Source: Terriglobia bacterium
GTDB taxonomy: Bacteria; Acidobacteriota; Thermoanaerobaculia; Thermoanaerobaculales; Thermoanaerobaculaceae
Assembly (NCBI GenBank): GCA_020073245.1
Contig: JAIQFQ010000002.1
Location: 62,001 to 126,000 of the forward strand
Reading direction: 5' to 3'
DNA: 64,000 nt
Made by a program: the position numbers and the translations under genes. How positions within the stretch are numbered: position 1 is the first letter of the stretch; every line of letters begins with the position of its first letter. This document shows positions 1 to 64,000 of the stretch, piece by piece. Under the pieces are notes generated by a model. The model was not told where the DNA came from and searched no databases. It saw only the letters and a program-made list of their open reading frames with translations.

Positions 1-558
1 GTCCACGAGCTGGCCGTCCACGCGGGCCCGCACGAACCCCTCGCGCACCATCTGGTCGAAGAACTTCCGGTGCTCCCCCTTGCGGTTCTCCGCGAGAGGA
101 GCGAGCAGCATGAAGCGAGTTCCGGCGGGCATCGAGAGGATCCTGTCCGCCATCTGCTGTGTCGTTTGCCCCTGGATCGGGATGTCGCAGTCGGGGCAGA
201 ACGCCTGCCCTATCGAAGCGAACAGCAGCCGCAGGTAGTCGTAGATCTCGGTGACCGTGGCCACCGTCGAGCGGGGATTCTTGGAAGTGGTCTTCTGCTC
301 GATGGAGATCGCGGGAGAGAGCCCGTCGATGGTGTCCACGTCGGGCTTGTCCATCTGCTCGAGGAACTGGCGGGCGTACGCCGAGAGCGACTCCACGTAG
401 CGCCGTTGGCCCTCGGCGAACAGCGTGTCGAACGCGAGGGTGGACTTCCCCGAACCGGACACCCCTGTGACCACCACCAGCCGGTTGCGCGGGATGTCCA
501 GGTCTATGTTCTTGAGGTTGTGCTCGCGGGCACCGCGGATCGCGATCGTCTCTCGCAT
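1..558 (-). CDS. uvrA: UvrA excinuclease ABC subunit A, N-terminal part (runs off the left edge)
   Basis: UvrA is the damage-recognition ATPase of nucleotide excision repair and loads UvrB onto lesions. Only the first 186 codons are present; the rest lies beyond base 1. The protein begins [18 protein letters not shown], the usual UvrA opening. It has a Walker A motif GVSGSGKST at residues 32-40, the [15 protein letters not shown] segment, the Q-loop region [14 protein letters not shown] near residues 85-98, and a CPDC cysteine pair at 121-124. The ATG at 556-558 is followed by unbroken family similarity. It is divergent from the diguanylate cyclase gene that begins at 789. Confidence 0.97.
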
Positions 559-788
559 CGTGCTCTCAAACCCAGCCTGCGGCGGGGCTCTTCCCCGGCC
601 CCTGCCCGCCGGTAGGAACCCTTTATGATACCTCCCGGACTGGCGCCGGTGAAGTCACCTTCCTCTCGTACTACTTCGGGGAGAGAAAGTGAGCCTCGCG
701 GGTGGCAGGCCGTCTCATGGCCCGGCGTCGACCGCTGCCAGGGAGGTGGGCGCAGGCGCTATCATGTCAGCCGGGGGGACAAGGCTCC

Positions 789-1652
789 GTGCGGCTCTCG
801 GTGGACGAGATCACGGTCAGGCCGGCGCTCGCGGTGGCGCTGGCGATCGTCCTCGTCGTGACCGTCGGGTGGGTGGACTACAACACCGGCCGCGACATCA
901 GTGTCGCCGTCTTCTACCTGCCCGGGATCGCCCTCGCGACATGGTTCGGCCGGCGCCTGGCAGGGATGATCGTCGCCGGGGCCGCGACGGTGGCGTGGCT
1001 TGTGGCTCTTGTCTACGGGCGCCCCGTCGAGTTGGGCCGCTTGGTGCCGTACTGGAACGCACTCGGCATCCTTGGGTTCTTTCTGGTCAGTGTATTCAGC
1101 CTCTCCAAGTTGCAGGAAGCGCTCCGCCGGGAGCGGAGCCTGTCGCGCGAGGACCCGACGACTGGTGTGGCCAACGCAAGAGCGTTCGTCGAAGCCGCGG
1201 GCCGCGAGATCGAGCGCGCCCGTCGAGCAAGGCGACCGTTCTCGCTGGTCTTCGCCGACTGCGACGACTTCAAGGCGGTCAACGATGGGTATGGCCACGC
1301 TGGCGGGGACCAGGTGCTCGCCGCCATTGCCCGGTGTATCCAGGAAGCGGTGCGGGACGGCGACCTGGTCGCGCGGCTCGGGGGCGACGAGTTTGCGGTC
1401 CTTCTTCCCGAGACCGATGGCGGTGGGGTACGAGCCGTGGTCGAGCGCCTCCGCGACGCGCTGCGGCGACCTCTCGGCGACGAGGGCATCTCGGTGACGC
1501 TCAGCATCGGCGTCGCCACCTTCGCCGACAGCTGGCCACCCGTCGAGGACGCGCTGCGGGAGGCCGACCGCCTCATGTACACCGCCAAGAGCTCCGGCAA
1601 GGACACCTTCCGCGCCGAGCAACTGGCGCGTACGGAGTCGTCGGCTCGCTGA
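789..1652 (+). CDS. Membrane-anchored diguanylate cyclase (GGDEF)
   Basis: This protein makes c-di-GMP from two GTP. Residues about 11-105 form three or four hydrophobic segments (a membrane or MASE-like sensor region). A GGDEF domain of about 165 residues follows. The GGDEF signature is at residues 198-202. The inhibitory I-site RxxD (RDGD, 189-192) lies five residues before it, so both catalysis and product inhibition look intact. The GTG at 789 was chosen because a GGGGGA Shine-Dalgarno-like stretch lies 3-8 bases upstream and the membrane region starts directly. An in-frame ATG at 702 would add a low-hydrophobicity tail. A second GGDEF gene converges on it from the right. Confidence 0.93.
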   Translation: MRLSVDEITVRPALAVALAIVLVVTVGWVDYNTGRDISVAVFYLPGIALATWFGRRLAGMIVAGAATVAWLVALVYGRPVELGRLVPYWNALGILGFFLVSVFSLSKLQEALRRERSLSREDPTTGVANARAFVEAAGREIERARRARRPFSLVFADCDDFKAVNDGYGHAGGDQVLAAIARCIQEAVRDGDLVARLGGDEFAVLLPETDGGGVRAVVERLRDALRRPLGDEGISVTLSIGVATFADSWPPVEDALREADRLMYTAKSSGKDTFRAEQLARTESSAR

Positions 1653-1801
1653 CCGGGAAGCCGGGGCTGGAATACTCGTGGCGGACGCGGCCGACCCACG
1701 GCATCGCGCTTCCCACCGTGTGGGTCCCCACCGGCGCATACCGGGCCGCGGTGAGGGCGCCCCTCGCGTGTCCGGTCTCGACTGTGGTGGCACGAGGGCC
1801 G

Positions 1802-2734
1802 TCAGGGAGCCGCGGCAAACACGACCGCGTCGCCTCCGGACCTCTTGGCCTCGTACATGAGGGCGTCGGCGCTCGCGACGAGCGAAGCCGCGTCATCGCC
1901 GCGACGCGCGAGCGTGCCGCCCACGGAGATCGTGACGCGGATCTCTCCCGCGGGGGACGGCACGGCGGAGTTGGCGACCAGCGTCCTGAAGCGTTCGCCG
2001 AGGGCGTGGAGGCTGGGCTCGTCCACATTGACGACGAGAACGATGAACTCGTCGCCGCCCCAGCGGCCCACCAGGTCGAAGGCGCGGAGGTTGCCGGCGA
2101 AGTCCCGCGCCACCATCGCGAGGACGCGGTCACCGATGGCGTGCCCATAGCGATCGTTGACCGCCTTGAAGCCGTCGATGTCGGCGAAGAGCACGCCGAA
2201 CGGCCAGCCGTACCGCTCCGTCTCCTCGAGCCTGGCCCGCAGCGTGATCTCCGTGAAGACGCGGTTGGCGAGGCCGGTGAGCTGATCCACGTACGCCATC
2301 GCCTGCAGTTCCCTGATGCGCTGGAGCGCGGCGACGGTGGCGGAGTTCTCGCTGAAGACCTCCACGGCCCCTGAGATCCGCCCGGCCTCGTCGCGGATCG
2401 GGGCGACCCTCACCCGCACGGGAACGCGGTGGCCCTCCTTATGGTGAAGGTAGACGTCCACCTGACGCGACTCCCCGTCGGCCAGCGTGGCTGTGAGGGG
2501 GCATCCATGCTCGCAGAGGCGAGTGCCCGCATCGTCGACGTGCACGAGGATCTCGTCGAAGCAGTGCGTGCCCGTGACTTCCCGGGCGGCGTAGCCGGAG
2601 ATCCGCTCGGCGCCCCTGTTCCAGTAGGTGATCCGCCGCTCCGGGTCGACGAAGTAGACGCCGTCGTGCAGGTTCTCGAGCAGCTTGCGGAAGAACTCCG
2701 GCGAATCGCCAGCTCGTGCGTCCCTCTTCGGCAT
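1802..2734 (-). CDS. PAS-GGDEF diguanylate cyclase
   Basis: This is a cytosolic 310-residue protein. A PAS domain (about 14-128) leads through a short helix into a GGDEF domain (about 145-305). The active-site motif WGGDEF lies at 225-230 and the I-site RAFD at 217-220, so it should make c-di-GMP and be feedback-inhibited. The PAS domain carries a CEHGC cysteine pair (74-78) and two nearby histidines, which could bind a metal or sense redox state; that is inference. The ATG at 2734 (MPKRDARAG) was preferred over an upstream in-frame ATG because the extension has no domain character. No partner gene is adjacent. Confidence 0.92.
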   Translation of the reverse strand: MPKRDARAGDSPEFFRKLLENLHDGVYFVDPERRITYWNRGAERISGYAAREVTGTHCFDEILVHVDDAGTRLCEHGCPLTATLADGESRQVDVYLHHKEGHRVPVRVRVAPIRDEAGRISGAVEVFSENSATVAALQRIRELQAMAYVDQLTGLANRVFTEITLRARLEETERYGWPFGVLFADIDGFKAVNDRYGHAIGDRVLAMVARDFAGNLRAFDLVGRWGGDEFIVLVVNVDEPSLHALGERFRTLVANSAVPSPAGEIRVTISVGGTLARRGDDAASLVASADALMYEAKRSGGDAVVFAAAP

Positions 2735-2888
2735 AGGGCTAGTACTCGCTCCCCCCGCGACCCGGGAGCCAGTGTACCCGAGGGTTGGACGGATGTCGCC
2801 TCGGGAGCCGTACGGAACGTCCGCGCCCGGTCCCAGCGCGATCCCCGAGCCGCCGCTGGCCAAAGCCCGCCCTGCCGCGAGGGAAGGC

Positions 2889-3098
2889 CTAGGTGCGGCG
2901 AAGGATGTCGGTGAACTCGCTCGAGTCGTTGTCGTCCTTGGCGCCGACGGCCGTCCCGCACACGGAGCACCGGTACTCGTACTTGTTGCCGGTCGGCAGC
3001 ACGAGCAGGAGCTGGCGCCGCACCGGCTTCGCCGCCCTGCATCTGGGGCAGAACAGCTCGGAAACCTCGAACTGGTCGAACTGCGATTCCTTGCTCAT
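2889..3098 (-). CDS. Small zinc-ribbon protein
   Basis: A 69-residue soluble protein that starts MSKESQFDQFEVSELFCPRC. CPRC near residues 17-20 and CSVC near 45-48 are spaced like the two knuckles of a zinc ribbon. The sequence between them is basic and hydrophobic (KPVRRQLLLVLP). Short proteins of this form occur in several acidobacterial and deltaproteobacterial genomes with no assigned role, as far as I recall. Nucleic-acid binding or a structural role are both possible. I chose the internal ATG because the preceding 20 codons look like untranslated sequence. Confidence 0.75.
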   Translation of the reverse strand: MSKESQFDQFEVSELFCPRCRAAKPVRRQLLLVLPTGNKYEYRCSVCGTAVGAKDDNDSSEFTDILRRT

Positions 3099-3329
3099 CA
3101 CGTCCAGCGTCGCGCGCGCCGCGGCCGCCGTCAAGTCCCCGCGCGGTGAACCGGTCACGGCGAGACTGGCCGGTCGAGAGGCGTGGCCGGACCGGCGGCA
3201 GTCGATCGGGCGGCTGAAACCGCTGTAGCATCGTTACAGTTGGCCCGCGAGCTGCGGCGCAGTCGGACTGGCGCCCATGAAGCGCACCGGGAGCTAGCCG
3301 GCCGCTCTCGTAGGGGTTTCGGAGGATCT

Positions 3330-5435
3330 GTGGCGGGGAGAAGCGTGCGGACGTGCATCGTCGTGCTGGCGCTGGTTGTTGGGAGGCCGGCTGGGGCGGT
3401 CACACACCCTGCGGTGACGGTCCTGAGCGGGCAGCCCGAGACCGCAGCCTCGGTTGCGTCGAAGGCCTACGCGAACGCGTTCCGGTCGGTCGGATACACA
3501 GTTTCTTGGGTGAGGCCCGCCGCATGGGAGGGCACCCCCGGCGAGGTGGTGGTAATCGCCGCCGAAGAGGCTGCCACGCTGGACGACGATGTGCGGGACC
3601 GATTGGTCGCCTTCGTGGATGGCGGCGGCAGGCTCGTCACTGCGCTCGGCTCGCCGCTCGCACGAGCCCTGGGCCTCCGGTTTGGGGGCGTGGTTGGCAA
3701 GGTGGTGGCGGTATCAGACGAAACCGCACCGGGCCTCGCGATCCGATGGCAGGCACCGATCACCGTGCATCCGTTCAGGGTTCCGGTGGGCGGGAGGACG
3801 ATCGCCTGGGCACGGGGCCGCAAGGTTCCATTGGTTGCCACGTTCCGCCACGGTCTCGGCAGGGTGCTCTTCCTCGCGGTCGAGCTGGACGACGCAAACC
3901 CCCTTGGCACGTCGCGCTTCCCGTACTTCCTGCAGGCGGTCGGTTCGGCGTTCGACGTCGCGCCGGCGCTGACGTCGCCGCACATCGTGGCCTACGCGGA
4001 TCTGGGCGATCACGACGGCGAGGACCCTGAGGCCCTCGCGGCCGAGTGGTGGCGGCGCGGCATCCGCGAAGTGCACGTCGGGACCTGGGACGCGTGGGGC
4101 GAGAAGTTGAGGCTGTACGAGCGGCTTATCGCCGCATGCCACCGGCGAGGGATCCTCGTGTACGCCTGGTTCGAGCTGCCCGAGGTCAGCACCCCGTTCT
4201 GGGACCGGCACCCCGAGTGGCGCGAGAAGACCGCGACCGGCGAGGATGCCCACGTGGACTGGCGCCGGCTGATGGCGCTCTCGATCCCCGAGTGTTTCGA
4301 GGCCGTCGCGCACGAGGTCGAGGATCTCTTGCAGCGCTTCGATTGGGACGGCGCTGATCTGGCCGAGGTGTACTTCGAGTCGCCGATGGGGCTCGAGAGG
4401 CCCGACCGGTTCACGCCGATGAACCGCGGCGTGCGCGAGGAGTTCCGGCAGAGGTCCGGCTTCGATCCCAAGGATCTCTTCGACGAGGAATCACCTCGGT
4501 ACTTCGAGCGCGATCCTATCGCCCTCACGGCGTTCCTGGCGTACCGACGCGACAAGACGGTCGAGCTGCACGAACGGTTCCTCCGCGTGATTGCGGGCGT
4601 GAGGACGCACAAGCCGGACCTGGACGTCGTCGTCACCCTGATCGACGCCCTCTACGACCGAACCATGCGCGATTTCATCGCCGTCGACACGGCGCGCGTC
4701 GCGGCCCTGGCGAAGGAGTTTCCGTTCGAGCTGCAGGTCGAGGACCCATTCACCCTGTGGTCGCTGGGCCCGGAGCGGTACGCGAAGATCGCCTCCGACT
4801 ACGTACGCTTCGTCCAACCGTCTCAGAGGCTCGCTCTGGACGTCAACGTCGTGCCGCGTGAAGACGATGTGCATCCTACCCTGCAGCAGACCGGCCTCGA
4901 GCTCTACCGTCTCATGGCTGAGGCCCGTCGCGCTTTCCCCAAGGTCTGCCTGTACTCCGAGGCGTCCATCTACCGGCAGGACCACGAGCTGCTCCTCAGC
5001 GCCTTGGCTTCGGCTTCGCGTCTAGAACCGTCCGGTGCGCACTCGGCAACGGTGGAGAGCGACGGCACCGTCGAGCTCTCGACGGAGGCCGACCCGGTCG
5101 TGGTGAGGCTCGACGGGCGCGAGTGGCCCGCCGTCCGCGGCGGTGCCGTGCTGCTCCCGCGCGGGCGGCACACCGTCGAATGGGAAGCGAGCGACGTGCC
5201 CGCGGACCGGCTCCGCCTCCTGGGGCTCACCGGCGTGCTCCTGGACGCCGCGTCGGACGGTGTCGCACTGAGCGTGCGCTACGCGTCGCCCGGCCGGGCG
5301 TTCGTGCTGCTCCCGTTTCGACCGGTGCGAGCCGCGGTCGACGGAAAGCCCCTCGTGGTCACGATTGCGCAGAACGAATTCGGTTTCGTGCTCAGCGCCC
5401 CGCCCGGGGAACACGTGCTCATGACGACACCGTGA
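3330..5435 (+). CDS. Secreted TIM-barrel-like protein, possible glycoside hydrolase
   Basis: A 701-residue protein with a signal peptide (about 1-23, ending RPAGA). Residues about 25-210 look like a class-I amidotransferase-like or ThuA-like alpha/beta domain: a VVVIAAEEAA strand, then FVDGGGRLVTALG. Residues about 215-560 have the rhythm of a TIM barrel, with strand-end motifs such as REVHVGTWDAWG, ILVYAWFELPE, DLAEVYFESPMG and RLALDVNVVP. The rest is beta-rich. Acidic residues sit at the ends of predicted strands (Asp, Glu), as in retaining glycosidases, but I cannot name a family or the catalytic pair. The GTG at 3330 follows GGAGG at 3321-3325. It stands alone between convergent or unrelated genes. 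Function unassigned. Confidence 0.82.
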   Translation: MAGRSVRTCIVVLALVVGRPAGAVTHPAVTVLSGQPETAASVASKAYANAFRSVGYTVSWVRPAAWEGTPGEVVVIAAEEAATLDDDVRDRLVAFVDGGGRLVTALGSPLARALGLRFGGVVGKVVAVSDETAPGLAIRWQAPITVHPFRVPVGGRTIAWARGRKVPLVATFRHGLGRVLFLAVELDDANPLGTSRFPYFLQAVGSAFDVAPALTSPHIVAYADLGDHDGEDPEALAAEWWRRGIREVHVGTWDAWGEKLRLYERLIAACHRRGILVYAWFELPEVSTPFWDRHPEWREKTATGEDAHVDWRRLMALSIPECFEAVAHEVEDLLQRFDWDGADLAEVYFESPMGLERPDRFTPMNRGVREEFRQRSGFDPKDLFDEESPRYFERDPIALTAFLAYRRDKTVELHERFLRVIAGVRTHKPDLDVVVTLIDALYDRTMRDFIAVDTARVAALAKEFPFELQVEDPFTLWSLGPERYAKIASDYVRFVQPSQRLALDVNVVPREDDVHPTLQQTGLELYRLMAEARRAFPKVCLYSEASIYRQDHELLLSALASASRLEPSGAHSATVESDGTVELSTEADPVVVRLDGREWPAVRGGAVLLPRGRHTVEWEASDVPADRLRLLGLTGVLLDAASDGVALSVRYASPGRAFVLLPFRPVRAAVDGKPLVVTIAQNEFGFVLSAPPGEHVLMTTP

Positions 5436-5655
5436 CGCACGGCTGGGTCCGGTCAAGGGAAAGGCGACGACTGGAGCACATCGCGTCTCACGCCGCGCCC
5501 GGAGTGAAACCTCGCTGACTTTGGTTGCGTATTGGGCTTGACGCGGCCGACGTCGCAAAGGCGTACCCGGGCGCAAAACGGTACGAACCCCCCCGGGGAT
5601 GCGGACGTACTCACGCTTCAGCCGCCGGTGCAGACCGGCATCGAAAGGAGGCGTC

Positions 5656-6048
5656 GTGAAGCTCGTGTCCCGTGTTGTGTGCCTGGTTGCTTTGATCTTT
5701 CTGGTAACAAACGCTCCGGCGCGCGCCGCCGGCTGGCAGGCCCTGGGCAAGTGTGTCGTCGACTACCGCACCAATCCTCAGGACATTGCGGCAAAGGGTG
5801 GTGCGGGTCCCGTCTCCAGGATCAAGCTCGAAGTGGACGAGAACAACCTCGTGATCGGGACCGTGAAGGTTACGTTTGCGGACGGGCAGACCTTCGACCG
5901 GGACCTCAACAAGTACATCGGTGCGGGCGGCAGCCAGGTCATCGACCTGCCGAGTGCGAAGGAGGTCCAGAAGGTGGAGTTCACCTACCGGAAGGCCTCT
6001 GCGGTGAGTAACAGCCTGGCGCTGGTTCGGCTCTTCGGCTCCGTCTGA
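5656..6048 (+). CDS. Small secreted beta-rich protein (DUF2541-like)
   Basis: A 130-residue protein with a clear signal peptide (LVCLVALIFLVTNAPARA) followed by a compact beta-rich domain. The pattern of a tryptophan soon after cleavage, then VSRIKLEVDENN, TVKVTFADGQ and KVEFTYRKAS, recalls YaaI/DUF2541-type periplasmic beta-sandwich proteins. That match is from memory and is moderate. The GTG at 5656 has AAAGGAGG at 5644-5651, an ideal Shine-Dalgarno, which decides the start over the ATG at 5599. No function is known to me. Confidence 0.8.
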   Translation: MKLVSRVVCLVALIFLVTNAPARAAGWQALGKCVVDYRTNPQDIAAKGGAGPVSRIKLEVDENNLVIGTVKVTFADGQTFDRDLNKYIGAGGSQVIDLPSAKEVQKVEFTYRKASAVSNSLALVRLFGSV

Positions 6049-6070
6049 TCCGAAAAGCTGCCGACTCGCT

Positions 6071-6100
6071 GGTGCCGGCTTTGCACACGCCGCCAGCACC
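6071..6100 (+). terminator. Possible hairpin after the small secreted-protein gene
   Basis: Arms GGTGCCGGC (6071-6079) and GCCAGCACC (6092-6100) pair with one mismatch around a 12-base loop, 23 bases after the stop codon at 6048. No T-run follows, so it may be a 3' stabilising hairpin and not a classical terminator. Confidence 0.3.
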
Positions 6101-6314
6101 TGCGCCGTGATGCACGGTGAATCGCAGGGGAGGGGCCGGGCGGACCGGAACCTCCGCTGCGTCATCCGGAATCATGGCCTCCTCGGGCATGCGGCAGGTC
6201 GCGGCGCCGACCGTCGTCGGGTCCCGACCTGCATGCAGGAGCCCGGGTCGGCCCCGACGGAGACAGTGCACGCCCCCTTGTCCCAGTGGGCTGCGCCGAC
6301 TACCCTCGCAGGAG

Positions 6315-7235
6315 GTGAGGAGCGAGCGTACCAATCGACGGGAGTATCACCTCTACCGGGCGGCACTGGCGTTGAGCCGCGCGATGCCGTTCTGGCTGCT
6401 TCAGGAGATCGGTTCGGCGCTCGGGATCGTCTTCCTTCTGCTGGCTCCAACCCGCCGGCGCACGGTGGTGCGAAACCTGTCGCGCGTGTTTTCGAGCCGG
6501 AGTGCGGTGTCCCGTTTCAGGATTGCGCTGCGCTGCGCCGCCCACTTCGGCCGGATTACCTTCGACTTCATCAAGTGGTCGCACGCGCCGGCCGCGACGT
6601 TCGAGCGCATGGTCCGTTGGGAGGGGCTCGAGAACCTCGCCGAGGCCGTGCGCCGCGGCAAAGGGTGCTTCGTTCTCTCGGCGCACTTCGGGCACTGGGA
6701 GGTGGCGGCGCAGCGGATGGCGCTTGACGGCTTCCCGCAGGGGATGGTGTACCGGCCGCTCGAGAACCGGCTGATGGAGGAGGAACTGGCCCGGGGCCGC
6801 ACCCGCTTCGGCAACACCCTGATCCCCAAGGAGGGTGCGACCCGGGGAATCATGAGGACGATCCGCAGCGGAGGGATCGTGGACATCCTCCTCGACCAGA
6901 AGGCCGATCTGGAGCACAGCGTGATCGTGACGTTCCTCGACTTGGCCACTCCGACGACGCCCTCGCTCGCGAAGCTCGCGCTCGCGACTGGCGCCTCGGT
7001 CGTGCCGCTGTTCTCCTACCCGGACGGAAGCGGCTACCGGTTCCGCACCGACCCGCCGGTCCCGGTCGAGCCCGGCGACACGCTAACGACCCTGACCCAG
7101 CGCTACAACGACAGGGTCTCGCGCGAGATCTTCGCCCATCCGCACCTGTGGTTCTGGTTCCACGACCGTTGGACACCGCGCAAGCGCCGGAGCACCGGTC
7201 TTGAGCCCTCAGGGCCGGAGACGGCGGCGGAATAA
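6315..7235 (+). CDS. Lipid A biosynthesis acyltransferase (LpxL/HtrB family)
   Basis: This family transfers a secondary acyl chain from acyl-ACP to a lipid A precursor at the inner membrane. An N-terminal hydrophobic stretch (MPFWLLQEIGSALGIVFLLL) is followed by the NLSRVF segment and then HFGHWE. The last is the HX4E form of the catalytic HX4D/E motif. LLDQKADLEHSVIVTFLD matches the family's DQ region, and the C-terminal WFWFHDRW is also typical. Length (about 306) fits. The start is uncertain: the GTG at 6315 overlaps its own GGAGG, and upstream codons are low-complexity. The gene's end overlaps the convergent gene at 7209 by 27 bases. With lpxC at 22.4 kb it supports an LPS-bearing host. 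Confidence 0.9.
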   Translation: MRSERTNRREYHLYRAALALSRAMPFWLLQEIGSALGIVFLLLAPTRRRTVVRNLSRVFSSRSAVSRFRIALRCAAHFGRITFDFIKWSHAPAATFERMVRWEGLENLAEAVRRGKGCFVLSAHFGHWEVAAQRMALDGFPQGMVYRPLENRLMEEELARGRTRFGNTLIPKEGATRGIMRTIRSGGIVDILLDQKADLEHSVIVTFLDLATPTTPSLAKLALATGASVVPLFSYPDGSGYRFRTDPPVPVEPGDTLTTLTQRYNDRVSREIFAHPHLWFWFHDRWTPRKRRSTGLEPSGPETAAE

Positions 7236-7430
7236 TCGGCCGAGGGCAACGTAGACGACGACGCAGATCGCGAAGTCGATTGCGAGCCCGGCGTCGAGTG
7301 CGAAGGGGCGGTGGCGCGCCGCCTCGGGCAGGCGAGGCCAGGCCACGAAAAAGTAGAGCACGTTCCCGGCCACGATCGCTGCTAGCGCCCGCGCGAGCCT
7401 CTGAAGAAGCGTCATCGGCGCGTCGGTCAC
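7209..7430 (-). CDS. Small membrane protein, two predicted helices
   Basis: A 73-residue hydrophobic protein. Helices fall at about 13-32 and 44-63, and the basic C-terminus (RRRLRP) suggests a cytosolic end. The start could be the ATG at 7430 or the ATG five codons later. It overlaps the 3' end of the acyltransferase gene tail-to-tail. I do not recognise a family. Confidence 0.6.
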   Translation of the reverse strand: MTDAPMTLLQRLARALAAIVAGNVLYFFVAWPRLPEAARHRPFALDAGLAIDFAICVVVYVALGRLFRRRLRP

Positions 7431-7473
7431 GAGACGCGCTCCTCGAGATGAGGCGTGAACAGTGTATGAGGGG

Positions 7474-8559
7474 TCAGGGGATCGGATCGCTTTCGTCCGC
7501 TGGAGAGCCGGTCAGCACCGCGCGGTCCAGCCTCACTCTGAGGTCGCCGATGTGCTCCGCGCGCCCCGCGAACGCGATCGGAATGCCGGTGCCGACCTCG
7601 ACGTCGAGCGTGAGAGCGCCCCGCATTCCGAGAAAACCGAGATCCACGTCCTGCCCCGCTTCCGGGTCATCGAGGGCGTGCCCCGCGGCGCGCACCGTGC
7701 GGACCAGGATCTGGCCGTCGCGGTGCCTGGTCCCGCCGGCCCACGACTCCTCAAGGTCGGCCCGACGGTAGGCGAGACCGCCCGCAGTGAAGACGAGCTC
7801 CACGTATCCCTCGTCGGCGAGCATCACGAGGCGCAGCGAACTCTCCTTGCGGTCGAGGCGCGCCGCGGACACGAGGTAGAGAAGGCCGTAGGAGTCTGTG
7901 ACGGGTGTTCCCGGCGGTGGCTTCACCGCCGGCGAGACAAGGTACTGTCTCCGCTGGGTCCATGCCTCAGGGGCCTGGATCGCTTCGCGGGAGTCCTTCG
8001 GAGCACTACGCCAGGTGTAGAGGCCTCCCTCGGTGAACCGGAGGAGCTTCCGGTACGGGCTGTGCCCGAGCGTGGTCTTCTCGGCCCCGAGCGCCGCGCC
8101 GGTCGCGGGGTCCAACCAGAGGGTAACCCGTTCGTTGCGGCCGAACGGGAGATCGGTCGCCATGGAGACGGCTACGATCTCACCGGCCGGAAGCGCGACG
8201 GGCGACGCCTTCGGCGGCCGCCCCACCAGAGTTGCCAGAGCGGCCGGGGTCACGCGTTGAACGCTCAGGGTGGTGGAGGCCCCGAAGATGAACTTGTGAG
8301 CCGAGTAGTGCAGCTCCCTCCAGATCACGTCGCCAAACGGCGCCGGGGTTGGCGTCGGCGTGCCGGAGGCCTGCGTGCCGTCGGATTCGCCCTGGCGCTG
8401 TGGTGCGATGCTCTGGGGAGGGGCGGGCGTGATGGCGGGGGCAGGCTGGGATGGTACGGGCTGACGGTTCGGACCCGCTGCGGCGAGGCAGAGACAGGCC
8501 AGCGCCGCTGCCGCGACCGGCTGCGCTCGGCGTGTGGACCCCGCGCGTTGCCTTCTCAC
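7474..8559 (-). CDS. Exported protein of unknown function, paralogue of the gene at 33512
   Basis: About 361 residues with an N-terminal export signal (AAAALACLCLAAAG), a Pro/Gln-rich linker to about residue 75 and one long beta-rich domain. The domain resembles the protein at 33512-34372 along its length: W-R/K-EL at the start, an HK a few residues on, a TL/DLR-LS/DRV strand, GLLYLVS against GLLYATA, and a shared ending of GIP(I/V)-G-(A)EH(I/M)G-(L/V)RVRL. I infer one family of exported beta-rich proteins. The GTG at 8559 was chosen; a TTG at 8589 is an alternative. It lies just downstream of ppsR on the same strand with a 45-base gap, so co-transcription is likely. Confidence 0.8.
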   Translation of the reverse strand: MRRQRAGSTRRAQPVAAAALACLCLAAAGPNRQPVPSQPAPAITPAPPQSIAPQRQGESDGTQASGTPTPTPAPFGDVIWRELHYSAHKFIFGASTTLSVQRVTPAALATLVGRPPKASPVALPAGEIVAVSMATDLPFGRNERVTLWLDPATGAALGAEKTTLGHSPYRKLLRFTEGGLYTWRSAPKDSREAIQAPEAWTQRRQYLVSPAVKPPPGTPVTDSYGLLYLVSAARLDRKESSLRLVMLADEGYVELVFTAGGLAYRRADLEESWAGGTRHRDGQILVRTVRAAGHALDDPEAGQDVDLGFLGMRGALTLDVEVGTGIPIAFAGRAEHIGDLRVRLDRAVLTGSPADESDPIP

Positions 8560-8604
8560 GATGACCTGCCGCCGAAATGGTAGCAGCAAGGGCGCCGTCG
8601 TGAG

Positions 8605-9423
8605 TCAGTCCAGCTCGTGGCCGCCGCCGGTTTCGTGACGGCCGAGGATCAGGATCTCGCGCGAGATCTCCTCGACCGATTTGCCTGTGACGTCGATCCG
8701 TCGCCAACCGTTGCGCTGGCACAGCGCCTGGGACTGCACCAGCTCCTCGCGGACGGCCTCGAGCGACGCGTAACCCTCGGCCGGGATCCCGAGGTGCTCT
8801 GCCCGGGCGCGCCGCAGCTCCGCGAGGCGTGGGGCGCTCATCACGAGGCCGAATACGTGGTCGTGAGGGACCGCGAGCAGCGCGGGCGCGGGCTCGATCC
8901 CCGGCACGATCGGCACGTTGGCGGCGAACCACCCGCCGTAGGCGAGGTAGAGCGTGGTCGGCGTCTTCATCGTCCGGGACACCCCAACCAGCACGATCTC
9001 CGCGCCCTCGAGCTCCTCGACGCGCTGGCCGTCGTCGTGCCGGAAGGCGAACTCGACCGCCTCGATGCGGCGCGAGGCCGCCTCCGTGAGCTGCGAGAGG
9101 AGCCCGGGCCTCTCCTGCGGGGAGACGCCCAGGTGGAATGCGAGGCGGTCCAGAGCTGGCCCCATCAGGTCCATGGCGTCGACCGCGTGGATGCGGGCCT
9201 CCTGCAGCATCACCTTTCGCAGGTTGTCGGAGACCAGCGTGTGAACGATGAGCGAGTCCCGGAGAGCGGCCTCCGCCACCACGGCCCGTACCTGCTCGGG
9301 GGTCCGCACGCCGCCGCAACGGACGACCGAGACGGCAACGTCACCGAACTGCGTGAGGGCGGACCGCACGACCCGCTCGCCGGTCTCGCCCGTGGCGTCG
9401 GAGACCACGATGATCTTCAACAT
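8605..9423 (-). CDS. ppsR: Pyruvate, phosphate dikinase/PEP synthase regulatory protein (kinase/pyrophosphorylase)
   Basis: This is a DUF299-family bifunctional Ser/Thr kinase and pyrophosphorylase. It inactivates PEP synthase or pyruvate phosphate dikinase with ADP and reactivates it with phosphate. The 272-residue length is standard. It begins IIVVSDATGETGERV, the family N-terminal signature. The P-loop-like GVSRTMKTPTTLYLA is present, with AANVPIVPG after it. The ATG at 9421-9423 is the first base of the conserved region. Its target enzyme is not in the window. It is divergent from thrC and probably leads the transcript that includes the exported protein at 7474. Confidence 0.95.
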   Translation of the reverse strand: MLKIIVVSDATGETGERVVRSALTQFGDVAVSVVRCGGVRTPEQVRAVVAEAALRDSLIVHTLVSDNLRKVMLQEARIHAVDAMDLMGPALDRLAFHLGVSPQERPGLLSQLTEAASRRIEAVEFAFRHDDGQRVEELEGAEIVLVGVSRTMKTPTTLYLAYGGWFAANVPIVPGIEPAPALLAVPHDHVFGLVMSAPRLAELRRARAEHLGIPAEGYASLEAVREELVQSQALCQRNGWRRIDVTGKSVEEISREILILGRHETGGGHELD

Positions 9424-9567
9424 GGCATCCGCTCAACCCGTCCTCTGTGCAAGGTATAGCATCGGAAGGAGCGCATTCAAAGCGCGCCGCCGGGCTCGGA
9501 CGCGTATGATCGCCAGGCGCGAGGCGGCGCGCCCGGCACCGGCCGCTGAGCGCGTGGGAAGGAAGGG

Positions 9568-10791
9568 ATGGATCTCCGAGTCAACCCGACCGTGGCCCGT
9601 CTCGTGTGTTCGCGAACGGGCCTGAAGGTCGCAGGCGAGGTGCCTGCTGGGCCGATCGGCCTGTGTCGGTGCTGCCCCAGCCCGGGGAAGCCCGTCGTTG
9701 TCGAGTATGACCGGGAGCGGGTCTTGGCCCAGCTCACAGGCCGGGACCTGAGCTGGGCATTTGGTCCCGGGATCTGGCGGTTCGCTCCGTTGTTGCCCGT
9801 GCTCGGTGTGAGCGACGACTACTCCTCCGACATCGGCGGCACGCCCGTGGTGCTCCACGAACGGCTTGGCGCCGAGCTCGGCGTCGATGTCTACCTCAAG
9901 AACGAGGGGATCAGCCCGTCGGGGAGCTTCAAGGACCGTGGGCTGGCGGTCGGGATGGCGTTCGGGCTCGCGTGCGGCGCACGGCGATTCTGCCTGCCCA
10001 CCCAGGGCAACGCCGGCGTCGCGGCGTGTCTGTTCTCCGCCCGACTCGGCCTGCCGGGGTGCCTCGTCTACATGCCGGAGGGGTTCCAGGGGTGCGTCTA
10101 CCACCGTGCCTGTGAGTTCTTCGGGGGTGAGGTGCGGTTCGCCGGGGACAACATCGCAGCGGCGGGGCGCGCGATGCGCGAGGCCCTCAGAGCAGAGCTT
10201 GCGAGCGGCGAGGTCGTGGACATGTCCACGTTCTTCGAGCCTGGGCGTCTCGAGGGCAAGAAGACCATGGGGCTAGAGATCGCAGCCCGGTTCGAGGGCC
10301 GGCCGCTGCCCGACACGATCGTCTACCCGACAGGCGGCGGGACGGGCCTTGTCGGGATCTGGAAGGCGTTCGAGGAGCTCGTCATGCTCGGCCTCCTCGA
10401 CCCGGCGCGCACACCGTTGCCGCGCATGGTCGCCGTGCAGTCCGTCAACTGCGCCCCGATCGTGGAGGCCTTCGAGAGTGGCCTGGACGACGTCGTTCCT
10501 GTGACCTCGCGGGGGACGATCGCGGATGGTCTCGACGTGCCGGGCGCGATCATGGGGCACGGGATCCTGCGTGTCCTCAGGGCCTCGGGCGGAATTGCCG
10601 TGGCCGTGTCGGAGGCGGCGATCGCAGCGGCGTTCGAGCGCTACGGCCGCCTCGGCATCCCCGCGGGGATCGAGAGCGCGGCGAGCCTGGCGGCGGTCGA
10701 GGCGCTGCAGGAGAGCGGCGCCGTGGGCCGCGGCGACCGCGTGCTGCTGCTGCTCACCGGCAGCCACCTCATTCCGCTCTCACGACGGTAG
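9568..10791 (+). CDS. thrC: Threonine synthase
   Basis: A PLP enzyme that converts O-phosphohomoserine to threonine. The 407 residues include an N-terminal segment with spaced cysteines (VCSRTG, CRCC) typical of thrC forms with a small zinc-ribbon-like lead. NEGISPSGSFKDRG contains the Schiff-base lysine. PTQGNAGVA and PTGGGTGLVGIWKAF bind the PLP phosphate. The ATG at 9568 has GGAAGGAAGGG just upstream. No hom or thrB gene is nearby. Its stop is five bases from the stop of the convergent gene at 10797. Confidence 0.95.
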   Translation: MDLRVNPTVARLVCSRTGLKVAGEVPAGPIGLCRCCPSPGKPVVVEYDRERVLAQLTGRDLSWAFGPGIWRFAPLLPVLGVSDDYSSDIGGTPVVLHERLGAELGVDVYLKNEGISPSGSFKDRGLAVGMAFGLACGARRFCLPTQGNAGVAACLFSARLGLPGCLVYMPEGFQGCVYHRACEFFGGEVRFAGDNIAAAGRAMREALRAELASGEVVDMSTFFEPGRLEGKKTMGLEIAARFEGRPLPDTIVYPTGGGTGLVGIWKAFEELVMLGLLDPARTPLPRMVAVQSVNCAPIVEAFESGLDDVVPVTSRGTIADGLDVPGAIMGHGILRVLRASGGIAVAVSEAAIAAAFERYGRLGIPAGIESAASLAAVEALQESGAVGRGDRVLLLLTGSHLIPLSRR

Positions 10792-10796
10792 CCGTG

Positions 10797-12395
10797 CTAG
10801 CGGGTCCGGTGCAAGAGCTGGATCGACTCGGCCAGCTTGGCGCGGAACCGGGTCAGCTGTTCCGCCAGCTTCGCCTGGCCGTCAGCCATGAGTCTCTCGG
10901 CAGTCGTCTGCAGGCGTTCGAGAATCTCCGAGGCGAGTTGCAGCGCGGTGTCCCTGTCGGCCTCTGCAGCGGCGCGCGCCTCGGGCGCGGCGCCGGCCTT
11001 GCGCAGCCGCTCGAGCGCGAGGAGCGCGGCAAGATGGGCGGCCGCACCGTGCGCGAGAAGGATGCACCAGTCGGGAGGCGGCGGTCCCTCCTCGCACAGC
11101 ACCTTCCACAGTACCCGCCGTTCCCACGTGTCCAGGCTCCACGACCTGCCGCCGACCGGGATGGAGAGCGGGCGATCCTCACGCCCTCGCATCTCGAGCA
11201 GATGTGTCGCACGGTCGAGAAACGGCTTGAGCCTCGTAAGCTGCGAGTCCTGGGATTCGGTGACGTCCACGGTTGACGGCGGCGCCGGTGCGGTGGCGTC
11301 GCTACGGTCGTCCGAGCCGTTCCTCGCGGCGGCGCCGGAGGAGATCGCCGCCGTCTCCTCCGCCAGGACCCGCCTGGCTTCGACGAGGGTGGCCGCAAAG
11401 TCGCTGCGAACCGCCGACATCGTCTTGGCATCCTCCACGGCCCCGGCGCCGACCGACCGCCCGATCTCGGCACGGAAACCGTCCACGACGCTCGACGAGA
11501 GCCTCAGGGTGGCCTGGAGGTCGAGCCGGGCCGCATGCTCCGCCTTTGGGCTTCGCCCGGGCTGCTCCAGTTCGTCGAGGGAGAGCAGCATGGCGAGTTG
11601 GAGGGCGATGCACTGAGGGATCAGGCGATGCCAATCACGTGCAGGCGCTTCGCCGTCGCATAGCGAGTGCCACAACACCCGGCGTTGCCAGGTGGTGACG
11701 GTGAACATCCGCCGCCCGAACATGATGGCGAGCGGGCGGTCCTCGTTTCCCCTGGCGCGCAAGAATGCGGCCGCCCGCTCGAGGTACGGAGCGAGAGCCG
11801 GATCCGCGGCCGCCGGCGCGTCGGCGACCGCGGCGATTTCGGGGACCTCCGCGGAAGGCGGCTCCTGAACAACCGGCTCAGCGGGCGCCGCCGGTGCGAC
11901 CTCTGCCACGGGCGAAGGCGCACTCGCCCCGGCGCTTCGCAGCAGCGCGAGGGTCTCGAGCAGCTTGTTCCGGAAGCTCGAGAACCGCTTTACCTCCTCT
12001 GCGCGGCCACTCCCGACCATGGCGACGATGGCTTGCCGCAGCCCCTCCGTGAAGCTTGCGGCCACCGCGCGGAGCGCAACCAGCCGTTGCGCTGCCTGAC
12101 CCTGGTTGTCACCTTGATCGGGTTGGCTGATCTCCTCGAGCACGGTGGCCACGGCGAGGTGCAGGCCGGCACCGAGGGCAATCCAGGCCTGAGGGTCGGC
12201 CCAATCGGCGGACGCGTCGCACAAGACCGACCAGGCCGCCTTGCGCTCCTCTGCCGAGAGGGTCAGCGGTGCGGGACCGGATGGGATTGTGATGGACCGG
12301 TTCTCGTCGCCACGCGCGCGGAGGAACGCCCCCACCCGCTGCAGGTATGGCTCGAGCATCTCGTGACGGGCATCTTGAGGTGTCGGAGGTGGCAC
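10797..12395 (-). CDS. Three-repeat protein of unknown function
   Basis: A 532-residue protein with no membrane segment, made of three homologous units of about 140 residues (15-155, 203-348, 390-530) joined by Ala/Pro-rich linkers. Each unit opens with a helix (YLQRVGAFLRARG, YLERAAAFLRARG, FLDRATHLLEMRG), then E-(N/D)-R-(S/P)-(I/L), then a Trp a few residues before an LC pair (WSVLCD, WHSLCD, WKVLCE). It continues as an Ala/Leu-rich helical bundle. I do not recognise the family. The GTG at 12395 has GGGGGGAG about six bases upstream. The ATG at 12359 is a possible alternative but has no good ribosome site. Confidence 0.82.
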   Translation of the reverse strand: MPPPTPQDARHEMLEPYLQRVGAFLRARGDENRSITIPSGPAPLTLSAEERKAAWSVLCDASADWADPQAWIALGAGLHLAVATVLEEISQPDQGDNQGQAAQRLVALRAVAASFTEGLRQAIVAMVGSGRAEEVKRFSSFRNKLLETLALLRSAGASAPSPVAEVAPAAPAEPVVQEPPSAEVPEIAAVADAPAAADPALAPYLERAAAFLRARGNEDRPLAIMFGRRMFTVTTWQRRVLWHSLCDGEAPARDWHRLIPQCIALQLAMLLSLDELEQPGRSPKAEHAARLDLQATLRLSSSVVDGFRAEIGRSVGAGAVEDAKTMSAVRSDFAATLVEARRVLAEETAAISSGAAARNGSDDRSDATAPAPPSTVDVTESQDSQLTRLKPFLDRATHLLEMRGREDRPLSIPVGGRSWSLDTWERRVLWKVLCEEGPPPPDWCILLAHGAAAHLAALLALERLRKAGAAPEARAAAEADRDTALQLASEILERLQTTAERLMADGQAKLAEQLTRFRAKLAESIQLLHRTR

Positions 12396-12540
12396 GCGAA
12401 CTCCCCCCGCCGCGACCGCGTGAACCCGTGCCGCGGGGCGGCGGCCAGTATCGGCCACGCTCCACCCCGTGTCAAAGAACGGCACAGGTGAGGCTTTCTC
12501 CACCCCTAGGCCTCTACGCCAGACCCCGGTCCACGACGGC

Positions 12541-12629
12541 GGAGGGGCTGGGGTGCAGGGGAGCAGAGGGGCAAGCAACAACCCGTCATTCTCGTGCTCC
12601 TCGGCCCCTCCGCTCCTCCGCGCGTCCTT
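12541..12629. repeat. Fold-back low-complexity element 1
   Basis: A G-rich arm with GGAGGGG / GGAGCAGAGGGG units (12541-12571) faces a C-rich arm with CTCCTCGGCCCCTCC / GCTCCTCC units (12595-12619). They are separated by an unpaired centre. It sits between the divergent genes that start at 12395 and 12661. Confidence 0.6.
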
Positions 12630-12660
12630 CGCTATGCCGAGCGCGTACCATAATCGAGAG

Positions 12661-13560
12661 ATGCCGGAGCTGCCCGATATCGTGGTGTACGTGGAGCGGG
12701 TCGCGGCCAGGGTTGTCCGCCGGGTGCTGCAGCGCGTGCGGGTCGCGAGCCCGTTCCTTCTCCGCACGGTGACGCCGTCGCTGGCCGAGGCCGAGGGAAG
12801 GACCGTACGCGAGGTGCGCCGGCTGGGGAAGCGTATCGTCCTCTGTCTCGAGGGAGACCTCTTCCTGGTAATCCATCTGATGATCGCCGGCCGGCTGCAC
12901 TGGCGCGTTTGCGGCGCACAGGTACCGAAGAAGCTCGGCCTGGCGGCGTTCGATTTCCCGGAGGGAACGCTCCTGCTCACCGAGGCGAGCCCGAAGAAGC
13001 GGGCATCGCTTCACGTGGTCCGAGGGGATGCCGATCTCGCCGCGCTCGGGCGCGGAGGGCTCGAGGTGCTCGACGCTGACCTCGCAAGCTTCCGCGCCGC
13101 GCTCACGCGCGAGAACCACACGCTCAAGCGCGCCCTCACGGATCCCAGCCTGTTCTCGGGGATCGGCAACGCCTACTCGGACGAGATTCTCCACCGGGCG
13201 CGGCTGTCGCCGCTGGCACTCTCGCAGAGGGTGGCCGAGGACGAGGTGCAGCGCCTGTACTGCGCGGCACGTGAGACGCTATCCGAGTGGCTCGAACGCC
13301 TGCGCCGCGAGGCCGGGGACGGCTTCCCGGAGAAGGTGACCGCGTTCCGGAGCGGGATGTCCGTTCACGGACGCTACGGGCAGGCGTGCCCGGACTGCGG
13401 GGCGCCCGTGCAGCGCATCGTCTACGCCGAGAACGAGGCCAACTACTGCGCGCGCTGCCAGACAGGTGGGAGGCTCCTGGCTGACCGCGCTCTCTCGCGG
13501 TTACTCAAGGGGGACTGGCCCCGGACCCTCGAAGAGCTCGAGGACAGGCGCGGCCGATAG
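12661..13560 (+). CDS. Formamidopyrimidine-DNA glycosylase / endonuclease VIII family protein
   Basis: A base-excision repair glycosylase that removes oxidised bases and nicks the backbone through beta/delta elimination. The protein must begin MPELPD, because Pro2 and Glu3 are the catalytic residues after Met removal; this fixes the ATG at 12661. The helix-two-turn-helix is seen in NHTLKRALTDPSLFSGIGNAYSDEIL. The C-terminal zinc finger CPDCG...CARCQ is intact. The Arg normally found three residues before the last Cys pair (GRxTxYC) is replaced (ENEANYC), which suggests a MutM/Nei subgroup with altered lesion preference. 299 residues, slightly longer than E. coli MutM. Confidence 0.92.
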   Translation: MPELPDIVVYVERVAARVVRRVLQRVRVASPFLLRTVTPSLAEAEGRTVREVRRLGKRIVLCLEGDLFLVIHLMIAGRLHWRVCGAQVPKKLGLAAFDFPEGTLLLTEASPKKRASLHVVRGDADLAALGRGGLEVLDADLASFRAALTRENHTLKRALTDPSLFSGIGNAYSDEILHRARLSPLALSQRVAEDEVQRLYCAARETLSEWLERLRREAGDGFPEKVTAFRSGMSVHGRYGQACPDCGAPVQRIVYAENEANYCARCQTGGRLLADRALSRLLKGDWPRTLEELEDRRGR

Positions 13561-13611
13561 CCGAGGATACGACTGCCTGGAACCTGTGCCCTCACAAGGT
13601 ACGGGGGTAAG

Positions 13612-13760
13612 CGGAAGAGGGGAGAGGGACGACGAGGACTCCGGAAGGGTCTCGTCTTCTCTCTCCCGTCCACCATCTACCCTTTTCCCGTCTTCACCTG
13701 CAGCGCGGCTACCCGCATTCGGCCGCGGCCCCGCTTGTTTCATCTCTCCCTGACCCCTGA
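13612..13760. repeat. Fold-back low-complexity element 2
   Basis: A purine arm of GGAAGAGGGGAGAGGGACGA type (from 13613) is followed by a pyrimidine arm with GTCTTCTCTCTCCCGTC and CCCTTTTCCCGTCTTC (13650-13695), then a CTGACCCCTGACCC tail (13749-13762). It lies between convergent genes, where a bidirectional termination role is possible. No T-run is present. Confidence 0.6.
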
Positions 13761-13769
13761 CCCAAGTCT

Positions 13770-15209
13770 TCACTGCCGTTGCAGGCGGCCGCGCGCGAGC
13801 GAAGCGAGAATGCCGGCAGCGCAAAGCGCCGCGAGCAGCGCGAAGATGGCGTGACTGCTCGCGAGAATCAAAGGCGCGGTGTCATGGCCGATCCTGGCGG
13901 TCCCCATCACCTGGGCGAAGACCAGCGCGACGACCGACATCGAGAGCGCCTGGCCGACCTGACGCATGGTGCCGAGGGTCGCCGCCCCCACGCCGTAATG
14001 GCGCGGTTCCACGGCGCTCATCACCGCGTTGGTGTTGGGCGACGAGAACAGACCAAACCCGACGCCGATCAGGACGAGCCCCGAGGTCACCGCTCCGATG
14101 GGACTTGTGGCTCCGAGGTGCGCGAAGAGCACCAGAGCGAGCGAGGTCAGCGCCATGCCGGCCGAGGCGACGATTCGCGGCTCGATGCGGTCCGAGAGCC
14201 GCCCGGCAAGGGGCGACAGGAGAGCCATCAGCACCGGCTGAACCAGGAGGACCGCACCCGCGCTTTGGGGAGAGAGGCCGCGGACGGTCTGGAGGTACAG
14301 GGAAAGCAGGAACGTGACCGCGAACGTCGCGCTGTAGTTGATGAGAGCCGCCAGGTTGGAGAGGGCGAACCCAACGTTGCGGAAGTGCTGGAGGCCGAGG
14401 ATCGGGTGGACCGCGTGCAACTCCCGGGTCACGAAGCCTGCGATTCCCGCCGCGCCGGCGAGCGCGAGCCAGCGGCCGGCCTCCATGTTCTTCAGCGTCG
14501 AGATCCCGACCAACAGCGTTGCGAGGCTCCCAGCCCAGAGAAGCGCTCCGCCGGTGTCATACGCGTCCGAGGAGGCACCCCGCCGCACGCCGCTCACCCG
14601 GAGGACCATGAGCAACGCCGCGGGCAGGCCCAGGGCGGCGCTCGCGAAGAAGATGCTCCGCCAACCGAGGTGCTGGGTGAGCACGCCGCCCAGGACCGGC
14701 CCGAGCGAGAGCCCGGTGTACACCCCTGCGGTGTTGATGCCGAGCACGCGTCCGCGCTGGCCCTGCGGGTACGCGCTCGTCAGGATCGCGACCGACGAGG
14801 CAAAGCCGATCGCGCCCCCGGCGCCCTGCAAGACGCGGAGCACGATGAGGCTGGTCACCGAGGGGGCGAAGCCGCAGGCGACCGAGAACACCGCCCAGGC
14901 GAGCATTCCCGTTACGAAGAGCTTCTTGCGGCCCGCCACGTCGCCCAGGCGTCCGAACGGCAGGAGGCAGGAGGCCGAGGCGACAAGGTACGCCGTGACG
15001 ACCCAGTTCACCTGCACGGCGGAAGCGTTCAGCTCCGCGCTGATCGCCGGAGTCGCGAGGTTGAGGGCGGAGGACATGAACGGCGGCAGGAAGGAGGCGA
15101 TGCAGGTCGCGAGGAGGACGTTGGTTTGCTGATCGGGAGGCGCGGGCGCCTCTCCAGCCACGCCGGTTTCGGCGGTGACGACCCTGGGGGCTGCAGGCGC
15201 ACCCTCCAT
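13770..15209 (-). CDS. MFS drug exporter, DHA2 (14-helix) type
   Basis: A proton-driven efflux protein of the inner membrane, 479 residues with about 14 hydrophobic helices. Motif A appears as FGRLGDVAGRKKLF after the second helix, and motif C (GPVLGGVL) in helix five, both diagnostic of the DHA families. LNLATPAISAELNASAVQVNWVVTAYLV is the typical DHA2 first-helix region. The ATG at 15209 was chosen over an upstream frame that enters the repeat element. Substrates cannot be told from sequence. No regulator is adjacent; a MITE-like element lies directly upstream and may carry or disrupt the promoter. Confidence 0.93.
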   Translation of the reverse strand: MEGAPAAPRVVTAETGVAGEAPAPPDQQTNVLLATCIASFLPPFMSSALNLATPAISAELNASAVQVNWVVTAYLVASASCLLPFGRLGDVAGRKKLFVTGMLAWAVFSVACGFAPSVTSLIVLRVLQGAGGAIGFASSVAILTSAYPQGQRGRVLGINTAGVYTGLSLGPVLGGVLTQHLGWRSIFFASAALGLPAALLMVLRVSGVRRGASSDAYDTGGALLWAGSLATLLVGISTLKNMEAGRWLALAGAAGIAGFVTRELHAVHPILGLQHFRNVGFALSNLAALINYSATFAVTFLLSLYLQTVRGLSPQSAGAVLLVQPVLMALLSPLAGRLSDRIEPRIVASAGMALTSLALVLFAHLGATSPIGAVTSGLVLIGVGFGLFSSPNTNAVMSAVEPRHYGVGAATLGTMRQVGQALSMSVVALVFAQVMGTARIGHDTAPLILASSHAIFALLAALCAAGILASLARGRLQRQ

Positions 15210-15220
15210 CACGCGACTAT

Positions 15221-15493
15221 AGCCTGGACTATTCGTGGGGGGTCGTCGCGAGAACGCGGAGGTGGCTGGCACGGTGGGCAGCCATCTGTTGCGGCGGCAC
15301 GGCGCCCTCCCACCCACCTAGCCGGCGCCTCAAGCCCCCGCGCCCCCGAGCTCGCGAGGCAGAGCCTCGCTCGCTGCAGGGTGAGGGGCCGAGTCGTTTT
15401 CTCTGCGATGCGTCGCAGGCTCCGAACCCCAAGTCCGGCCGCCAGGCCGACCCGTTACGCGTTCGCAGCAGACCCTTCATCGATGGTCCAGGC
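15221..15493 (-). mobile_element. MITE-like element, copy A
   Basis: About 273 bases, non-coding, similar along its whole length to the inverse of 53754-54029. Near-identical blocks include TCGTCGCGAGAACGCGGAGG, CTCGCGAGGCAGAGCCTCGC and TCGCAGGCTCCGAACCCC. The left end AGCCTGG-N2-TATTC-G-TGGGGG matches the terminal inverted repeat of copy B. The right end (near TGGTCCAGGC) is degenerate. No transposase is encoded. It sits 12 bases upstream of the MFS gene start. Confidence 0.8.
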
Positions 15494-15538
15494 GTTCATG
15501 GGGGGGCACGAACCCCCGGGTCCGCAGGGGCGGTGTGG

Positions 15539-17704
15539 TCAGGAAGTGCGCCGGAGGAAATCGACCAGACCGTCGCGTGGAAGGTCCACGGACAGGAACC
15601 AACCCTGCCCGCAAGGACAGGAGAGTTGCGTGAGCACGTCGGCCTGCGCCTGGTGCTCGATCCCCTCGGCGACGACCTCGATGTTGAGGCCGCGGCTGAG
15701 CCGGACGATCGCCTGGACGAGGGCGTTCGCCCCCTTGTCGCTGGTGATTCCTTCGATGAAGACCCGGTCGATCTTGACCATGTCGACTGGAAAGCGCCGG
15801 AGGTGCGCGAGCGAGGAGTAGCCGGTCCCAAAATCGTCGAGCGCGAGCTTGACGCCCAGCGCCTTGAGGCGGTTGAGGTGGACAACGATCTTCTCCGTGT
15901 CGAGGAGGATCGCTCCCTCGGTGATCTCGAGCACGAGGCGCTCGGGCTCGAAACCCGTTGCTTGCAGGATCTCGGCGACCTCGTCCACCAGGGAGGCCTC
16001 CTGGAGATGGCTCGGCGACACGTTGACGCTCAGCAGAAAACCGTCGGCCAACGCCGTCTCGCGTCGTATGTCCTGCAACGTCTCGCACGCGTGACGGAGG
16101 ACCCACCGATCGATTTGATTCAGGAGGCCTGCCTGCTCCGCGAGGGGAAGAAAAGTCCCGGCAACCAGCAGGCCCCGCGAGGCGTGCCGCCACCGTACGA
16201 GGGCCTCGACTCCAATGGCGCGGCCTTGGACGAGCGAGAAGATCGGCTGGTAGTGGACCGCGAGTTGGCCCTGTTCGACGGCGCGCTTCAGTTCGGCTTC
16301 AAAGTCAAGCCTCTGCAGCGCGTCGGCGTGCATGGTGTCCTTGAACACCACGATGCGGCCCTTCCCCTGGCTCTTGGCCACGTTCTTCGCGATGTCGGCG
16401 TTGCGGAGCAGCGCCTCGGCGTTCGAGGCGGTGATGCTCTCGACGGCGATCCCGATGCTGGCCCGGATCCACACGCGCCGTTCGCCGACCGAGAAGGGTT
16501 CCGTGAAGAGGGACATGATCCGCTCCGCCGCCGCGAATGCGTCCGAGGGCGAGGACACATCCTCCACCACGATCGCAAACTCGTCACCGCCGAAGCGGGC
16601 CATCGCGTCGCCCGAGCGGACGCACCCTCGCAGGCGGTCGGCGAACGCGATCAGGACCTCGTCGCCGGATGCATGGCCCAGGCTGTCGTTGATCAGCTTG
16701 AAGTCGTCGAGGTCGAGGAAGAGCAAGGCCACAAGCTCGCCTGGTCGCCGCCGGCGCGAGAGGGCGTGGTTCACCCGGTCGAGGAAGAGCGCCCTGTTCG
16801 GTAGGTTCGTGAGCAGGTCGTGGAGCGCCTGGTAGACGTTCTGGGAGGCGAGCAGGCGCTGCTCCTCGTACAGCCTCGCGTTGGCGATGGCGGTCGCGGC
16901 CTGCTCTCCGAACAGGCTCAGCGCCCGGAGTTGGTGCTGGGTATAGACCCGCCCCGGAGCAGCGTTGACGTTCAGCACACCGAGGAGCGTGTCGCGGTGG
17001 ATGAGAGGCACCGACATCGAGCTTTTGGGCGGCTCGGCAGGCCCGTCGGCCCCGGCGGGCCATCGTTCCGGATCGATGACGCCGGTGACGAGCACGGGCT
17101 CACGCGTCTGCGCGACCCGGCCCGCGATCCCCTCCCCGAAACTGACCCTCGCCCCGGACGCTGCGCTGCTACCCCAGACGCTGACCGTGCGCAGCTCAGC
17201 ATTGCCGTGCACCAGCATGATCGAGCCGTCGCGCGTCTCGAGGAGCTCGTGCGCGCAACCCAGGATGGTCTCGAGCACCTGCTGGAGGTCGAGGACCAGA
17301 TTCATCGCCTTGGCGGCTTCGAGAAGGGTGGTGACCTCGCGCAGGCGGTTGGTGAGCGCCGCCGTAAGGACACGCTCGTCCACCAACAGCATCGTCAACC
17401 GGCGGAGCTGCAGCTCCTTCTCGATTGCGTAGGCGCAGAACAGGACCACGATAGCGAGGAGTCCGCCCTGCGCCGCAAACGGGGGAAGCCAGCTCGGCGG
17501 GCGGTAGTCCCGCCAGAGCGTGAAGGTCAGCAGCGCCACGACAACCGACAGGAACATCGCCAGCGTCATGATCCAGAGCTGCAGGCGCCGTTGCTCCACC
17601 GCTTCCAGCGTCGGAGTCTCAAAGCTGCGGAGGCCGGCGACTCGCGCGGCGCGCTCGGTGACTTTCGGTTCGGGCAAGCTGCCTGGAGCGTTCATGCTCG
17701 GCAT
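15539..17704 (-). CDS. Membrane GAF-GGDEF-EAL protein (c-di-GMP turnover)
   Basis: 721 residues. Two helices (about 43-64 and 76-95) anchor it, a coiled segment leads to a GAF domain (about 130-285), then GGDEF (295-455) and EAL (470-720). GGDEF at 372-376 and the I-site RSGD at 363-366 are intact. The EAL domain keeps the metal and catalytic set I can check: VEALVRW (EAL), VNVSP, LEITEG, LDDFGTGYSSL, VKIDRVFI, VVAEGIE and CGQGW. Both synthesis and hydrolysis of c-di-GMP are therefore possible. The usual MYxAKxxGR at the end of GGDEF is diverged (NVAKSQGKG). ATG at 17704; no operon partner. Confidence 0.95.
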   Translation of the reverse strand: MPSMNAPGSLPEPKVTERAARVAGLRSFETPTLEAVEQRRLQLWIMTLAMFLSVVVALLTFTLWRDYRPPSWLPPFAAQGGLLAIVVLFCAYAIEKELQLRRLTMLLVDERVLTAALTNRLREVTTLLEAAKAMNLVLDLQQVLETILGCAHELLETRDGSIMLVHGNAELRTVSVWGSSAASGARVSFGEGIAGRVAQTREPVLVTGVIDPERWPAGADGPAEPPKSSMSVPLIHRDTLLGVLNVNAAPGRVYTQHQLRALSLFGEQAATAIANARLYEEQRLLASQNVYQALHDLLTNLPNRALFLDRVNHALSRRRRPGELVALLFLDLDDFKLINDSLGHASGDEVLIAFADRLRGCVRSGDAMARFGGDEFAIVVEDVSSPSDAFAAAERIMSLFTEPFSVGERRVWIRASIGIAVESITASNAEALLRNADIAKNVAKSQGKGRIVVFKDTMHADALQRLDFEAELKRAVEQGQLAVHYQPIFSLVQGRAIGVEALVRWRHASRGLLVAGTFLPLAEQAGLLNQIDRWVLRHACETLQDIRRETALADGFLLSVNVSPSHLQEASLVDEVAEILQATGFEPERLVLEITEGAILLDTEKIVVHLNRLKALGVKLALDDFGTGYSSLAHLRRFPVDMVKIDRVFIEGITSDKGANALVQAIVRLSRGLNIEVVAEGIEHQAQADVLTQLSCPCGQGWFLSVDLPRDGLVDFLRRTS

Positions 17705-18009
17705 CCGATTGTCTCAAATAGATCTGGCCTGTCCGCCCTTGGTGCCGCGCGTCGGCCAGGCCCGTGTTGTAGGCCTGTCCGGGGATCGAACGTTGCCGTC
17801 ATATCGCTCCATGGTACTACGGTCGAGCAGCCAAGGTCCATCGAGCTTGCCCGGCGCCGAGCCCTGGCCGACGCCGCCTACGGGCGCCTCATCGCCGTTC
17901 AGCCCGAGAGCGGCACGCCGCGGCCCACTTGTTTGATCCGGGGTCGGCTGAAGTCAAGTCGGTACGCTGCGCCTGGCGGACGCGCTGTTTGCCGCGGCCT
18001 TGGCACTCG
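17705..18009. other. Intergenic stretch without a convincing feature
   Basis: 305 bases between two minus-strand genes (start of the GGDEF-EAL gene and end of the glycosyltransferase gene). I find no open frame with protein character, no tRNA fold and no repeat seen elsewhere in the window. Any promoter for the GGDEF-EAL gene should lie here, but no clear -35/-10 pair stands out. Confidence 0.5.
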
Positions 18010-19116
18010 TCAGCCGAGGTTGGCGGAGCCGCGGAGAAGCCCGAGCAGTAGGCGCGCGGCGGCACGCGCGCCGTTCTCCCTCCTGGCGGTGGGGCGGCCG
18101 AGCGCCAGCAACTCGGGTACCCGGGCTGGCCATGAACCGCTGTAGAGCTCCTCCGGAGTCACCTCGAGACCCGCCATGCGGTTGCCGATGAACGACGCCA
18201 GGGGAGCCGACTCCCGGAACGTCGGGCGTGGCGCGTAACCGAAGGGAACGGCGGCAGCGTACGTCTCGGCGAGAGTGCTGTACCCGAGCTTGCCCACGAT
18301 GGCGTCCGACGCGTGCACGAGGTCGGGGTGGTAATGACCCGAGCGATGCGGCAGCGCGACGAGGCTCCCTCGTCGCTCGGGGGAATCCGCGGCCCCCGGA
18401 ATGACGAAGATGACATGGGAGAACGTCTCCAGCCGTGCGAGGGAGGCGTGTTGCCACGGCGTGCCGCCCATCGTCACGAGCACCATGCGCGCCTCGGCAG
18501 GGATCGCGAGCCGTCGGCGCACCTCATCCCGCCCCGTCCTCGGCGTGCGGCTCACCGGCGGAACCGTGACGGCACCCGCGACGGGTCGGCACACCGGCTC
18601 GGTCTGGATCCGGAGATCGGCGGCCTCAAAGAGCCGGGTGAGGACAGCGATGGGGCCTTCGAATGCAGGATAGGCATCGAGGTAGGCGCCGTAGATCCAG
18701 TCCCAGGTGAAGTTCTCGATGAGCGCCGACGGTATCCCTGCGTGCCGCGCCGCGGCGATGCCGAGCGGCGAGATGTCCGCCAGCATGAGACCGCAGCTCA
18801 GGTCGCGAAGCTCCGTTGCGAGCCGATCGACGAGATCGTCTTTGAAGAGCAGGAAGTCCTCGAGGAGGGCGAGCGTCGCATGGGGATCCTCGGCGAGGGC
18901 GGTCGTCTGCACGAGGCCGACGTCGGTGCGCAAAATGTGGTAGCGGAACGGGCAGGCCAGCGAATCGAGGAAGAACCACTCCGGCACCAGCGTGAACACC
19001 TCAAATCGGGCGGCGGGCTCGAGCTCAAAGAGAGCCTGGATGATGGCGCAGGTGCGGGCCGCGTGGCCGTAGCCGTGGGGGGAGACGAAGACCGCGATGG
19101 GGACTGGCCGGGCCAT
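18010..19116 (-). CDS. GT-B fold glycosyltransferase-like protein (MurG-like)
   Basis: 368 residues. The N-terminus FVSPHGYGHAARTCAII has the glycine-rich loop of MurG-type GT-B enzymes. ADISPLGIAAARHAGIPSALIENFTWDW resembles the acceptor half. VLVTMGGTPW and GKLGYSTLAETYAAAVPFGY (the usual G-G/Y-STxxE nucleotide-sugar site) lie in the donor half. The closest relatives I recall are UDP-sugar transferases of the MurG group and the N-terminal half of plant L-arabinokinases. Donor and acceptor are unknown. The ATG at 19116 gives a compact start; an in-frame ATG eight codons upstream is possible. Confidence 0.82.
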   Translation of the reverse strand: MARPVPIAVFVSPHGYGHAARTCAIIQALFELEPAARFEVFTLVPEWFFLDSLACPFRYHILRTDVGLVQTTALAEDPHATLALLEDFLLFKDDLVDRLATELRDLSCGLMLADISPLGIAAARHAGIPSALIENFTWDWIYGAYLDAYPAFEGPIAVLTRLFEAADLRIQTEPVCRPVAGAVTVPPVSRTPRTGRDEVRRRLAIPAEARMVLVTMGGTPWQHASLARLETFSHVIFVIPGAADSPERRGSLVALPHRSGHYHPDLVHASDAIVGKLGYSTLAETYAAAVPFGYAPRPTFRESAPLASFIGNRMAGLEVTPEELYSGSWPARVPELLALGRPTARRENGARAAARLLLGLLRGSANLG

Positions 19117-19190
19117 TGTTCGACCCGGCCAGTCTACCAATCAAGCTCGTATCGAAAGCTCCGATGCGGTCATGCCCGTAATGGGAACCG

Positions 19191-20009
19191 CTACGGCTTC
19201 GGCACTCCGGACATCGGGACCTCGAGGAGGTCGTCGAAATGCGTGCCGGGCTCGAAGATCCCCTCGGCGCGTGCGTCCAGTGCGGCCTGCTGTTCCGGGG
19301 CACGCTTGGCGTGCGCGGCCCGCAGCGCGGCCTGCACCTTGTCGATGCCGCCGAGGGTGTCCACCCAGTACCAACTCAGGTGGGTGGGCGCCCCAGCGAC
19401 GTGCACGACGGGGACAAGCATGCCATAGCCGCCGATCACCCCGTCGGCCAGCAGCTTGTCGAAGACGCCGGGGTAGATGTCGCTCAGGAACGACGTGAGG
19501 TCGTCCTCCTTGCCGGGCTTCGCGGTCCAGTGCGCGAGCCAGAGATAGCCTTTCCCCTCGGGGCTCGCCGGCGCCTTGCCCATCTTCGCGAACACCTGCC
19601 GGTACACGCCGTCGCGATGGGCGTCCGGCGCAGTTGCGGCGTGGAACTCCTGCTCGATCTTCTTGTTTTCATCGGCCGAGCGGGCCTTCTCGGCCGCCTC
19701 GAACGCCTGATCCACCTTGCCGTGGCCGGCCCAGTCGGCGGCGTCGATCCAGAGCACCAGGTTCCACGACCCGTTCGTGTGGGCCCAGGGCATCCCCACC
19801 CCCCAGCCGGTGATGGTGCGGTCGGCCATGAGCTTGTCGAGGACAGGCTTGTCGTACTTCTTGAGCATACCCATGACCGTCTCGCCCTTACCCGGCAGGA
19901 CCTTGAAGAAACTCGCGACGGTGATCGGGTGGGGCGCCTCCTCCGCTGACAGGACGGCGGGGACGGCGAACGACAGCAACAGCAGCGCCACGATGGCGAC
20001 ACGACGCAT
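19191..20009 (-). CDS. Periplasmic protein with two ferredoxin-like (ABM-type) halves
   Basis: 272 residues with a signal peptide (VAIVALLLLSFAVPAVLSA). Two similar halves follow: HPITVASFFKVLPGKGETV and YLWLAHWTAKPGKEDDL each open a beta-alpha-beta unit. Each is followed by a (L)DKLMADRTITGWG or (F)DKLLADGVIGGYG helix-strand, then a strand with W (WNLVLWID, LSWYWVD). This looks like an internal duplication of a dimeric alpha-beta barrel unit. No ligand residues are evident. The start at 20009 was placed by the signal peptide. Function unknown. Confidence 0.8.
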   Translation of the reverse strand: MRRVAIVALLLLSFAVPAVLSAEEAPHPITVASFFKVLPGKGETVMGMLKKYDKPVLDKLMADRTITGWGVGMPWAHTNGSWNLVLWIDAADWAGHGKVDQAFEAAEKARSADENKKIEQEFHAATAPDAHRDGVYRQVFAKMGKAPASPEGKGYLWLAHWTAKPGKEDDLTSFLSDIYPGVFDKLLADGVIGGYGMLVPVVHVAGAPTHLSWYWVDTLGGIDKVQAALRAAHAKRAPEQQAALDARAEGIFEPGTHFDDLLEVPMSGVPKP

Positions 20010-20110
20010 ACCAGACTCTCCCTTTTCTCCGGCCTGCTGCCGGTCCCGTGGGGGGGACGGTGAACGTGTTAGGAGCTTGAGACACAATCTAGCAACTGGG
20101 GTCGATGCCT

Positions 20111-20290
20111 GTCAAGGCTCTGGAGCAGAGGCACGGAGGAGCAGAGGTGCGCGACAGCAGAGGTGGAAGGTCAGAGGTGAAACGGCAAAGGTCAAAGGGA
20201 ACAAAGACACTTCTAGTCAAATGGCGTCAACGCAACAGCACCGCCAAATCCAGTTCTCCGCTTGCCCTTTGACCTCTTCCGTTGGCCCCT
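20111..20290. repeat. Fold-back low-complexity element 3
   Basis: A run of degenerate 8-11 base purine units (GGAGCAGAGG, GGAGGAGCAGAGG, AGCAGAGGTGGAAGG, CAAAGGTCAAAGGG) precedes an unpaired centre and a pyrimidine arm (CTTGCCCTTTGACCTCTTCCG, 20261-20281). AAGGTCAAAGGG pairs with CCCTTTGACCTC. It fills the gap between the minus-strand genes at 20009 and 20296. Confidence 0.6.
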
Positions 20291-20295
20291 CTCGG

Positions 20296-20742
20296 CTACC
20301 GGCGCTCCTTCATCGCGGCTGCAGCCTCGCGATCGAGGGTGCGGCGCCTGAGCGTTTCGCGCTTGTCGTGGAGCTTCTTGCCGCGCGCAAGGGCCAGCTC
20401 CACCTTGATCCAGTTGCCTTCGACGCCGATCGCAAGAGGCACGACGCTGAGGCCTTTCTCGGCGACTTTGCTTGCGAGCCTGATGATGTCGCGCTTCGCC
20501 AGAAGGAGCTTCCGGCGCCTGGTCGGGTCGTGGTTGGCGTAGCCGGCGTTTTCATAGGGCGCGATGTGCACATCGGCGAGGAAGGCCTCGCCGCCCTCAA
20601 AAGCCACCCAGCCGTCCATGAGCTTGGCATGGCCCCCTCGTATGGACTTGACCTCACTCCCGGTGAGGGCGAGGCCGGCAGTTATCCGCTCGAGGAACTC
20701 GTACTCGAAGCGGGCTCGGCGGTTGGTCGCGAGCAGCTTCAC
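20296..20742 (-). CDS. smpB: SsrA-binding protein SmpB
   Basis: SmpB carries tmRNA to stalled ribosomes for trans-translation. The 148 residues include the N-terminal NRRARFEYEFLERITAGLAL, LTGSEVKSIRGG, YENAGYANHDPTRRRKLLL, and the basic C-terminal tail (KLHDKRETLRRRTLDREAAAAMKER) that enters the decoding centre. The start ATG overlaps the stop of the HD-GYP-like gene by four bases (ATGA), so translation is probably coupled. No ssrA gene is visible in the window. Confidence 0.97.
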   Translation of the reverse strand: MKLLATNRRARFEYEFLERITAGLALTGSEVKSIRGGHAKLMDGWVAFEGGEAFLADVHIAPYENAGYANHDPTRRRKLLLAKRDIIRLASKVAEKGLSVVPLAIGVEGNWIKVELALARGKKLHDKRETLRRRTLDREAAAAMKERR

Positions 20743-22232
20743 GGACGGACGATCTCGAGGAGGACGGGGACCAGGTCGGGGTCGAACTGGCGACCGGACT
20801 CGGCGCGGATGGTGTCGAAAGCGGCCTCTCGGGGCATCGGGCGACGGTACGAGGACATCGAGGTCAGCACGTCGTAGACCTCGGCGAGATGGATGATGCG
20901 GCTGGGCAATGGAATCATCTGGCCCGCCAGTCGCTGAGGGTAGCCCGCCCCGTCCCAGCGTTCGTGATGGAAGCGGATGGCGGTGGCCAGGTCCCCAGGG
21001 AACTCGACCGCCTCCACGATGCGGGCCCCGACCAGGGGATGGCGGCGATAGAGCTGGCGCTCAGGCTCGCCCGGCGGGTCCATGCGGTAGATCCGGGCGT
21101 AGTCGAGCTCTCGCATCCCGACGTCGTGGAGGTAGCCGGCAACGGTGATCAGTTCCTCCTGGTCGGGCGGAAGCCGCAGGGCGACGGCCATGCGCTGCGT
21201 GATCTCGGATGTCGTCTGCGAGTGCTGGCGAAGGTGGGGATAGGCGGTCTCCCCAGGCTCCAGCAGGACACGCGCCAGGTTGCGCGCCGCCCTCCGGTAG
21301 TCGCGCAGGGCGGTCGCGACCTGAAGGTGGCCCCTTGCCGCTGCGAAGATCGCGTCGCTTGACGTCGAACCGGTTGGCGTGATGACCGAGAGGGCGACCC
21401 ACACGGGCGGCCCGCAGAGGAGCACCGCGGTGCGGATCTCTTCCTGGCGCGTCTGGCTTCCACCGCTCGGCTGTTCGTCCCACCCCCACCGCTCCGCCGG
21501 CGGCATGTGTGCGCCCGACTCCAGGAGGACGCGGGTCTGGTGGGTGATCACGGCGTCCCTGTGCTTTTGGTCGAGCGGAGTCGCTCGGACGACCAGAACC
21601 CGGGTGCTCCCACCATCGGTGAGCGTGAGCGCGGCCGCGGCGACGTCGGGCAGGAGGGCGAGGGACCGGACCAACCCGGTGATCTCTTCGATCACCCAGC
21701 GGTGCGGGAGGGAGGCAGACAGGTCCGGTGCGGGTGCTTCCGCCGGCGGGGTCTCCGGCTCCGGTGTCTTCGATGGCGTGCCGTGGCCGCCAGGGTCGGC
21801 CAGGAAGCGCTCGAGCATCAGGCCGATATTCCGGGCGGCCGCCACATCCTGGGGGCCGAACCGGGCCTTGCGCGACTTATCCCGCACATCCACGAGGCCG
21901 ACCATACGGTCGCTCACGGTGAGCGGGATCGTCAGCAGACGAGACGTTCCGGCACCCTCGAGATGTGCTTGCAGCGATGGGAACTCCGGCAGGTCGTTGA
22001 GGTACGCCGGGCCGGTCCGCCGGCGCCGGGCCCACTCCATGAGCGGGTGGTCGAGCGGCAGCAGGGGTGGGAGGGTGTCTCTCCGTCCGAACCCGTAGCT
22101 GGTGGTGAGATTGAAGTTACCCTCCGGTCCCTCGAGGTAGAGGGCGGCTTTTGTCGCTTGGAGCTCCTCCATGCAGCGATACAGAATCTCCTTGGCGCGT
22201 CGCTCGCGCTCCGTGTTCAAGGACGCCGGCAC
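20739..22232 (-). CDS. GAF plus HD-GYP-like domain protein
   Basis: 497 residues: a GAF-like region (about 12-145), a Pro-rich linker, a second poorly conserved sensory region (about 175-300) and an HD-GYP-type domain (about 320-495). HD (369-370), HHERWDGAGYP (422-432) and FDPD near the end are recognisable, so a c-di-GMP phosphodiesterase ancestry is clear. Two positions differ from the usual consensus: HDxGK is HDVGM (Met373), and the metal-site Asp in ADVYDALT is Glu451 (AEVYDVLT). Activity may be altered. The GTG at 22232 has AGGGAG six bases upstream. It ends inside the smpB start codon. Confidence 0.88.
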   Translation of the reverse strand: MPASLNTERERRAKEILYRCMEELQATKAALYLEGPEGNFNLTTSYGFGRRDTLPPLLPLDHPLMEWARRRRTGPAYLNDLPEFPSLQAHLEGAGTSRLLTIPLTVSDRMVGLVDVRDKSRKARFGPQDVAAARNIGLMLERFLADPGGHGTPSKTPEPETPPAEAPAPDLSASLPHRWVIEEITGLVRSLALLPDVAAAALTLTDGGSTRVLVVRATPLDQKHRDAVITHQTRVLLESGAHMPPAERWGWDEQPSGGSQTRQEEIRTAVLLCGPPVWVALSVITPTGSTSSDAIFAAARGHLQVATALRDYRRAARNLARVLLEPGETAYPHLRQHSQTTSEITQRMAVALRLPPDQEELITVAGYLHDVGMRELDYARIYRMDPPGEPERQLYRRHPLVGARIVEAVEFPGDLATAIRFHHERWDGAGYPQRLAGQMIPLPSRIIHLAEVYDVLTSMSSYRRPMPREAAFDTIRAESGRQFDPDLVPVLLEIVRP

Positions 22233-22251
22233 GGTTGCTCCCTGGGCGAGT

Positions 22252-22273
22252 CTACCACCGCGCTCTGTGGTAG
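22252..22273. promoter_or_regulatory. Dyad in the HD-GYP/lpxC divergent region
   Basis: CTACCAC (22252-22258) and GTGGTAG (22267-22273) are perfect 7-base arms around an 8-base spacer. It lies 20 bases before the HD-GYP gene start and 100 before lpxC, so it could be an operator or a 5' mRNA hairpin. Confidence 0.35.
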
Positions 22274-22333
22274 CCGCACCACACCGAACTGCGCTCGAGC
22301 CACAGCCTTGGGGGTTGGCGCCGTCACCGACCC

Positions 22334-22349
22334 TGGCACGCTTCTCGCT
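22334..22349 (+). promoter_or_regulatory. Sigma-54-like promoter candidate for lpxC
   Basis: TGGCACG-N4-TCGCT matches the consensus TGGCACG-N4-TTGCW with one change in the -12 box. GG and GC are correctly 12 bases apart. The predicted start near 22360 leaves only about 13 leader bases before the ATG at 22373, with GGAGGT retained. The chance of a random match is not negligible. Confidence 0.3.
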
Positions 22350-22372
22350 CCTTCCAGTGGTGGAGGTACCCC

Positions 22373-23278
22373 ATGGCGTGGCAGAAAACCATCCGACGCG
22401 CGGTGAGCGTTCAGGGGGTGGGGATTCACGGGGGAGAACAGGTGGCGCTGCAGCTGCGCCCGGCCCCGCCGGGCACCGGAGTGATTTTCGTGCGCACCGA
22501 CCTTGGGATCTCCATTCCAGCCCGCGCCGAGAACGCTCGTGACCTGGCGTACGCGACGACGCTACGCCTTCGCGGCGCCGAGGCGCGGACCGTCGAGCAT
22601 CTGATGGCGGCCCTGGCCGGAACCGGCGTGACCAACCTGTTCGTGGATCTGTCGGCGGCGGAGGTCCCAATACTGGACGGTTCTTCGCTGCCGTTCGTCG
22701 AGTTGCTGCGCCGCGCGGGGGTCGTCGACCAGAGGGCCAGCCTTCCGGAGCTGCAGGTGCGGCGCGTCCTGCGCGTGGGCGACCGGGAGCGCTGGATCGA
22801 GCTGCGGCCTGCCTCCGAGTTGCGCGTGGATTACCGTGTCAGCTACAGCTCTCCGGCGGTTGGACGGCAGCGCTTCGTCGGTGCGATCACCCCGCAGAGG
22901 TTTGCGTCCGCAATCGCGCCGGCGCGCACGTTCGGGTTCCCCGAGGAGGTGCCCGCGCTCCGACGGCGGGGGCTCGGCCTCGGCGGTTCACTCGAGAACT
23001 GCGTCGTGGTTGATGGAGAACGCATCCTGTCGGGCGAACTGCGCTTCCGCGACGAGTTCGTGCGCCACAAGGTGCTCGACCTCATCGGCGACTTGGCCCT
23101 CCTGGAGTACCCGGTTCGCGCCGAAGTCGTGGCGCACAGGGCCGGGCACGCACTCCACGTGGCGGCGATCAACGATCTGCTGACGAGCCCCGAGGCATGG
23201 GAGCTGGTGGAACCCGACCGCCTCGCGCCGTTCACGGTGCGGCCCTATGAACTCGAGGCGGCCGTGAGCGCCGGCTGA
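22373..23278 (+). CDS. lpxC: UDP-3-O-acyl-N-acetylglucosamine deacetylase
   Basis: LpxC is the zinc enzyme for the committed step of lipid A synthesis. The 301 residues include GVGIHGGEQVALQLRPAP, RTVEHLMAALAGTGVTNL (zinc His), VPILDGSSLPFVELL, the FRDEFVRHKVLDLIGDLALL motif with further zinc ligands (HxxxD), and a GHALH segment with the catalytic His. GGAGGT lies six bases before the ATG. It is divergent from the HD-GYP-like gene. Confidence 0.97.
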   Translation: MAWQKTIRRAVSVQGVGIHGGEQVALQLRPAPPGTGVIFVRTDLGISIPARAENARDLAYATTLRLRGAEARTVEHLMAALAGTGVTNLFVDLSAAEVPILDGSSLPFVELLRRAGVVDQRASLPELQVRRVLRVGDRERWIELRPASELRVDYRVSYSSPAVGRQRFVGAITPQRFASAIAPARTFGFPEEVPALRRRGLGLGGSLENCVVVDGERILSGELRFRDEFVRHKVLDLIGDLALLEYPVRAEVVAHRAGHALHVAAINDLLTSPEAWELVEPDRLAPFTVRPYELEAAVSAG

Positions 23279-23279
23279 A

Positions 23280-23445
23280 CGACAGTCGACGGTTGACAGT
23301 CAACAGTTGACAGCCGAACGTCGAAACCGACAAGCAAAAGCCCAATATCCAGCAGGGTTGGTCCATGGACCGTCCTTGGGGGTGGGCGGGGGACGTTAAA
23401 CTGTCGACCCGGCGGGAGGGTCGAGGGAGGAGTGTCAACTGCCGG
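23280..23445. repeat. Fold-back low-complexity element 4
   Basis: Heptamer-like repeats GACAGTC / GTTGACAGTCAACAGTTGACAG (23281-23312) at one end are answered by TTAAACTGTCGACC (23396-23409) and GTGTCAACTGCC (23432-23443) at the other. It occupies the whole gap between lpxC and the DUF4390 gene. Confidence 0.6.
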
Positions 23446-23446
23446 A

Positions 23447-23468
23447 GGTGTGGTACGATTGCCACACC
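23447..23468 (+). promoter_or_regulatory. Hairpin abutting the DUF4390 start codon
   Basis: GGTGTGG (23447-23453) and CCACACC (23462-23468) form a perfect 7-bp stem with an 8-base loop ending at the base before the ATG. The stem overlaps the only GGAGG nearby (23444-23448), so it could limit initiation. Confidence 0.35.
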
Positions 23469-23969
23469 ATGCTCCTGGCCGCGATCCTGCTGGCCGCAGC
23501 ACCGATACCCGAACTAGGCGTGCTGCTCACCCCGGCGCCGGGGCGGCTCGCGCTCGAAGTGGCCGTCCAACGCGCGCTCCCGACCGAATGGAGCGAGGCG
23601 CTCGCGGCGGGTGCTCCCGTCAGCATCACCTATCGCCTGCGTCTGTACCGCAACCGACACTGGCTGTGGGACCAGCGCGTCGCCGGCCATGAGTTGGTTG
23701 TGAAGGCGCAGCGCGACCCTCTGACCGGGGTGTTCACGCTGGTTGCCGAGCTGGACGGCGAGATCCTGGCGTCGGGACAGGTGGGAACCCTTGAGGAAGC
23801 GGTCCGCTGGGTGACCCATCCGCCGAAGTCCGAGATCGCAGTGCCCCTTCACCGGGAACCCCTGCTTCTGTTCCTTCGGGCTGAGTTCCTGACGCACTAC
23901 AAGCTGCTCGTGATCCCATCGACGGTTGGAACCGACTGGGTCGGGCTCTCGGTGCCGGAGCTTCCGTGA
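23469..23969 (+). CDS. DUF4390 family secreted or anchored protein
   Basis: A 166-residue protein with a short N-terminal signal-like segment (MLLAAILLAAAPIPE) and a beta-rich domain. The RLRLYRNRHWLWDQRVA motif and the ending LLVIPSTVGTDWVGLSVPELP are typical of DUF4390. In Betaproteobacteria and others this family lies immediately before an ntrY/ntrX-like pair, exactly as here. The ATG at 23469 was chosen; a GTG at 23448 is in frame but would extend the signal peptide unusually. The stop overlaps the kinase start (GTGA), so the three genes form a coupled operon. Function unknown; a periplasmic input for the kinase is a reasonable guess. Confidence 0.85.
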   Translation: MLLAAILLAAAPIPELGVLLTPAPGRLALEVAVQRALPTEWSEALAAGAPVSITYRLRLYRNRHWLWDQRVAGHELVVKAQRDPLTGVFTLVAELDGEILASGQVGTLEEAVRWVTHPPKSEIAVPLHREPLLLFLRAEFLTHYKLLVIPSTVGTDWVGLSVPELP

Positions 23970-26074
23970 AGGACTGGCGGCGGCGCTGGCAACGGTACCG
24001 GCGGCAGAACCGTTTCCTGGTCGGGCTCTATCTGGTCCTGCTGCTGCTCGCTGGGGGGGCGTACGCCCTCTTCTCTCGCATGGCCGGCCTTCCGGCCGAG
24101 CAGCTGACCAACCGGTTGCTCACCTTCCTGTTGTGGTGGTTCGACCTCACGCTCATTGCGATCTTGCTGTTCATCCTGCTCCGCAACTTTCTCAAGCTGG
24201 CGCTCGAGCGCCACTACGGGATCCTCGGCTCGCGCTTCAGAACCAAGCTTCTGCTCTCTTATTTCGTCCTGATCCTCGTCCCGACCTCCCTGCTGTTCCT
24301 GCTCTCCGCCGTGTTGCTTTCGGGCGCGGCCAACGCCTGGTTCTCCGAGCCGGTCGAGCGAATGGCCCGCGCCGGCGTCGAGCTCGCCGGCGGCGTGAGG
24401 GCCCAGGCCGAGGCGCGCACGCAGCGCGCCGCCGGCGTGATCGCGGACCGGCTCCGCGGTATCGCGACCGAACCCGAGCGTCTCGCGGAGCTGGAGCGTC
24501 TGCACGCGGAGCTCGGCGACCACCTCACCGGTCTGCTGCACGACGGGATGCCTGTCGTGGAACTTGCAGACCCCCACCAGCACCTGCTCCAGAGGCTGGC
24601 ACCGCTCCCCCCGGAAGTTTTCAAGGCCGACGGCGTGCGCGGGGAGCGTTTCGGCGGCACCCTCGTGGTGCGTGCCTGGCGGCGACTTCCGGGCGGTGCC
24701 GCGGTACTTGTGGGAGAGGCGCTTCCAGAGGAGCTGGTGGCTGCACAGGCGCGGCTGGCCGCGGGGGGCGTCGCATACGAACGTCTCAAGTTGGAACGCC
24801 CGACGATCACAGCCACCGTGGTGCTCGGCTTCGGCGGGCTCGCCCTTCTCGTGACGTTCGCGGCGATCTGGCTTGGCCTCTATCTGTCTCGGCGCTTCAC
24901 TGCGCCGCTCCTGGCGCTTGCAGCGACCACCCAGAGAGTCGCGGGAGGCGAGTCCCTCGAGACGGTGCCCCTGCCGGCCGAGGACGAAGTCGGCATGCTG
25001 GTCGGCTCCTTCAACTCCATGGTGCAGCGGCTGCGCGAGCGCGAGGGCGAGTTGCAGGCAACCGTCCGCCGCCTCGACGCAGTGCTGGGCGCGATCCGGA
25101 CCGGGGTTCTGACCATCGATGCGGAGCGCCAGCACGTGCTCGGCAACCCGGCCGCCGCCGCGATGTTGGGGGTACCGGAACTCGCCACAGGAGGCGTCAC
25201 CCTCGATGCCCTCGGCGCGGCGGGATTGGCCCGCCTTGCGGAGACCATCCGGTCGGCCGAGAGCGCGGTGCGCGGGTCGCTCACGATCTACCCCGGAGGC
25301 GTGGCGCGTCACCTCGAGATGGCCGTCGTTCCCCTGGGCAGCGCTGAGCGACCGGAGGGGTGGGTGGTGGCGGTGGAGGATCTCACCCAGCTCCTGCGTG
25401 CCCAGCGGCAGGCGGCGTGGAGTGAGGTGGCGCGTCGGATCGCCCATCAGATCAAGAATCCGCTCACGCCGATCCGCCTGGCTGCGGAACGCATGGCGCG
25501 TCACGTCGAGCGGAGTAGCGCCGGCATCAACGAGGTCGTCAGTGACGGCAGCCGCGCGATCGTGGAGCATGTCCAGGCGATGCAGGAAATGGTGGACAGC
25601 TTCGCGCGCTACGCGAAGATGCCACCCCTGGCGCGCCGGCCGGTACCCATCGGCGAGCTGGCTAGACAGGTCGTGGCGCTCTACCAGGGTGTCAGGGAGC
25701 AATTGTCGGTCGTGCTGGTGGACCACTCGGGTGGGAGAGATGTCCTCATCGATCCCGAGCAGTTCCGCCAGGTGATCACGAACCTCGTCGACAACGCGGT
25801 CGAAGCGTCCCCTGCGGACGGCGAGGTGGTGGTCGGAATCGAACGCGATGGGGAGGAGGTGGTGGTCTCGGTGACGGACCAGGGTACGGGTCTGCCGGCA
25901 GAAGACCCGGAAATGCTGTTCCAGCCGTTCTACTCGACCAAGGGGAGAGGCTCTGGCGTAGGCCTTGCGATGGTGCAGCGCATCGTCACCGACCATGGCG
26001 GGACGGTGCGGCTCGAGGCCAACCAGCCGCAGGGTGTCCGCGCGGAGGTGCGGATCCCGGGGGGCGAAGGGTGA
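23966..26074 (+). CDS. NtrY-like membrane sensor histidine kinase
   Basis: 702 residues. Three or four helices lie in the first 120 residues, then a periplasmic segment and another helix near 280-305. HAMP (about 305-355), PAS (about 365-475), HisKA and HATPase follow. The H-box SEVARRIAHQIKNPLTPIRL carries the phospho-His. NLVDNAVEAS is the N-box, and DQGTGLP and GSGVGLAMVQRIV are the G boxes. The GTG start overlaps the DUF4390 stop, and its own stop overlaps the GTG of the response regulator, so partnership is near certain. NtrY/NtrX systems respond to nitrogen, redox or envelope state in different taxa; the signal here is unknown. Confidence 0.94.
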   Translation: MKDWRRRWQRYRRQNRFLVGLYLVLLLLAGGAYALFSRMAGLPAEQLTNRLLTFLLWWFDLTLIAILLFILLRNFLKLALERHYGILGSRFRTKLLLSYFVLILVPTSLLFLLSAVLLSGAANAWFSEPVERMARAGVELAGGVRAQAEARTQRAAGVIADRLRGIATEPERLAELERLHAELGDHLTGLLHDGMPVVELADPHQHLLQRLAPLPPEVFKADGVRGERFGGTLVVRAWRRLPGGAAVLVGEALPEELVAAQARLAAGGVAYERLKLERPTITATVVLGFGGLALLVTFAAIWLGLYLSRRFTAPLLALAATTQRVAGGESLETVPLPAEDEVGMLVGSFNSMVQRLREREGELQATVRRLDAVLGAIRTGVLTIDAERQHVLGNPAAAAMLGVPELATGGVTLDALGAAGLARLAETIRSAESAVRGSLTIYPGGVARHLEMAVVPLGSAERPEGWVVAVEDLTQLLRAQRQAAWSEVARRIAHQIKNPLTPIRLAAERMARHVERSSAGINEVVSDGSRAIVEHVQAMQEMVDSFARYAKMPPLARRPVPIGELARQVVALYQGVREQLSVVLVDHSGGRDVLIDPEQFRQVITNLVDNAVEASPADGEVVVGIERDGEEVVVSVTDQGTGLPAEDPEMLFQPFYSTKGRGSGVGLAMVQRIVTDHGGTVRLEANQPQGVRAEVRIPGGEG

Positions 26075-27414
26075 GCCACGGCAGCATCCTGGTCGTCGAC
26101 GACGAACGCGGGATCCTCGATCAGCTGGGCGGGATCCTGCGTGATGAGGGCTTTGGCGTGACGGCCGTACCGACCGGCGAGGAGGCCCTTGCGGCGGTGT
26201 CCCGGGAGCTGTACGACCTGGTGCTGCTCGATGTCGCGCTCCCGGGTATGGACGGCATCGAGGTCCTGCGCCAGATGCGCATGGTCGGCCAGACGGTGCC
26301 AGTGGTGATGATCTCCGGCCACGCCACTGCGGAACAGGCGGTACAGGCATTGAAGGAAGGAGCGGTCGACTTCCTCGAGAAGCCCCTCGCGCTCGAGCGC
26401 GTGCTGGTCACGGTGAGCAATGCCCTGGCGCATGCGCGCCTCGAACAGCAGATCCTGGCCGAGCGAGACGAAGAGGAACCTCTGCTCACCGGTGTCTCAC
26501 CGGCCGTGGGGGAGCTGCGGCGTCAGATCATGCTCGCCGCCCCGACCGATTCGAGGGTCCTGATCATGGGGCCGAACGGCGCCGGGAAGGAGGTCGTCGC
26601 CCGCCTGCTTCACCGTCACTCCCGGCGGTCGGCAGGGCCGTTCGTGGCCGTCAACTGCGCTGCGATCCCCGCGGAGCTCATCGAAAGCGAGCTGTTCGGC
26701 CACCTCAAGGGCGCCTTCACAGGCGCGGTGGAGAACAAGCGGGGAAAGTTCGAGTTGGCCGACGGGGGCACGCTCTTCCTGGACGAGGTGGGCGACATGA
26801 GCTTGCTCACCCAGGCCAAGGTCTTGCGGGTGCTGCAGGAATCGCGCTTCACCCGCCTCGGGGGGGCTCACGAGGTTCGGGTCGATGTGCGCGTGATCGC
26901 AGCCACCAACAAGAACCTCGAGGACGAGATCTCAGCCGGAAGATTCCGACAGGATCTGCTCTTCAGGCTCAATGTGATCCCGATCCGAGTGCCCGGCCTC
27001 GGGGAGCGGCCGCAGGATGTGCCTTTGCTCATCGAGGAGTTCATGAGCCGGTTCGCTCATCGCATCGGTGTCAGTCCCAAGCGGGTGAGCCCTGCCGCGA
27101 TGGGAATATTGCAGGCGTACCCTTGGCCGGGCAACGTTCGCGAGGTCCGCAACGTGGTCGAGCGCCTCATGATCATGGTCACCGAGGCCGAGATCACCCC
27201 AGCGGCCCTCGACCTGACCATAAAGGACGCCGGCCAGGCATCGGACGGCACCTTCACAACGCTCAAACAGGCGCGCGTGCGCTTCGAACGCGGGTATGTC
27301 GAGCGAGTGGTGGAGTCATGCGGCGGCAACATGTCCCAGGCTGCTCGGGTTCTCGGGCTCGAACGCTCGCACCTGTACCGCAAGCTTCGCGCCTTGGGCC
27401 TTCGCACGCGTTGA
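26071..27414 (+). CDS. NtrX-like sigma-54-dependent response regulator
   Basis: 447 residues in the order REC (1-120), AAA+ (about 140-375) and Fis-type HTH (405-447). The receiver has VVDDE, the phospho-acceptor in LVLLDVALPG and Lys in FLEKP. The ATPase has a Walker A variant GPNGAGKE, the sigma-54 contact loop GAFTGA, and Walker B GGTLFLDEVGD. The Fis domain ends MSQAARVLGLERSHLYRKLRALG. The GAFTGA loop shows it should activate sigma-54 promoters. It is the third gene of the DUF4390-ntrY-ntrX unit. Confidence 0.95.
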   Translation: MSHGSILVVDDERGILDQLGGILRDEGFGVTAVPTGEEALAAVSRELYDLVLLDVALPGMDGIEVLRQMRMVGQTVPVVMISGHATAEQAVQALKEGAVDFLEKPLALERVLVTVSNALAHARLEQQILAERDEEEPLLTGVSPAVGELRRQIMLAAPTDSRVLIMGPNGAGKEVVARLLHRHSRRSAGPFVAVNCAAIPAELIESELFGHLKGAFTGAVENKRGKFELADGGTLFLDEVGDMSLLTQAKVLRVLQESRFTRLGGAHEVRVDVRVIAATNKNLEDEISAGRFRQDLLFRLNVIPIRVPGLGERPQDVPLLIEEFMSRFAHRIGVSPKRVSPAAMGILQAYPWPGNVREVRNVVERLMIMVTEAEITPAALDLTIKDAGQASDGTFTTLKQARVRFERGYVERVVESCGGNMSQAARVLGLERSHLYRKLRALGLRTR

Positions 27415-27445
27415 CCGTTCGGCGGGCGGGCGCTAGCATGAAGAG

Positions 27446-29611
27446 ATGGCGTATCCGGGCAACTCGAACCTCGATACAGCGGTTCAGCAGCGCATTCTGA
27501 CGGCCTTCAAAGAAGCGGTTCGCTTGCACCGCGAGGGGCACGGCGAGGAGGCGCGTACGATCCTGCGCTCCATCGCCGACGTTGATGCGAGCTTCGCCCC
27601 AGCACAACGCCTGGAGCAGGCGATCGCTGCCGGTGCCCCGGTGGATCTCGCGCAGCTCATCGGAGAGGTAGCCGCGCACGGTGATGTGGACATCGAGACC
27701 ACGCTGGCGAAGGCGCGCCAGGCGTTCGCCCAGCGCGATTTCCAGGGGGCCTTGACCCTGGCCCAGGCCGTGCTGCGCGAGCTTCCGGGCCACCCTGACG
27801 CGAGGCAACTCACGCTGGAAGCCCAGGGCAGGATGCGGGGCGGCGGCGAGGTCCAGACCCACCTCGATCGGGTCCGCCAAGCGCTCGATGCCGGCCTCGC
27901 CGAGGAGGCGAGGGGCTTCCTCCGGTTGGCCAAGAACCTCGACCCCGACCACCCGGCCCTAGCCCCGCTGGAACGGCGGTTGCAGCTTGCGGCCAAGCCG
28001 TTGGCCACGGACGCAGAGCCCGATTTCGAGTTCGAGGTGTTCGAGCAAGCCGTCGAACTGCCCGAGGAGGCTCCACCGGCAGTCGTCACGCCGCCACCGC
28101 AGCCGGCCGCGCAAATGGGCGCCCCGTCGGTCGCGCCAACACCACCGGTGGCGACGGTACCCTCCGCTCCGCCAGTGCGGTCCCCATCGGCTCAGTCAGC
28201 GTTCCGCCAGACTTCGGTCGCAGAATCGCCCACCGCTCCTGAGGCCGGCTCGCCGGCCGCCGGGATCAGGTTCGACGAGACCGGTCCGGACTCGTCGGGC
28301 GAGTTTCCCATGGCTTTTGGCGATGAGGTCGCAGCCGTTGCCGCCCCGGCCAGCCAGCCAGACAACACGGCGGCACGCGTGCAGGCGCTGCTCGACCAAG
28401 GCCAGCAAGAGTTCGATCGCGCTGACTATCAGGGAGCGGTCGACACCTGGTCGAGGATCTACCTGGTCGACGTGTCCAACGCCGAGGCCGACCGCCGCAT
28501 CGAGCAGGCGCGGCGTCGGAGGGAGGAGATCGAGCGGAGGGCGGAACAGCACTTCTACGAGGCGCGGGAGGCCTTCGACCAGAGGCGGTTCGACGACGCT
28601 CGTGCGTCGTGCGAGCAGGTGCTCAAGCTGGTCCCCCAGCACCTCGAAGCACACGATCTGCTGCAGCGGCTCGAAACACCTGCTGCGCCGCCGCCGCCCA
28701 GCCTTGCGGCCGAGGAGGACCTGTTTCGCGATGAATTCGTGCCGGCCGCGATCTCCTCGTCGTCGGGGTCCACGCCGGCCGTTCGGAGTACCGCCGCGCT
28801 TTCACCTGAGCATGCGCCGGAGTTCCACGAGATTGTCGCCGCTCCGGTTGCACGGTTCCGCGCGCCTTCATTGCCGCTGGCGTGGATCGGTGTCGGCGTC
28901 GGGATCCTCGTCCTCGTCGGGGCCGCGGCGCTCTTCCTGCGCGGCAAGGTGTTCTCCGGCGGTGGCGCGGCCGTGACGGAGGCCATGGCCGAGGCGGAGC
29001 AGCTTGCCAAGCAAGGCCGCGTCCAGGAGGCAGTGCAGCTCCTCCAGAGCTTGCAGGGCCAGGCCGAGGGCGAGCAGGCGAACCGCGTAAACCAACGCGT
29101 GCTGGAGTACCAACACAGGCTCAAGGCCAAGGCGGCACCGAAACCGGTCGCCGACGGCAAGGTGGTCAGGGAAGCGCTCGCTGCCGGCCGGCGTGTGAAG
29201 GCGATGCAGTTGGTCAGGGAAAGCCTCGCGAAAGTCCCGGGCGATCCGGAGCTCACGAGCCTCCAATCAGAGATCACGACGTACGCGCCCGTCATCCCCG
29301 CCCTAGCCAACGCAGTCGCCAGCAAGAACTGGGAGTCGATTCGGTCACTCGCGGAGCAGGTGCTCAAAGGCCACCCCGAGGATGGCGAGTCGCTCCGCTT
29401 GTGGTCGGTGGCCACCTTCAACGTCGCCGTGCTGCACCTGCGGAAGTACCAGGTCGCGGAGGGCCACGAGCTGCTCGTCGAGCTCTCGAAGCGGGTCAGC
29501 GACCCCGATGCCGCCCGGCTTCAGCAACTGGCGAAGAGCTATCTCTCGAGGCCGGCCGACCCGAGGTACCAGATATACGTGAGCAACGTGGACCTGAGGC
29601 AGCTCGAGTAA
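27446..29611 (+). CDS. TPR-rich membrane-anchored protein
   Basis: 721 residues. TPR-like helical pairs occur at about 15-180 (AFKEAVRLHREGHGEEARTIL, ARQAFAQRDFQGALTLAQAVL) and again at about 310-410 (EAREAFDQRRFDDARASCEQVL), separated by a Pro/Ala-rich disordered linker. One helix (about 477-499, PLAWIGVGVGILVLVGAAALFL) crosses the membrane. More TPR-like repeats follow on the other side. With a cytosolic N-terminus it would bridge cytosol and periplasm. The ATG at 27446 is 31 bases after ntrX. Its stop overlaps the next ATG (TAATG). It likely scaffolds a complex; no partner is identified. Confidence 0.85.
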   Translation: MAYPGNSNLDTAVQQRILTAFKEAVRLHREGHGEEARTILRSIADVDASFAPAQRLEQAIAAGAPVDLAQLIGEVAAHGDVDIETTLAKARQAFAQRDFQGALTLAQAVLRELPGHPDARQLTLEAQGRMRGGGEVQTHLDRVRQALDAGLAEEARGFLRLAKNLDPDHPALAPLERRLQLAAKPLATDAEPDFEFEVFEQAVELPEEAPPAVVTPPPQPAAQMGAPSVAPTPPVATVPSAPPVRSPSAQSAFRQTSVAESPTAPEAGSPAAGIRFDETGPDSSGEFPMAFGDEVAAVAAPASQPDNTAARVQALLDQGQQEFDRADYQGAVDTWSRIYLVDVSNAEADRRIEQARRRREEIERRAEQHFYEAREAFDQRRFDDARASCEQVLKLVPQHLEAHDLLQRLETPAAPPPPSLAAEEDLFRDEFVPAAISSSSGSTPAVRSTAALSPEHAPEFHEIVAAPVARFRAPSLPLAWIGVGVGILVLVGAAALFLRGKVFSGGGAAVTEAMAEAEQLAKQGRVQEAVQLLQSLQGQAEGEQANRVNQRVLEYQHRLKAKAAPKPVADGKVVREALAAGRRVKAMQLVRESLAKVPGDPELTSLQSEITTYAPVIPALANAVASKNWESIRSLAEQVLKGHPEDGESLRLWSVATFNVAVLHLRKYQVAEGHELLVELSKRVSDPDAARLQQLAKSYLSRPADPRYQIYVSNVDLRQLE

Positions 29612-30123
29612 TGGCACCGCGCACTCCACCCGGTCAGCTCGACATCCCTCTCGTCTGGGAAAACGAGCCGGGCAGCGAGAGGCTTGACGTCACCAGGGAA
29701 GCGGAGAGCCCGCCGCCGATGCCCTCTCCGCTCGCGGGTTCGCTGCGGTTGTGGATTGCGGCGCTGGGTGACGCCGGTGTCGCCGCGGTGGGTGCGGCCG
29801 CTTTCCTGGTGCTCGCGGCGCTGCTCGGCGCCGAGTTGACGCCGGGTCAGATCGCGCTCTCGAGCGTCGCAGGAATGGCAGCCATGACCGTGGTCGCTCT
29901 CGGGAGCCTGTGGGGCTGGCGTGCCACGCCCGGCATGCTGCTCCTGGGTTTGTGCTTCTCGCAGGCAATCCCGTTTGCCCGGGCATGCCGACTGTGGCTC
30001 GTGTGGCTGTCCTGCTTGGCGCTTGCCGGTCTGCCGCTGTTGGTGCGGCGCCGGGGCGAGAGCGCGGCGGAACGGCTGGCTGGCGGCGTCCTCAGCTACC
30101 GCTCACGTCCCGGGGTCGCTTGA
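29611..30123 (+). CDS. RDD-like integral membrane protein
   Basis: 170 residues with a hydrophilic lead (about 1-40) and four hydrophobic segments (about 48-75, 78-100, 105-120 and 125-140). The lead RLWIAALGDAGVAAVGAAAF resembles the first RDD helix, with Asp present but without the full Arg-Asp-Asp set. It begins inside the stop codon of the TPR protein gene, so the two are translationally coupled and probably work together. The 3' end overlaps the convergent gene at 30092 by 32 bases. Confidence 0.72.
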   Translation: MAPRTPPGQLDIPLVWENEPGSERLDVTREAESPPPMPSPLAGSLRLWIAALGDAGVAAVGAAAFLVLAALLGAELTPGQIALSSVAGMAAMTVVALGSLWGWRATPGMLLLGLCFSQAIPFARACRLWLVWLSCLALAGLPLLVRRRGESAAERLAGGVLSYRSRPGVA

Positions 30124-30295
30124 AGACCATGCCGATGTGGTCGGTGGCACCCGTCTTGAAGTTGATTGCGGTGATGCCGACGAGCTCCCATCCGTCCTCG
30201 CCAAGGCCGTTCAGATCCTTTTCCTTGAGCGGGTCGAGGCGATAGTTCTCCGAGCGGACGTTGATGATGCGATACTCCCAGACGACGCGCGCCAT
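30092..30295 (-). CDS. DUF4177-like small protein
   Basis: A 67-residue protein that starts MARVVWEYRIINVRSENY and contains LNGLGEDGWELVGITAINF. The second segment is the hallmark (L-N-x-L-G-x-x-G-W-E-L) of DUF4177 and related short beta-alpha-beta proteins of unknown role. The ATG at 30295 was chosen because the upstream frame is unlike protein. It overlaps the 3' end of the RDD-like gene. Confidence 0.75.
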   Translation of the reverse strand: MARVVWEYRIINVRSENYRLDPLKEKDLNGLGEDGWELVGITAINFKTGATDHIGMVFKRPRDVSGS

Positions 30296-30370
30296 GCCGG
30301 CCTCCCAGCCCCCCCCGGCGGTATCTTCTGCACCGTGGCTGGCCAGAGTATACCATCGGGAATCTAGGTA

Positions 30371-31096
30371 GTGTCGGGCCAAACTCGACTCTCCGTGGTA
30401 GTTCCGGCGTACAACGAGGAGAGCCGTCTCCCCGCCACGCTCGATCGTCTGGTCGGCTATCTTGCAGGGCAGCGGCAGCTCTTGCCGGCAGAGATCGTGG
30501 TCGTGGACGACGGCTCGACCGACGACACAGCCGGCGTGGTCGAGACGTTCCGCCCGCCGGCCGGCGTCGCGATGCGGCTGGTCCCGCTCGGCCGTAACCG
30601 GGGGAAGGGTGCGGCCGTGCGCGCTGGCATGGCGGCGAGTCTCGGCGAGCGCGTGTTGATCTCGGACGCGGACCTTTCGGCGCCGATCGAGGAGGTCGAG
30701 GCGCTGCTGAAGAGTGGTGCCGACGTGGCGGTCGGTTCACGCGGTGTGCTGCGCGAGCTGATCGTGCGGCGTCAGCCTCTCGTGCGGGATACCATGGGAC
30801 GGATCTTCAACGTCGGCCTGCGCCTCCTGGGGCTCACACGTCTGAGGGACACGCAATGCGGGTTCAAGCTGCTCGAGGGCGAGCTCGCGCGTCGCCTCGC
30901 CGGCGCGCTGCGGCTCGATGGGTTCGCGTACGACGTGGAACTGCTGGCGCGCGCGGAGCGTTCGGGGGCGACCGTGGCGGAGGTACCGGTGCGCTGGTAC
31001 CACGTCGAGGCGTCGCGCGTCCGCCCGTTTCGCCACGGCTTGCAGATGCTGCGCGATGCCTTGCGCGTGCGCCTCTGGCTCTGGATCGGGCGCTGA
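30371..31096 (+). CDS. Family 2 glycosyltransferase, dolichyl-phosphate-mannose synthase type
   Basis: 241 residues, a GT-A fold. VVVPAYNEESRLPATL starts the nucleotide-binding region, VVDDGSTDDT follows, and ISDADLSAP gives the metal-binding DxD. DTQCGFKLLEG and FAYDVELLARAER are typical of DPM1-like and polyprenyl-phosphate glucosyltransferases. No C-terminal membrane helices are present, so it is the short soluble form acting at the membrane surface. The start GTG overlaps an upstream TAG. The lipid carrier and sugar are unknown. Confidence 0.9.
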   Translation: MSGQTRLSVVVPAYNEESRLPATLDRLVGYLAGQRQLLPAEIVVVDDGSTDDTAGVVETFRPPAGVAMRLVPLGRNRGKGAAVRAGMAASLGERVLISDADLSAPIEEVEALLKSGADVAVGSRGVLRELIVRRQPLVRDTMGRIFNVGLRLLGLTRLRDTQCGFKLLEGELARRLAGALRLDGFAYDVELLARAERSGATVAEVPVRWYHVEASRVRPFRHGLQMLRDALRVRLWLWIGR

Positions 31097-31200
31097 AGAA
31101 AGGAAGTGGCAAAAGGGAAGAAGGAAGAGGAAAGACGGGAGGCCCCCTGAAAGCGGGGTTGTCCGTCTTTCTTCTACCTTCTACCCCTTCCCCCTGACCG
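31097..31200. repeat. Fold-back low-complexity element 5
   Basis: Purine arm AAGGAAGAGGAAAGACGG (31120-31138) pairs imperfectly with CCGTCTTTCTTCTACCTTC (31169-31187), and a CCCCTTCCCCCTGACC tail follows. It fills the gap between the convergent genes that end at 31096 and 31181 and overlaps the 3' end of the second. Confidence 0.65.
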
Positions 31201-31543
31201 GCTGAAGGAGCCCGAACATCGTGCCCTCCGGGTCGGCACAGTACACATGCGTTCCCACGCCGGGGATCTCGCTCGGGCCATGAATCTTCGCACCACCGGC
31301 CGCTTCGACGCTCGCGACGGCATCGGGGAGCGACTCGACTTCAACCGTGTTGATCACCCGCTGGGCGAAGTGACGACCCATGATTCCACCGTTGATGCCG
31401 GTGGTCCCGGGAGGACCCGTGGTGACCAGCCAGTAGCTCTGTCCTTCCCAGCTCGCCGACTCCCATCCGAGGGCCTTCTTATAGAACGCTGCGACGCCGG
31501 CGGGATCGTCGGCGAGGATCTCGAAGTGCACCGGTCGGTTCAT
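31181..31543 (-). CDS. VOC superfamily (glyoxalase/bleomycin-resistance fold) protein
   Basis: A 120-residue, single-domain VOC protein with paired beta-alpha-beta-beta-beta modules. PVHFEILADDPAGVAAFYKKALGW is the classic first module, and TVEVESLPDAVASVEAAGG with GTHVYCADPEGTMFGLLQP the second. Metal-ligand candidates are His5 and a late Glu or Asp. Members range from lyases to dioxygenases, so the substrate is unknown. The ATG at 31543 has GGAGGAA nine bases upstream. The 3' end lies inside fold-back element 5. Confidence 0.88.
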   Translation of the reverse strand: MNRPVHFEILADDPAGVAAFYKKALGWESASWEGQSYWLVTTGPPGTTGINGGIMGRHFAQRVINTVEVESLPDAVASVEAAGGAKIHGPSEIPGVGTHVYCADPEGTMFGLLQPVRGKG

Positions 31544-31673
31544 GACCTTCCTCCACTCTTGCGAGTTTGGTAGCACAACACTGAAACGAGCGGTCCTCAT
31601 CCCGGAGCAATCTGCACTGTGGCGCCGGTCGGGCGGTTGAGCGACGGGCCGGCCTGGCGCACAATCCGAGGGG

Positions 31674-32480
31674 ATGAGCCTCATTACGCTCTCGGGCCTC
31701 AGCGTCTACCCGGTCAAGTCGGCTCGGGGGATCGCCGTTGAGGGTGCGACAGTCGGGCCACGCGGCCTCGACGGTGACCGCTGCTGGATGGTCGTGGACG
31801 AGGGTCGGGTCTTCCTCAGCCAACGGTCGCACCCGCGGCTCGCCCTGGTTTCGGTGACGGTCCAAGGGAAGCGGCTCCAGCTCGTGGCGCCGGGCATGCC
31901 TCCGATGACCGTTGATCCGCCTCCGAGCGACGTGGCGGCTGCGCAGGTTCAGGTATGGGACGACGTTTGCGATGCGGTGCCGGCCGGCCACGAGGCCGCG
32001 CGCTGGTTTTCAAGCCTCCTCGGGTGCGCGTGTGAGCTGGTGCGCATGGCGGACGGATCGCAACGTCGGGTCGCACGGCGGGGGGACGCGCCCGAGGCCG
32101 AGGTCGGGTTCGCGGACGGGTTTCCGTTTCTGCTGATCTCCGAAGCCTCGCTCGAAGATCTCAACCGGAGGCTCGCCCGGCGCGTGCCGATGGACCGCTT
32201 TCGGCCGAACCTGGTGGTGACCGGGTGCGAACCCTACGCCGAGGACTGCTGGAGCCGCATCAGGATCGGGCAGGTGGTCTTTCATGTCGTCAAGCCGTGC
32301 AGCCGCTGCAGCACCACGACGGTCGACCAGGCCACAGGAGAGCGGGGGCGGGAGCCGCTCGCGACGCTCGCGACCTACCGGCGGGTGGGCGACAAGGTGA
32401 TGTTCGGCCAAAACCTCATGCACGAGGGCGTGGGCACGCTTCACCGTGGCGACGAGGTGACCGTACTCGATGAAGTCTGA
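31674..32480 (+). CDS. MOSC domain protein (YcbX-like, N-terminal barrel plus MOSC)
   Basis: 268 residues. LSGLSVYPVKSARGIAVEGATV and GLDGDRCWMVVDEG form the MOSC N-terminal beta-barrel. DGFPFLLISEASLEDLNRRL and FRPNLVVTGCEPYAEDCW are the MOSC core. KPCSRCSTTTVDQATGE contains the Cys expected to bind the molybdenum cofactor. Homologues reduce N-hydroxylated compounds with an external electron donor. The C-terminal ferredoxin domain of E. coli YcbX is absent, so a separate reductase would be needed. Confidence 0.93.
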   Translation: MSLITLSGLSVYPVKSARGIAVEGATVGPRGLDGDRCWMVVDEGRVFLSQRSHPRLALVSVTVQGKRLQLVAPGMPPMTVDPPPSDVAAAQVQVWDDVCDAVPAGHEAARWFSSLLGCACELVRMADGSQRRVARRGDAPEAEVGFADGFPFLLISEASLEDLNRRLARRVPMDRFRPNLVVTGCEPYAEDCWSRIRIGQVVFHVVKPCSRCSTTTVDQATGERGREPLATLATYRRVGDKVMFGQNLMHEGVGTLHRGDEVTVLDEV

Positions 32481-32566
32481 ACCCGTGCGCACAATCGTGG
32501 GCCGTCGCTCACTGCATGTGACACCCGGATCGGCCGTGTCAAGAAGGAGGCGTCCGCGACGGGGCG

Positions 32567-33145
32567 TTACTCGAGGAGCACCCGGATCCCGCCGGCGAGT
32601 CGCGCCGCAAAGTTGTAGACGAGCGCCATCGCGGCCCCGAGCACGAACCCGAAGAGGCCGTAAACCGGTGGCAGGACGAGGATCGCGAGCGCTCCGAGGG
32701 AAGGCCCGTGCAGGAAAGGGATCCCGTTCACGAGAGGCGTGAACGACACCGCGGCTACGGCGACACCGACAAACGCCCCCATCACCGCGTGAATCAGTGC
32801 GCCGAGCGCGGCTGCCGAGAGGACGCCGACGCGCTTGACGCGCCAGTACACGGCCGTTGCCTCGACGAACGCAGTGTCTCCCGTCGCACCGACCGGAGCC
32901 GGCTGCGCGAGGACCGGCGAGTCGCCGAACGGACCTCCGACGGCCATCGGAGGACTCGGCGGGGCAGATTCCGGGAACACCTCCAGCCTTGGGTCGGGTT
33001 CGGGTTTCGGCGCAGGCGCCGCCTCGGGAGGATCCACGCGGAAAGGGTGTCCGCACGAGGGGCACTTGAGGTCCCGTCCCTGGTAGCGGTCGGGAACCGC
33101 GAGTTGCCGATTGCATTGCGTGCACGTGATGTTGATGGTCCCCAT
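32567..33145 (-). CDS. Zinc-ribbon plus membrane protein
   Basis: 192 residues. An N-terminal zinc ribbon (CTQCN near 8-12 and CPSCG near 28-32, with FRV) resembles the MJ0042-type finger. A Pro-rich linker (about 36-90) leads to two or three hydrophobic helices (about 108-135, 148-172). The ribbon would be cytosolic. Such proteins are common and unassigned in several phyla. The ATG at 33145 was chosen because the ribbon starts there. Confidence 0.75.
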   Translation of the reverse strand: MGTINITCTQCNRQLAVPDRYQGRDLKCPSCGHPFRVDPPEAAPAPKPEPDPRLEVFPESAPPSPPMAVGGPFGDSPVLAQPAPVGATGDTAFVEATAVYWRVKRVGVLSAAALGALIHAVMGAFVGVAVAAVSFTPLVNGIPFLHGPSLGALAILVLPPVYGLFGFVLGAAMALVYNFAARLAGGIRVLLE

Positions 33146-33270
33146 CGTGCCCCCTCGCTCCCCACGGTCGCGGCAGCGAGGCGTTCGGGGAGCCTCTCCA
33201 TGGTAGACCACGCCGCAGCTGCGTGCCGGCGCCCGGCGTGGTCTTCGGCGTAGAATCCCCGCTCGTGTCC

Positions 33271-33465
33271 ATGGGTAACATCTTCGTGGTCGTCGTCTTC
33301 AGCCTGGTGGGCTTCGCCGCGTTCCGCTACGGAAAGAGGAACGCCGAGGTGCGGCCGATGCTGCTCGGCGCGGCGCTCATGGTGTACGGCTACTTCGTTT
33401 CGGACGCCTGGCTGTCGCTCCTGTTGGGTGCTGTGCTGACCGCCCTCATCGTCTTCCCGCGGTGA
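33271..33465 (+). CDS. Small two-helix membrane protein
   Basis: 64 residues, starting MGNIFVVVVFSLVGFAAFRYG. Two helices (about 3-19 and 30-61, the second long or split) flank a basic loop KRNAEVR. It resembles small amino-acid transport-like membrane proteins common in Gram-negative genomes, with no defined role. A GTG two codons upstream is an alternative start. No Shine-Dalgarno stands out. Confidence 0.65.
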   Translation: MGNIFVVVVFSLVGFAAFRYGKRNAEVRPMLLGAALMVYGYFVSDAWLSLLLGAVLTALIVFPR

Positions 33466-33511
33466 CGATCCCGCGCAGGCGCTCACGATCACCCTGTCAT
33501 AATCTCGGCCG

Positions 33512-34372
33512 ATGGGGCTTCTTCGATTCGTCGCGACCCTCGGGCTCCTCCTCGCCGCCGCGCCGGCCGGGGCGCAGGGGGGTGAGTCTTCGTCCAGAGT
33601 TTTGGAGTCCGCCGCCGTGCGATGGAAGGAGCTGCGGTTCGCCGGCCACAAAGCCGGGATCTCGGCCACCGTCGACCTGCGCCTCGATCGGGTCGCGGAC
33701 GGCCTGAGCGACGGCCTCCTTCTGGAGAGCACCACGCACCTGCCGGGAAGGACGTTCGTCGCCCGCGAGCGGGTCGATCCAGCCCGGGCCGGCGCGCGCG
33801 AGATCGTGGACACCGAGACGGGGGTCAAGCACCACCGCAAGACGTACACGCTCCGCGAGCGGGGGTTCGAGCTCGACCTGCTGGAGCCCGCGTCGCTGCC
33901 CGAGATGCTGCTGCCGCCGGAGCAGTGGACCAAATTGAGCAGGTCGTTCATCCCGTATCCGCGGGCGCTCGCGCCGGGAACCGCGATCACCGGCCCGGCC
34001 GGCCTGCTGTATGCGACCGCGACGTCCGGCCTGACGTCCCAGGGCGACTCGATGACGATTCACGTCCTCGTCCAGACCCAGGTGGAGCGGGTGACGGTGC
34101 GGGTCGAGGGGACCGATCTGGTGGATCTCGCATTTGACGCTCGGAGCCGCGGAGGTGTGAGCGCAGTGCGCGAGCAACTGTCCGCCTTGAGGCTCGTGGC
34201 GCACAGCCAGCCGGTCGACCCGGCGTCCTCGAGCGCGTTCCGCATCTTCGGCCTCGAGGGTGACGTCCGGATCCTGTGGGATCCCGGGCGTGGGCTTCCC
34301 GTGGAGCTCTCCGGCCACGTCAAGATGCTCGGCCATGTCGAGGTCCGCCTCGCCTCCGCGACCCTTCTCTGA
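33512..34372 (+). CDS. Exported protein of unknown function, paralogue of the gene at 7474
   Basis: 286 residues with a signal peptide (FVATLGLLLAAAPAGA) and one beta-rich domain. It shares the whole domain with the protein encoded at 7474-8559: WKELRFAGHK against WRELHYSAHK, TVDLRLDRV against TTLSVQRV, GLLYATA against GLLYLVS, and the ending GLPVELSGHVKMLGHVEVRLA against GIPIAFAGRAEHIGDLRVRLD. It lacks the Pro/Gln linker of that protein. No enzymatic motif is visible. It may bind a hydrophobic ligand or sit at the outer membrane; that is a guess. Confidence 0.82.
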   Translation: MGLLRFVATLGLLLAAAPAGAQGGESSSRVLESAAVRWKELRFAGHKAGISATVDLRLDRVADGLSDGLLLESTTHLPGRTFVARERVDPARAGAREIVDTETGVKHHRKTYTLRERGFELDLLEPASLPEMLLPPEQWTKLSRSFIPYPRALAPGTAITGPAGLLYATATSGLTSQGDSMTIHVLVQTQVERVTVRVEGTDLVDLAFDARSRGGVSAVREQLSALRLVAHSQPVDPASSSAFRIFGLEGDVRILWDPGRGLPVELSGHVKMLGHVEVRLASATLL

Positions 34373-34398
34373 CCCCTGTCCCCTGCCTCTCCTCTTCA

Positions 34399-34427
34399 TT
34401 GACAACCCGTACGAGATCGCGTACGTT
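34399..34427 (+). promoter_or_regulatory. Promoter and operator of the toxin-antitoxin pair
   Basis: TTGACA (34399-34404) and, 17 bases on, TACGTT (34422-34427) form a sigma-70-like promoter with a weak -10. A dyad CGTACG-N6-CGTACG (34408-34425) covers the spacer and part of the -10. Its GTAC cores recall the TGTACA palindromes bound by YefM-YoeB. Autorepression by the antitoxin is expected. Confidence 0.6.
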
Positions 34428-34443
34428 TCTTCAGGAGGCGTTC

Positions 34444-34686
34444 ATGGGACCGATTCGGGTCAGCGAGGCGCGCGACCGGCTCTACCGGCTGGTGGACGAG
34501 GCGGCCGAGTCGCACGAGCCGATCGTCATCACCGGTAAGCGCGGCAGCGCCGTGCTCGTCTCCGAGGACGACTGGCGCGCGATCCAGGAGACGCTGTACC
34601 TGCTCTCGGTGCCCGGGATGCGCGAGTCGATCCGCGAGGGGGTGGCGACCCCGGCGGACGAGTGCGAGACGGAGCCCGGCTGGTGA
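34444..34686 (+). CDS. YefM/Phd-family antitoxin
   Basis: 80 residues. RVSEARDRLYRLVDEAAESHEPIVITGKRGSAVLVSEDDWRAI is the standard Phd/YefM DNA-binding half. The C-terminal part (LYLLSVPGMRESIREG) is the toxin-binding segment, with an acidic tail. AGGAGG lies four bases before the ATG. Its stop overlaps the toxin start GTG by three bases. It should repress its own promoter through the dyad at 34408-34425 and neutralise the toxin. Confidence 0.93.
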   Translation: MGPIRVSEARDRLYRLVDEAAESHEPIVITGKRGSAVLVSEDDWRAIQETLYLLSVPGMRESIREGVATPADECETEPGW

Positions 34687-34955
34687 AGCGCCGCCCCTGG
34701 CGCGTCGTCTTCACGAAGCAGGCCCGGAAGGACGCCAAGCGAATCGCCGAAGCTGGCCTCCGGGAGAAGACGCAGGCTCTCCTCGACATCCTGGAGGGGA
34801 ATCCGTTCCGTCACCCCCCACCGTTCGCAAGGCTGGTCGGCGACCTCGCCGGTGCTCTCTCCCGCCGCATCAACATCCAGCGCCGGCTCGTCTATCAGGT
34901 CCTCAAGAAGACCCGCACCGTCAAGATCCTCCGCATGTGGACGCTCTACGACTAA
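34683..34955 (+). CDS. Txe/YoeB-family toxin with altered catalytic residues
   Basis: 90 residues, beginning VKRRPWRVVFTKQARKDAKRI. YoeB-type toxins are RelE-fold mRNA interferases that cut at the ribosome. The diagnostic segments are here: PFRHPPPFARLVGDLAG, SRRINIQRRLVYQV and VKILRMWTLYD. In the related sequences I recall these read PPYEKL and RMWTHYE. The Glu equivalent to YoeB Glu46 is replaced by Ala (PPFARL), and the His equivalent to His83 by Leu (WTLYD); the Arg65 equivalent is retained. The toxin may be weak or inactive. The GTG start overlaps the antitoxin stop. Confidence 0.88.
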   Translation: MKRRPWRVVFTKQARKDAKRIAEAGLREKTQALLDILEGNPFRHPPPFARLVGDLAGALSRRINIQRRLVYQVLKKTRTVKILRMWTLYD

Positions 34956-35070
34956 CGGGAAGACGCCTGCCCTGCGGGGCGGATGCCTGGCAGAGATCGC
35001 GGCTACTCGGGGTGTGCGTTCCCCGCGCTCCCTTGCCCTGAGCCCGGTGCCCCTCCCCTGACTCCTGTTT

Positions 35071-36348
35071 CTACGCCTGGCCGTACAGTGGGAACGCCTT
35101 CGTCATCTCCTCGACCTCGGCCTTGACCCTGGCCCAGACCGCCTCGTCCTCGCTCTTGAGGACGCGGTCGATGAACGACGCGATGACCTTCATCTCGTTC
35201 AGACCCATGCCGCGGGTTGTGACGGCCGGGGTGCCGATCCGGATGCCCGAGCCGATGTAGGGCTTGCGCGTGTCGAACGGCACGGTGTTCTTGTTCACCG
35301 TGATACCGGCCTTACCGAGCCGGTCCTCGCCCTTCTTCCCCGAGATCCCGTCGCTGCCGAGGTTGATCAGCATGAGGTGGGTATCCGTGCCGCCGGAGAC
35401 CATGCGCCAACCGAGGAACTGCAGCTCACCGCACAGCATCCTGGCGTTCTCGAGCACCTTCGCGATGTAGTCGCGGTATGCAGGTGAGAGGGCCTCGGCG
35501 AACGCCACGGCCTTCGCAGCGATCACGTGCATGAGCGGCCCGCCCTGGACGCCGGGGAACACCGCCTTATCGAGCGCCTCGGCGAACTCCTGCTTGCACA
35601 TGACCATCCCGCCGCGAGGACCGCGCAGGGTCTTGTGCGTCGTGGTGGTGACGAACTCGCAGTGCGGGACCGGAGATGGGTGCATACCGACGGCGACCAT
35701 GCCGGCGATGTGGGCGATGTCGGCCATCACCATCGCGCCCGACTCGTGTGCGATCTTTGCGATCAGCTCGAAGTCGATCGTGCGCGGGTAGGCCGATGCA
35801 CCGCATACGATGAGCCTCGGCCTGTGGGTGCGGGTCAGCTCGCGCAGGGCGTCGTAATCGATCGTCTCGGTGTCCGGCCGCACGAGGTACGGCACGACCT
35901 TGAACGTCTTGCCGGAGTAGTTGAGCGGGTGGCCGTGCGTCAGGTGGCCGCCATGCGAGAGGTCGAGCCCGAGGATCGTGTCGCCCGGCTGGCAGGTGGC
36001 GAGGTAGACGGACATGTTCGCCTGCGCGCCCGAGTGCGGCTGGACGTTGACGTGGTCCGCGCCGAACAGCTGCTTGGCACGAGTGCGCGCCAACTCTTCG
36101 GCGACGTCCACGAACTCGCACCCGCCGTAGTAGCGCTTGGCGGGGTACCCTTCGGCGTACTTGTTGGTCATCACGGAGCCCATGGCGGCGAGCACGGCGG
36201 GCGATACGAAGTTCTCGGATGCGATCAGCTCGAGCCCCTCGTTCTCCCGGTGCCTCTCGTTGTTGAGGGCGGTCGCGATCTCCGGATCCGTCTGGCGGAC
36301 TGCGGTTTCGAGGAAGTTGAAGTAGGCGGTGCGTTCGTGCTGGTTCAT
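35071..36348 (-). CDS. glyA: Serine hydroxymethyltransferase
   Basis: A PLP enzyme that interconverts serine and glycine with tetrahydrofolate, the main one-carbon source. The 425 residues include [49 protein letters not shown] and [14 protein letters not shown] with the PLP lysine. The ATG at 36348 overlaps the rpiB stop by four bases (ATGA). It is the last gene of the likely accD-folC-dgt-rpiB-glyA transcript. folC in the same set supplies polyglutamylated folate, its cofactor. Confidence 0.98.
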
Positions 36349-36839
36349 GGCTGTTGCTCCTTGTCCGGGGTGGGGGGGACGATGCCCGGCGCCCTGCGCC
36401 CTGTGCCCTCTTCGTTCTCGATCTTCTCCACGCGCCGCTCGTGACGTCCGCCCTCGAACGGCGTAGCCAGGAAGATGTCGAGGATCTGAACTGCGACGCC
36501 CGGGCCTGTCGTGCGGCCGCCGATGCAGAGGACGTTCGCGTTGTTGTGGCGGCGCGCGTACTCGGCGGTGAAGGCGTCGTGGCACAGCGCGGCGCGAACA
36601 CCCGGGTGACGGTTGGCGGCCATGGCCATCCCGATTCCGGTGCCGCAGATCAGGACACCGAGATCGCCCTTGCCCGCGAGGAGCGCCCGGGCGAGTTGGT
36701 GGGCGAAGTCGGGATAGTCCACGGCGTCGCGGTTCTGGGGGCCGAGGTCGAGGATCTCGTAACCGGTGTCGCGGGCACGATCGGCGAGCATCTCCTTGAA
36801 CTCGAACCCGGCGTGATCGGAGGCAATAAGGATGCGCAC
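36345..36839 (-). CDS. rpiB: Ribose-5-phosphate isomerase B
   Basis: 164 residues, somewhat long for RpiB because of a C-terminal extension (about 140-164, Pro/Glu-rich). [13 protein letters not shown] is the substrate-binding start. [37 protein letters not shown] (with the catalytic Cys in CGTG), and [15 protein letters not shown] are all present. It interconverts ribose-5-P and ribulose-5-P. It ends in the glyA start codon. An alternative activity on allose-6-P is known in the family. Confidence 0.96.
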
Positions 36840-36958
36840 TCCAGGCTCCTCCCGGCCCAGGACACGCGGGGCCGTTTGCGGATAGTACTACGCCCGGGCC
36901 GCACCGGAGCACAGACAACGGCCAGGTCGATGTAGGCGCCCGGCGGGTCCAACCGTCG

Positions 36959-38215
36959 TCAAACCCGAGGGTGGTACAGCGCCTCGTGCTCCTCGAGAGC
37001 GTAGCTGTCGCTCATCCCCGCGAGATGGTCCACGATCAGGCGCACGAAACGCGGCTCCGACCGGTAGTGCTCGGAGACCTCCTTCCCGATCCCCGCGATG
37101 GGGAGGTCTCGCAGGTAAGGACGCCCAGTCTCCTCGTGGAAACGCAGGAGCGCGTAAGTGGGAAGGGTGAGCGGATTAGAGTAGAACGCGCGGAAGAGCC
37201 CGGTCATCACGAGGTGGGCGCGGTGGTCCTGGCGGTTGACCTCCTGGTGGCTGATGATGAAACGGTAGATGAACGCCTTGAGGTTTGCGAAGAGGGGGGC
37301 GACGCGCTTGGAGAACGCCACGATTGCCGCGGGGATTTCGTCGGCGATCGCCGCCCACCCTTCGTGGTCGGACACCCGGTGCTTGGCAGCGACCCGCTCG
37401 ACGGTCCGTGCGGTCGTCTCGATGGCATCGGTGACGAAGAGGTGGATGAGCCCACGCTGCAGGAGCGCCGCCTTGCGCGCTCGACGCCGCTCCAGCTTGT
37501 AGGTCTGCCCTGAGCGCTCGATGACGGTCGCGGCTGCCGCCAACTTCTCGATCTCCTCGAGCGAGACCGCTTCGGCGTAGAGTCCGTCCTCGAGGTCGTG
37601 CGTCTGCTGTGCGATCTCGTCCGCGAGCGCCACCACCTGTCCCTCGAGATGGCACGGCTTGCCGAGCCGCAGCCCCTGGGTCGTCGGGAGCGGGAACGGA
37701 AAACGGACCTTCCACGTGGTGTGCTTGATGATCCCCTCGCGCACCTGGTCGGTCAGGTTCAACCCGGGGTGGTCGTAGCGCCGCTCGAGCTGATCCACGA
37801 CCCTCACCGACTGGTAGTTGTGTTTGAACGTCCCGACCTCCCGCACCAACCGTTCCGGCAGCGGGCAGGTCGGCTCCTCGCCGGCGAGGATGCGTGCGAG
37901 AACGCGCTCGCCGGAGTGGCCGAACGGCGTGTGTCCGATGTCGTGGGCGAGGCCGATCGCCTCGACGAGGTCCTCGTTGAGGCCGAGAGCCCGGGCGAGG
38001 GTTCTGGCGATCTGAGAAACCTCCAGCGTGTGAGTCAGGCGTGTGCGCGGGTGGTCACCGGCATAGGGCACGTAAACCTGCGTCTTGTGCTTGAGTCGGC
38101 GAAACGCTCGCGAGTGCAGGATTCTGTCTCGGTCCCGCTGAAACGCGGTGCGGTAGTCGAAGTGTCGTCCCTCGGTCGGAAGCGGGCGGCGACGCGTGGC
38201 CTCGGAGGAGCGCAT
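36959..38215 (-). CDS. dgt: dNTP triphosphohydrolase (dGTPase-like HD protein)
   Basis: 418 residues. Family members hydrolyse dNTPs to nucleoside and triphosphate. [47 protein letters not shown] and [14 protein letters not shown] give the HD metal site (H...HD...D). SCxDI is not visible, but [18 protein letters not shown] gives the final Asp. The ATG at 38215 is the only good start. It lies in the accD-folC-dgt-rpiB-glyA run, with 73 bases to folC and 119 to rpiB. Confidence 0.94.
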
Positions 38216-38288
38216 GGCGCAGAACGCGAGCGAGGCTGCCTCCGCGTTCTCCAGGCGAGAGCGGGTTCGGACCTCGAGTTTGACCGTG

Positions 38289-39674
38289 CTAGCCGTGGTC
38301 CCCTCCGAGGGAGGCCAGGACCTCGCCTGCCAGGCGCAGGGATCCGGTCACCAGCGTCGGGCAGTCGGTCGGGATCTCGAGCAACGCCGCGGCAACGCTT
38401 CCCGCACGCTGGCTCCCAGGGAACGCCGCCGCGAGATCATTGAGCGGCGTCGCCCGCGGGGAAGCGATGGGCGCCACCGTGACACCCCTGACTCGGGGGC
38501 GCAGGATCGCGGCCATCGCCTTGAGCGGCTTGTCGTCCAGGCACGAGAAGAGCAGGTGCACGCTGCCGGAAAGCCCCATGGAGTCGAGTGCTCCGGCGAG
38601 CGCGGCCACGGCCTCCCGGTTATGGGCGCCATCCACCAACAGGTCGCGCCCCCTTCCCTGGCACCACTGCAGGCGCCCCGGCCAGGATACGCCCTCGATC
38701 CCGCGCCGAGCCGCGTCGGTCCGCAGCCCCCTGATGAAGCCGTGTTTCGCGAGCGCAGCGGCCCCTGCGAGCGCCAGCGTGAGGTTGGCTCTCTGATGCT
38801 CGCCGGCCAGCGGCAGGTTCGCGTCACCGCTGGCGCCGCCCACCGTGAACGTCACGCGGGTCCGTTCGAAGGTTCGAGGGTTCAGGGGTTCGACCGTTCG
38901 AGGCGCAGTTGAGAGTTGAGAGTTAAGAGTTAAGAGTTCAGAAACCCCGGCTTGATGTTTCCTTTTCAGCTCTTCACTCTTCACTCTTGGCTCTTCACTG
39001 CGTGGTTCGATCGGGATGACGGTGGCCCAGGCGCTCGCAAGGGAGAGGGGAGTGCCGGGTGCGGCGGAGGCGCGAACGACGGGTTCAACCTCGTGGTCCC
39101 ACACGCCGACGATCGCCTCGCGACCGCGCAGGGCCGCCGCCTTTTCCGCTGCGATAGCGGCGCGCGTCGTGCCGAGCCATTGCTGGTGGTCAGTGCCGAC
39201 GTTTGTGAGCAGCGTGACCTCGGGCTCCACGGCGCTCGCGGCGTCCCACCGGCCTCCGAGACCGGCCTCCATCACAGCGATGTCGACGCGACGCTCGGCA
39301 AACTCGAGGACTGCCGCGCAGGTGAGCGTCTCGAAGTAAGAGAGGTCGGGGAATCGCTCGAGCGGGGCCACAAGCTCGCCGAGCCTCGATCGGGGGATCA
39401 TCATGCCGTCGATGCGGACGCGCTCCTCGACCTCTATCAGGTGCGGGGACGTGTACAGGCCCACGCGGAGTCCGTGCGCCCGGAGGATCTCCGCCAGCAG
39501 CACTGCGGTCGAGCCCTTGCCGTTCGTGCCCACGATCAAAGCCGACGGGAACGATCTCTCGGGCCTGCCGAGCGCCTCGAGGGCACGCCGCATCCGGTCG
39601 AGCCCGGGCAGGATGCGCTGTTCGAGCCGAGGCCCGAGCAGCGCTTCCGCTCCTAGAGCATGTGAGAGAGACAC
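38289..39674 (-). CDS. folC: Dihydrofolate/folylpolyglutamate synthase with an in-frame repeat-derived insert
   Basis: FolC adds glutamate to dihydropteroate and folates. 461 residues, about 40 more than usual. VGTNGKGSTAVLLAEIL is the P-loop. YTSPHLIEVEERVRIDG, VMEAGLGGRWDAASAV and TNVGTDHQQWLG follow, and the C-terminal domain has DGAHNREAVAAL. Residues about 224-271 are different: low-complexity RSEEPRVKSEELKR then ELLTLNSQLST and a TVEPLNPRTFER stretch, encoded by the fold-back element at 38862-39004. Conserved sequence resumes at VTFTVGG. The GTG at 39674 overlaps accD by 22 bases; its AAGGAG lies about 11 bases upstream. Confidence 0.92.
   Translation of the reverse strand: MSLSHALGAEALLGPRLEQRILPGLDRMRRALEALGRPERSFPSALIVGTNGKGSTAVLLAEILRAHGLRVGLYTSPHLIEVEERVRIDGMMIPRSRLGELVAPLERFPDLSYFETLTCAAVLEFAERRVDIAVMEAGLGGRWDAASAVEPEVTLLTNVGTDHQQWLGTTRAAIAAEKAAALRGREAIVGVWDHEVEPVVRASAAPGTPLSLASAWATVIPIEPRSEEPRVKSEELKRKHQAGVSELLTLNSQLSTAPRTVEPLNPRTFERTRVTFTVGGASGDANLPLAGEHQRANLTLALAGAAALAKHGFIRGLRTDAARRGIEGVSWPGRLQWCQGRGRDLLVDGAHNREAVAALAGALDSMGLSGSVHLLFSCLDDKPLKAMAAILRPRVRGVTVAPIASPRATPLNDLAAAFPGSQRAGSVAAALLEIPTDCPTLVTGSLRLAGEVLASLGGDHG
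38862..39004. repeat. Fold-back low-complexity element 6, inside folC
   Basis: Two repeat kinds are adjacent. GGTTCGA-type heptamers (GGTTCGAAGG, GGTTCGAGGG, TTCAGGGGTTCGACCG) occupy 38862-38905. GAGAGTT / AAGAGTT units (38909-38938) face CTCTTCACTCTTCACTCTTGG (38970-38990). The element is 143 bases but keeps the folC frame and contains no stop in it. Confidence 0.75.
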
Positions 39675-40483
39675 CGTGCCAGAGTCTCCTTGAGTTCCTG
39701 GCGGGGTACGACCATGTCGAGCATCCCGTGCTCCAGGAGGAACTCGGAGCGCTGGAAACCCTCGGGGAGCTTCTGACGGATGGTCTGCTCGATCACCCGG
39801 GGTCCGGCGAAGCCAATGAGGGCCCCTGGCTCGCCGATGTTGAGGTCCCCCAGCATCGAGTAGGACGCGGTGACGCCGCCGGTGGTGGGATCGGTGAGTA
39901 CGGAGATGTAGGGGATCCGCGCCGCGTGCAGGCGGGCGAGGGCGGCCGAGATCTTGGCCATCTGCATGAGGGAGAGGATCCCCTCCTGCATCCGGGCGCC
40001 TCCCGAACAGGAAACCACGATCAGAGGCAGCCGGTTCTTCAGGCAGCGCTCGATTGCACGGGTGAGTTTCTCGCCCACCGCGGACCCCATCGAGCCTCCC
40101 ATGAAGGCATACTCCATCGCGGCGATCACCGTTCGAATCCCCGCAAGGCGGCCTATCCCGACCATGAGGGCGTCGCACCGCAGCCCTTTCTCCCGCAGCT
40201 CCTTCACGCGCTGGGCGTACGGCTTTGTGTCGACGAACTCGAGCGGATCGGTAGAGTAGATGTTGCCGAATGCCTCCTTCCAGCTGCCTCCATCGAACAG
40301 CTGGCTCAGCCGCGTGCGCGCCGAAACCCGGTGGTGGTGTCCGCATCGGGGGCACACGAACAGGCCTCGTTCGAGCTCCTTTCGATAGAGGGTTTCCCGG
40401 CACCCATCGCACTTCACCCAAAGGCCCTCCGGGACCTTGCTCGCGGGCCGCTCGGATGCGTCCGTTCGTCGGAACCACACCAT
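39653..40483 (-). CDS. accD: Acetyl-CoA carboxylase carboxyltransferase subunit beta
   Basis: AccD, with AccA, moves CO2 from biotin to acetyl-CoA to give malonyl-CoA for fatty acids. 276 residues. The N-terminal zinc ribbon is complete (CDGC...CPRCGHH). SGGARMQEGILSLMQMAKISAAL, TDPTTGGVTASYSMLGDLNI, GFAGPRVIEQTIRQKLP and FLLEHGMLD are the standard AccD signatures. The ATG at 40483 begins VWFRR, as usual. folC starts inside its 3' end. accA is not in the window. Confidence 0.97.
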   Translation of the reverse strand: MVWFRRTDASERPASKVPEGLWVKCDGCRETLYRKELERGLFVCPRCGHHHRVSARTRLSQLFDGGSWKEAFGNIYSTDPLEFVDTKPYAQRVKELREKGLRCDALMVGIGRLAGIRTVIAAMEYAFMGGSMGSAVGEKLTRAIERCLKNRLPLIVVSCSGGARMQEGILSLMQMAKISAALARLHAARIPYISVLTDPTTGGVTASYSMLGDLNIGEPGALIGFAGPRVIEQTIRQKLPEGFQRSEFLLEHGMLDMVVPRQELKETLARCLSHML

Positions 40484-40531
40484 AGGGAAGTAATGGTACA
40501 CCGGCTTGAGGCGAGAACACGCAAGTCCAAC

Positions 40532-40632
40532 AAGGGAAAAGGGAAGACGGGAGACGTGAGAGGGAAGACGAGAGCCCATGGGGCCAGCGTTGAACTTCCT
40601 CTACCGTCTCCCCTCTTCCGTCTTCCCTTTGC
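40532..40632. repeat. Fold-back low-complexity element 7
   Basis: AAGGGAAAAGGGAAGACGG (40532-40550) and AGAGGGAAGACG (40559-40570) face CTACCGTCTCCCCTC (40601-40615) and TTCCGTCTTCCCTTTG (40616-40631). GGGAAGACGG pairs exactly with CCGTCTTCCC. It lies upstream of accD, after the ABC ATPase gene. Confidence 0.7.
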
Positions 40633-40655
40633 AGACCTGATCGTCGGCCGGAGGG

Positions 40656-41453
40656 TCACTCGCCCTGGCGTGACATGCCGGACGAGGAGCGGGCGACGAT
40701 GAGCGGCACACCGCCGGGTTCCGGCACGAGAGCAATCTCCACGCCGAACACCTCCCGGAATAGGTCAGGACGTACCACCTCCGCGGGAGCCCCAACGGCG
40801 CTCACCTGACCGCCTTTGAGGATCACGAGGCGGTCGGCGAGGCGGAGCGCGAGGTTCCAGTCGTGGAGCACGAGCACGACGCCCACGCCGCTGCGCACGA
40901 GGGCGCGGAGGATGGCAACCAGCTCGAGCTGGTGGCGCACGTCGAGGGCCGTTGCCGGCTCGTCCAGCAGTAGCAGGCGCGGCTCGCTCGCCAGCGCCCG
41001 GGCGAGCAGCACGAGCTGGCGCTCCCCCCCGGAAAGGCGCTGAACGGCGGTTGTCTCCCGCCCGGAGAGCCCGACCCGGGCGATCGCCGCAGCCACCGCC
41101 GCGTGGTCGCGCGGGGCGGGCGGGCGCCACGGGCCGAGGTGCGGCGCGCGTCCCTGCTGGACGACCTCAGCCACCGTGAGAGGGAAGGCGAAGCTCACCG
41201 CCTGCGGCACGAACCCGATCACACGCGCCACCTCGCGCCTCCGCCAGGTTGCAAGCGGCCGGCCGATAAGCTCCACCATGCCGGAGGTCGTCGGGAGAAT
41301 GCCGGCGAGCAGCCGCAGTAGCGTGCTCTTTCCGGCGCCGTTGGGACCCAGGACCCCGACGCACTGACCCTCGGTCACGGTGAGATCGACCCGCCGCACG
41401 ACGTCGTCGGCGCCATACCCTCCGGAGAGCTCGCGCGCTTCGAGCAGAGTCAC
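40656..41453 (-). CDS. ABC transporter ATPase, BtuD/FhuC type
   Basis: 265 residues. Walker A is GPNGAGKST, the signature LSGGERQLVLLARAL, Walker B LLLDEPATALDV, and the switch His LVLHDWNLAL. LLRLLAGILPTTSGMVELIG and FGYVPQ-like VPQAVSFAFPLTV are typical of cobalamin and iron-chelate importers. The GTG at 41453 overlaps the permease stop by four bases. It energises the permease encoded just upstream, with the binding protein before that. Confidence 0.93.
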   Translation of the reverse strand: MTLLEARELSGGYGADDVVRRVDLTVTEGQCVGVLGPNGAGKSTLLRLLAGILPTTSGMVELIGRPLATWRRREVARVIGFVPQAVSFAFPLTVAEVVQQGRAPHLGPWRPPAPRDHAAVAAAIARVGLSGRETTAVQRLSGGERQLVLLARALASEPRLLLLDEPATALDVRHQLELVAILRALVRSGVGVVLVLHDWNLALRLADRLVILKGGQVSAVGAPAEVVRPDLFREVFGVEIALVPEPGGVPLIVARSSSGMSRQGE

Positions 41454-42424
41454 GGCGCCCGCCTCAGCAACGCGATGAAGAAGGGCACGCCGAGCAGCGC
41501 GGTGACCACCCCGACCGGCAGCTCGGCAGGTGCGAGCGCCCGGTGGGCGATGAGGTCCCCCAGCACCATCAGAGCGGCCCCGGCGATCGCCGCGCGCGGC
41601 AGCAACCGTCTCGTGCCGTGTCCCCACACCAACCGGCAAAGGTGGGGAACGACGAGCCCTACGAACCCGATGACCCCTGCGAACGCCACGGCCCCGCCGC
41701 AGAGCGCAGCCGATGCCAGGAAGACCCTGCGACGCACGGTTGCGACCTCGACGCCGAGCCCGGCCGCGGACTCCTCACCCGTGGCCAGCAATCCGAGGTC
41801 GCGCCCGTGCAGAAGAAGGACGAAGGCCGGGACCAGCACGTACGGCGCGAGCCAGGCCACGGTGGGGCCGGAGGCGGATGCGAGCGACCCCATGGTCACG
41901 GCGAGAGCTCCAGGCAAACGTGGTGAGGGCGCGACGGACAGGATCGTGAGGATTACTGCCGACGCCGCGGCGTTGACCGCAACTCCTGCCAGGATCATTC
42001 GCGTGGATGAAGGTCCCAGCGGACCACGCGCCATCCACCACACGAGGCCGGTGGCCAACGCGGCCCCGCCCATGGCCGCCGCAGGCACCAGACCGAGGGC
42101 CATCGCCGGCAGTGCTGCGAAGGCAGCGGTAGCGGCCGCCGCGCCGCCGCCGGAGATGCCCAACAGGAATGGGTCGGCGAGGGGGTTCGAGAGCAGCGCC
42201 TGGAGGGCCGCCCCTGCCAGCGCCAGAGCTGCACCTACGGCCAACCCCAACGTGAGGCGGGGAAGCCGCAATCCGAAGACGATGGTTCGGGCCTCCGACG
42301 TTCCGCTCCCCACGAGCGCCGAAAGCGCCTCGCCGGCTGAGAGAGCAGGGCCGGCAGCCAACAGGGCGGTCGCCGCCGCGGCCAGCAGCACCGCCACGAG
42401 CAGGACATCGGCCGCGCGCTTCAC
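41450..42424 (-). CDS. ABC transporter permease, BtuC/FecCD family
   Basis: 324 residues, about ten helices. LRLPRLTLGLAVGAALALAGAALQALLSNPLADPFLLGISGGGA is the family's most conserved stretch (GAALAxxGxxxQxxxxNPLADPxxLG). GFVGLVVPHLCRLVWG is the coupling region. Family members carry vitamin B12 or ferric chelates. The GTG at 42424 overlaps the binding-protein stop (GTGA), and its stop overlaps the ATPase start, so all three are coupled. Confidence 0.94.
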   Translation of the reverse strand: MKRAADVLLVAVLLAAAATALLAAGPALSAGEALSALVGSGTSEARTIVFGLRLPRLTLGLAVGAALALAGAALQALLSNPLADPFLLGISGGGAAAATAAFAALPAMALGLVPAAAMGGAALATGLVWWMARGPLGPSSTRMILAGVAVNAAASAVILTILSVAPSPRLPGALAVTMGSLASASGPTVAWLAPYVLVPAFVLLLHGRDLGLLATGEESAAGLGVEVATVRRRVFLASAALCGGAVAFAGVIGFVGLVVPHLCRLVWGHGTRRLLPRAAIAGAALMVLGDLIAHRALAPAELPVGVVTALLGVPFFIALLRRAP

Positions 42425-43380
42425 CCGGGCCTCCCTCGCGACCCGGCTGTCGGTTTGACGTTGTTGGGCGGGGGGCCGGACACCGGACCCCGAACCCCGG
42501 ACTCCGTCTTCTCGTCCGCGACACGCGCGGCCACCAGCGCCTCCAGGGCATCGACCAGCCGCGGCCCGGGCCGGCTCGCTGGGTCGGCCGGCAGCCAAAC
42601 AACGCGCACCGCACCGGAGGCCAGGCGGGCCCCGGGAGGTGTTTCCCGGACGCGGGCAAATCCCTCCCGGAGGTCCTTCTCATCGGAGGCCACGACCATG
42701 TCCAGACGGGGGTCCAGGAGCAGCTCGGGGTCCACGCGCGGGTAGCGACCCACGCCGGGTGCCGCGAGGTTGACGAGGGCCGCGCGCCGGAGCAGGTCAT
42801 CGTGGAATGTGCCGGGCGCGGCCACGATCAGCGGCTCCCACCAGACGACGTACATTGCCGTGCGGCGGGGGAGTGCTGCGGCACGGGTGCGCAGCAAGGC
42901 ACATCGCGCCTCGATCTCGCCTCCGAGCCGCTCGCCATCGTCTGGCCGATCGAGGGCGCGGCCCACGAGGCGGCATGCGGCGCCGAGTCGGTCGAACGAC
43001 GTGACATCGACCGTGAAGACTCGGGTGCCGAGCTCGCGGAGACGCTCGATGGTCCGCGGATCGCTGCCTGCGGTAGTCGCAAGCACGAGGTCGGGCCGCA
43101 GGGCGAGGACCGCCTCGGGATCGTTTGGCGCCACGCGCGGCAGGTGTCGGAGTCCTGGGGGGTAGTCGGCCGCGGTGGGCGCGGCGACCACGAACCCACC
43201 GGCGCCGAGAGCAAACGCGAGCTCGGTGACGTCCGGAGCGAGCGGTACGATGCGGCGAACCGGCCCGGCTCGAACGACGGCCCCCGTCTGGTCGACGAGA
43301 CCCCTCGGCGGCGGCGAGGCGCAGGCGAGTGTGAGGACAAGTGCAAAGAACCCACACCACCCGGTGTGGGTCCTCCATCG
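42421..43380 (-). CDS. ABC transporter substrate-binding lipoprotein (BtuF-like), start unresolved
   Basis: This is the periplasmic binding protein of the importer. The frame carries a lipoprotein signal (GWCGFFALVLTLAC, Cys near 43321), then RRIVPLAPDVTELAFALGAG and TAADYPPGLRHLPRVAPNDPEAVLALRPDLVLAT. The last is the BtuF/FecB signature, and DYPP fits the cobalamin-binding group. No canonical start codon precedes the signal in this frame: the first is GTG at 43191, after it. A CTG lies at 43401, and an ATG at 43378 is one base out of frame. A sequencing error, a frameshift or a rare start could explain this. The 5' boundary given is therefore approximate. Confidence 0.82.
   Translation of the reverse strand, partial: RWRTHTGWCGFFALVLTLACASPPPRGLVDQTGAVVRAGPVRRIVPLAPDVTELAFALGAGGFVVAAPTAADYPPGLRHLPRVAPNDPEAVLALRPDLVLATTAGSDPRTIERLRELGTRVFTVDVTSFDRLGAACRLVGRALDRPDDGERLGGEIEARCALLRTRAAALPRRTAMYVVWWEPLIVAAPGTFHDDLLRRAALVNLAAPGVGRYPRVDPELLLDPRLDMVVASDEKDLREGFARVRETPPGARLASGAVRVVWLPADPASRPGPRLVDALEALVAARVADEKTESGVRGPVSGPPPNNVKPTAGSRGRPG
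43350..43371. promoter_or_regulatory. Perfect 9-bp hairpin at the binding-protein 5' end
   Basis: ACCCACACC (43350-43358) and GGTGTGGGT (43363-43371) pair fully around a 4-base loop. It lies 32 bases after the small coiled-coil gene and just before the lipoprotein signal of the binding protein. It may be a terminator or attenuator; no T-run follows on the minus strand beyond TTCTTT. Confidence 0.4.
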
Positions 43381-43402
43381 GCCGATGGCGTGCGGTGGCA
43401 GG

Positions 43403-43627
43403 CTACTCGGTTCCCTGCTCTTCCATGTCGTTGGGAACCCCCAAGCGCTGACATGCGGCGTCGTACATCTGGCGTGCGGCTTTTTGCGCCGCTTGCAGTT
43501 CCGCGATGCGCTGCTTAACGCGTTGCAGCTCTTCCTGGATCTGATTCTCTAGATCTGCGATCTCCTGCTTCGTGACCTTGCGAGTCTCCTCGTAGAACTT
43601 CCGTTGCTGGTCTGTGAGAACCGACAT
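43403..43627 (-). CDS. Small coiled-coil protein
   Basis: A 74-residue, almost wholly helical protein. The stretch from about 12 to 52 (ETRKVTKQEIADLENQIQEELQRV, then AELQAAQKAARQ) has heptad spacing of Ile, Leu and Val. One cysteine lies in the C-terminal third. AGGAGG lies five bases before the ATG. It is 15 bases after the kinase-TonB gene on the same strand, so they are probably co-transcribed. Function unknown. Confidence 0.75.
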   Translation of the reverse strand: MSVLTDQQRKFYEETRKVTKQEIADLENQIQEELQRVKQRIAELQAAQKAARQMYDAACQRLGVPNDMEEQGTE

Positions 43628-43642
43628 GAAATCCTCCTCTTT

Positions 43643-46525
43643 CTAGAGCTTGAAGGTCGTGGTCAAAGAAATATGCACCTTGACTCGTACGCCGTTCTTT
43701 GTGGCTGGCCTGAACCGCCACGTCCGGACTGCGCTCACCGCCGCCGCGTCGAGTCCGAAGTCGGGCCTGATCCCCTTCACCACCTTGACGTCCTCTACGT
43801 TGCCGTTCTCGTCGACGAGGACGTCCATCGTCACGGCGCCGGTCTGACGCTGGCGGGCGGCCAGAGCCGGATACGTTGGCGGAGTCCTGGAAATGGCCTG
43901 CGGCGGAATGACGTCGGGTCCTGGCTCGACGACGTCCCCGACCTGCACGGGCGCCTGGGCCGGGGCCTGCGGCGGGGCCGCCGCCGGAGCGGCTACAACC
44001 GGCGCAGGAGTCGGAGGCGCCGCGGTGGGTTCGGTGGCGGGAGGTGCCGTGGTCGGCTCCGGCGCCGCAGCGGCGGGCGCCGCCGTTGCTTGTGGCGCGG
44101 CGGGCTGCACCTGCGGAGGCGCCTGCGCGGCCGCCTGCTGCGCGGGAGGATTCGCGGCAGGCTGTGCTGGCGGTGGCTGCTGGCGTTGCACGGCCGCCGC
44201 GGTCGGCCGGACGGCTGCCGGTGCCGCGGGCCGCGCCTGCGCCGCCGGGGCGAGGATTTCGCCAGCGAGCTTCTCCCGCAGCGCCTGGGTCTGCTTGGCC
44301 ACCTCCTGTTGCGCAACCTCGCGCGCCATCTGGACGGTCTCCGGCACCGGCGTCCCCTCGGCGGTGGGAGCCTCGGCGGGGCGCTTTGCTCTTGTCAGGA
44401 GGAGCACTGCGGCCACGATGGCGAGCACAGCGATGACCACGGCCGCCACTGGGGCCAGACGAATACCGCTCGGCGCGTGGAGATCCGCCGGCGTCCCCTC
44501 CCGCACCGGCTCCATCACTGGGATGCGCGGTGTCGGCTTGGGCTTCGGCGGTTCCGCCGGGACCGGTGGCGGTTTGAGGGGTACAACTGGTGGAGGCGGC
44601 GCCGGACGTGCGGCCGGCGCGGTCGCTGTGCTGGCCGGCCGCTCGCGGCCGACCAGATCAGCCAGGAACGCACCGAGCTCGGGGGCCCCGGGCGCAGGGC
44701 GAATGGACTGCAGGATGCTCACGAGATCGGAGGCGAGGTCGGCCGCAGTCTGGTAGCGGTCCTCACGGTTTTCCTTCAGCGCCTTCAGCACTACGCGCTC
44801 AACCTCAGGGGGGATCGACGGATCGATGTCACGCGGGGGGACGAGGCGCGGTGCACGAACCTGCTCGAGGATGGAGAGCTCGGAGTCGCCGGCGAACCCC
44901 TTGCGGCCGGTGAGCATCTCGTAGAGCACCAACCCAAGCGAGAAGATGTCCGAGCGGTGATCGATGTCCCGTCCCCACGCCTGCTCGGGCGACATGTACT
45001 GCAGCTTGCCCTTGAGAGCACCGGCACGAGTGTGCGAGGCCTTTGAGGCGGCCTTGGCGATACCGAAGTCGCAGAGCTTGATATCCCCGTCGTACGAAAT
45101 CAACACGTTTTGAGGGGACACGTCCCGGTGCACCAACGCCATCGCGGTGCCCTGGAGATCCTTCTTGCGGTGCGCGTAGTCGAGCGCCGCCGCCAGGCGC
45201 GAGCCGATGAACAGCGCCAGGCCGAGCGGGAGGCGGGATTTCTTCTCCTCCAGGGTGCGCAGGATCGAGCGCAGGTCCTTGCCGTCGATGTACTCCATCG
45301 CGATGTAGTAGGAGCGCTCGATCTTCCCGAGGTCGTAGATGTGGATGATGTTGGGGTGCTGGAGCTGCGCCGCCAGCTTGGCCTCGTCCACGAACATCGT
45401 GACGAATTCATCGTTGTCCGTCAGGTGAGCCAGGATGCGCTTGATGGCGACGATTTTCTGGAACCCCTCGACGCCTTTCATTCGAGCTCGGTACACCTCA
45501 GCCATGCCGCCTGTGGCGATCGGCTCGATGAGCTCGTACTGTCCGAACGGCGTGCCCCCAGGCAAAGGTCCGGGGCCCTTCTCGACCTCCGCACCGGTCA
45601 CTGGGGACTTCGGCGGTAGTGGCGGTGCGCCTTTGGTCACGACCGCGTAGGGCCGTGTAGGTTCGGGGGTCGTGGGCGTCGTGGGTTGCGCCGGGCGCGG
45701 CGGGGCCGGTTGTTCGGGCGCGACGGCTGGTCGCGTGGTCTTCCCGTGCAGGCCGCCAAGATCGAGGCCCGAGAGAGTGTCGGACAGCAGCTTCTCCACA
45801 GCCGTATCCGTACCCGTCTCGCGAGGCCTGGTGGGCTTTGGCGCGGAGCGTCCGAGCTCGGCCAGCGTGTCCGCCACGGCCTGGTCGGCTCCCGAACCAG
45901 CGGTGCCGGCATGTGCCGGCGGCTTCGGAGGCGGGACGGGCTTCACCGGTGGAAGTTGGTTTGGCGGCAGCGCCGGCGACGGGATCGCGATGCGCTGTGT
46001 GTCGGCCGGGCTCCCACCCTGCTCCTCGGCAAGAAGGTCACCGAAGAGGTCATTGGATGTGACGGTGCCGCCGACCTTCGCGGAAGCTGCTCCGCGCCGC
46101 AGCGCCTCCAACATCTCGGCTCGCGTGTCCGGGTTGACGGTAGCCTCGGCGCGGGGGTGCGAGAGGAGCGCCGCCACGTGCGCCGCCAGCTCCTCGTTGG
46201 AGAAGGGCTTGGCGACGATGTCCTGAGCGCCGAGCTTGGTCGCGTCTGCCTTGGGGTCATGGCCGTTGTACCCGCTCATCATGACCAGGAACGGGGTGTG
46301 ACGCAGGCCGGCACGAGCGCGCAGTTGCGTGATGGCGTCCTCGACCTTGAGCCGTGGAAGCACGGACGTCGTCAGCACGATCTTGGGCTCGACCTTGGCG
46401 CAGGCCGCGACGGCTGCGTCCACATCCTTGGCCGTGATGACCTCGCACCCGAGCGACGAGAGCGCTTCCGCGATCCGCACGGCGGTTCGGGGTTCGTAGT
46501 CGAGAAGGAGAACGGCTTGGCTCAT
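43643..46525 (-). CDS. Receiver-Ser/Thr kinase-TonB fusion protein
   Basis: 960 residues. An N-terminal receiver-like domain (about 1-120) precedes a Pro-rich linker, a Hanks-type kinase (about 328-605), another Pro-rich linker, one helix (about 690-711), a long Ala/Pro/Gln-rich periplasmic stalk and a TonB C-terminal domain (about 870-960; PPTYPALAARQRQTGAVTMD, then TWRFRPATKNG). The kinase is complete: VAIKRIL Lys362, HRDVSPQNVL 467-476, CDFGIA 485-490. The receiver has Asp9 and Lys106, but the phospho-Asp position reads LTTSVLP (Thr53). It could link cytosolic phosphorylation to outer-membrane contact. The ATG at 46525 is near the divergent yebC gene. Confidence 0.92.
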   Translation of the reverse strand: MSQAVLLLDYEPRTAVRIAEALSSLGCEVITAKDVDAAVAACAKVEPKIVLTTSVLPRLKVEDAITQLRARAGLRHTPFLVMMSGYNGHDPKADATKLGAQDIVAKPFSNEELAAHVAALLSHPRAEATVNPDTRAEMLEALRRGAASAKVGGTVTSNDLFGDLLAEEQGGSPADTQRIAIPSPALPPNQLPPVKPVPPPKPPAHAGTAGSGADQAVADTLAELGRSAPKPTRPRETGTDTAVEKLLSDTLSGLDLGGLHGKTTRPAVAPEQPAPPRPAQPTTPTTPEPTRPYAVVTKGAPPLPPKSPVTGAEVEKGPGPLPGGTPFGQYELIEPIATGGMAEVYRARMKGVEGFQKIVAIKRILAHLTDNDEFVTMFVDEAKLAAQLQHPNIIHIYDLGKIERSYYIAMEYIDGKDLRSILRTLEEKKSRLPLGLALFIGSRLAAALDYAHRKKDLQGTAMALVHRDVSPQNVLISYDGDIKLCDFGIAKAASKASHTRAGALKGKLQYMSPEQAWGRDIDHRSDIFSLGLVLYEMLTGRKGFAGDSELSILEQVRAPRLVPPRDIDPSIPPEVERVVLKALKENREDRYQTAADLASDLVSILQSIRPAPGAPELGAFLADLVGRERPASTATAPAARPAPPPPVVPLKPPPVPAEPPKPKPTPRIPVMEPVREGTPADLHAPSGIRLAPVAAVVIAVLAIVAAVLLLTRAKRPAEAPTAEGTPVPETVQMAREVAQQEVAKQTQALREKLAGEILAPAAQARPAAPAAVRPTAAAVQRQQPPPAQPAANPPAQQAAAQAPPQVQPAAPQATAAPAAAAPEPTTAPPATEPTAAPPTPAPVVAAPAAAPPQAPAQAPVQVGDVVEPGPDVIPPQAISRTPPTYPALAARQRQTGAVTMDVLVDENGNVEDVKVVKGIRPDFGLDAAAVSAVRTWRFRPATKNGVRVKVHISLTTTFKL

Positions 46526-46674
46526 GCTCTCCGCACGTCGCACATTGACCTCGGCGCCATTGTGGTGGGGCGCCACCTGCAAGTCAATAGGTTTCCGGAC
46601 TCGGCGAGGTTTGCAGTTTCGCAGCGCGGTGTACAATTTTCGGCAGCGGGCCAGCCGGGCCACGTGGGGGTTTT

Positions 46675-47421
46675 ATGTCAGGCCACAACAAGTGGAGCAC
46701 GATTAAGCACAAGAAGGGCAAGCTCGACGCGAAGCGCGGCAAGCTCTTCACCAAGATCATCCGTGAGCTGACGACCGCCGCGCGCGAAGGCGGCGGCGAC
46801 GCCGATGGCAACCCGCGCCTGCGCGCCGCGATCGTGTCCGCCAAAGCGGCCAACATGCCGGGCGACACGTTGCACAAGGCGATCCAGCGAGGCACCGGCG
46901 AGCTCCCCGGCGTGTCGTACGAGGAGGTCACCTACGAGGGCTACGGTCCCGGCGGCGTGGCAGTCCTGCTGCACGCGCTCACGGACAACCGCAACCGCAC
47001 CACGGCGGAGCTTCGCCACATGTTCGGCAAGCACGGCGGCAACCTCGGCGAGAGCGGCTGCGTGGCGTTTCTGTTCAAGAAGCAGGGGTACCTCCTCCTC
47101 CCCAAGACCGTCGGCGACGAGGACAAGGTCATGGAAGCGGCGCTCGAGGCGGGCGCGGAGGATTTCTTCGCGGACGATCCCGAGTTCTACGAGATCTACA
47201 CGGCCCCGGAGGAGCTCCACAAGGTCAAGACCGCGCTCGAGGCGGGCGGGCTCACCGTGGAGCAAGCCAAGGTCGAGATGGTCCCGACCACGCAGGTCCG
47301 CCTGGAGGACAGGCGGGCCGAACAGATGGTCCGCTTGATGGAAGCGTTCGAGGATCACGACGACGTCCAAAACGTCTGGGCCAACTTTGACATCGACACG
47401 AAACTGCTCGAGGTGGGCTGA
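46675..47421 (+). CDS. yebC: YebC/TACO1-family protein
   Basis: 248 residues. MSGHNKWSTIKHKKGKLDAKRGKLF is the highly conserved start, and AREGGGDADGNPRLRAAI, YEGYGPGGVAVLL, LTDNRNRTTAELRH and DFDIDTK-like ANFDIDTKLL follow. Older annotations call it a transcriptional regulator; recent work ties the family to translation of proline-rich stretches. The window encodes several such proteins, including the kinase-TonB protein encoded divergently. ruvC begins inside its 3' end. Confidence 0.96.
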   Translation: MSGHNKWSTIKHKKGKLDAKRGKLFTKIIRELTTAAREGGGDADGNPRLRAAIVSAKAANMPGDTLHKAIQRGTGELPGVSYEEVTYEGYGPGGVAVLLHALTDNRNRTTAELRHMFGKHGGNLGESGCVAFLFKKQGYLLLPKTVGDEDKVMEAALEAGAEDFFADDPEFYEIYTAPEELHKVKTALEAGGLTVEQAKVEMVPTTQVRLEDRRAEQMVRLMEAFEDHDDVQNVWANFDIDTKLLEVG

Positions 47422-47896
47422 GCTGGCCCGCGTCCTCGGCCTCGACCCCGGCTCCCGAATTACAGGGTGGGGGCTCGTCGAGGGAGATCCCCGGCGAGTG
47501 ACTGCAGTCGAGTTCGGATGTCTCTCGCCTCGGCGTGCGCATTCCCGCGCCGAGGCGCTCGCGTCCCTGTCGGCGCAGCTGGAGGAGCTCGTCGCGCGCC
47601 TGTCGCCGGACGTTGCCGCCGTCGAAACCCCATTCGCAGGGCGCTACCCGCACGCGGCACTGGCGCTCGCAGAGGTCAGGGGCGCGTTGCTGGCGGTGCT
47701 CGGCCGTTGGGGCGGCGAGGTCGTCGAGTTGGCGCCGGCGAAGGTGAAATCGGCCATCGTCGGGCACGGCCGCGCCGAGAAGCATCAGGTGGCCTTCGTC
47801 GTTCGCCACGCCCTCGGGCTACGTGAAGCGCCGCCCGCCGATGCGGCGGATGCGCTCGCTCTCGCGCTCTGTCACTTGCGGAGCAGTTTGCCTTGA
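47387..47896 (+). CDS. ruvC: Holliday-junction resolvase RuvC
   Basis: RuvC cleaves Holliday junctions as a dimer. The active-site acidic residues are visible in LGLDPGSRITGWG (Asp), VETPFAGRYPHAALAL (Glu) and ADAADALALALCH (Asp, Asp). The TTG at 47387 gives 169 residues but overlaps yebC by 35 bases. A CTG at 47423, just after GAGGTGG, would be closer to the family N-terminus. It follows yebC as in many genomes; ruvA and ruvB are not seen nearby. Confidence 0.93.
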   Translation: MTSTRNCSRWAELARVLGLDPGSRITGWGLVEGDPRRVTAVEFGCLSPRRAHSRAEALASLSAQLEELVARLSPDVAAVETPFAGRYPHAALALAEVRGALLAVLGRWGGEVVELAPAKVKSAIVGHGRAEKHQVAFVVRHALGLREAPPADAADALALALCHLRSSLP

Positions 47897-48023
47897 CGCT
47901 ATTGACATGCGTGTGTTAGGTTTCAGTTGAGTGGAGACGGCACAATCGCACCGTTGGTACGAAGTCGGCCGCTACGGATCGTTGGCCGCTAAAGGGCATT
48001 CAACGGTGAAGAACTGAGCGGAC

Positions 48024-48890
48024 ATGGCACTCCAGGGCTCACTCGCTGACATCGCACTGCCGGACGTGATCCAGCTGGTGAGCGTCTCGGGCAAGACCGG
48101 CGTGTTCACCCTATCCGCTGAGGGGGCGGACGGCAAGATCTTCATCAAGGACGGGCAGATCACCGACGCCATCGCCGGCAAGCTCTCCGGAGAGTTCGCG
48201 GTGTACGAGATGGCCGCATGGCGCAAGGGCCAGTTCATCTTCACCGCGAACATCGAGTCCGACCGTGTCACCGTGAACAAATCCAACACGAGCCTGATGA
48301 TGGAGGCGGCACGGCGACTCGACGAATGGCGGGTGCTGCAGCGCAAGATCCCCTCCATGGACGCTATCCCGTTCTTCCTTCCGCGCGAGCCGGGCCACGA
48401 CCAGATCACCCTTTCGCCGCAGGAATGGGCGATTGTCACCAAGATCGACGGTCAGCTCTCGATCGCCAAGCTCGAACAGGCCACGGGTTTGCCGGCGTTC
48501 GACGTCTGCAAGGTCCTGTATGGCCTTGTCACGTCCGGTCTGATCTCCCTGAGACCCGGCGAGGAGGGGTCGGCCGCCGCCCGGAGCCAGGCTGTTCCGG
48601 TCGGCCCGTCGCAACGTTCGCTTCTGGCACTCGCGGAGAACGTGCGCAAGCTGGCGGACGACAGCGTCGGGTTGTCGGGATCGATCGCCGTCGAGAAGCA
48701 GTACCGCGTGGCCCGTGCGGAGATCGAAGCCGGCGGCGGCATCTCGGCCGTTCACGGCCTGGTGGACCGACTGGCTCGTGCCATCTCGCTCCTCGAAGGC
48801 GGGGACAAGGCCGGTGAGTTCCTGCGGCGGGTCAACCCGCTCATCGAGATCGGTCCGACGGAAAGCAAACCGCAACCAAAGCATTCCTAG
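48024..48890 (+). CDS. DUF4388 (PATAN) domain protein
   Basis: 288 residues. LQGSLADIALPDVIQLVSVSGKTGVFTLS and GKIFIKDGQITDAIAGKLSGE are the PATAN domain (DUF4388, about 1-105). These domains occur in gliding and signalling proteins of Myxococcota, Acidobacteriota and Cyanobacteria. A winged-helix-like middle (about 130-180, QEWAIVTKIDGQLSIAKLEQATG) and a helical tail follow. The ATG at 48024 lies in a 127-base gap that also holds a TTGACA at 47902-47907. It may be a response-regulator partner; no kinase adjoins it. Confidence 0.88.
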   Translation: MALQGSLADIALPDVIQLVSVSGKTGVFTLSAEGADGKIFIKDGQITDAIAGKLSGEFAVYEMAAWRKGQFIFTANIESDRVTVNKSNTSLMMEAARRLDEWRVLQRKIPSMDAIPFFLPREPGHDQITLSPQEWAIVTKIDGQLSIAKLEQATGLPAFDVCKVLYGLVTSGLISLRPGEEGSAAARSQAVPVGPSQRSLLALAENVRKLADDSVGLSGSIAVEKQYRVARAEIEAGGGISAVHGLVDRLARAISLLEGGDKAGEFLRRVNPLIEIGPTESKPQPKHS

Positions 48891-48967
48891 CCGGGCACCG
48901 CTCGGTGGCACTCCCGCGTTCCTGACCCATCGTGCTTGGCTCGTCTGTTGCAAAAGGCGCTTGGGGT

Positions 48968-49058
48968 AGAAGGAAGAGGGGAGACGGAAGAGGGAAGACG
49001 CGAGCCTCATCCTGTTGGGCCGTTCCTCTGAGATCTCCCTTCTTCCCCCTCCTTCTGA
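48968..49058. repeat. Fold-back low-complexity element 8
   Basis: Purine arm AGAAGGAAGAGGGGAGACGG (48968-48987) and AAGAGGGAAGACGCG (48988-49002) against pyrimidine arm GATCTCCCTTCTTCCCCCTC (49032-49051). AGAAGGAAGAGGGG pairs with parts of TCTTCCCCCTC. Located between convergent genes that end at 48890 and 49065. Confidence 0.65.
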
Positions 49059-49064
49059 CGGTGC

Positions 49065-49898
49065 TCAGGGCTCCGAAGGTAACGAGGCCAGCCCGAATGC
49101 GGCGCCCGCCACCCCGGCGAGAGCACCTCCAAACGGGAGGCCTCCGAGCACCCAGCTCGAGACCTCGAGCGTCGGAAGCATGCCCCGCAGGGCGACCTCG
49201 AGTCCGACCAGAATGCTGGCGCCCAGGACGCCTCCGGTGGCCCCGAGCAGGGAGCCGCAAAACAGGTAAGGCCTGCGGATGTCCCCTTCGTGAGCACCGA
49301 TGAGCCGCATGATCGCGATCTCGTCGGCGTGCGCCAGGACCAGGAGGCGAACCACCAGCAGGACGACCACGCCGCAGCCGACGAGCAGGGCGAGAGCCAG
49401 CGCGAACCCGGCGATCAGGAAGCGGGAGACCGTGTGCTCGAGCCGCGACTGCCAGGCACGGGAGCTTTCCACCAGGGTGACCTCGGGGCGGGCCTGTAGC
49501 CATGGGACGAGGGTCTCTTCCTGAGCAGCAGTCACCTCGACCTCGACGAGGGGGGGAAAGCTCCTCTCGTCCAACGTGAGCAGTACCGTGGCGAGTTCCG
49601 GGAACCAGCTGGCGAGTTCCTCCTGCACCTTGCGAGGGGCGAGCGTGGCGGTCGCGACCCCTGGCATGTTTGCCCGGATTGCGTCGTGGAGGGCTGCAGC
49701 CTCGGCGGGTCCGCGAGCGATCGCAACGACCGTGGCCGGGCGGTTGCCGGCGAGGAGTTCCGTCTGGACCCAGCTGTGCACCGTCCAGAGAATGCCGCCC
49801 CACGCGCTCGCCACCGCGACCAGCACGACAGCCACGATCCCGGCGGCCCCGGACTCGCGCAGCTGCCGCTTGATCTCCTGCCAGGCGTGCCGATTCAT
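49065..49898 (-). CDS. ftsX: Cell-division protein FtsX
   Basis: 277 residues. FtsX is the membrane half of FtsEX, which controls septal peptidoglycan hydrolases. A first helix (about 19-39), a periplasmic loop (about 45-155) and three later helices (about 160-190, 212-240, 247-268) fit. [31 protein letters not shown] is the family core. The ATG at 49898 overlaps the ftsE stop by four bases. Confidence 0.94.
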
Positions 49899-50566
49899 GG
49901 CGCGGTCACCCAGGCGTCCCTGACCACCCGCCCGTGCTCGAGGAACAGAGTCCGGGCTGGGTGCGCCTCGATGAGCGTGCGGTCGTGGGTCGCCACGACA
50001 ACGGTCGTCCCCTGGTAGTTGATCGTCTTGAGCAACTCAAGGAGCTCGTGCGAACGCTCGGGGTCGAGGTTGCCGGAAGGCTCGTCGGCCAGGATGAGGT
50101 CCGGTTGCAGGACGAGGGCGCGGGCGATGGCGACGCGCTGCTGCTCGCCGCCCGAGAGCTCGTCGGGGTAGGCATGCATCCTGTGCTGGAGGCCCATCTG
50201 CTTGAGCACCAGGTAGGCGCGACGCTGCTGCTCCCTGTCGGGGAGATTGAGAAGCGAGAGGACGAAGGTGACGTTCTCACCGACGGTCCGGCGGCGAAGG
50301 AGCTTGAAGTCTTGGAACACCACGCCGAGTCGGCGGCGGAACTCGGCCACCTCGCGTCGCCGCATCATCATGAGGTCGGCGCCGTTGACCATGATGACGC
50401 CGGAGTCGGGCAGCTCCGCCCGGTACAGCAGCCTCAGGAACGTACTCTTGCCCGCCCCCGAAGGGCCCGTGAGGTAGATGAACTCCCCGCGGTCCACCGC
50501 GGTTGAGATGCCGCGAAGCGCCGGGCGGCCGTTGTAGCTCTTGGTGATCCCGTTGAGCGCGATCAT
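49895..50566 (-). CDS. ftsE: Cell-division ATP-binding protein FtsE
   Basis: 223 residues. [20 protein letters not shown] opens the ABC domain. Walker A is GPSGAGKST, the signature [15 protein letters not shown], Walker [14 protein letters not shown], and the switch His [24 protein letters not shown] is the FtsE-specific Q-loop. The ATG at 50566 gives the usual length; no strong ribosome site is seen. ftsE and ftsX are coupled (ATGA) and divergent from pgeF. Confidence 0.96.
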
Positions 50567-50695
50567 GCCGGGGAGGACGAACTCGGCGAGCGCGAGACCG
50601 CGATCCGTCGCGGTCCGTTGCGGCGGGCGGGCCCGTGCGCCGGTGCAGTTCGGGATTTCACCGGTGTCTCCGAAGCGTGAGTGTAGCATAGCGAC

Positions 50696-51442
50696 ATGGC
50701 CGAAACCGCAAGCGGCAGCGGTGTTCTCGCAGTTCCGATGACGGGTGGTGTCGCGCTCTTCGGCGACCGCGCCGGCGCGCCTGCAGGCCTCGACGAGCGG
50801 GGGCTCGCGGACGCGGCCGGCGCCGCGATCCAGCGGCTGTTCGGGCGCGCCGTGCCGGTGCTCTACGCGCGCCAGGAGCACACCCGGCTCACCTTCACCT
50901 ACAGTGCGGGCGAATCGCTGCCGCCAGGACCTCACCTCGTCGGAACGTGCGACGCCCTGCTCACGGTCGAGCCGTGGACGACGCTGGCCGTACGCACCGC
51001 AGACTGCCTTCCGGTCGCGCTCGCGGGCGGCGGCGCCGTCGCGATGGTCCACGCGGGGTGGCGCGGCCTTGCCGCCGACGTGCTGGGCTTCACCATCGGG
51101 CGGCTGCGGGCGGAGTTCGGTGTCACGCCCGAAACGCTGGATGCGGTCGTCGGCGTGGGCATCGGCCCGTGCCACTACGAGGTCGGCGCGGAGGTGGTCG
51201 CTGCGCTCGAGCGCCAGCCGGTTGCCGATGGCTCCTGGCGCGGCAACGGTGTGGTCGACCTCGCACGGTTCGCTTCGGTCCGCCTCGCTGCCCTCGGCCT
51301 CGATCCCGGCCGCGTGCAAGTGCTCGCCGGATGCACCGCGTGCTCGCCGAGATACCACTCGTACCGCCGCGACGGGGACCCCGCCGGGCGGCAGTGGAAC
51401 GCGGTGCTGCTGACCGAAGGGCTTCGCCCCTCGAGCCCCTAG
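50696..51442 (+). CDS. pgeF: Peptidoglycan editing factor PgeF (YfiH/laccase-domain family)
   Basis: 248 residues. PgeF removes muropeptide precursors made with L-Ser in place of L-Ala; older annotation called it polyphenol oxidase. RTADCLPVALAG (Cys), VHAGWRGLAADVL (His) and GIGPCHYEVG (Cys) mark the metal site, and the C-terminal TACSPRYHSYRRDG is conserved. ATG at 50696. It is divergent from ftsE, and like ftsEX concerns the cell wall. Confidence 0.93.
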   Translation: MAETASGSGVLAVPMTGGVALFGDRAGAPAGLDERGLADAAGAAIQRLFGRAVPVLYARQEHTRLTFTYSAGESLPPGPHLVGTCDALLTVEPWTTLAVRTADCLPVALAGGGAVAMVHAGWRGLAADVLGFTIGRLRAEFGVTPETLDAVVGVGIGPCHYEVGAEVVAALERQPVADGSWRGNGVVDLARFASVRLAALGLDPGRVQVLAGCTACSPRYHSYRRDGDPAGRQWNAVLLTEGLRPSSP

Positions 51443-51465
51443 CGCCTCGTACGTTGTCATCCCGA

Positions 51466-51555
51466 GGACTGCCGAAGGCCCTCGACTTACTGTCATCCCG
51501 AGGGAGTCCCGCCGAAGGCGGGGCGACCGAGGGATCTGGGCGGGGGTTGTTGTTT
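51466..51555. repeat. GTCATCCCGAGG-type intergenic repeat
   Basis: TGTCATCCCGAGG begins at about 51457 and again at about 51492. The second runs into GCCGAAGGCGGGGCGACCG and AGGGATCTGGG. The two half-copies look like tandem fragments. Similar TCATCCCGAGG...GAGGGATCT motifs occur between genes in other bacteria, as far as I recall. Confidence 0.5.
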
Positions 51556-51830
51556 CCGTTTTGCCACTCGCGTGGAGGCTCTCTTTTGCCCCTCGGGCTC
51601 CGGCGCGTCGATCGGGCCGCGCATCGAGCGCGACCCTCCGACCCGCCGCCGCGAGCGACCGAGTTGGGACGCCCCGCGGTGGGGCCCCTCGCTGTTCGCA
51701 TGCGACCGCGCCAGCGACACCCCACGCAGGGCGCCCGCTCGGTACTCGCACGCGGCGGCGAAAGGCGCCTCACGCCCGAGGGGCGGGATTGGCCCGCCCC
51801 CCCCGCGGTTTGTTGGCTCTCGCGCGACCA
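51555..51830. repeat. G+C-rich dispersed repeat, copy 1
   Basis: Shares ordered blocks with 63401-63790: TTTTGCCCCTCGGG, GGGCCCCTCG, CGACACCCC, CTCGGTACTCGCACGC (CTCGGTGCCCGCACGC there) and GCCCGAGGGGCGGGATT followed by CCCCCCCGCGG. No protein-coding potential is visible. It fills the gap between pgeF and the orphan gene at 51928. Confidence 0.5.
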
Positions 51831-51894
51831 CGGCACGGTGGGGCTGCCCCAGGACAGACGAATCACCACTTCACAGGACCGCTGAATGTGCAAT

Positions 51895-51906
51895 GTCGAA
51901 TTCGAC
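51895..51906. promoter_or_regulatory. Perfect 12-base palindrome before the orphan gene
   Basis: GTCGAATTCGAC is fully self-complementary and lies 22 bases before the start of the orphan gene. It could be an operator. It is AT-richer than its surroundings. Confidence 0.35.
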
Positions 51907-51927
51907 TAGTATCTGGGGGAGCGACCT

Positions 51928-52611
51928 ATGCGAAGGCGTTCTGGGCGGGAGAACTCGCGGATGGATAGGATTCGACCCTACGTTCACGATGAGTCTCGGA
52001 CCGTGGAGTGGTTCTGGTTTACGTTCGCGTACCTGTCGGCAGCGGAATGCCTAGCGAAGGACTATCAAGCCCGAACCCAGGCCTGCCAGCACTTCGTTGC
52101 GCCAGTAATCTACAACCTCCGCAACGGTCTGGAGTTGTTGCTGAAGTTCCTGGCCCTTGCTGGTGGCTCAGACTTCAAGGCCCTCTCCCATCATGATAGC
52201 CACGAGCTGTTCGAGCGGGTGAGAAGGATCTTCGCAGAGTTGGATTCCGAGTCAATTGCGATCGCCGCGAAGGCTCTGGGCGTGGAGGAACCCTTGATCG
52301 CAAAGCACCTGTTGATCCTTGTGGAGAAGACCGAAGAAATCACACGCAAGTACTCGAAGTGCGGATTTCGGTCGGCGGGAGCTTCAGCAATCGATGACCC
52401 CAAGAACGAGCTGTTCCGCTACCCGTCCGCGACAGTGTCATCCGGGGCAGTTGATCTCAGCGCCTGGTCTTCTAGTCTGGATGTAGACGAGTTGCTAGAG
52501 GACGTCGACGTCCTTCAGAAGTTCAGCCTCTCAGTTGTTGGACTATTCGGAAGAGGGTCTGCCGGGCATCTCCTGGAGACCATGAGCGCGCAAGAGGTTG
52601 AGAGGTTCTAG
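51928..52611 (+). CDS. Orphan helical protein, possibly HEPN-like
   Basis: A 227-residue soluble, mostly helical protein. Its DNA is visibly less G+C-rich and uses more A/T-ending codons than its neighbours, which suggests recent acquisition. IYNLRNGLELLLKFLALAGGSD followed by HHDSHELFERVRRIF recalls the HEPN arrangement (a helix with E-L-L-K, then an H-[DS]-x-x-x-L segment). The HEPN RNase motif Rx4-6H is not clear. Two starts are plausible: ATG at 51928 after GGGGGAG and ATG at 51961 after GGGAGAA. Function unknown; HEPN is a weak suggestion. Confidence 0.72.
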   Translation: MRRRSGRENSRMDRIRPYVHDESRTVEWFWFTFAYLSAAECLAKDYQARTQACQHFVAPVIYNLRNGLELLLKFLALAGGSDFKALSHHDSHELFERVRRIFAELDSESIAIAAKALGVEEPLIAKHLLILVEKTEEITRKYSKCGFRSAGASAIDDPKNELFRYPSATVSSGAVDLSAWSSSLDVDELLEDVDVLQKFSLSVVGLFGRGSAGHLLETMSAQEVERF

Positions 52612-52690
52612 TCATAGCTCAGCAATCGATGCTCGGAGTCCCGACACGCCGGGGTGTGACGGAAGGTCGTGCTGAGAAGGAGCACCCGTC

Positions 52691-53095
52691 TTGCACTGTC
52701 CGAATCGGGATTGCATCGACTTCCAGGAGACGGGGCAGCCGGGGGAGTACCGCGACGACGTCGAGGTGTGCCCGAAGTGCGGGTCACGGCTGATCCATGA
52801 GCGGCCGGATCTCCGCCCGGACGCCGAGGGCGATCTCGAGGAAGGCGTCGAGGCCGAAACCCCGGTGGGGCCGCTCGTCGCCGTGGCTGCGTTCGACTAT
52901 CGGCAGGAAGCCGACCTCGCGGCGTCGATGTTGCAGGCGAACGGGGTGCCGGCGATTGTCTTCGCAGGGCCATTCGGGAACGACCCGCGTACCGAGTTCG
53001 CGCAGCACGCTCGGGTGATGGTGTCCGAACGCGACCCGCAACTCGCGCGCACCCTGCTCGAGCAGGAGGTTCGCGAACCTGAAGGACAGGCCTGA
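52691..53095 (+). CDS. Zinc-ribbon plus DUF2007-like protein
   Basis: 134 residues. CPNRDC and CPKCGSRL form an N-terminal zinc ribbon (about 3-32). AFDYRQEADLAASMLQANGVPAIVF and VMVSERDPQLARTLLEQE form a beta-alpha-beta unit of the DUF2007 signalling-like type. The start is a TTG at 52691, with GAAGGAG about eight bases upstream, since no ATG or GTG precedes the ribbon. No gene nearby points to a role. Confidence 0.78.
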   Translation: MHCPNRDCIDFQETGQPGEYRDDVEVCPKCGSRLIHERPDLRPDAEGDLEEGVEAETPVGPLVAVAAFDYRQEADLAASMLQANGVPAIVFAGPFGNDPRTEFAQHARVMVSERDPQLARTLLEQEVREPEGQA

Positions 53096-53194
53096 CGCTT
53101 CCCTGGCTCCGCCCGGTTAGACGGCTTGATCCCGAGGTGATGGTGAGTTAGTATTGCGTCACAGTCTCGCTGGGACGGAGCGAAGGGGGGAACC

Positions 53195-53755
53195 ATGACG
53201 GCTCTGCACTCTTTGTGGCTGCCGATTCTGCTGTCGTCGGTGTTCGTGTTCGCGGTGAGCTCGCTGATCCACATGGCGACGCCGTGGCACAAGGGCGACC
53301 ACCGGAAGGTGCCGGACCAGGACAAGGTGATGGACGCGCTGCGCCCGTTCGGCATCGCGCCGGGCGACTACATGCTGCCGCTGTGCTCGGACATGAAGGA
53401 GATGCGCTCGTCTGAGTTCCTCGCCAAGCTCAAGCGGGGCCCGGTCGCGATGCTCACCGTCCTGCCGAACGGGATGATGTCGATGGCGAGGGCCATGACG
53501 CTCTGGTTCCTGTACCTGATCGTCGTGAGCGTGTTCGCCGCCTACGTGGCGGGGCGGGCGCTGCCGCCGGGCGCACGCTACCTCTCGGTGTTCCGGTTCG
53601 CGGGCGTCACCGCGTTCTCCGCCTACTCGCTCGCGCTCTGGCAGATGACGATCTGGTACCGGCGCAGCCTGGGCACGACGATCCGGGCGACGATCGACGG
53701 CCTGCTCTTCGCGCTCGTGACCGCGGGCACGTTCGGCTGGCTCTGGCCTCGATAG
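53195..53755 (+). CDS. Conserved four-helix membrane protein
   Basis: 186 residues. Helices fall at about 7-25, 98-120, 130-150 and 164-182. A cytosolic or periplasmic loop (26-95) contains [25 protein letters not shown] and [11 protein letters not shown]. Homologues with this HMxxPWHKxD start are common in soil bacteria and have no assigned function, as far as I recall. The stop codon TAG at 53753-53755 is formed at the junction with the MITE-like element that begins at 53754. Confidence 0.8.
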
Positions 53756-54029
53756 CCTGGGATATTCATGGGGGTTCTGCTGCGAACGTGGATCTGGCCG
53801 GCCTGGCGGGCGTACTCGGGGTTCGGAGCCTGCGACGTATTGCAGAGGATACGACTCGGCTCCTCACCTCCTAGCGAGCGAGGCTCTACCTCGCGAGCGT
53901 GGGGGTCCGGGGGCCTTGAGGCGCCGGTAGAGTGGGTGGAGTGGCGCCGTACGCCCCGCGGCGGATGGCCACCCACCATGCCAGGCACCTCCGCGTTCTC
54001 GCGACGAACCCCCACGAATAATCCAGGCT
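53754..54029 (+). mobile_element. MITE-like element, copy B
   Basis: 276 bases with terminal inverted repeats. The left end is AGCCTGG-GATATTC-ATGGGGGTTC, and the reverse complement of the right end is AGCCTGG-ATTATTC-GTGGGGGTTC: 21 of 24 positions agree. The interior matches copy A (15221-15493) in inverse orientation. No open frame has protein character. No target-site duplication is obvious. Confidence 0.85.
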
Positions 54030-54107
54030 GGGTGGCGGCACCGGCTCTGGAGCGATGAGCTCGGCCGCTCAGTCAGCGGTATCCGTGCGCAGGAGAGGAG
54101 GGCAGCG

Positions 54108-55181
54108 ATGGCAACGATTCGTGCCAGCATTGACGTTGCGCTCGAGCCCGCGGCGGCATTCGGCGCGCTCGTCGACGAGCTGACGGTCGCCCTGGCGAAA
54201 TCGGGGATCCGGTTCGAGGCCGGACCGTCGGGGCGCATCGTCGAGGGAGAGTCTGCCGTGGGCGACGTGGTGTCGTGGATGCCCGGCAAAGGAATCGCGC
54301 TGCGGTGGCACCCGGCCGACTGGAGCCCGGACGAGGCGACGGAGATCGACCTGCGGTTCGAGCCGTCTGGCGGCGGCACAACCGTGGTCCTCGAGCACCG
54401 CGGCTGGGGACGTCTCGTGGGCGAGGCCGGCGAGGTGGTGGGATGGTTCGCCGACCAAGCGGTCGCGCCGCTGCTCCGGGCGACCGCACCACGGGGGCTC
54501 GGCGACTGGCTCACGGATCGCCGGGCGCGCCGCCCCGCGGGGTCAGAGGCTCGCGGCGTGTATCGCGACCCGCTCTACCACTACCCCAACTTCCACGTGA
54601 TTCTGGAAGAACTCGAGCTGACCCCGGACGACGTCCTCCTCGAGGTGGGCTGCGGCGGCGGAGCGCTGCTGAAGAAGGCGCTCGAGAGCGGCTGCCGTGC
54701 GGCCGCCGTGGACCACAGCCCGGACATGGTGAGGCTCGCACGGGACGCGAACCGGGACGCCGTGACCGAGGGTCGGCTCACCGTTCAGGAGGCGAGCGCC
54801 GACCGCCTCCCGTTCCCGGACGCGACCTTCACGTGCGCCGCGATGACCGGCGTGCTCGGCTTCTTACCCGATCCGGTCGCTGCGCTTGCCGAGATTCGTC
54901 GGGTCTTGGTGCCGGGTGGCCGTTTCGTCGGGCTGGGGAGCGATCCCGAGCTACGTGGCACGCCCGCGGCGCCGGAGCCGATGGCGTCGCGGTTGCGCTT
55001 CTACGGCGACCGCGAGCTCGACGAGCTCGGGCGCAGCGCGGGGTTCGCGGAGGTGCGGGTCGTGCGGCGTGGCCTCGAGCCGTTCGCGCGGGAGGCCGGC
55101 GTGCCGGAGGAGCACCTCTTCCTGTTCGCGGGAGGCGAGCACGGCGCGCGCTTCCTACTCGCCCGCACCGGTCGGCCGTGA
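54108..55181 (+). CDS. SRPBCC (AHSA1-like) plus SAM-dependent methyltransferase fusion
   Basis: 357 residues. Residues about 1-145 form an SRPBCC/AHSA1-like domain (VALEPAAAFGALVDELTVAL, WMPGKGIALRWHPADWSP, TTVVLEHRGWGRL). Residues about 155-350 form a class I methyltransferase: LLEVGCGGGALLKKAL is the SAM loop, then AVDHSPDMVRLARDAN, DRLPFPDATFTCAAMTGVLGF and IRRVLVPGGRFVGLG. The fusion suggests binding of a hydrophobic substrate by the helix-grip domain and methylation. The ATG at 54108 follows GGGCAGCG weakly. Substrate unknown. Confidence 0.88.
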   Translation: MATIRASIDVALEPAAAFGALVDELTVALAKSGIRFEAGPSGRIVEGESAVGDVVSWMPGKGIALRWHPADWSPDEATEIDLRFEPSGGGTTVVLEHRGWGRLVGEAGEVVGWFADQAVAPLLRATAPRGLGDWLTDRRARRPAGSEARGVYRDPLYHYPNFHVILEELELTPDDVLLEVGCGGGALLKKALESGCRAAAVDHSPDMVRLARDANRDAVTEGRLTVQEASADRLPFPDATFTCAAMTGVLGFLPDPVAALAEIRRVLVPGGRFVGLGSDPELRGTPAAPEPMASRLRFYGDRELDELGRSAGFAEVRVVRRGLEPFAREAGVPEEHLFLFAGGEHGARFLLARTGRP

Positions 55182-55359
55182 CGCCGCTTCGATCGCAGTC
55201 GTTGCACTGGGTTGCAGAGTTCGGCGTTGCGCGATGGGCCCCCGGCGCTGCACGGGTTCGCCGAGCAGGGGCGTCATCCCCGCTCGTGAACCTACCGGCC
55301 TTCAGCGGCGGTGTCCCGCCCGATGTCGGACCGGCCGTCAGGGAACCACCACGCAGGCC

Positions 55360-55716
55360 TCAACCCTGCGCGTAGTGCGTGGCGCCGAAGAAGTCGACCA
55401 CCACAACCGGGTCCTTGCCGACGACCCAGGCATCGTGGCCGGCCGGCAGCGACGTGACGGCGCCTGGCCCCGCGTCGAACTCGGTCCCGTCGGCCATGAC
55501 GATATGGAGCGTCCCGGAGACGTGGTACTGAAAGTGGGGGGCCTCGCAGAGCGCCGTGCCCGCGATGGGCTTGACGTGCTTGGACCAACGCCACCCCGGC
55601 TCCAGGATCAGACGGCCGACGACGCCCCCGGTCGTGTTGAGGATCTCCGCCCGGCCCTTCTCGAAGGTCCTGACCTCGTCAGGTTGCGAAAAGTCCTTGT
55701 GCTCGGTGACTCGCAT
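55360..55716 (-). CDS. Single-domain cupin
   Basis: 118 residues. LEPGWRWSKHVKPIAGT (metal His region), FQYHVSGTLHIVMADGTEFDAGPGAVTSLPAGHDAWVVG give the two cupin motifs in a shortened form. HxH is reduced (Lys-His-Val), so metal binding is uncertain. Likely a small-molecule binding or isomerase-type protein. It lies 130 bases downstream of rlmN on the same strand. Confidence 0.87.
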   Translation of the reverse strand: MRVTEHKDFSQPDEVRTFEKGRAEILNTTGGVVGRLILEPGWRWSKHVKPIAGTALCEAPHFQYHVSGTLHIVMADGTEFDAGPGAVTSLPAGHDAWVVGKDPVVVVDFFGATHYAQG

Positions 55717-55846
55717 GCTTGTCTTCTCCTTTTGCCGTAGTGCTCGTTGTTTCTCGGCCTTGACGGAAGAACCCGTTGCGAGAGGGTCTCATTCCAGATT
55801 TGTAGCGGCGAGCGCGTGCGCCCGTTCGGGGATGGTCCCCGGGCGC

Positions 55847-56911
55847 TCAGGCGGGCGGGCGGATGGTCAGCTGTCCCCGGAGTTGGCCGCAGGCTGCTGC
55901 GACCTCGCGCCCCTTGCTCCAGCGCACGGTGACATTGACGTGTGCGGCAGCGAGAATGCCGGCAAACTCGCTGATGCGTTGCTCGTCCGGGGCTTCGAGC
56001 TCGCCGAGGTAGCGCTGGTCGGGGTTCAGCGGGATCAGGTTGACCTTTGCGGGGATGCCCCGTAACAGACGCGGGAGTCGGCGTGCGTCCTCGTCGGAGT
56101 CGTTTATTCCGGCGAGCATCACGTACTCGAAGGTGATCCGCCGACCTCGCTCGAGCGGGAAGGACCGCAACGTGTCGAGGAGCTCGGCGAGTGGCCAGTG
56201 CGCCGCGATCGGCATCAACCGCTCGCGCTGTTCCTGAGTCGTGGCGTTGAGGGAGACGGCAAGCTTGGGCCGGCGCTCGAGGGCTGCGAGCTTCCTGATG
56301 CCCGGCACGATCCCGCTCGTGGAGACGGTCACCCTGCGGGGGCTCACGGTTTCCGCGATCAATTCCACGGCGCGAGCGACGTTGGGGAGGTTCAGCAACG
56401 GCTCCCCCATCCCCATGAACACGACGTTGACCGGCGCGCCGACGAGACCCTCGCGGCGCAGGATCGCGCGGTACTGGCCGAAGATCTCGCCCCCGGTGAG
56501 GTTGCGGCCGGCACCCAGAACCCCCGTGACGCAGAAGATGCAACCCACCGCGCACCCCGTTTGCGACGACAGGCAAATCGTGGTGTGCCCTTCCATCGGC
56601 ATCGCCACCGCTTCGATCACGACGCGGTCCGCCAGCGAGAGGGCGAATTTCGCCGTGCCGTCGTTGCCGCGCCGCACCTCGATCACTTCAGGGTCCTGCA
56701 CGACAGCGCGCTCGGCCAGGGCCTGGCGGAGCGCTTTCGGCAGGTTCGTCATCTCGTCAACGTCACCGGCCATGCGACGCGAGAGCCACTGGTACACCTG
56801 TTCGGCACGGAACGGGTGGGGGTCGAGCTCGGCGAGAAGCTCCGCGAGTTCAGCGCGACTGGCGCCGACGAGGTTGCGGCGCGCCCGGATCTGCATCGTC
56901 TGGTTGCTCAC
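55847..56911 (-). CDS. rlmN: Dual-specificity 23S rRNA/tRNA adenine-C2 methyltransferase RlmN
   Basis: A radical-SAM enzyme that methylates A2503 of 23S rRNA and A37 of some tRNAs. 354 residues. CAVGCIFCVTG is the CxxxCxxC cluster motif. PFRAEQVYQWL, MEGHTTICLSSQTGC, VFMGMGEPLLN, VTVSTSGIVPGIRKL, AVSLNATT and GINDSDEDARRL are family hallmarks. A late Cys (AAACGQLRG) is the methyl-carrying residue. The GTG at 56911 has GGGGAT upstream; the ATG at 56896 is an alternative. The start region overlaps the hypothetical gene at 56850. Confidence 0.96.
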   Translation of the reverse strand: MSNQTMQIRARRNLVGASRAELAELLAELDPHPFRAEQVYQWLSRRMAGDVDEMTNLPKALRQALAERAVVQDPEVIEVRRGNDGTAKFALSLADRVVIEAVAMPMEGHTTICLSSQTGCAVGCIFCVTGVLGAGRNLTGGEIFGQYRAILRREGLVGAPVNVVFMGMGEPLLNLPNVARAVELIAETVSPRRVTVSTSGIVPGIRKLAALERRPKLAVSLNATTQEQRERLMPIAAHWPLAELLDTLRSFPLERGRRITFEYVMLAGINDSDEDARRLPRLLRGIPAKVNLIPLNPDQRYLGELEAPDEQRISEFAGILAAAHVNVTVRWSKGREVAAACGQLRGQLTIRPPA

Positions 56912-57170
56912 TGGCGATCCCCACGGAGCGCAGGACTTCCACGTCCTGCGTGCTCCATTGTGGCACGCTGACCCGTCGGTCGGCACAGACGACCCGGGGC
57001 CGGTCGGAATCCGAGACGAGCTCGATCCGCAGCAGCGGGAAGAAACCGATGGTCCGCAGGGTCGCGCAGGCGGTCCGGAGGGCCTCGTCGGTCTCGAACC
57101 GTTCCTCCAGAATCCTACCGAGCGAGAACAGGAGCGCGGTCGCGTCAGGGGTCGATCCTCGCGTCTTCAC
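56850..57170 (-). CDS. Hypothetical protein, tentative
   Basis: About 106 codons on the same strand as rlmN and overlapping its start by about 60 bases. The translation looks protein-like (LLFSLGRILEERFETDEALRTAC, then FFPLLRIELVSDSD) and has no low-complexity character. It is not recognised. The large overlap and the lack of a good ribosome site keep this tentative. If real, it would lie first in the rlmN-cupin transcript. Confidence 0.4.
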   Translation of the reverse strand: MKTRGSTPDATALLFSLGRILEERFETDEALRTACATLRTIGFFPLLRIELVSDSDRPRVVCADRRVSVPQWSTQDVEVLRSVGIASEQPDDADPGAPQPRRRQSR

Positions 57171-57232
57171 ACCGTAGGGAACAGGTGCGAGGAGCACACA
57201 ATTTCCACATCGGGGAGGTACCATTCACCACC

Positions 57233-58150
57233 GTGGACGACCTCATCGCGGAGCTCGCTGTGCTCGGCTTCACCGCCGCTTCGCTCCGGGAGCTGGCCGG
57301 CGATGCCTCCCACCGGCGTTTCTTCCGGGTCATCCTGAACGGCGGCGGGACGGTCGTCGCGGCCCTTTACCCGCCGGGACAGGAAGAACAGGCAGCGCGG
57401 GACCACGCCGTGCAGGTGTGGGGGTGGGAGCGAGCGCTGCCCATCCCGCGCCCGCTGGCGATCCGGGCCCGGCTGACAGTGAGCGAGGACCTCGGGGACG
57501 AGGACCTCGACCGGGCGGCGGCGCGCCTCGGGTCCGCGGTGCTCGCCCCGGCGCTCGACACGCTCGCTGCGTTTCAGCGGTGTGAGTTCGCCGATCTTCC
57601 GACGGACCCGTTCGATGCCGCGTTCTTCCGGCGAGAGCTGGCCGTCTTCGAAGAGCACGCCCTGCCGGGCGGGGTGCGCGGCCGAGGCGCCGTGGCCAGG
57701 TTCCTCGACAGCCTGGCGGCTGGCCTGGCCTCGCACCCCTACCGCCTCGTCCACCGCGACTTCCACTTCAACAACCTCTTTCTCTGCGGCGGCGAGGTGC
57801 GGGCGGTGGACTTTCAGGACATGCGAGGCGGCCCGGACACTTACGACCTCGCCTCACTCCTGCGCGAACGAGGTGGGGCAGTCCTCACCGCCGACGAGTG
57901 GACCTGGGTGGAGAGGGCAGCGGAGAACCTGGGCTGGGCGCAGGGGTGGCGTCAGCGCTACCTGGAGTGCGGCGCCCAGCGCGGGCTGAAAGTCATCGGA
58001 ACGTTCCTGCGTCTGGCGGCTGCCGGCCGTCCGGTGTATCTGACCTGGCTTCCGGCGGTGCGAGCGCGGGCGCTGGGGGCGCTCGAGGCGATCGGGGCAC
58101 CCGCTCCGCTGCGCGCGGCCGTAGGAGGTTCAACACCCGAGGGGCTATAA
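57233..58150 (+). CDS. Phosphotransferase of the APH/AmgK sugar-kinase group
   Basis: 305 residues. LVHRDFHFNNLFL is the catalytic loop (HxDxxxxN), and VDFQDMRGGPDTYDLASLL the metal-binding DFQD. These match AmgK-type kinases that phosphorylate the anomeric position of MurNAc/GlcNAc in cell-wall recycling, and also aminoglycoside/choline kinase relatives. The MurU-type nucleotidyltransferase that usually follows AmgK is not here; tatA follows instead. The GTG at 57233 was chosen because GGGGAGGT is upstream, though 12 bases away. Confidence 0.82.
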   Translation: MDDLIAELAVLGFTAASLRELAGDASHRRFFRVILNGGGTVVAALYPPGQEEQAARDHAVQVWGWERALPIPRPLAIRARLTVSEDLGDEDLDRAAARLGSAVLAPALDTLAAFQRCEFADLPTDPFDAAFFRRELAVFEEHALPGGVRGRGAVARFLDSLAAGLASHPYRLVHRDFHFNNLFLCGGEVRAVDFQDMRGGPDTYDLASLLRERGGAVLTADEWTWVERAAENLGWAQGWRQRYLECGAQRGLKVIGTFLRLAAAGRPVYLTWLPAVRARALGALEAIGAPAPLRAAVGGSTPEGL

Positions 58151-58171
58151 TCGGCGGCGGAGGGGAGCCAC

Positions 58172-58366
58172 ATGTTCGGCACGATCGGTTTGCCCGAGTT
58201 GCTGCTGATCTTTCTGATCGTTTTGATCATCTTCGGTGCCGGCAAGCTTCCGCAACTGGGGAAGGGGATCGGTGAGGGCATCCGCAACTTTCGTGGTGCT
58301 CTCAAGGGTAACGAACCTCCGAAGGGGGACGCTCCTAAGGGCGACGACGACTCAAAGGGCCGCTGA
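58172..58366 (+). CDS. tatA: Twin-arginine translocase subunit TatA/E
   Basis: 64 residues. One N-terminal helix ([20 protein letters not shown]), then [20 protein letters not shown], an amphipathic helix, and a charged tail. This is the exact TatA layout. TatA oligomers form the passage for folded Tat substrates. GGAGGGGAG precedes the ATG. tatB and tatC are not in the window. It may be transcribed with the kinase gene 21 bases upstream. It overlaps the end of the convergent transglycosylase gene by 15 bases. Confidence 0.96.
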
Positions 58367-58954
58367 GGGCTCGTAGGCGAACCGTGTGGCTCCTGCGAGG
58401 TCGAGCCCGGTGAGTCCTTCGTAAACCGCTGCAACACGCGCGATGAAATTCCTGGTCTCACGATACGGGGGCACCGTCCCCCAGTGGCGGACGGCACCCG
58501 GGCCAGCGTTGTAGGCGGCCAGGGCCAGTTCGACATCCCCGCCGAAGGTGTCGAGCAGGGCGGCGAGGTATCGACAGCCGGCCTCGAGGTTCTGGGCAGG
58601 GTCGGCGGGGTCCGGAAAGCCCACTTCGGCCGCAGTCTCCGGCAGCACCTGCATCAGGCCCATGGCGCCCTTCGGGGAGACTGCGTCCGGCACCTGCCCG
58701 GACTCGACGTCGACTACGGCGAGAATCAACGCCGGGTCGATGCCGACTCGGGTCGCGGTCGCGATCACGCGCTGTTCAAATGGGGAAGGGCCCGCGAATG
58801 GGTCGCTCTCGAGCGGCACCGAGCCGCCCGGCGTGTTCTCGGTCCACGTGGACGCGCGCTCGGTTCTTCCCTGAGGATGTTGTGTCAGCACGACCAGCAG
58901 GCCACCGATCGCGAAGCAGCCCCAGACCGCTGCGGCCTGGCGTCCGCCGAACAC
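58352..58954 (-). CDS. Lytic transglycosylase (Slt-type)
   Basis: 200 residues. An N-terminal helix (about 9-24) anchors or exports it. [37 protein letters not shown] carries the catalytic Glu (VDVESG) and the family GLMQ motif. [11 protein letters not shown] and [13 protein letters not shown] complete the SLT fold. It cleaves the glycan MurNAc-GlcNAc bond with 1,6-anhydro product. Last gene of the minus-strand envelope operon. Confidence 0.94.
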
Positions 58955-58960
58955 GGGGAA

Positions 58961-59221
58961 CTAGGGACCCTGGCGGCGCCGCTGCCCGTTCTTCTGCAGC
59001 TTGCTCCGCAGCGTGTTGCGGTGAATGCCCAGCGCCGCCGCCGCCTGCGAGAGGTTGCCGCTGTGCCGGTCTACGGCCGAACGGACATAGCGCACCTCGA
59101 ACACGTTGAGCGCTTCGTCGAGCTGCAGGCCACGGTCGAGAAGTGCGTCAGCGACGGTACCGAGAGCGTTCCCGACCTCGCGCAGCACCGCGCGGCGTTC
59201 CTCGACGGTGGCGGGGCTCAC
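58961..59221 (-). CDS. Stand-alone Fis-type HTH protein
   Basis: 86 residues. The C-terminal half (VDRHSGNLSQAAAALGIHRNTLRSKLQ) is a textbook Fis/NtrC-type HTH. The N-terminal half (LREVGNALGTVADALL) is helical and may dimerise. No AAA+ domain is attached. It may act like Fis as a nucleoid or regulatory protein. The GTG overlaps the LysM stop (GTGA). Being inside an envelope operon is unusual. Confidence 0.9.
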   Translation of the reverse strand: MSPATVEERRAVLREVGNALGTVADALLDRGLQLDEALNVFEVRYVRSAVDRHSGNLSQAAAALGIHRNTLRSKLQKNGQRRRQGP

Positions 59222-60363
59222 TTGAGCTCGACCCGGTCTCCGACCCGCATTGGCGACTGCGAGCGGATGATCTTGACGGTTGCCCAGTGGTTGCTGGTGG
59301 TCAAGACCGCAACCTCACCCAGCAGGATGCGCGGCGCGCCGGCTACTGGGTTGTCGCGGTACACGATGGCCTGGCTGCCAGGAGAAACCTGATCCGCCTC
59401 GCCGAGGTCGATCATCGCCACATGGTCCTGCCCGACGGTGACGGTGTCGTCCTTGGTGTAGACGATGTAGCCCTTGGCTTTCGTGCTGGAGGGATCGCAT
59501 CGCTCCACCGGCTTTGTCACGAGCGTCATCGGGATCGGAATCGGCTCGTACGGTTTCAACCAGGTGCCGATCGGGATCGAGTCGCATGACGAGAGGATCT
59601 CGGCGGTCGCCGCGTGGTCTTGGGTGCACAGCACCCGCGCGCGGCCCAGGTACCGGATGACGGTACCGAGAATGGCATCGGTCGCCGGATGGTGCAGTTT
59701 GCGCACGGGTTGCACGATGAAGTACTCCTGGCCGGCTTTGACGCCTTCGGCCTCTCCGCCCGACAGGTAGACGATATCGTTCGTCGAGAACCCAAACGTG
59801 TACTCGATGTCCTCTGCCGACGCGATGGTCAGCTGGGGGCGGGCATTCTTATCGTCGAGGTATGCGAAACAGTAGATGTCGTCCTCGCTCCCGGCGGCCA
59901 CCAGGGTCCCGGCCGGCACCTCTCCCCCTGGTCCTTTCCCTGCGCCTTCGGCACCGGCTCCGGCCTCACCGGTCGTTGCGGGTGGTGCAGGCTGGGCCGC
60001 CGGTGGTGTCGGGGCCGCCGGTGGCGCCGTCGGAGCGGGAGGCGAAACCTCTGCGGCCTTCACCCCCACGACCAACGGGTCACCGGGGTAGATCCAGTGG
60101 GCGTCCCGGATGTACTTGTTCTTCTCCCAGAGTTGGGGCCACAGGTACGGGTTGCCGAGGTTCTTCTTGGCCAGCGCCCAGAGCGTGTCACCCTTCTGGA
60201 TGATGTAGACGTTTGCGTCGGCGGCGAAGTCCTTGGGCGGATCGTACGGCGTCCAGTGATCGTCCACTTTGTGCAGCGGGCGCGGAGGAAGGGTGTCTAG
60301 TTGCTCCGCTGCGGCCCAACTGATGCACAGCATGCCCAAGACGGCAAACGTTGCGCGGACCAT
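59218..60363 (-). CDS. LysM-domain exported protein
   Basis: 381 residues. Signal peptide (VRATFAVLGMLCISWAAA), then a LysM domain (about 52-105): YIIQKGDTLWALAKKNLGNPYLWPQLWEKN and IYPGDPLVV. A Pro/Ala linker leads to beta-rich repeats that include DIVYLSGGEAEGVKAGQEYFIVQPV and RVLCTQDHAATAEIL. This is the LysM form common in Deltaproteobacteria and Acidobacteria that binds peptidoglycan. The ATG at 60363 has GGAGG five to nine bases before it. It lies 68 bases after bamD. Confidence 0.9.
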   Translation of the reverse strand: MVRATFAVLGMLCISWAAAEQLDTLPPRPLHKVDDHWTPYDPPKDFAADANVYIIQKGDTLWALAKKNLGNPYLWPQLWEKNKYIRDAHWIYPGDPLVVGVKAAEVSPPAPTAPPAAPTPPAAQPAPPATTGEAGAGAEGAGKGPGGEVPAGTLVAAGSEDDIYCFAYLDDKNARPQLTIASAEDIEYTFGFSTNDIVYLSGGEAEGVKAGQEYFIVQPVRKLHHPATDAILGTVIRYLGRARVLCTQDHAATAEILSSCDSIPIGTWLKPYEPIPIPMTLVTKPVERCDPSSTKAKGYIVYTKDDTVTVGQDHVAMIDLGEADQVSPGSQAIVYRDNPVAGAPRILLGEVAVLTTSNHWATVKIIRSQSPMRVGDRVELK

Positions 60364-60431
60364 GGCAGTCCTCCTGTTCCGCATGCTTGTGATGACTCCG
60401 CTATCAAAATAGCGCAGACACCACACGTTCG

Positions 60432-61154
60432 TCAATGCTGACCCGGCGTTTGGCTCGTCGGCGTCGATGTCGGAGTGGGTGCGGCGGATCCTCTGAGGTG
60501 AGCCTCGACTTTCTGCATCAACGGTTTCGCGGCCTTGGCCGTGGCGGTGTCGGGATAGTTCTCAAAGAGGTAGTCAAGCCGCTGCTTCGCGCCAACCCAC
60601 CTCTCGACGTTGGCGTAGTAGGAAGCGACGAGAAACTCGTGTTGGGCCAGATTCTCGAGGCACTTCGAGAGGAAAACCGAGGCCTCATTCGCATACCCAG
60701 AGGTCGGAAACAGCTGAAGCAGTTGCTTGAGGCTGTCCGTTGCCTCGTGCACCGGCGTCAGGTCGCGAAGTGGGCCCTTGGCTTGTTTCATGCTGCACTT
60801 CGCGAGCATGAGGAGCGCGTAGGCCCGGTTGGGGTCGCTCGGGAACCGATTGGAGAAGTCCTTGTAGCGGAGTTGGGCCTCGGTGAGACCTTCGGTGTCG
60901 CCGATCGCGAAGAAACTGTCTGCGACCTTGAGGGCGGCTTTGCGCCCAAGCAGGTCGTTCGGAAACGTGTCCGAGAGGAACGTGTAGTACTTGCGGGCCT
61001 GCTCCCACTTCTTCTTCGCGGCGAGAGCGTCCCCGCGGGCCATGATCTGCTCTTTCGACTGCGTCCCCACCTCATCCAGGAAGACCTGCTCGCCTTTCTT
61101 GGTGGCACAGGCTGCCAGGACCACGACCGCAGCGATCAGGAACCAACGTCTCAT
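60432..61154 (-). CDS. bamD: BamD-like outer-membrane assembly lipoprotein
   Basis: 240 residues. Lipobox VLAAC near residues 11-16 after a short signal (MRRWFLIAAVV). Five TPR-like repeats follow (AKKKWEQARKYYTFLSDTFPNDLLG, AQLRYKDFSNRFPSDPNRAYALLMLAKC, and VERWVGAKQRLDYLFENYPDT). This is the BamD/ComL layout. BamD is essential for beta-barrel insertion with BamA. The ATG overlaps the rpe stop by four bases. Confidence 0.88.
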   Translation of the reverse strand: MRRWFLIAAVVVLAACATKKGEQVFLDEVGTQSKEQIMARGDALAAKKKWEQARKYYTFLSDTFPNDLLGRKAALKVADSFFAIGDTEGLTEAQLRYKDFSNRFPSDPNRAYALLMLAKCSMKQAKGPLRDLTPVHEATDSLKQLLQLFPTSGYANEASVFLSKCLENLAQHEFLVASYYANVERWVGAKQRLDYLFENYPDTATAKAAKPLMQKVEAHLRGSAAPTPTSTPTSQTPGQH

Positions 61155-61813
61155 CGGGTCTCCTCTCCACGCAGCGCCGCGAGGGCCCGGCCCCTGTCGC
61201 TATCGCCGAACACGGCCGTTCCAGCCACGAGGATGTCGACGCCGAGCCGCCGCAGAACGGCGGCGTTGGCGGCCTCGACACCTCCGTCCACGACGAGTTC
61301 GACGGCCGGTGCGCGTCGGTCGCGCTCGGGGCCTAGCCTGGCGAGCTTGTCGAGCACCCCCGGGATGAAGTGCTGCCCGCCGAAGCCGGGGTTCACGGAC
61401 ATCACAAGGATGAAGCCGACCAGCGGCCAGACCTCATCGAGGACTCCGACGGGCGTGCCCGGATTGAGCGCCACCCCAGGCGTAACTCCCAAGGCGCGCA
61501 CGTGATCGAGCGTTCGGTTGAGGTGCACCACGGCCTCGGCGTGGACCGCGATCCGATTGGCCCCGGCTTGCGCAAACGGCTCCAGCAACTCGTCGGCGTT
61601 GCTCACCATGAGGTGGACATCGAGAGGCAACTTTGTGATCTGGCGCACAGCGGCGCACAGGCCCGGCCCGAAGGTGAGGTTGGGAACGAAGTGACCGTCC
61701 ATCACGTCGAAATGCAGCAGATCGGCACCGGCGGCCTCTACGGAGCGCACCTCGTCCGCCACACGCGCGAGGTCGCACGCCAGCAGCGACGGGGCGACCC
61801 GCACGCGGCTCAC
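61151..61813 (-). CDS. rpe: Ribulose-phosphate 3-epimerase
   Basis: 220 residues. APSLLACDLARVADEV, LHFDVMDGHFVPNLTFGP, LDVHLMV, VMSVNPGFGGQHFIPGVLDKL, and VDGGVEAANAAVL are the standard Rpe motifs, including the two active-site Asp (FDVMDG and VDGG) and the metal His. The GTG at 61813 overlaps the PASTA-protein stop (GTGA), and the stop overlaps bamD, so it is embedded in the envelope operon. Confidence 0.96.
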   Translation of the reverse strand: MSRVRVAPSLLACDLARVADEVRSVEAAGADLLHFDVMDGHFVPNLTFGPGLCAAVRQITKLPLDVHLMVSNADELLEPFAQAGANRIAVHAEAVVHLNRTLDHVRALGVTPGVALNPGTPVGVLDEVWPLVGFILVMSVNPGFGGQHFIPGVLDKLARLGPERDRRAPAVELVVDGGVEAANAAVLRRLGVDILVAGTAVFGDSDRGRALAALRGEETR

Positions 61814-62523
61814 CGGCTCACCCACAGCCCGACCACGGCAGCCTCGATCACCGGTCCCCCTGCCGAGGGGTCTTGGCGCAGTACCGTACCGGGCGACACG
61901 CCCGGGTAGTTCACGCGCTGTACCGTCGCGAGCTGGAGTCCCAGGGCGCGGATAGCCCGGGAGGCATCCGTCTCCGCCGCTCCGACAAACTCGGGCATCA
62001 CGTAGCGCTTCTGGCGCGGCGTGCGGTTGACCAGCAGTGTGACCGCCGACTCCGGCGCGACCAGCGTCTCGGCGGCCGGCATCTGCGCCAGCACGACGGC
62101 CCCGTCGGCCTGGCCCTCGACCTCGCACCGGCGCTCGACCTTGAGGTGTTCGCTCTCGATCTCGGCCTCGGCCAGCGAAATCGGCAGCCCGGTCAGGTCG
62201 CCGAGCTTCTGGACCGCCTTCCCCAGTGAAGGGTAAAGCATGACGGTCGCGCCGCGCTTGAGCTCAAAACCGGCTGGCGGTCGCTGGGATGCGATCCTGC
62301 CGAGCCCTACCTGCGGGTCGAAGACTCCTTCCTGAATGCGCGCCACGAGCCCGCTGCCTTGAATCACGGCGGCCGCGTGTGCCGTGTCCATGTCGGAGAC
62401 GTTCGGCACACGCGTCGCGGAGGAACGCAAGCTGACCCAGAGGACCACCCAGATCGCGAAACCGCACCCTGCCAGCAGGCCCAGCCCTGCCAGCAGGAAG
62501 CGGAGAAATCGGCTCGCTCCCAT
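61810..62523 (-). CDS. Membrane-anchored PASTA-domain protein
   Basis: 237 residues. One helix (about 9-31) then three PASTA domains (about 38-103, 104-170, 172-236), each with the P-x-(V/L)-x-G/x-A start (VPNVSDMDTAHAAAVI, LGDLTGLPISLAEAEI, MPEFVGAAETDASRAI). PASTA domains bind muropeptides or lipid II. No kinase or transpeptidase domain is fused. It heads the operon PASTA-rpe-bamD-LysM-Fis-SLT. Confidence 0.9.
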   Translation of the reverse strand: MGASRFLRFLLAGLGLLAGCGFAIWVVLWVSLRSSATRVPNVSDMDTAHAAAVIQGSGLVARIQEGVFDPQVGLGRIASQRPPAGFELKRGATVMLYPSLGKAVQKLGDLTGLPISLAEAEIESEHLKVERRCEVEGQADGAVVLAQMPAAETLVAPESAVTLLVNRTPRQKRYVMPEFVGAAETDASRAIRALGLQLATVQRVNYPGVSPGTVLRQDPSAGGPVIEAAVVGLWVSR

Positions 62524-62551
62524 CGCGGCGAGAGGTTAGCATATCCGTGTC

Positions 62552-63400
62552 ATGGCGCGTCTTGGAGCACACCTGTCCGCCGCGGGCGGGGCGTGGCGGG
62601 CAGTCGAGGCGGCCCGTTCGTGCGGGTGCGAGGCGTTGCAGCTCTTTCTGCGTGCGCCGGGCCGGTGGGCGGCGGCAGCGCTCGCCGAGGCAGACGTGGT
62701 CCGGTTCAGAGAGGCGGCCGTCTCGGCGGGAGTCGAAGGACTGTGCTTCGCTCACGCCCCGTACCTCCTCAATCTCGCGAGCGACGACGAAAATCTGCGC
62801 GACCGTTCGGTGGTGGTGTTGGTGGAGGAGCTGCGGCGCGCGGGGCGGCTCGGCCTCGCCGGCGTCGTGCTCCACCCGGGCTCGGGGGGCGAGGGCGATC
62901 GCGTGAGCGCCGAAGCGCGCTGCAGGGCGGCGGTGTCCGAGGCGGTCGAGCGCGCGGGCGACAGCGCGGCGGCGCTTTTGCTCGAGGGGCAGGCGGGCGC
63001 AGGCGGCCAACTCGGTCGCACGCCGTCTGAGCTCGCGCGCTTCGTCGAGCCCGGCCTGCGGGACGGGCGCGTGGGCGTGTGCCTCGACAGCGCGCACCTG
63101 TGGGGCGCCGGGTACGACCTGCTCGGCGACGGTTGGGAGCGGGTCCTCGGCGAGCTCGCCGAGCACTGGCAGCTCGCAGCCCCGCAGCTGTTCCACGGCA
63201 ACGACACCACGGTCGAACTGGGCTCGCGCCGCGACCGCCACGCGCCGCCCGGCGAGGGCAGGCTCGGCCGACGCTTCTTCTCCAAGCTGCTCAGTGACGC
63301 AAGGTGCGGCGACATGCCGATCGTGCTCGAGATCCCGCCCGGCGACGGCAACGTCCTCGTCAAGAAGGCGCTCGCCCGCCTGCGCCGCTGGTCCCGGTAG
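62552..63400 (+). CDS. nfo: Endonuclease IV (AP endonuclease Nfo)
   Basis: 282 residues. Nfo cleaves at abasic sites using three zinc ions. The ligand set is visible: FAHAPYLLNLAS (His), VVLHPGSG (His), LLLEGQAGAGGQLG (Glu), VCLDSAHLWGAGYDL (Asp, His), LFHGNDTTVELGSRRDRHAP (His, Asp, His) and IVLEIPPGDG (Glu). The usual HxNDS is HGNDT. ATG at 62552; divergent from the PASTA protein. Confidence 0.95.
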   Translation: MARLGAHLSAAGGAWRAVEAARSCGCEALQLFLRAPGRWAAAALAEADVVRFREAAVSAGVEGLCFAHAPYLLNLASDDENLRDRSVVVLVEELRRAGRLGLAGVVLHPGSGGEGDRVSAEARCRAAVSEAVERAGDSAAALLLEGQAGAGGQLGRTPSELARFVEPGLRDGRVGVCLDSAHLWGAGYDLLGDGWERVLGELAEHWQLAAPQLFHGNDTTVELGSRRDRHAPPGEGRLGRRFFSKLLSDARCGDMPIVLEIPPGDGNVLVKKALARLRRWSR

Positions 63401-63790
63401 TCCTTCTTGCCCTGCGGGCACGGCTTTCTTTCTTGCCCCTCGGGTTGCGCGGCGTTCGGGCCTTGCTCGCCCCCGCTCGCAGCGGCCCGAAAATCCTCGG
63501 CCGCGACCCGGCAGCGCGTCCCGGAACGGAGCCCCTCGGTGTCCGCAGAGGAAGAGATGCGTCACCGACACCCCGTTCCGGATGCGCTCGCCGGGGACCC
63601 CGCGGCCTCGGATCGAATGCCGCTTCGCCCGAAGGGCGGATTGAATGCCCCCCACCCTCGAGTTGGAGTGCCTGGCGGTGAGGATCTGGCCGCTCGGTGC
63701 CCGCACGCTCCGGCGCCATCTCTCTTCGGCCCGCGGGGCGGATTCCCCGCACCCCCCCGCGGCTCGGCGGGTTGAATACCCCCCACCCGG
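63401..63790. repeat. G+C-rich dispersed repeat, copy 2
   Basis: Related to 51555-51830 through TTCTTGCCCCTCGGG, AGCCCCTCGG, CCGACACCCCG, CTCGGTGCCCGCACGC and GGGGCGGATTCCCCGC-ACCCCCCCGCGG. It contains its own internal echo (GGGCGGATTGAATGCCCCCC and GTTGAATACCCCCCACCC). No open frame here reads like a protein. Confidence 0.5.
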
Positions 63791-63851
63791 GTATCGTGGC
63801 CTCTTGGGGTTTTCTCCCCTCGACCGAGTTCGTAGGGGAGGAAGCGGGCGC

Positions 63852-64000
63852 GTGTCACCTCGGGGAGAAGTGATACCAATCCAGTGGATTTGGATTGTGG
63901 GCGGCGCTGGGTGCTGCGTTCTTGCCAGTTGGAACCCTTGGTTTCTCGCTGGAATCGTTTTGCTGCTGGTACTCCTTCAGAAGCGAATTTGGAGCATCAG
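63852..64000 (+). CDS. Start of a small membrane protein gene (runs off the right edge)
   Basis: Forty-nine codons are visible. The GTG at 63852 has GGGGAGGAA about nine bases upstream. After MSPRGEVIPI the sequence is strongly hydrophobic and Trp-rich (WIWIVGGAGCCVLASWNPW, then FLAGIVLLLVLLQKRIW), as two helices. The DNA is lower in G+C than the rest of the window. No family can be named from the fragment. Confidence 0.55.
   Translation, partial: MSPRGEVIPIQWIWIVGGAGCCVLASWNPWFLAGIVLLLVLLQKRIWSI

Follow-up and report, generated by a model that had tools for sequence, protein, structure and literature searches.

The locus and its gene

The window, that is, the whole 64,000-nucleotide stretch of DNA analysed here, covers positions 62001–126000 of a long contig (C58) and lies in the contig interior. 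Its minus strand carries a 960-aa open reading frame, from an ATG at 46525 to a stop at 43643, in which a receiver-like domain, a Ser/Thr kinase, a single transmembrane (TM) helix, a Pro/Ala-rich stalk and a TonB C-terminal domain (TonB_C) form one chain. An earlier note had read this layout from the DNA alone, and Pfam matches, hydropathy and composition bear it out. The features of this gene and of the gene that follows it are:

43403..43627, minus strand: cc74, gene for a 74-aa coiled-coil protein; downstream of the kinase gene in almost every relative
43643..46525, minus strand: gene for the pseudo-receiver/kinase/TM/stalk/TonB_C protein, 960 aa; open frame, Pfam matches and the same chain elsewhere
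46175..46513, minus strand: aspartate-less receiver, aa 5–117; Pfam, family alignment and AlphaFold2
46022..46060, minus strand: linker motif 1, TSNDLFGDLLAEE, aa 156–168; Phe161 invariant, association with the cc74 gene
45857..45892, minus strand: linker short helix 2, aa 212–223; AlphaFold2 helix, Leu221 nearly invariant
45773..45808, minus strand: linker short helix 3, aa 240–251; AlphaFold2 helix, D244, T250 and L251 nearly invariant
44747..45538, minus strand: Hanks-type Ser/Thr kinase, aa 330–593; Pfam, catalytic residues invariant
44393..44449, minus strand: single TM helix without the TonB/TolA His, aa 693–711; hydropathy
43940..44392, minus strand: periplasmic Pro/Ala-rich stalk, aa 712–862; composition
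44264..44341, minus strand: charged, Pro-free, probably helical stalk segment near the membrane, aa 729–754; similar segment in relatives
43646..43882, minus strand: TonB C-terminal domain, aa 882–960; Pfam, solved TonB structures match

All three Pfam domains score over their cut-offs: Response_reg at aa 5–117 with 40.7 bits (cut-off 30.2), Pkinase at aa 330–593 with 142.8 bits and TonB_C at aa 882–960 with 72.6 bits. Solved TonB domains match the C-terminal region, with E. coli TonB (1u07, E 6.9e-07) as the best hit in the structural database. The stalk comprises 151 residues, of which 33% are Ala and 22% Pro. TM orientation is deduced from the kinase's need for ATP, which would place kinase and receiver in the cytosol; the detailed topology is likewise a deduction. 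Within the stalk-coding DNA, ARAGORN calls a tRNA-Arg (44167–44249, plus strand) that is most likely a false positive produced by GC-rich Pro/Ala codons.

Reality of the fusion and spread of the family

A scan with one genome per species returned 80 relatives, for the most part Acidobacteriota. Among the kinase ORFs extracted from them (contig ends cut many others), receiver, kinase and TonB_C occur in one frame at 42 loci besides the window, mostly in Acidobacteriota metagenome-assembled genomes; this is the domain-architecture search that had been proposed as a check. Nearly all relatives are metagenome-assembled, gene calls there are simple ORFs, and counts of relatives, neighbours and motifs throughout come from kin genomes that are not phylogenetically independent. 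The closest full-length relatives, from independent assemblies, share 47–77% identity with the window protein over their best segment. Assembly of the source genome in 89 contigs speaks for an assembly artefact or a chance fusion of neighbouring genes, but the 42 relatives carry the same chain in independent assemblies, several of them in long contigs, and the receiver and kinase motifs are conserved across it. Because the window itself also lies inside a long contig, misjoining is excluded, and an artefact or chance fusion is left with practically no probability. The earlier note had named two outcomes that would undo its reading, a misjoined assembly and a C-terminal domain that binds no receptors in a common, characterised family; the first is ruled out by these independent relatives and, of the second, the family did prove widespread in the phylum, whereas no characterised family was found. 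The open-access literature yielded no published description of a receiver-kinase-TonB_C or kinase-TonB_C protein.

The window's genome gave 49 Pkinase matches, some partial. Pkinase and TonB_C coincide at only two places there, the window gene and a 645-aa pseudokinase-TM-coiled coil-TonB_C protein on contig C31 (L146:5065-6999) with a rho-like gene adjacent. The latter resembles the window protein in its kinase-like fold, TM helix, stalk and TonB_C; it differs in lacking the catalytic motifs (HRD, DFG and the VAIK Lys), a receiver and cc74.

Kinase and pseudo-receiver

The VAIK Lys362, Glu381, HRD (466–468) and DFG (486–488) are invariant in 32 aligned relatives, in agreement with the initial reading of the kinase motifs as intact. 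Since these catalytic motifs are invariant, kinase activity is expected.

The receiver is degenerate. In the window protein, the alignment places Thr53 at the phospho-acceptor position and Tyr10 at the second acidic position, while Ser84 and Lys106 remain. The phospho-acceptor column of 54 family receivers contains S 21, T 16, N 8, R 4, D 3 and A 2; as the Asp is thus lost in 51/54, receiver degeneracy is, on this alignment, a family trait and not a local accident. In the same 54 receivers, the second acidic position is mostly Tyr, which gives a common start [D/E]YEPR, and Ser/Thr 84 and Lys/Arg 106 are largely retained. AlphaFold2 gives a confident (beta-alpha)5 receiver fold (pLDDT about 97), and solved receivers match the model in PDB comparison with TM-scores by target length of 0.75–0.86 for single-receiver targets. 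The domain is therefore an aspartate-less pseudo-receiver by the criteria in PMC12632262, as the missing phospho-Asp had first suggested. FrzS of Myxococcus, whose receiver (2i6f) is among the structural matches, binds SgmX through its pseudo-receiver (PMC12632262). The two have in common a receiver fold without a phosphorylatable Asp, but only the window pseudo-receiver shares its chain with a Ser/Thr kinase and an anchor that spans the envelope.

A TonB-like tip without motor features

In TolA and TonB, motor coupling depends on an SHLS motif in the TM helix, which binds the motor, and on a beta-strand motor box after the TM helix (PMC12204202). The window protein shares with TonB and TolA the TM helix, the Pro-rich periplasmic stalk and a TonB_C that aligns with E. 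coli TonB 1u07; in contrast, it has neither the SHLS-type His nor the motor box, and its TM helix lies behind a large cytosolic part. These differences hold across the family. His occurs in the 19-residue TM core of 0/48 distinct kinase-TonB proteins (three have one in the TM flanks, outside the core) compared with 19/19 ordinary TonBs encoded at the same loci or in the window's genome. Ordinary TonBs have a post-TM motor-box strand (e.g., VYVVQQV) that kinase-TonB proteins lack, and median beta propensity after the TM helix is 1.06 in kinase-TonB proteins versus 1.43 in ordinary TonBs (p = 3.6e-10, a value that overstates independence because the sequences are related). With TM His and motor box both missing, the kinase-TonB protein is probably not an ExbBD-driven TonB and probably does not pull. 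On these two defining features, neither of which was found, it falls outside the TonB transducers, and the suggestion that the protein is itself loaded by an ExbB/ExbD motor finds no support. It may be that certain motor pairings not yet studied work without the TM His, which would count against an uncoupled protein. The charged, Pro-free, probably helical stalk segment recurs in 44/48 kinase-TonB stalks and is a possible dimerisation segment.

A second energy transducer, driven by ExbB/ExbD and with the kinase reporting or regulating its work, would be consistent with the good preservation of TonB_C and with an exbB-exbD-exbD-tonB block that lies divergently near the gene in 17 loci. Those loci, however, already have an ordinary TonB with both motor features, and absence of the TM His in 48/48 proteins, absence of the motor-box strand and an internal TM helix preceded by ~700 cytosolic residues all argue against a motor-driven role; this explanation is already disfavoured and very improbable.

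A tree (few columns, weak deep forks) places 17/18 ordinary TonBs in one supported group without any kinase TonB_C; with ordinary TonBs grouping apart, there is no support for the idea that the kinase TonB_C arose by recent copying of the neighbouring tonB. TonB-dependent receptors and ExbD occur in 25/25 genomes checked, including lineages whose copy lacks TonB_C, which keep 10–42 plug matches. Counts of these receptors and ExbD are thus uninformative as a predictor of TonB_C retention, and co-occurrence with TonB-dependent receptors does not discriminate.

Gene neighbourhood

Two genes on the opposite strand of the window are conserved neighbours:

46675..47421, plus strand: yebC, divergent neighbour, opening a block that runs on into exbB-exbD-exbD-tonB in relatives; synteny
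48024..48890, plus strand: gene for a DUF4388 protein, conserved neighbour; Pfam 79.7 bits, synteny

The divergent block includes exbB-exbD-exbD-tonB in 17 relatives (one of them truncated at its contig end); where the sequence runs on, DUF4388 and TPR genes usually come next. At the window locus exbB-exbD-exbD-tonB is absent; it occurs on another contig of the window's genome. A DUF4388 gene stands beside yebC-ruvC in most Thermoanaerobaculia-type loci, and a TPR gene in many. On the other side, cc74 is followed in the window by BtuF and BtuD-like genes, the importer that had been recognised from the DNA. BtuF/BtuD-like genes are among those after cc74 in 19 relatives, with accD directly after it in others, and one locus (L014) has both these genes and exbB-exbD-exbD-tonB. 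Such neighbours link the module loosely to TonB-dependent uptake, a tie that synteny in relatives supports.

The neighbourhood also bears on whether the protein could be a cell-wall or generic envelope-stress kinase whose stalk and TonB_C touch peptidoglycan or lipoproteins, not TonB-dependent receptors. Hanks-type receptor kinases of the PknB/PASTA class likewise have a cytosolic kinase, a single TM helix and an extracytoplasmic part that may drive dimerisation, and this common order of Hanks kinase, TM helix and extracytoplasmic sensor fits such a role. PknB_PASTA is the nearest NCBIfam model for the window protein, although below its cut-off (308.7 of 450), and the divergent yebC/ruvC and nearby ftsEX offer no specific uptake cue. 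Nevertheless, a Pfam scan finds no PASTA repeats in the window protein, its TonB_C tip closely resembles that of TonB proper, and its family's neighbours are often TonB-linked uptake genes, which makes an envelope-stress role improbable. An N-terminal pseudo-receiver and an HRDVSPQN catalytic loop further distinguish the protein from the PknB/PASTA class.

cc74, a probable partner, and the linker motif

The start of cc74 lies 15 bases downstream of the kinase gene, as originally noted, and no Pfam or NCBIfam model scores over its cut-off on the product. It occurs in 108/297 genomes of the phylum, some of them single-contig, with one match in the window's genome. Two cc74-like ORFs (L137:9956-10312 and L139:4167-4505) follow an Era-type GTPase gene instead of a kinase gene, and the genome of the former locus (G154) has two cc74 matches.

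AlphaFold2 predicts a disordered receiver-kinase linker with three short helices (157–166, 212–223 and 240–251), the first of which corresponds to a motif [ST]Sx[DE][LI]FG[DE]xL, also given as TSxDLFGDLL. Its Phe161 is invariant in 44 aligned relatives, a set chosen for having the motif. A better gauge of motif frequency comes from loci where both ends are readable: 51 have motif and cc74, five have cc74 only, none has the motif only and 14 have neither. Among the five cc74-only loci, L047 looks frameshifted and L038 begins at a contig end. The same linker motif was found in no other gene of the fetched loci. Vicinamibacteria-type kinases without receiver and TonB_C retain both motif and cc74, which points to the motif, and not to the receiver or TonB_C, as the cc74 contact. 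The motif is predicted from these associations to be a likely docking site for cc74, which strengthens the initial suggestion of a coiled-coil partner: the gene follows the kinase gene nearly everywhere and is associated with the linker motif.

Modular variants and a possible scaffold

More distant loci reveal rearranged forms. Kinase-less receiver-TM-TonB_C proteins followed by cc74 occur at L127, L133, L136 and L138; TonB_C proteins with neither receiver nor kinase detected occur at L132 and L141; and kinase-TM forms at L126 and L128 end at the TM helix without TonB_C, their N-terminus resembling a diverged receiver. Among all these kinase-less forms, L127 alone retains the motif. In single-contig genomes of family f33, TonB_C was likewise undetected in the forms present. 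The constant element among variants is cc74. Because some cc74 loci are without a kinase and others without TonB_C, neither the kinase nor the outer-membrane tip strictly requires the other. At L130:6933-10057, in a single-contig genome, the receiver is encoded in one frame and kinase-TonB_C in another that overlaps it, either because the gene is truly split or through a frameshift introduced by sequencing.

These variants have a parallel in the Agl-Glt gliding machinery of Myxococcus xanthus, whose modular proteins GltG and GltJ each combine TonB_C with a single TM helix and a helical region in the periplasm (PMC3169522, PMC5349195). GltG has a signalling domain of cytosolic type, FHA, and operates alongside AglRQS, which consists of an ExbB-like and two ExbD-like proteins (PMC3169522, PMC9389320, PMC5349195). 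GltG and the window protein share the TM helix and TonB_C, but the latter has a pseudo-receiver and an active-looking kinase where GltG has FHA, and a Pfam scan finds no FHA domain in it; for this reason the window protein is not a GltG member. GltG also binds AglR, whereas the window protein is without the motor-binding His and motor box, and Myxococcus belongs to a different phylum. GltG/GltJ and protein-binding pseudo-receivers are the closest working analogues.

By this analogy the protein could be a scaffold and not a sensor, with receiver and linker recruiting cytosolic proteins (cc74 and others) to outer-membrane sites fixed by TonB_C, as in GltG/GltJ of the Myxococcus focal adhesions, and with the kinase as an added regulator. 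The existence of kinase-less receiver-TM-TonB_C proteins with cc74, the persistence of cc74 with kinase-less and TonB_C-less forms, the joining of FHA and TonB_C in an AglR-binding protein (PMC3169522, PMC5349195) and the binding of SgmX by the FrzS pseudo-receiver (PMC12632262) all favour scaffolding. Against it, most members retain an intact and strongly conserved kinase, and more frequent decay would be expected if scaffolding were the main job. We regard a scaffold as credible but unlikely.

Proposed mechanism and implications

Our tentative main reading, with a probability of roughly 0.4, is that Acidobacteriota have in this protein a passive sensor or tether kinase that spans the envelope and would operate as a hybrid between GltG/GltJ and a receptor kinase. 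Its kinase and aspartate-less receiver would reside in the cytosol, joined through a disordered linker that contains short helical motifs, and the TM helix would lead into the periplasmic Pro/Ala stalk, whose TonB_C tip would extend to the outer membrane and engage a TonB-box-like strand. TonB-box binding is known chiefly for force delivery; here the protein would register or hold outer-membrane contact rather than pull, and the contact would perhaps be made free or occupied by a separate motor-driven TonB. A periplasmic state, such as dimerisation of the stalk helix, would be carried inward through stalk and TM helix and would set kinase activity. Docked on TSxDLFGDLL, the cc74 protein would act as an adaptor, a regulator or the first substrate, with the pseudo-receiver as a platform that binds proteins independently of phosphorylation. 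Partner binding, signalling direction, substrates and function are what we infer from domains, conservation and analogues.

A further-reaching claim would be that these proteins constitute a new trans-envelope signalling class, in which a motor-uncoupled TonB-like tip passively reads outer-membrane receptor state and is wired directly to a Ser/Thr kinase, while an undescribed coiled-coil protein, the obligate partner, docks on a linker motif; we consider this doubtful. If the sensor or tether reading is true, the protein would provide a one-chain route from the outer membrane to cytosolic phosphorylation, and both the pseudo-receiver and the undescribed cc74 family would gain a testable job. 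The module occurs in many Acidobacteriota, a phylum that is abundant and hard to grow.
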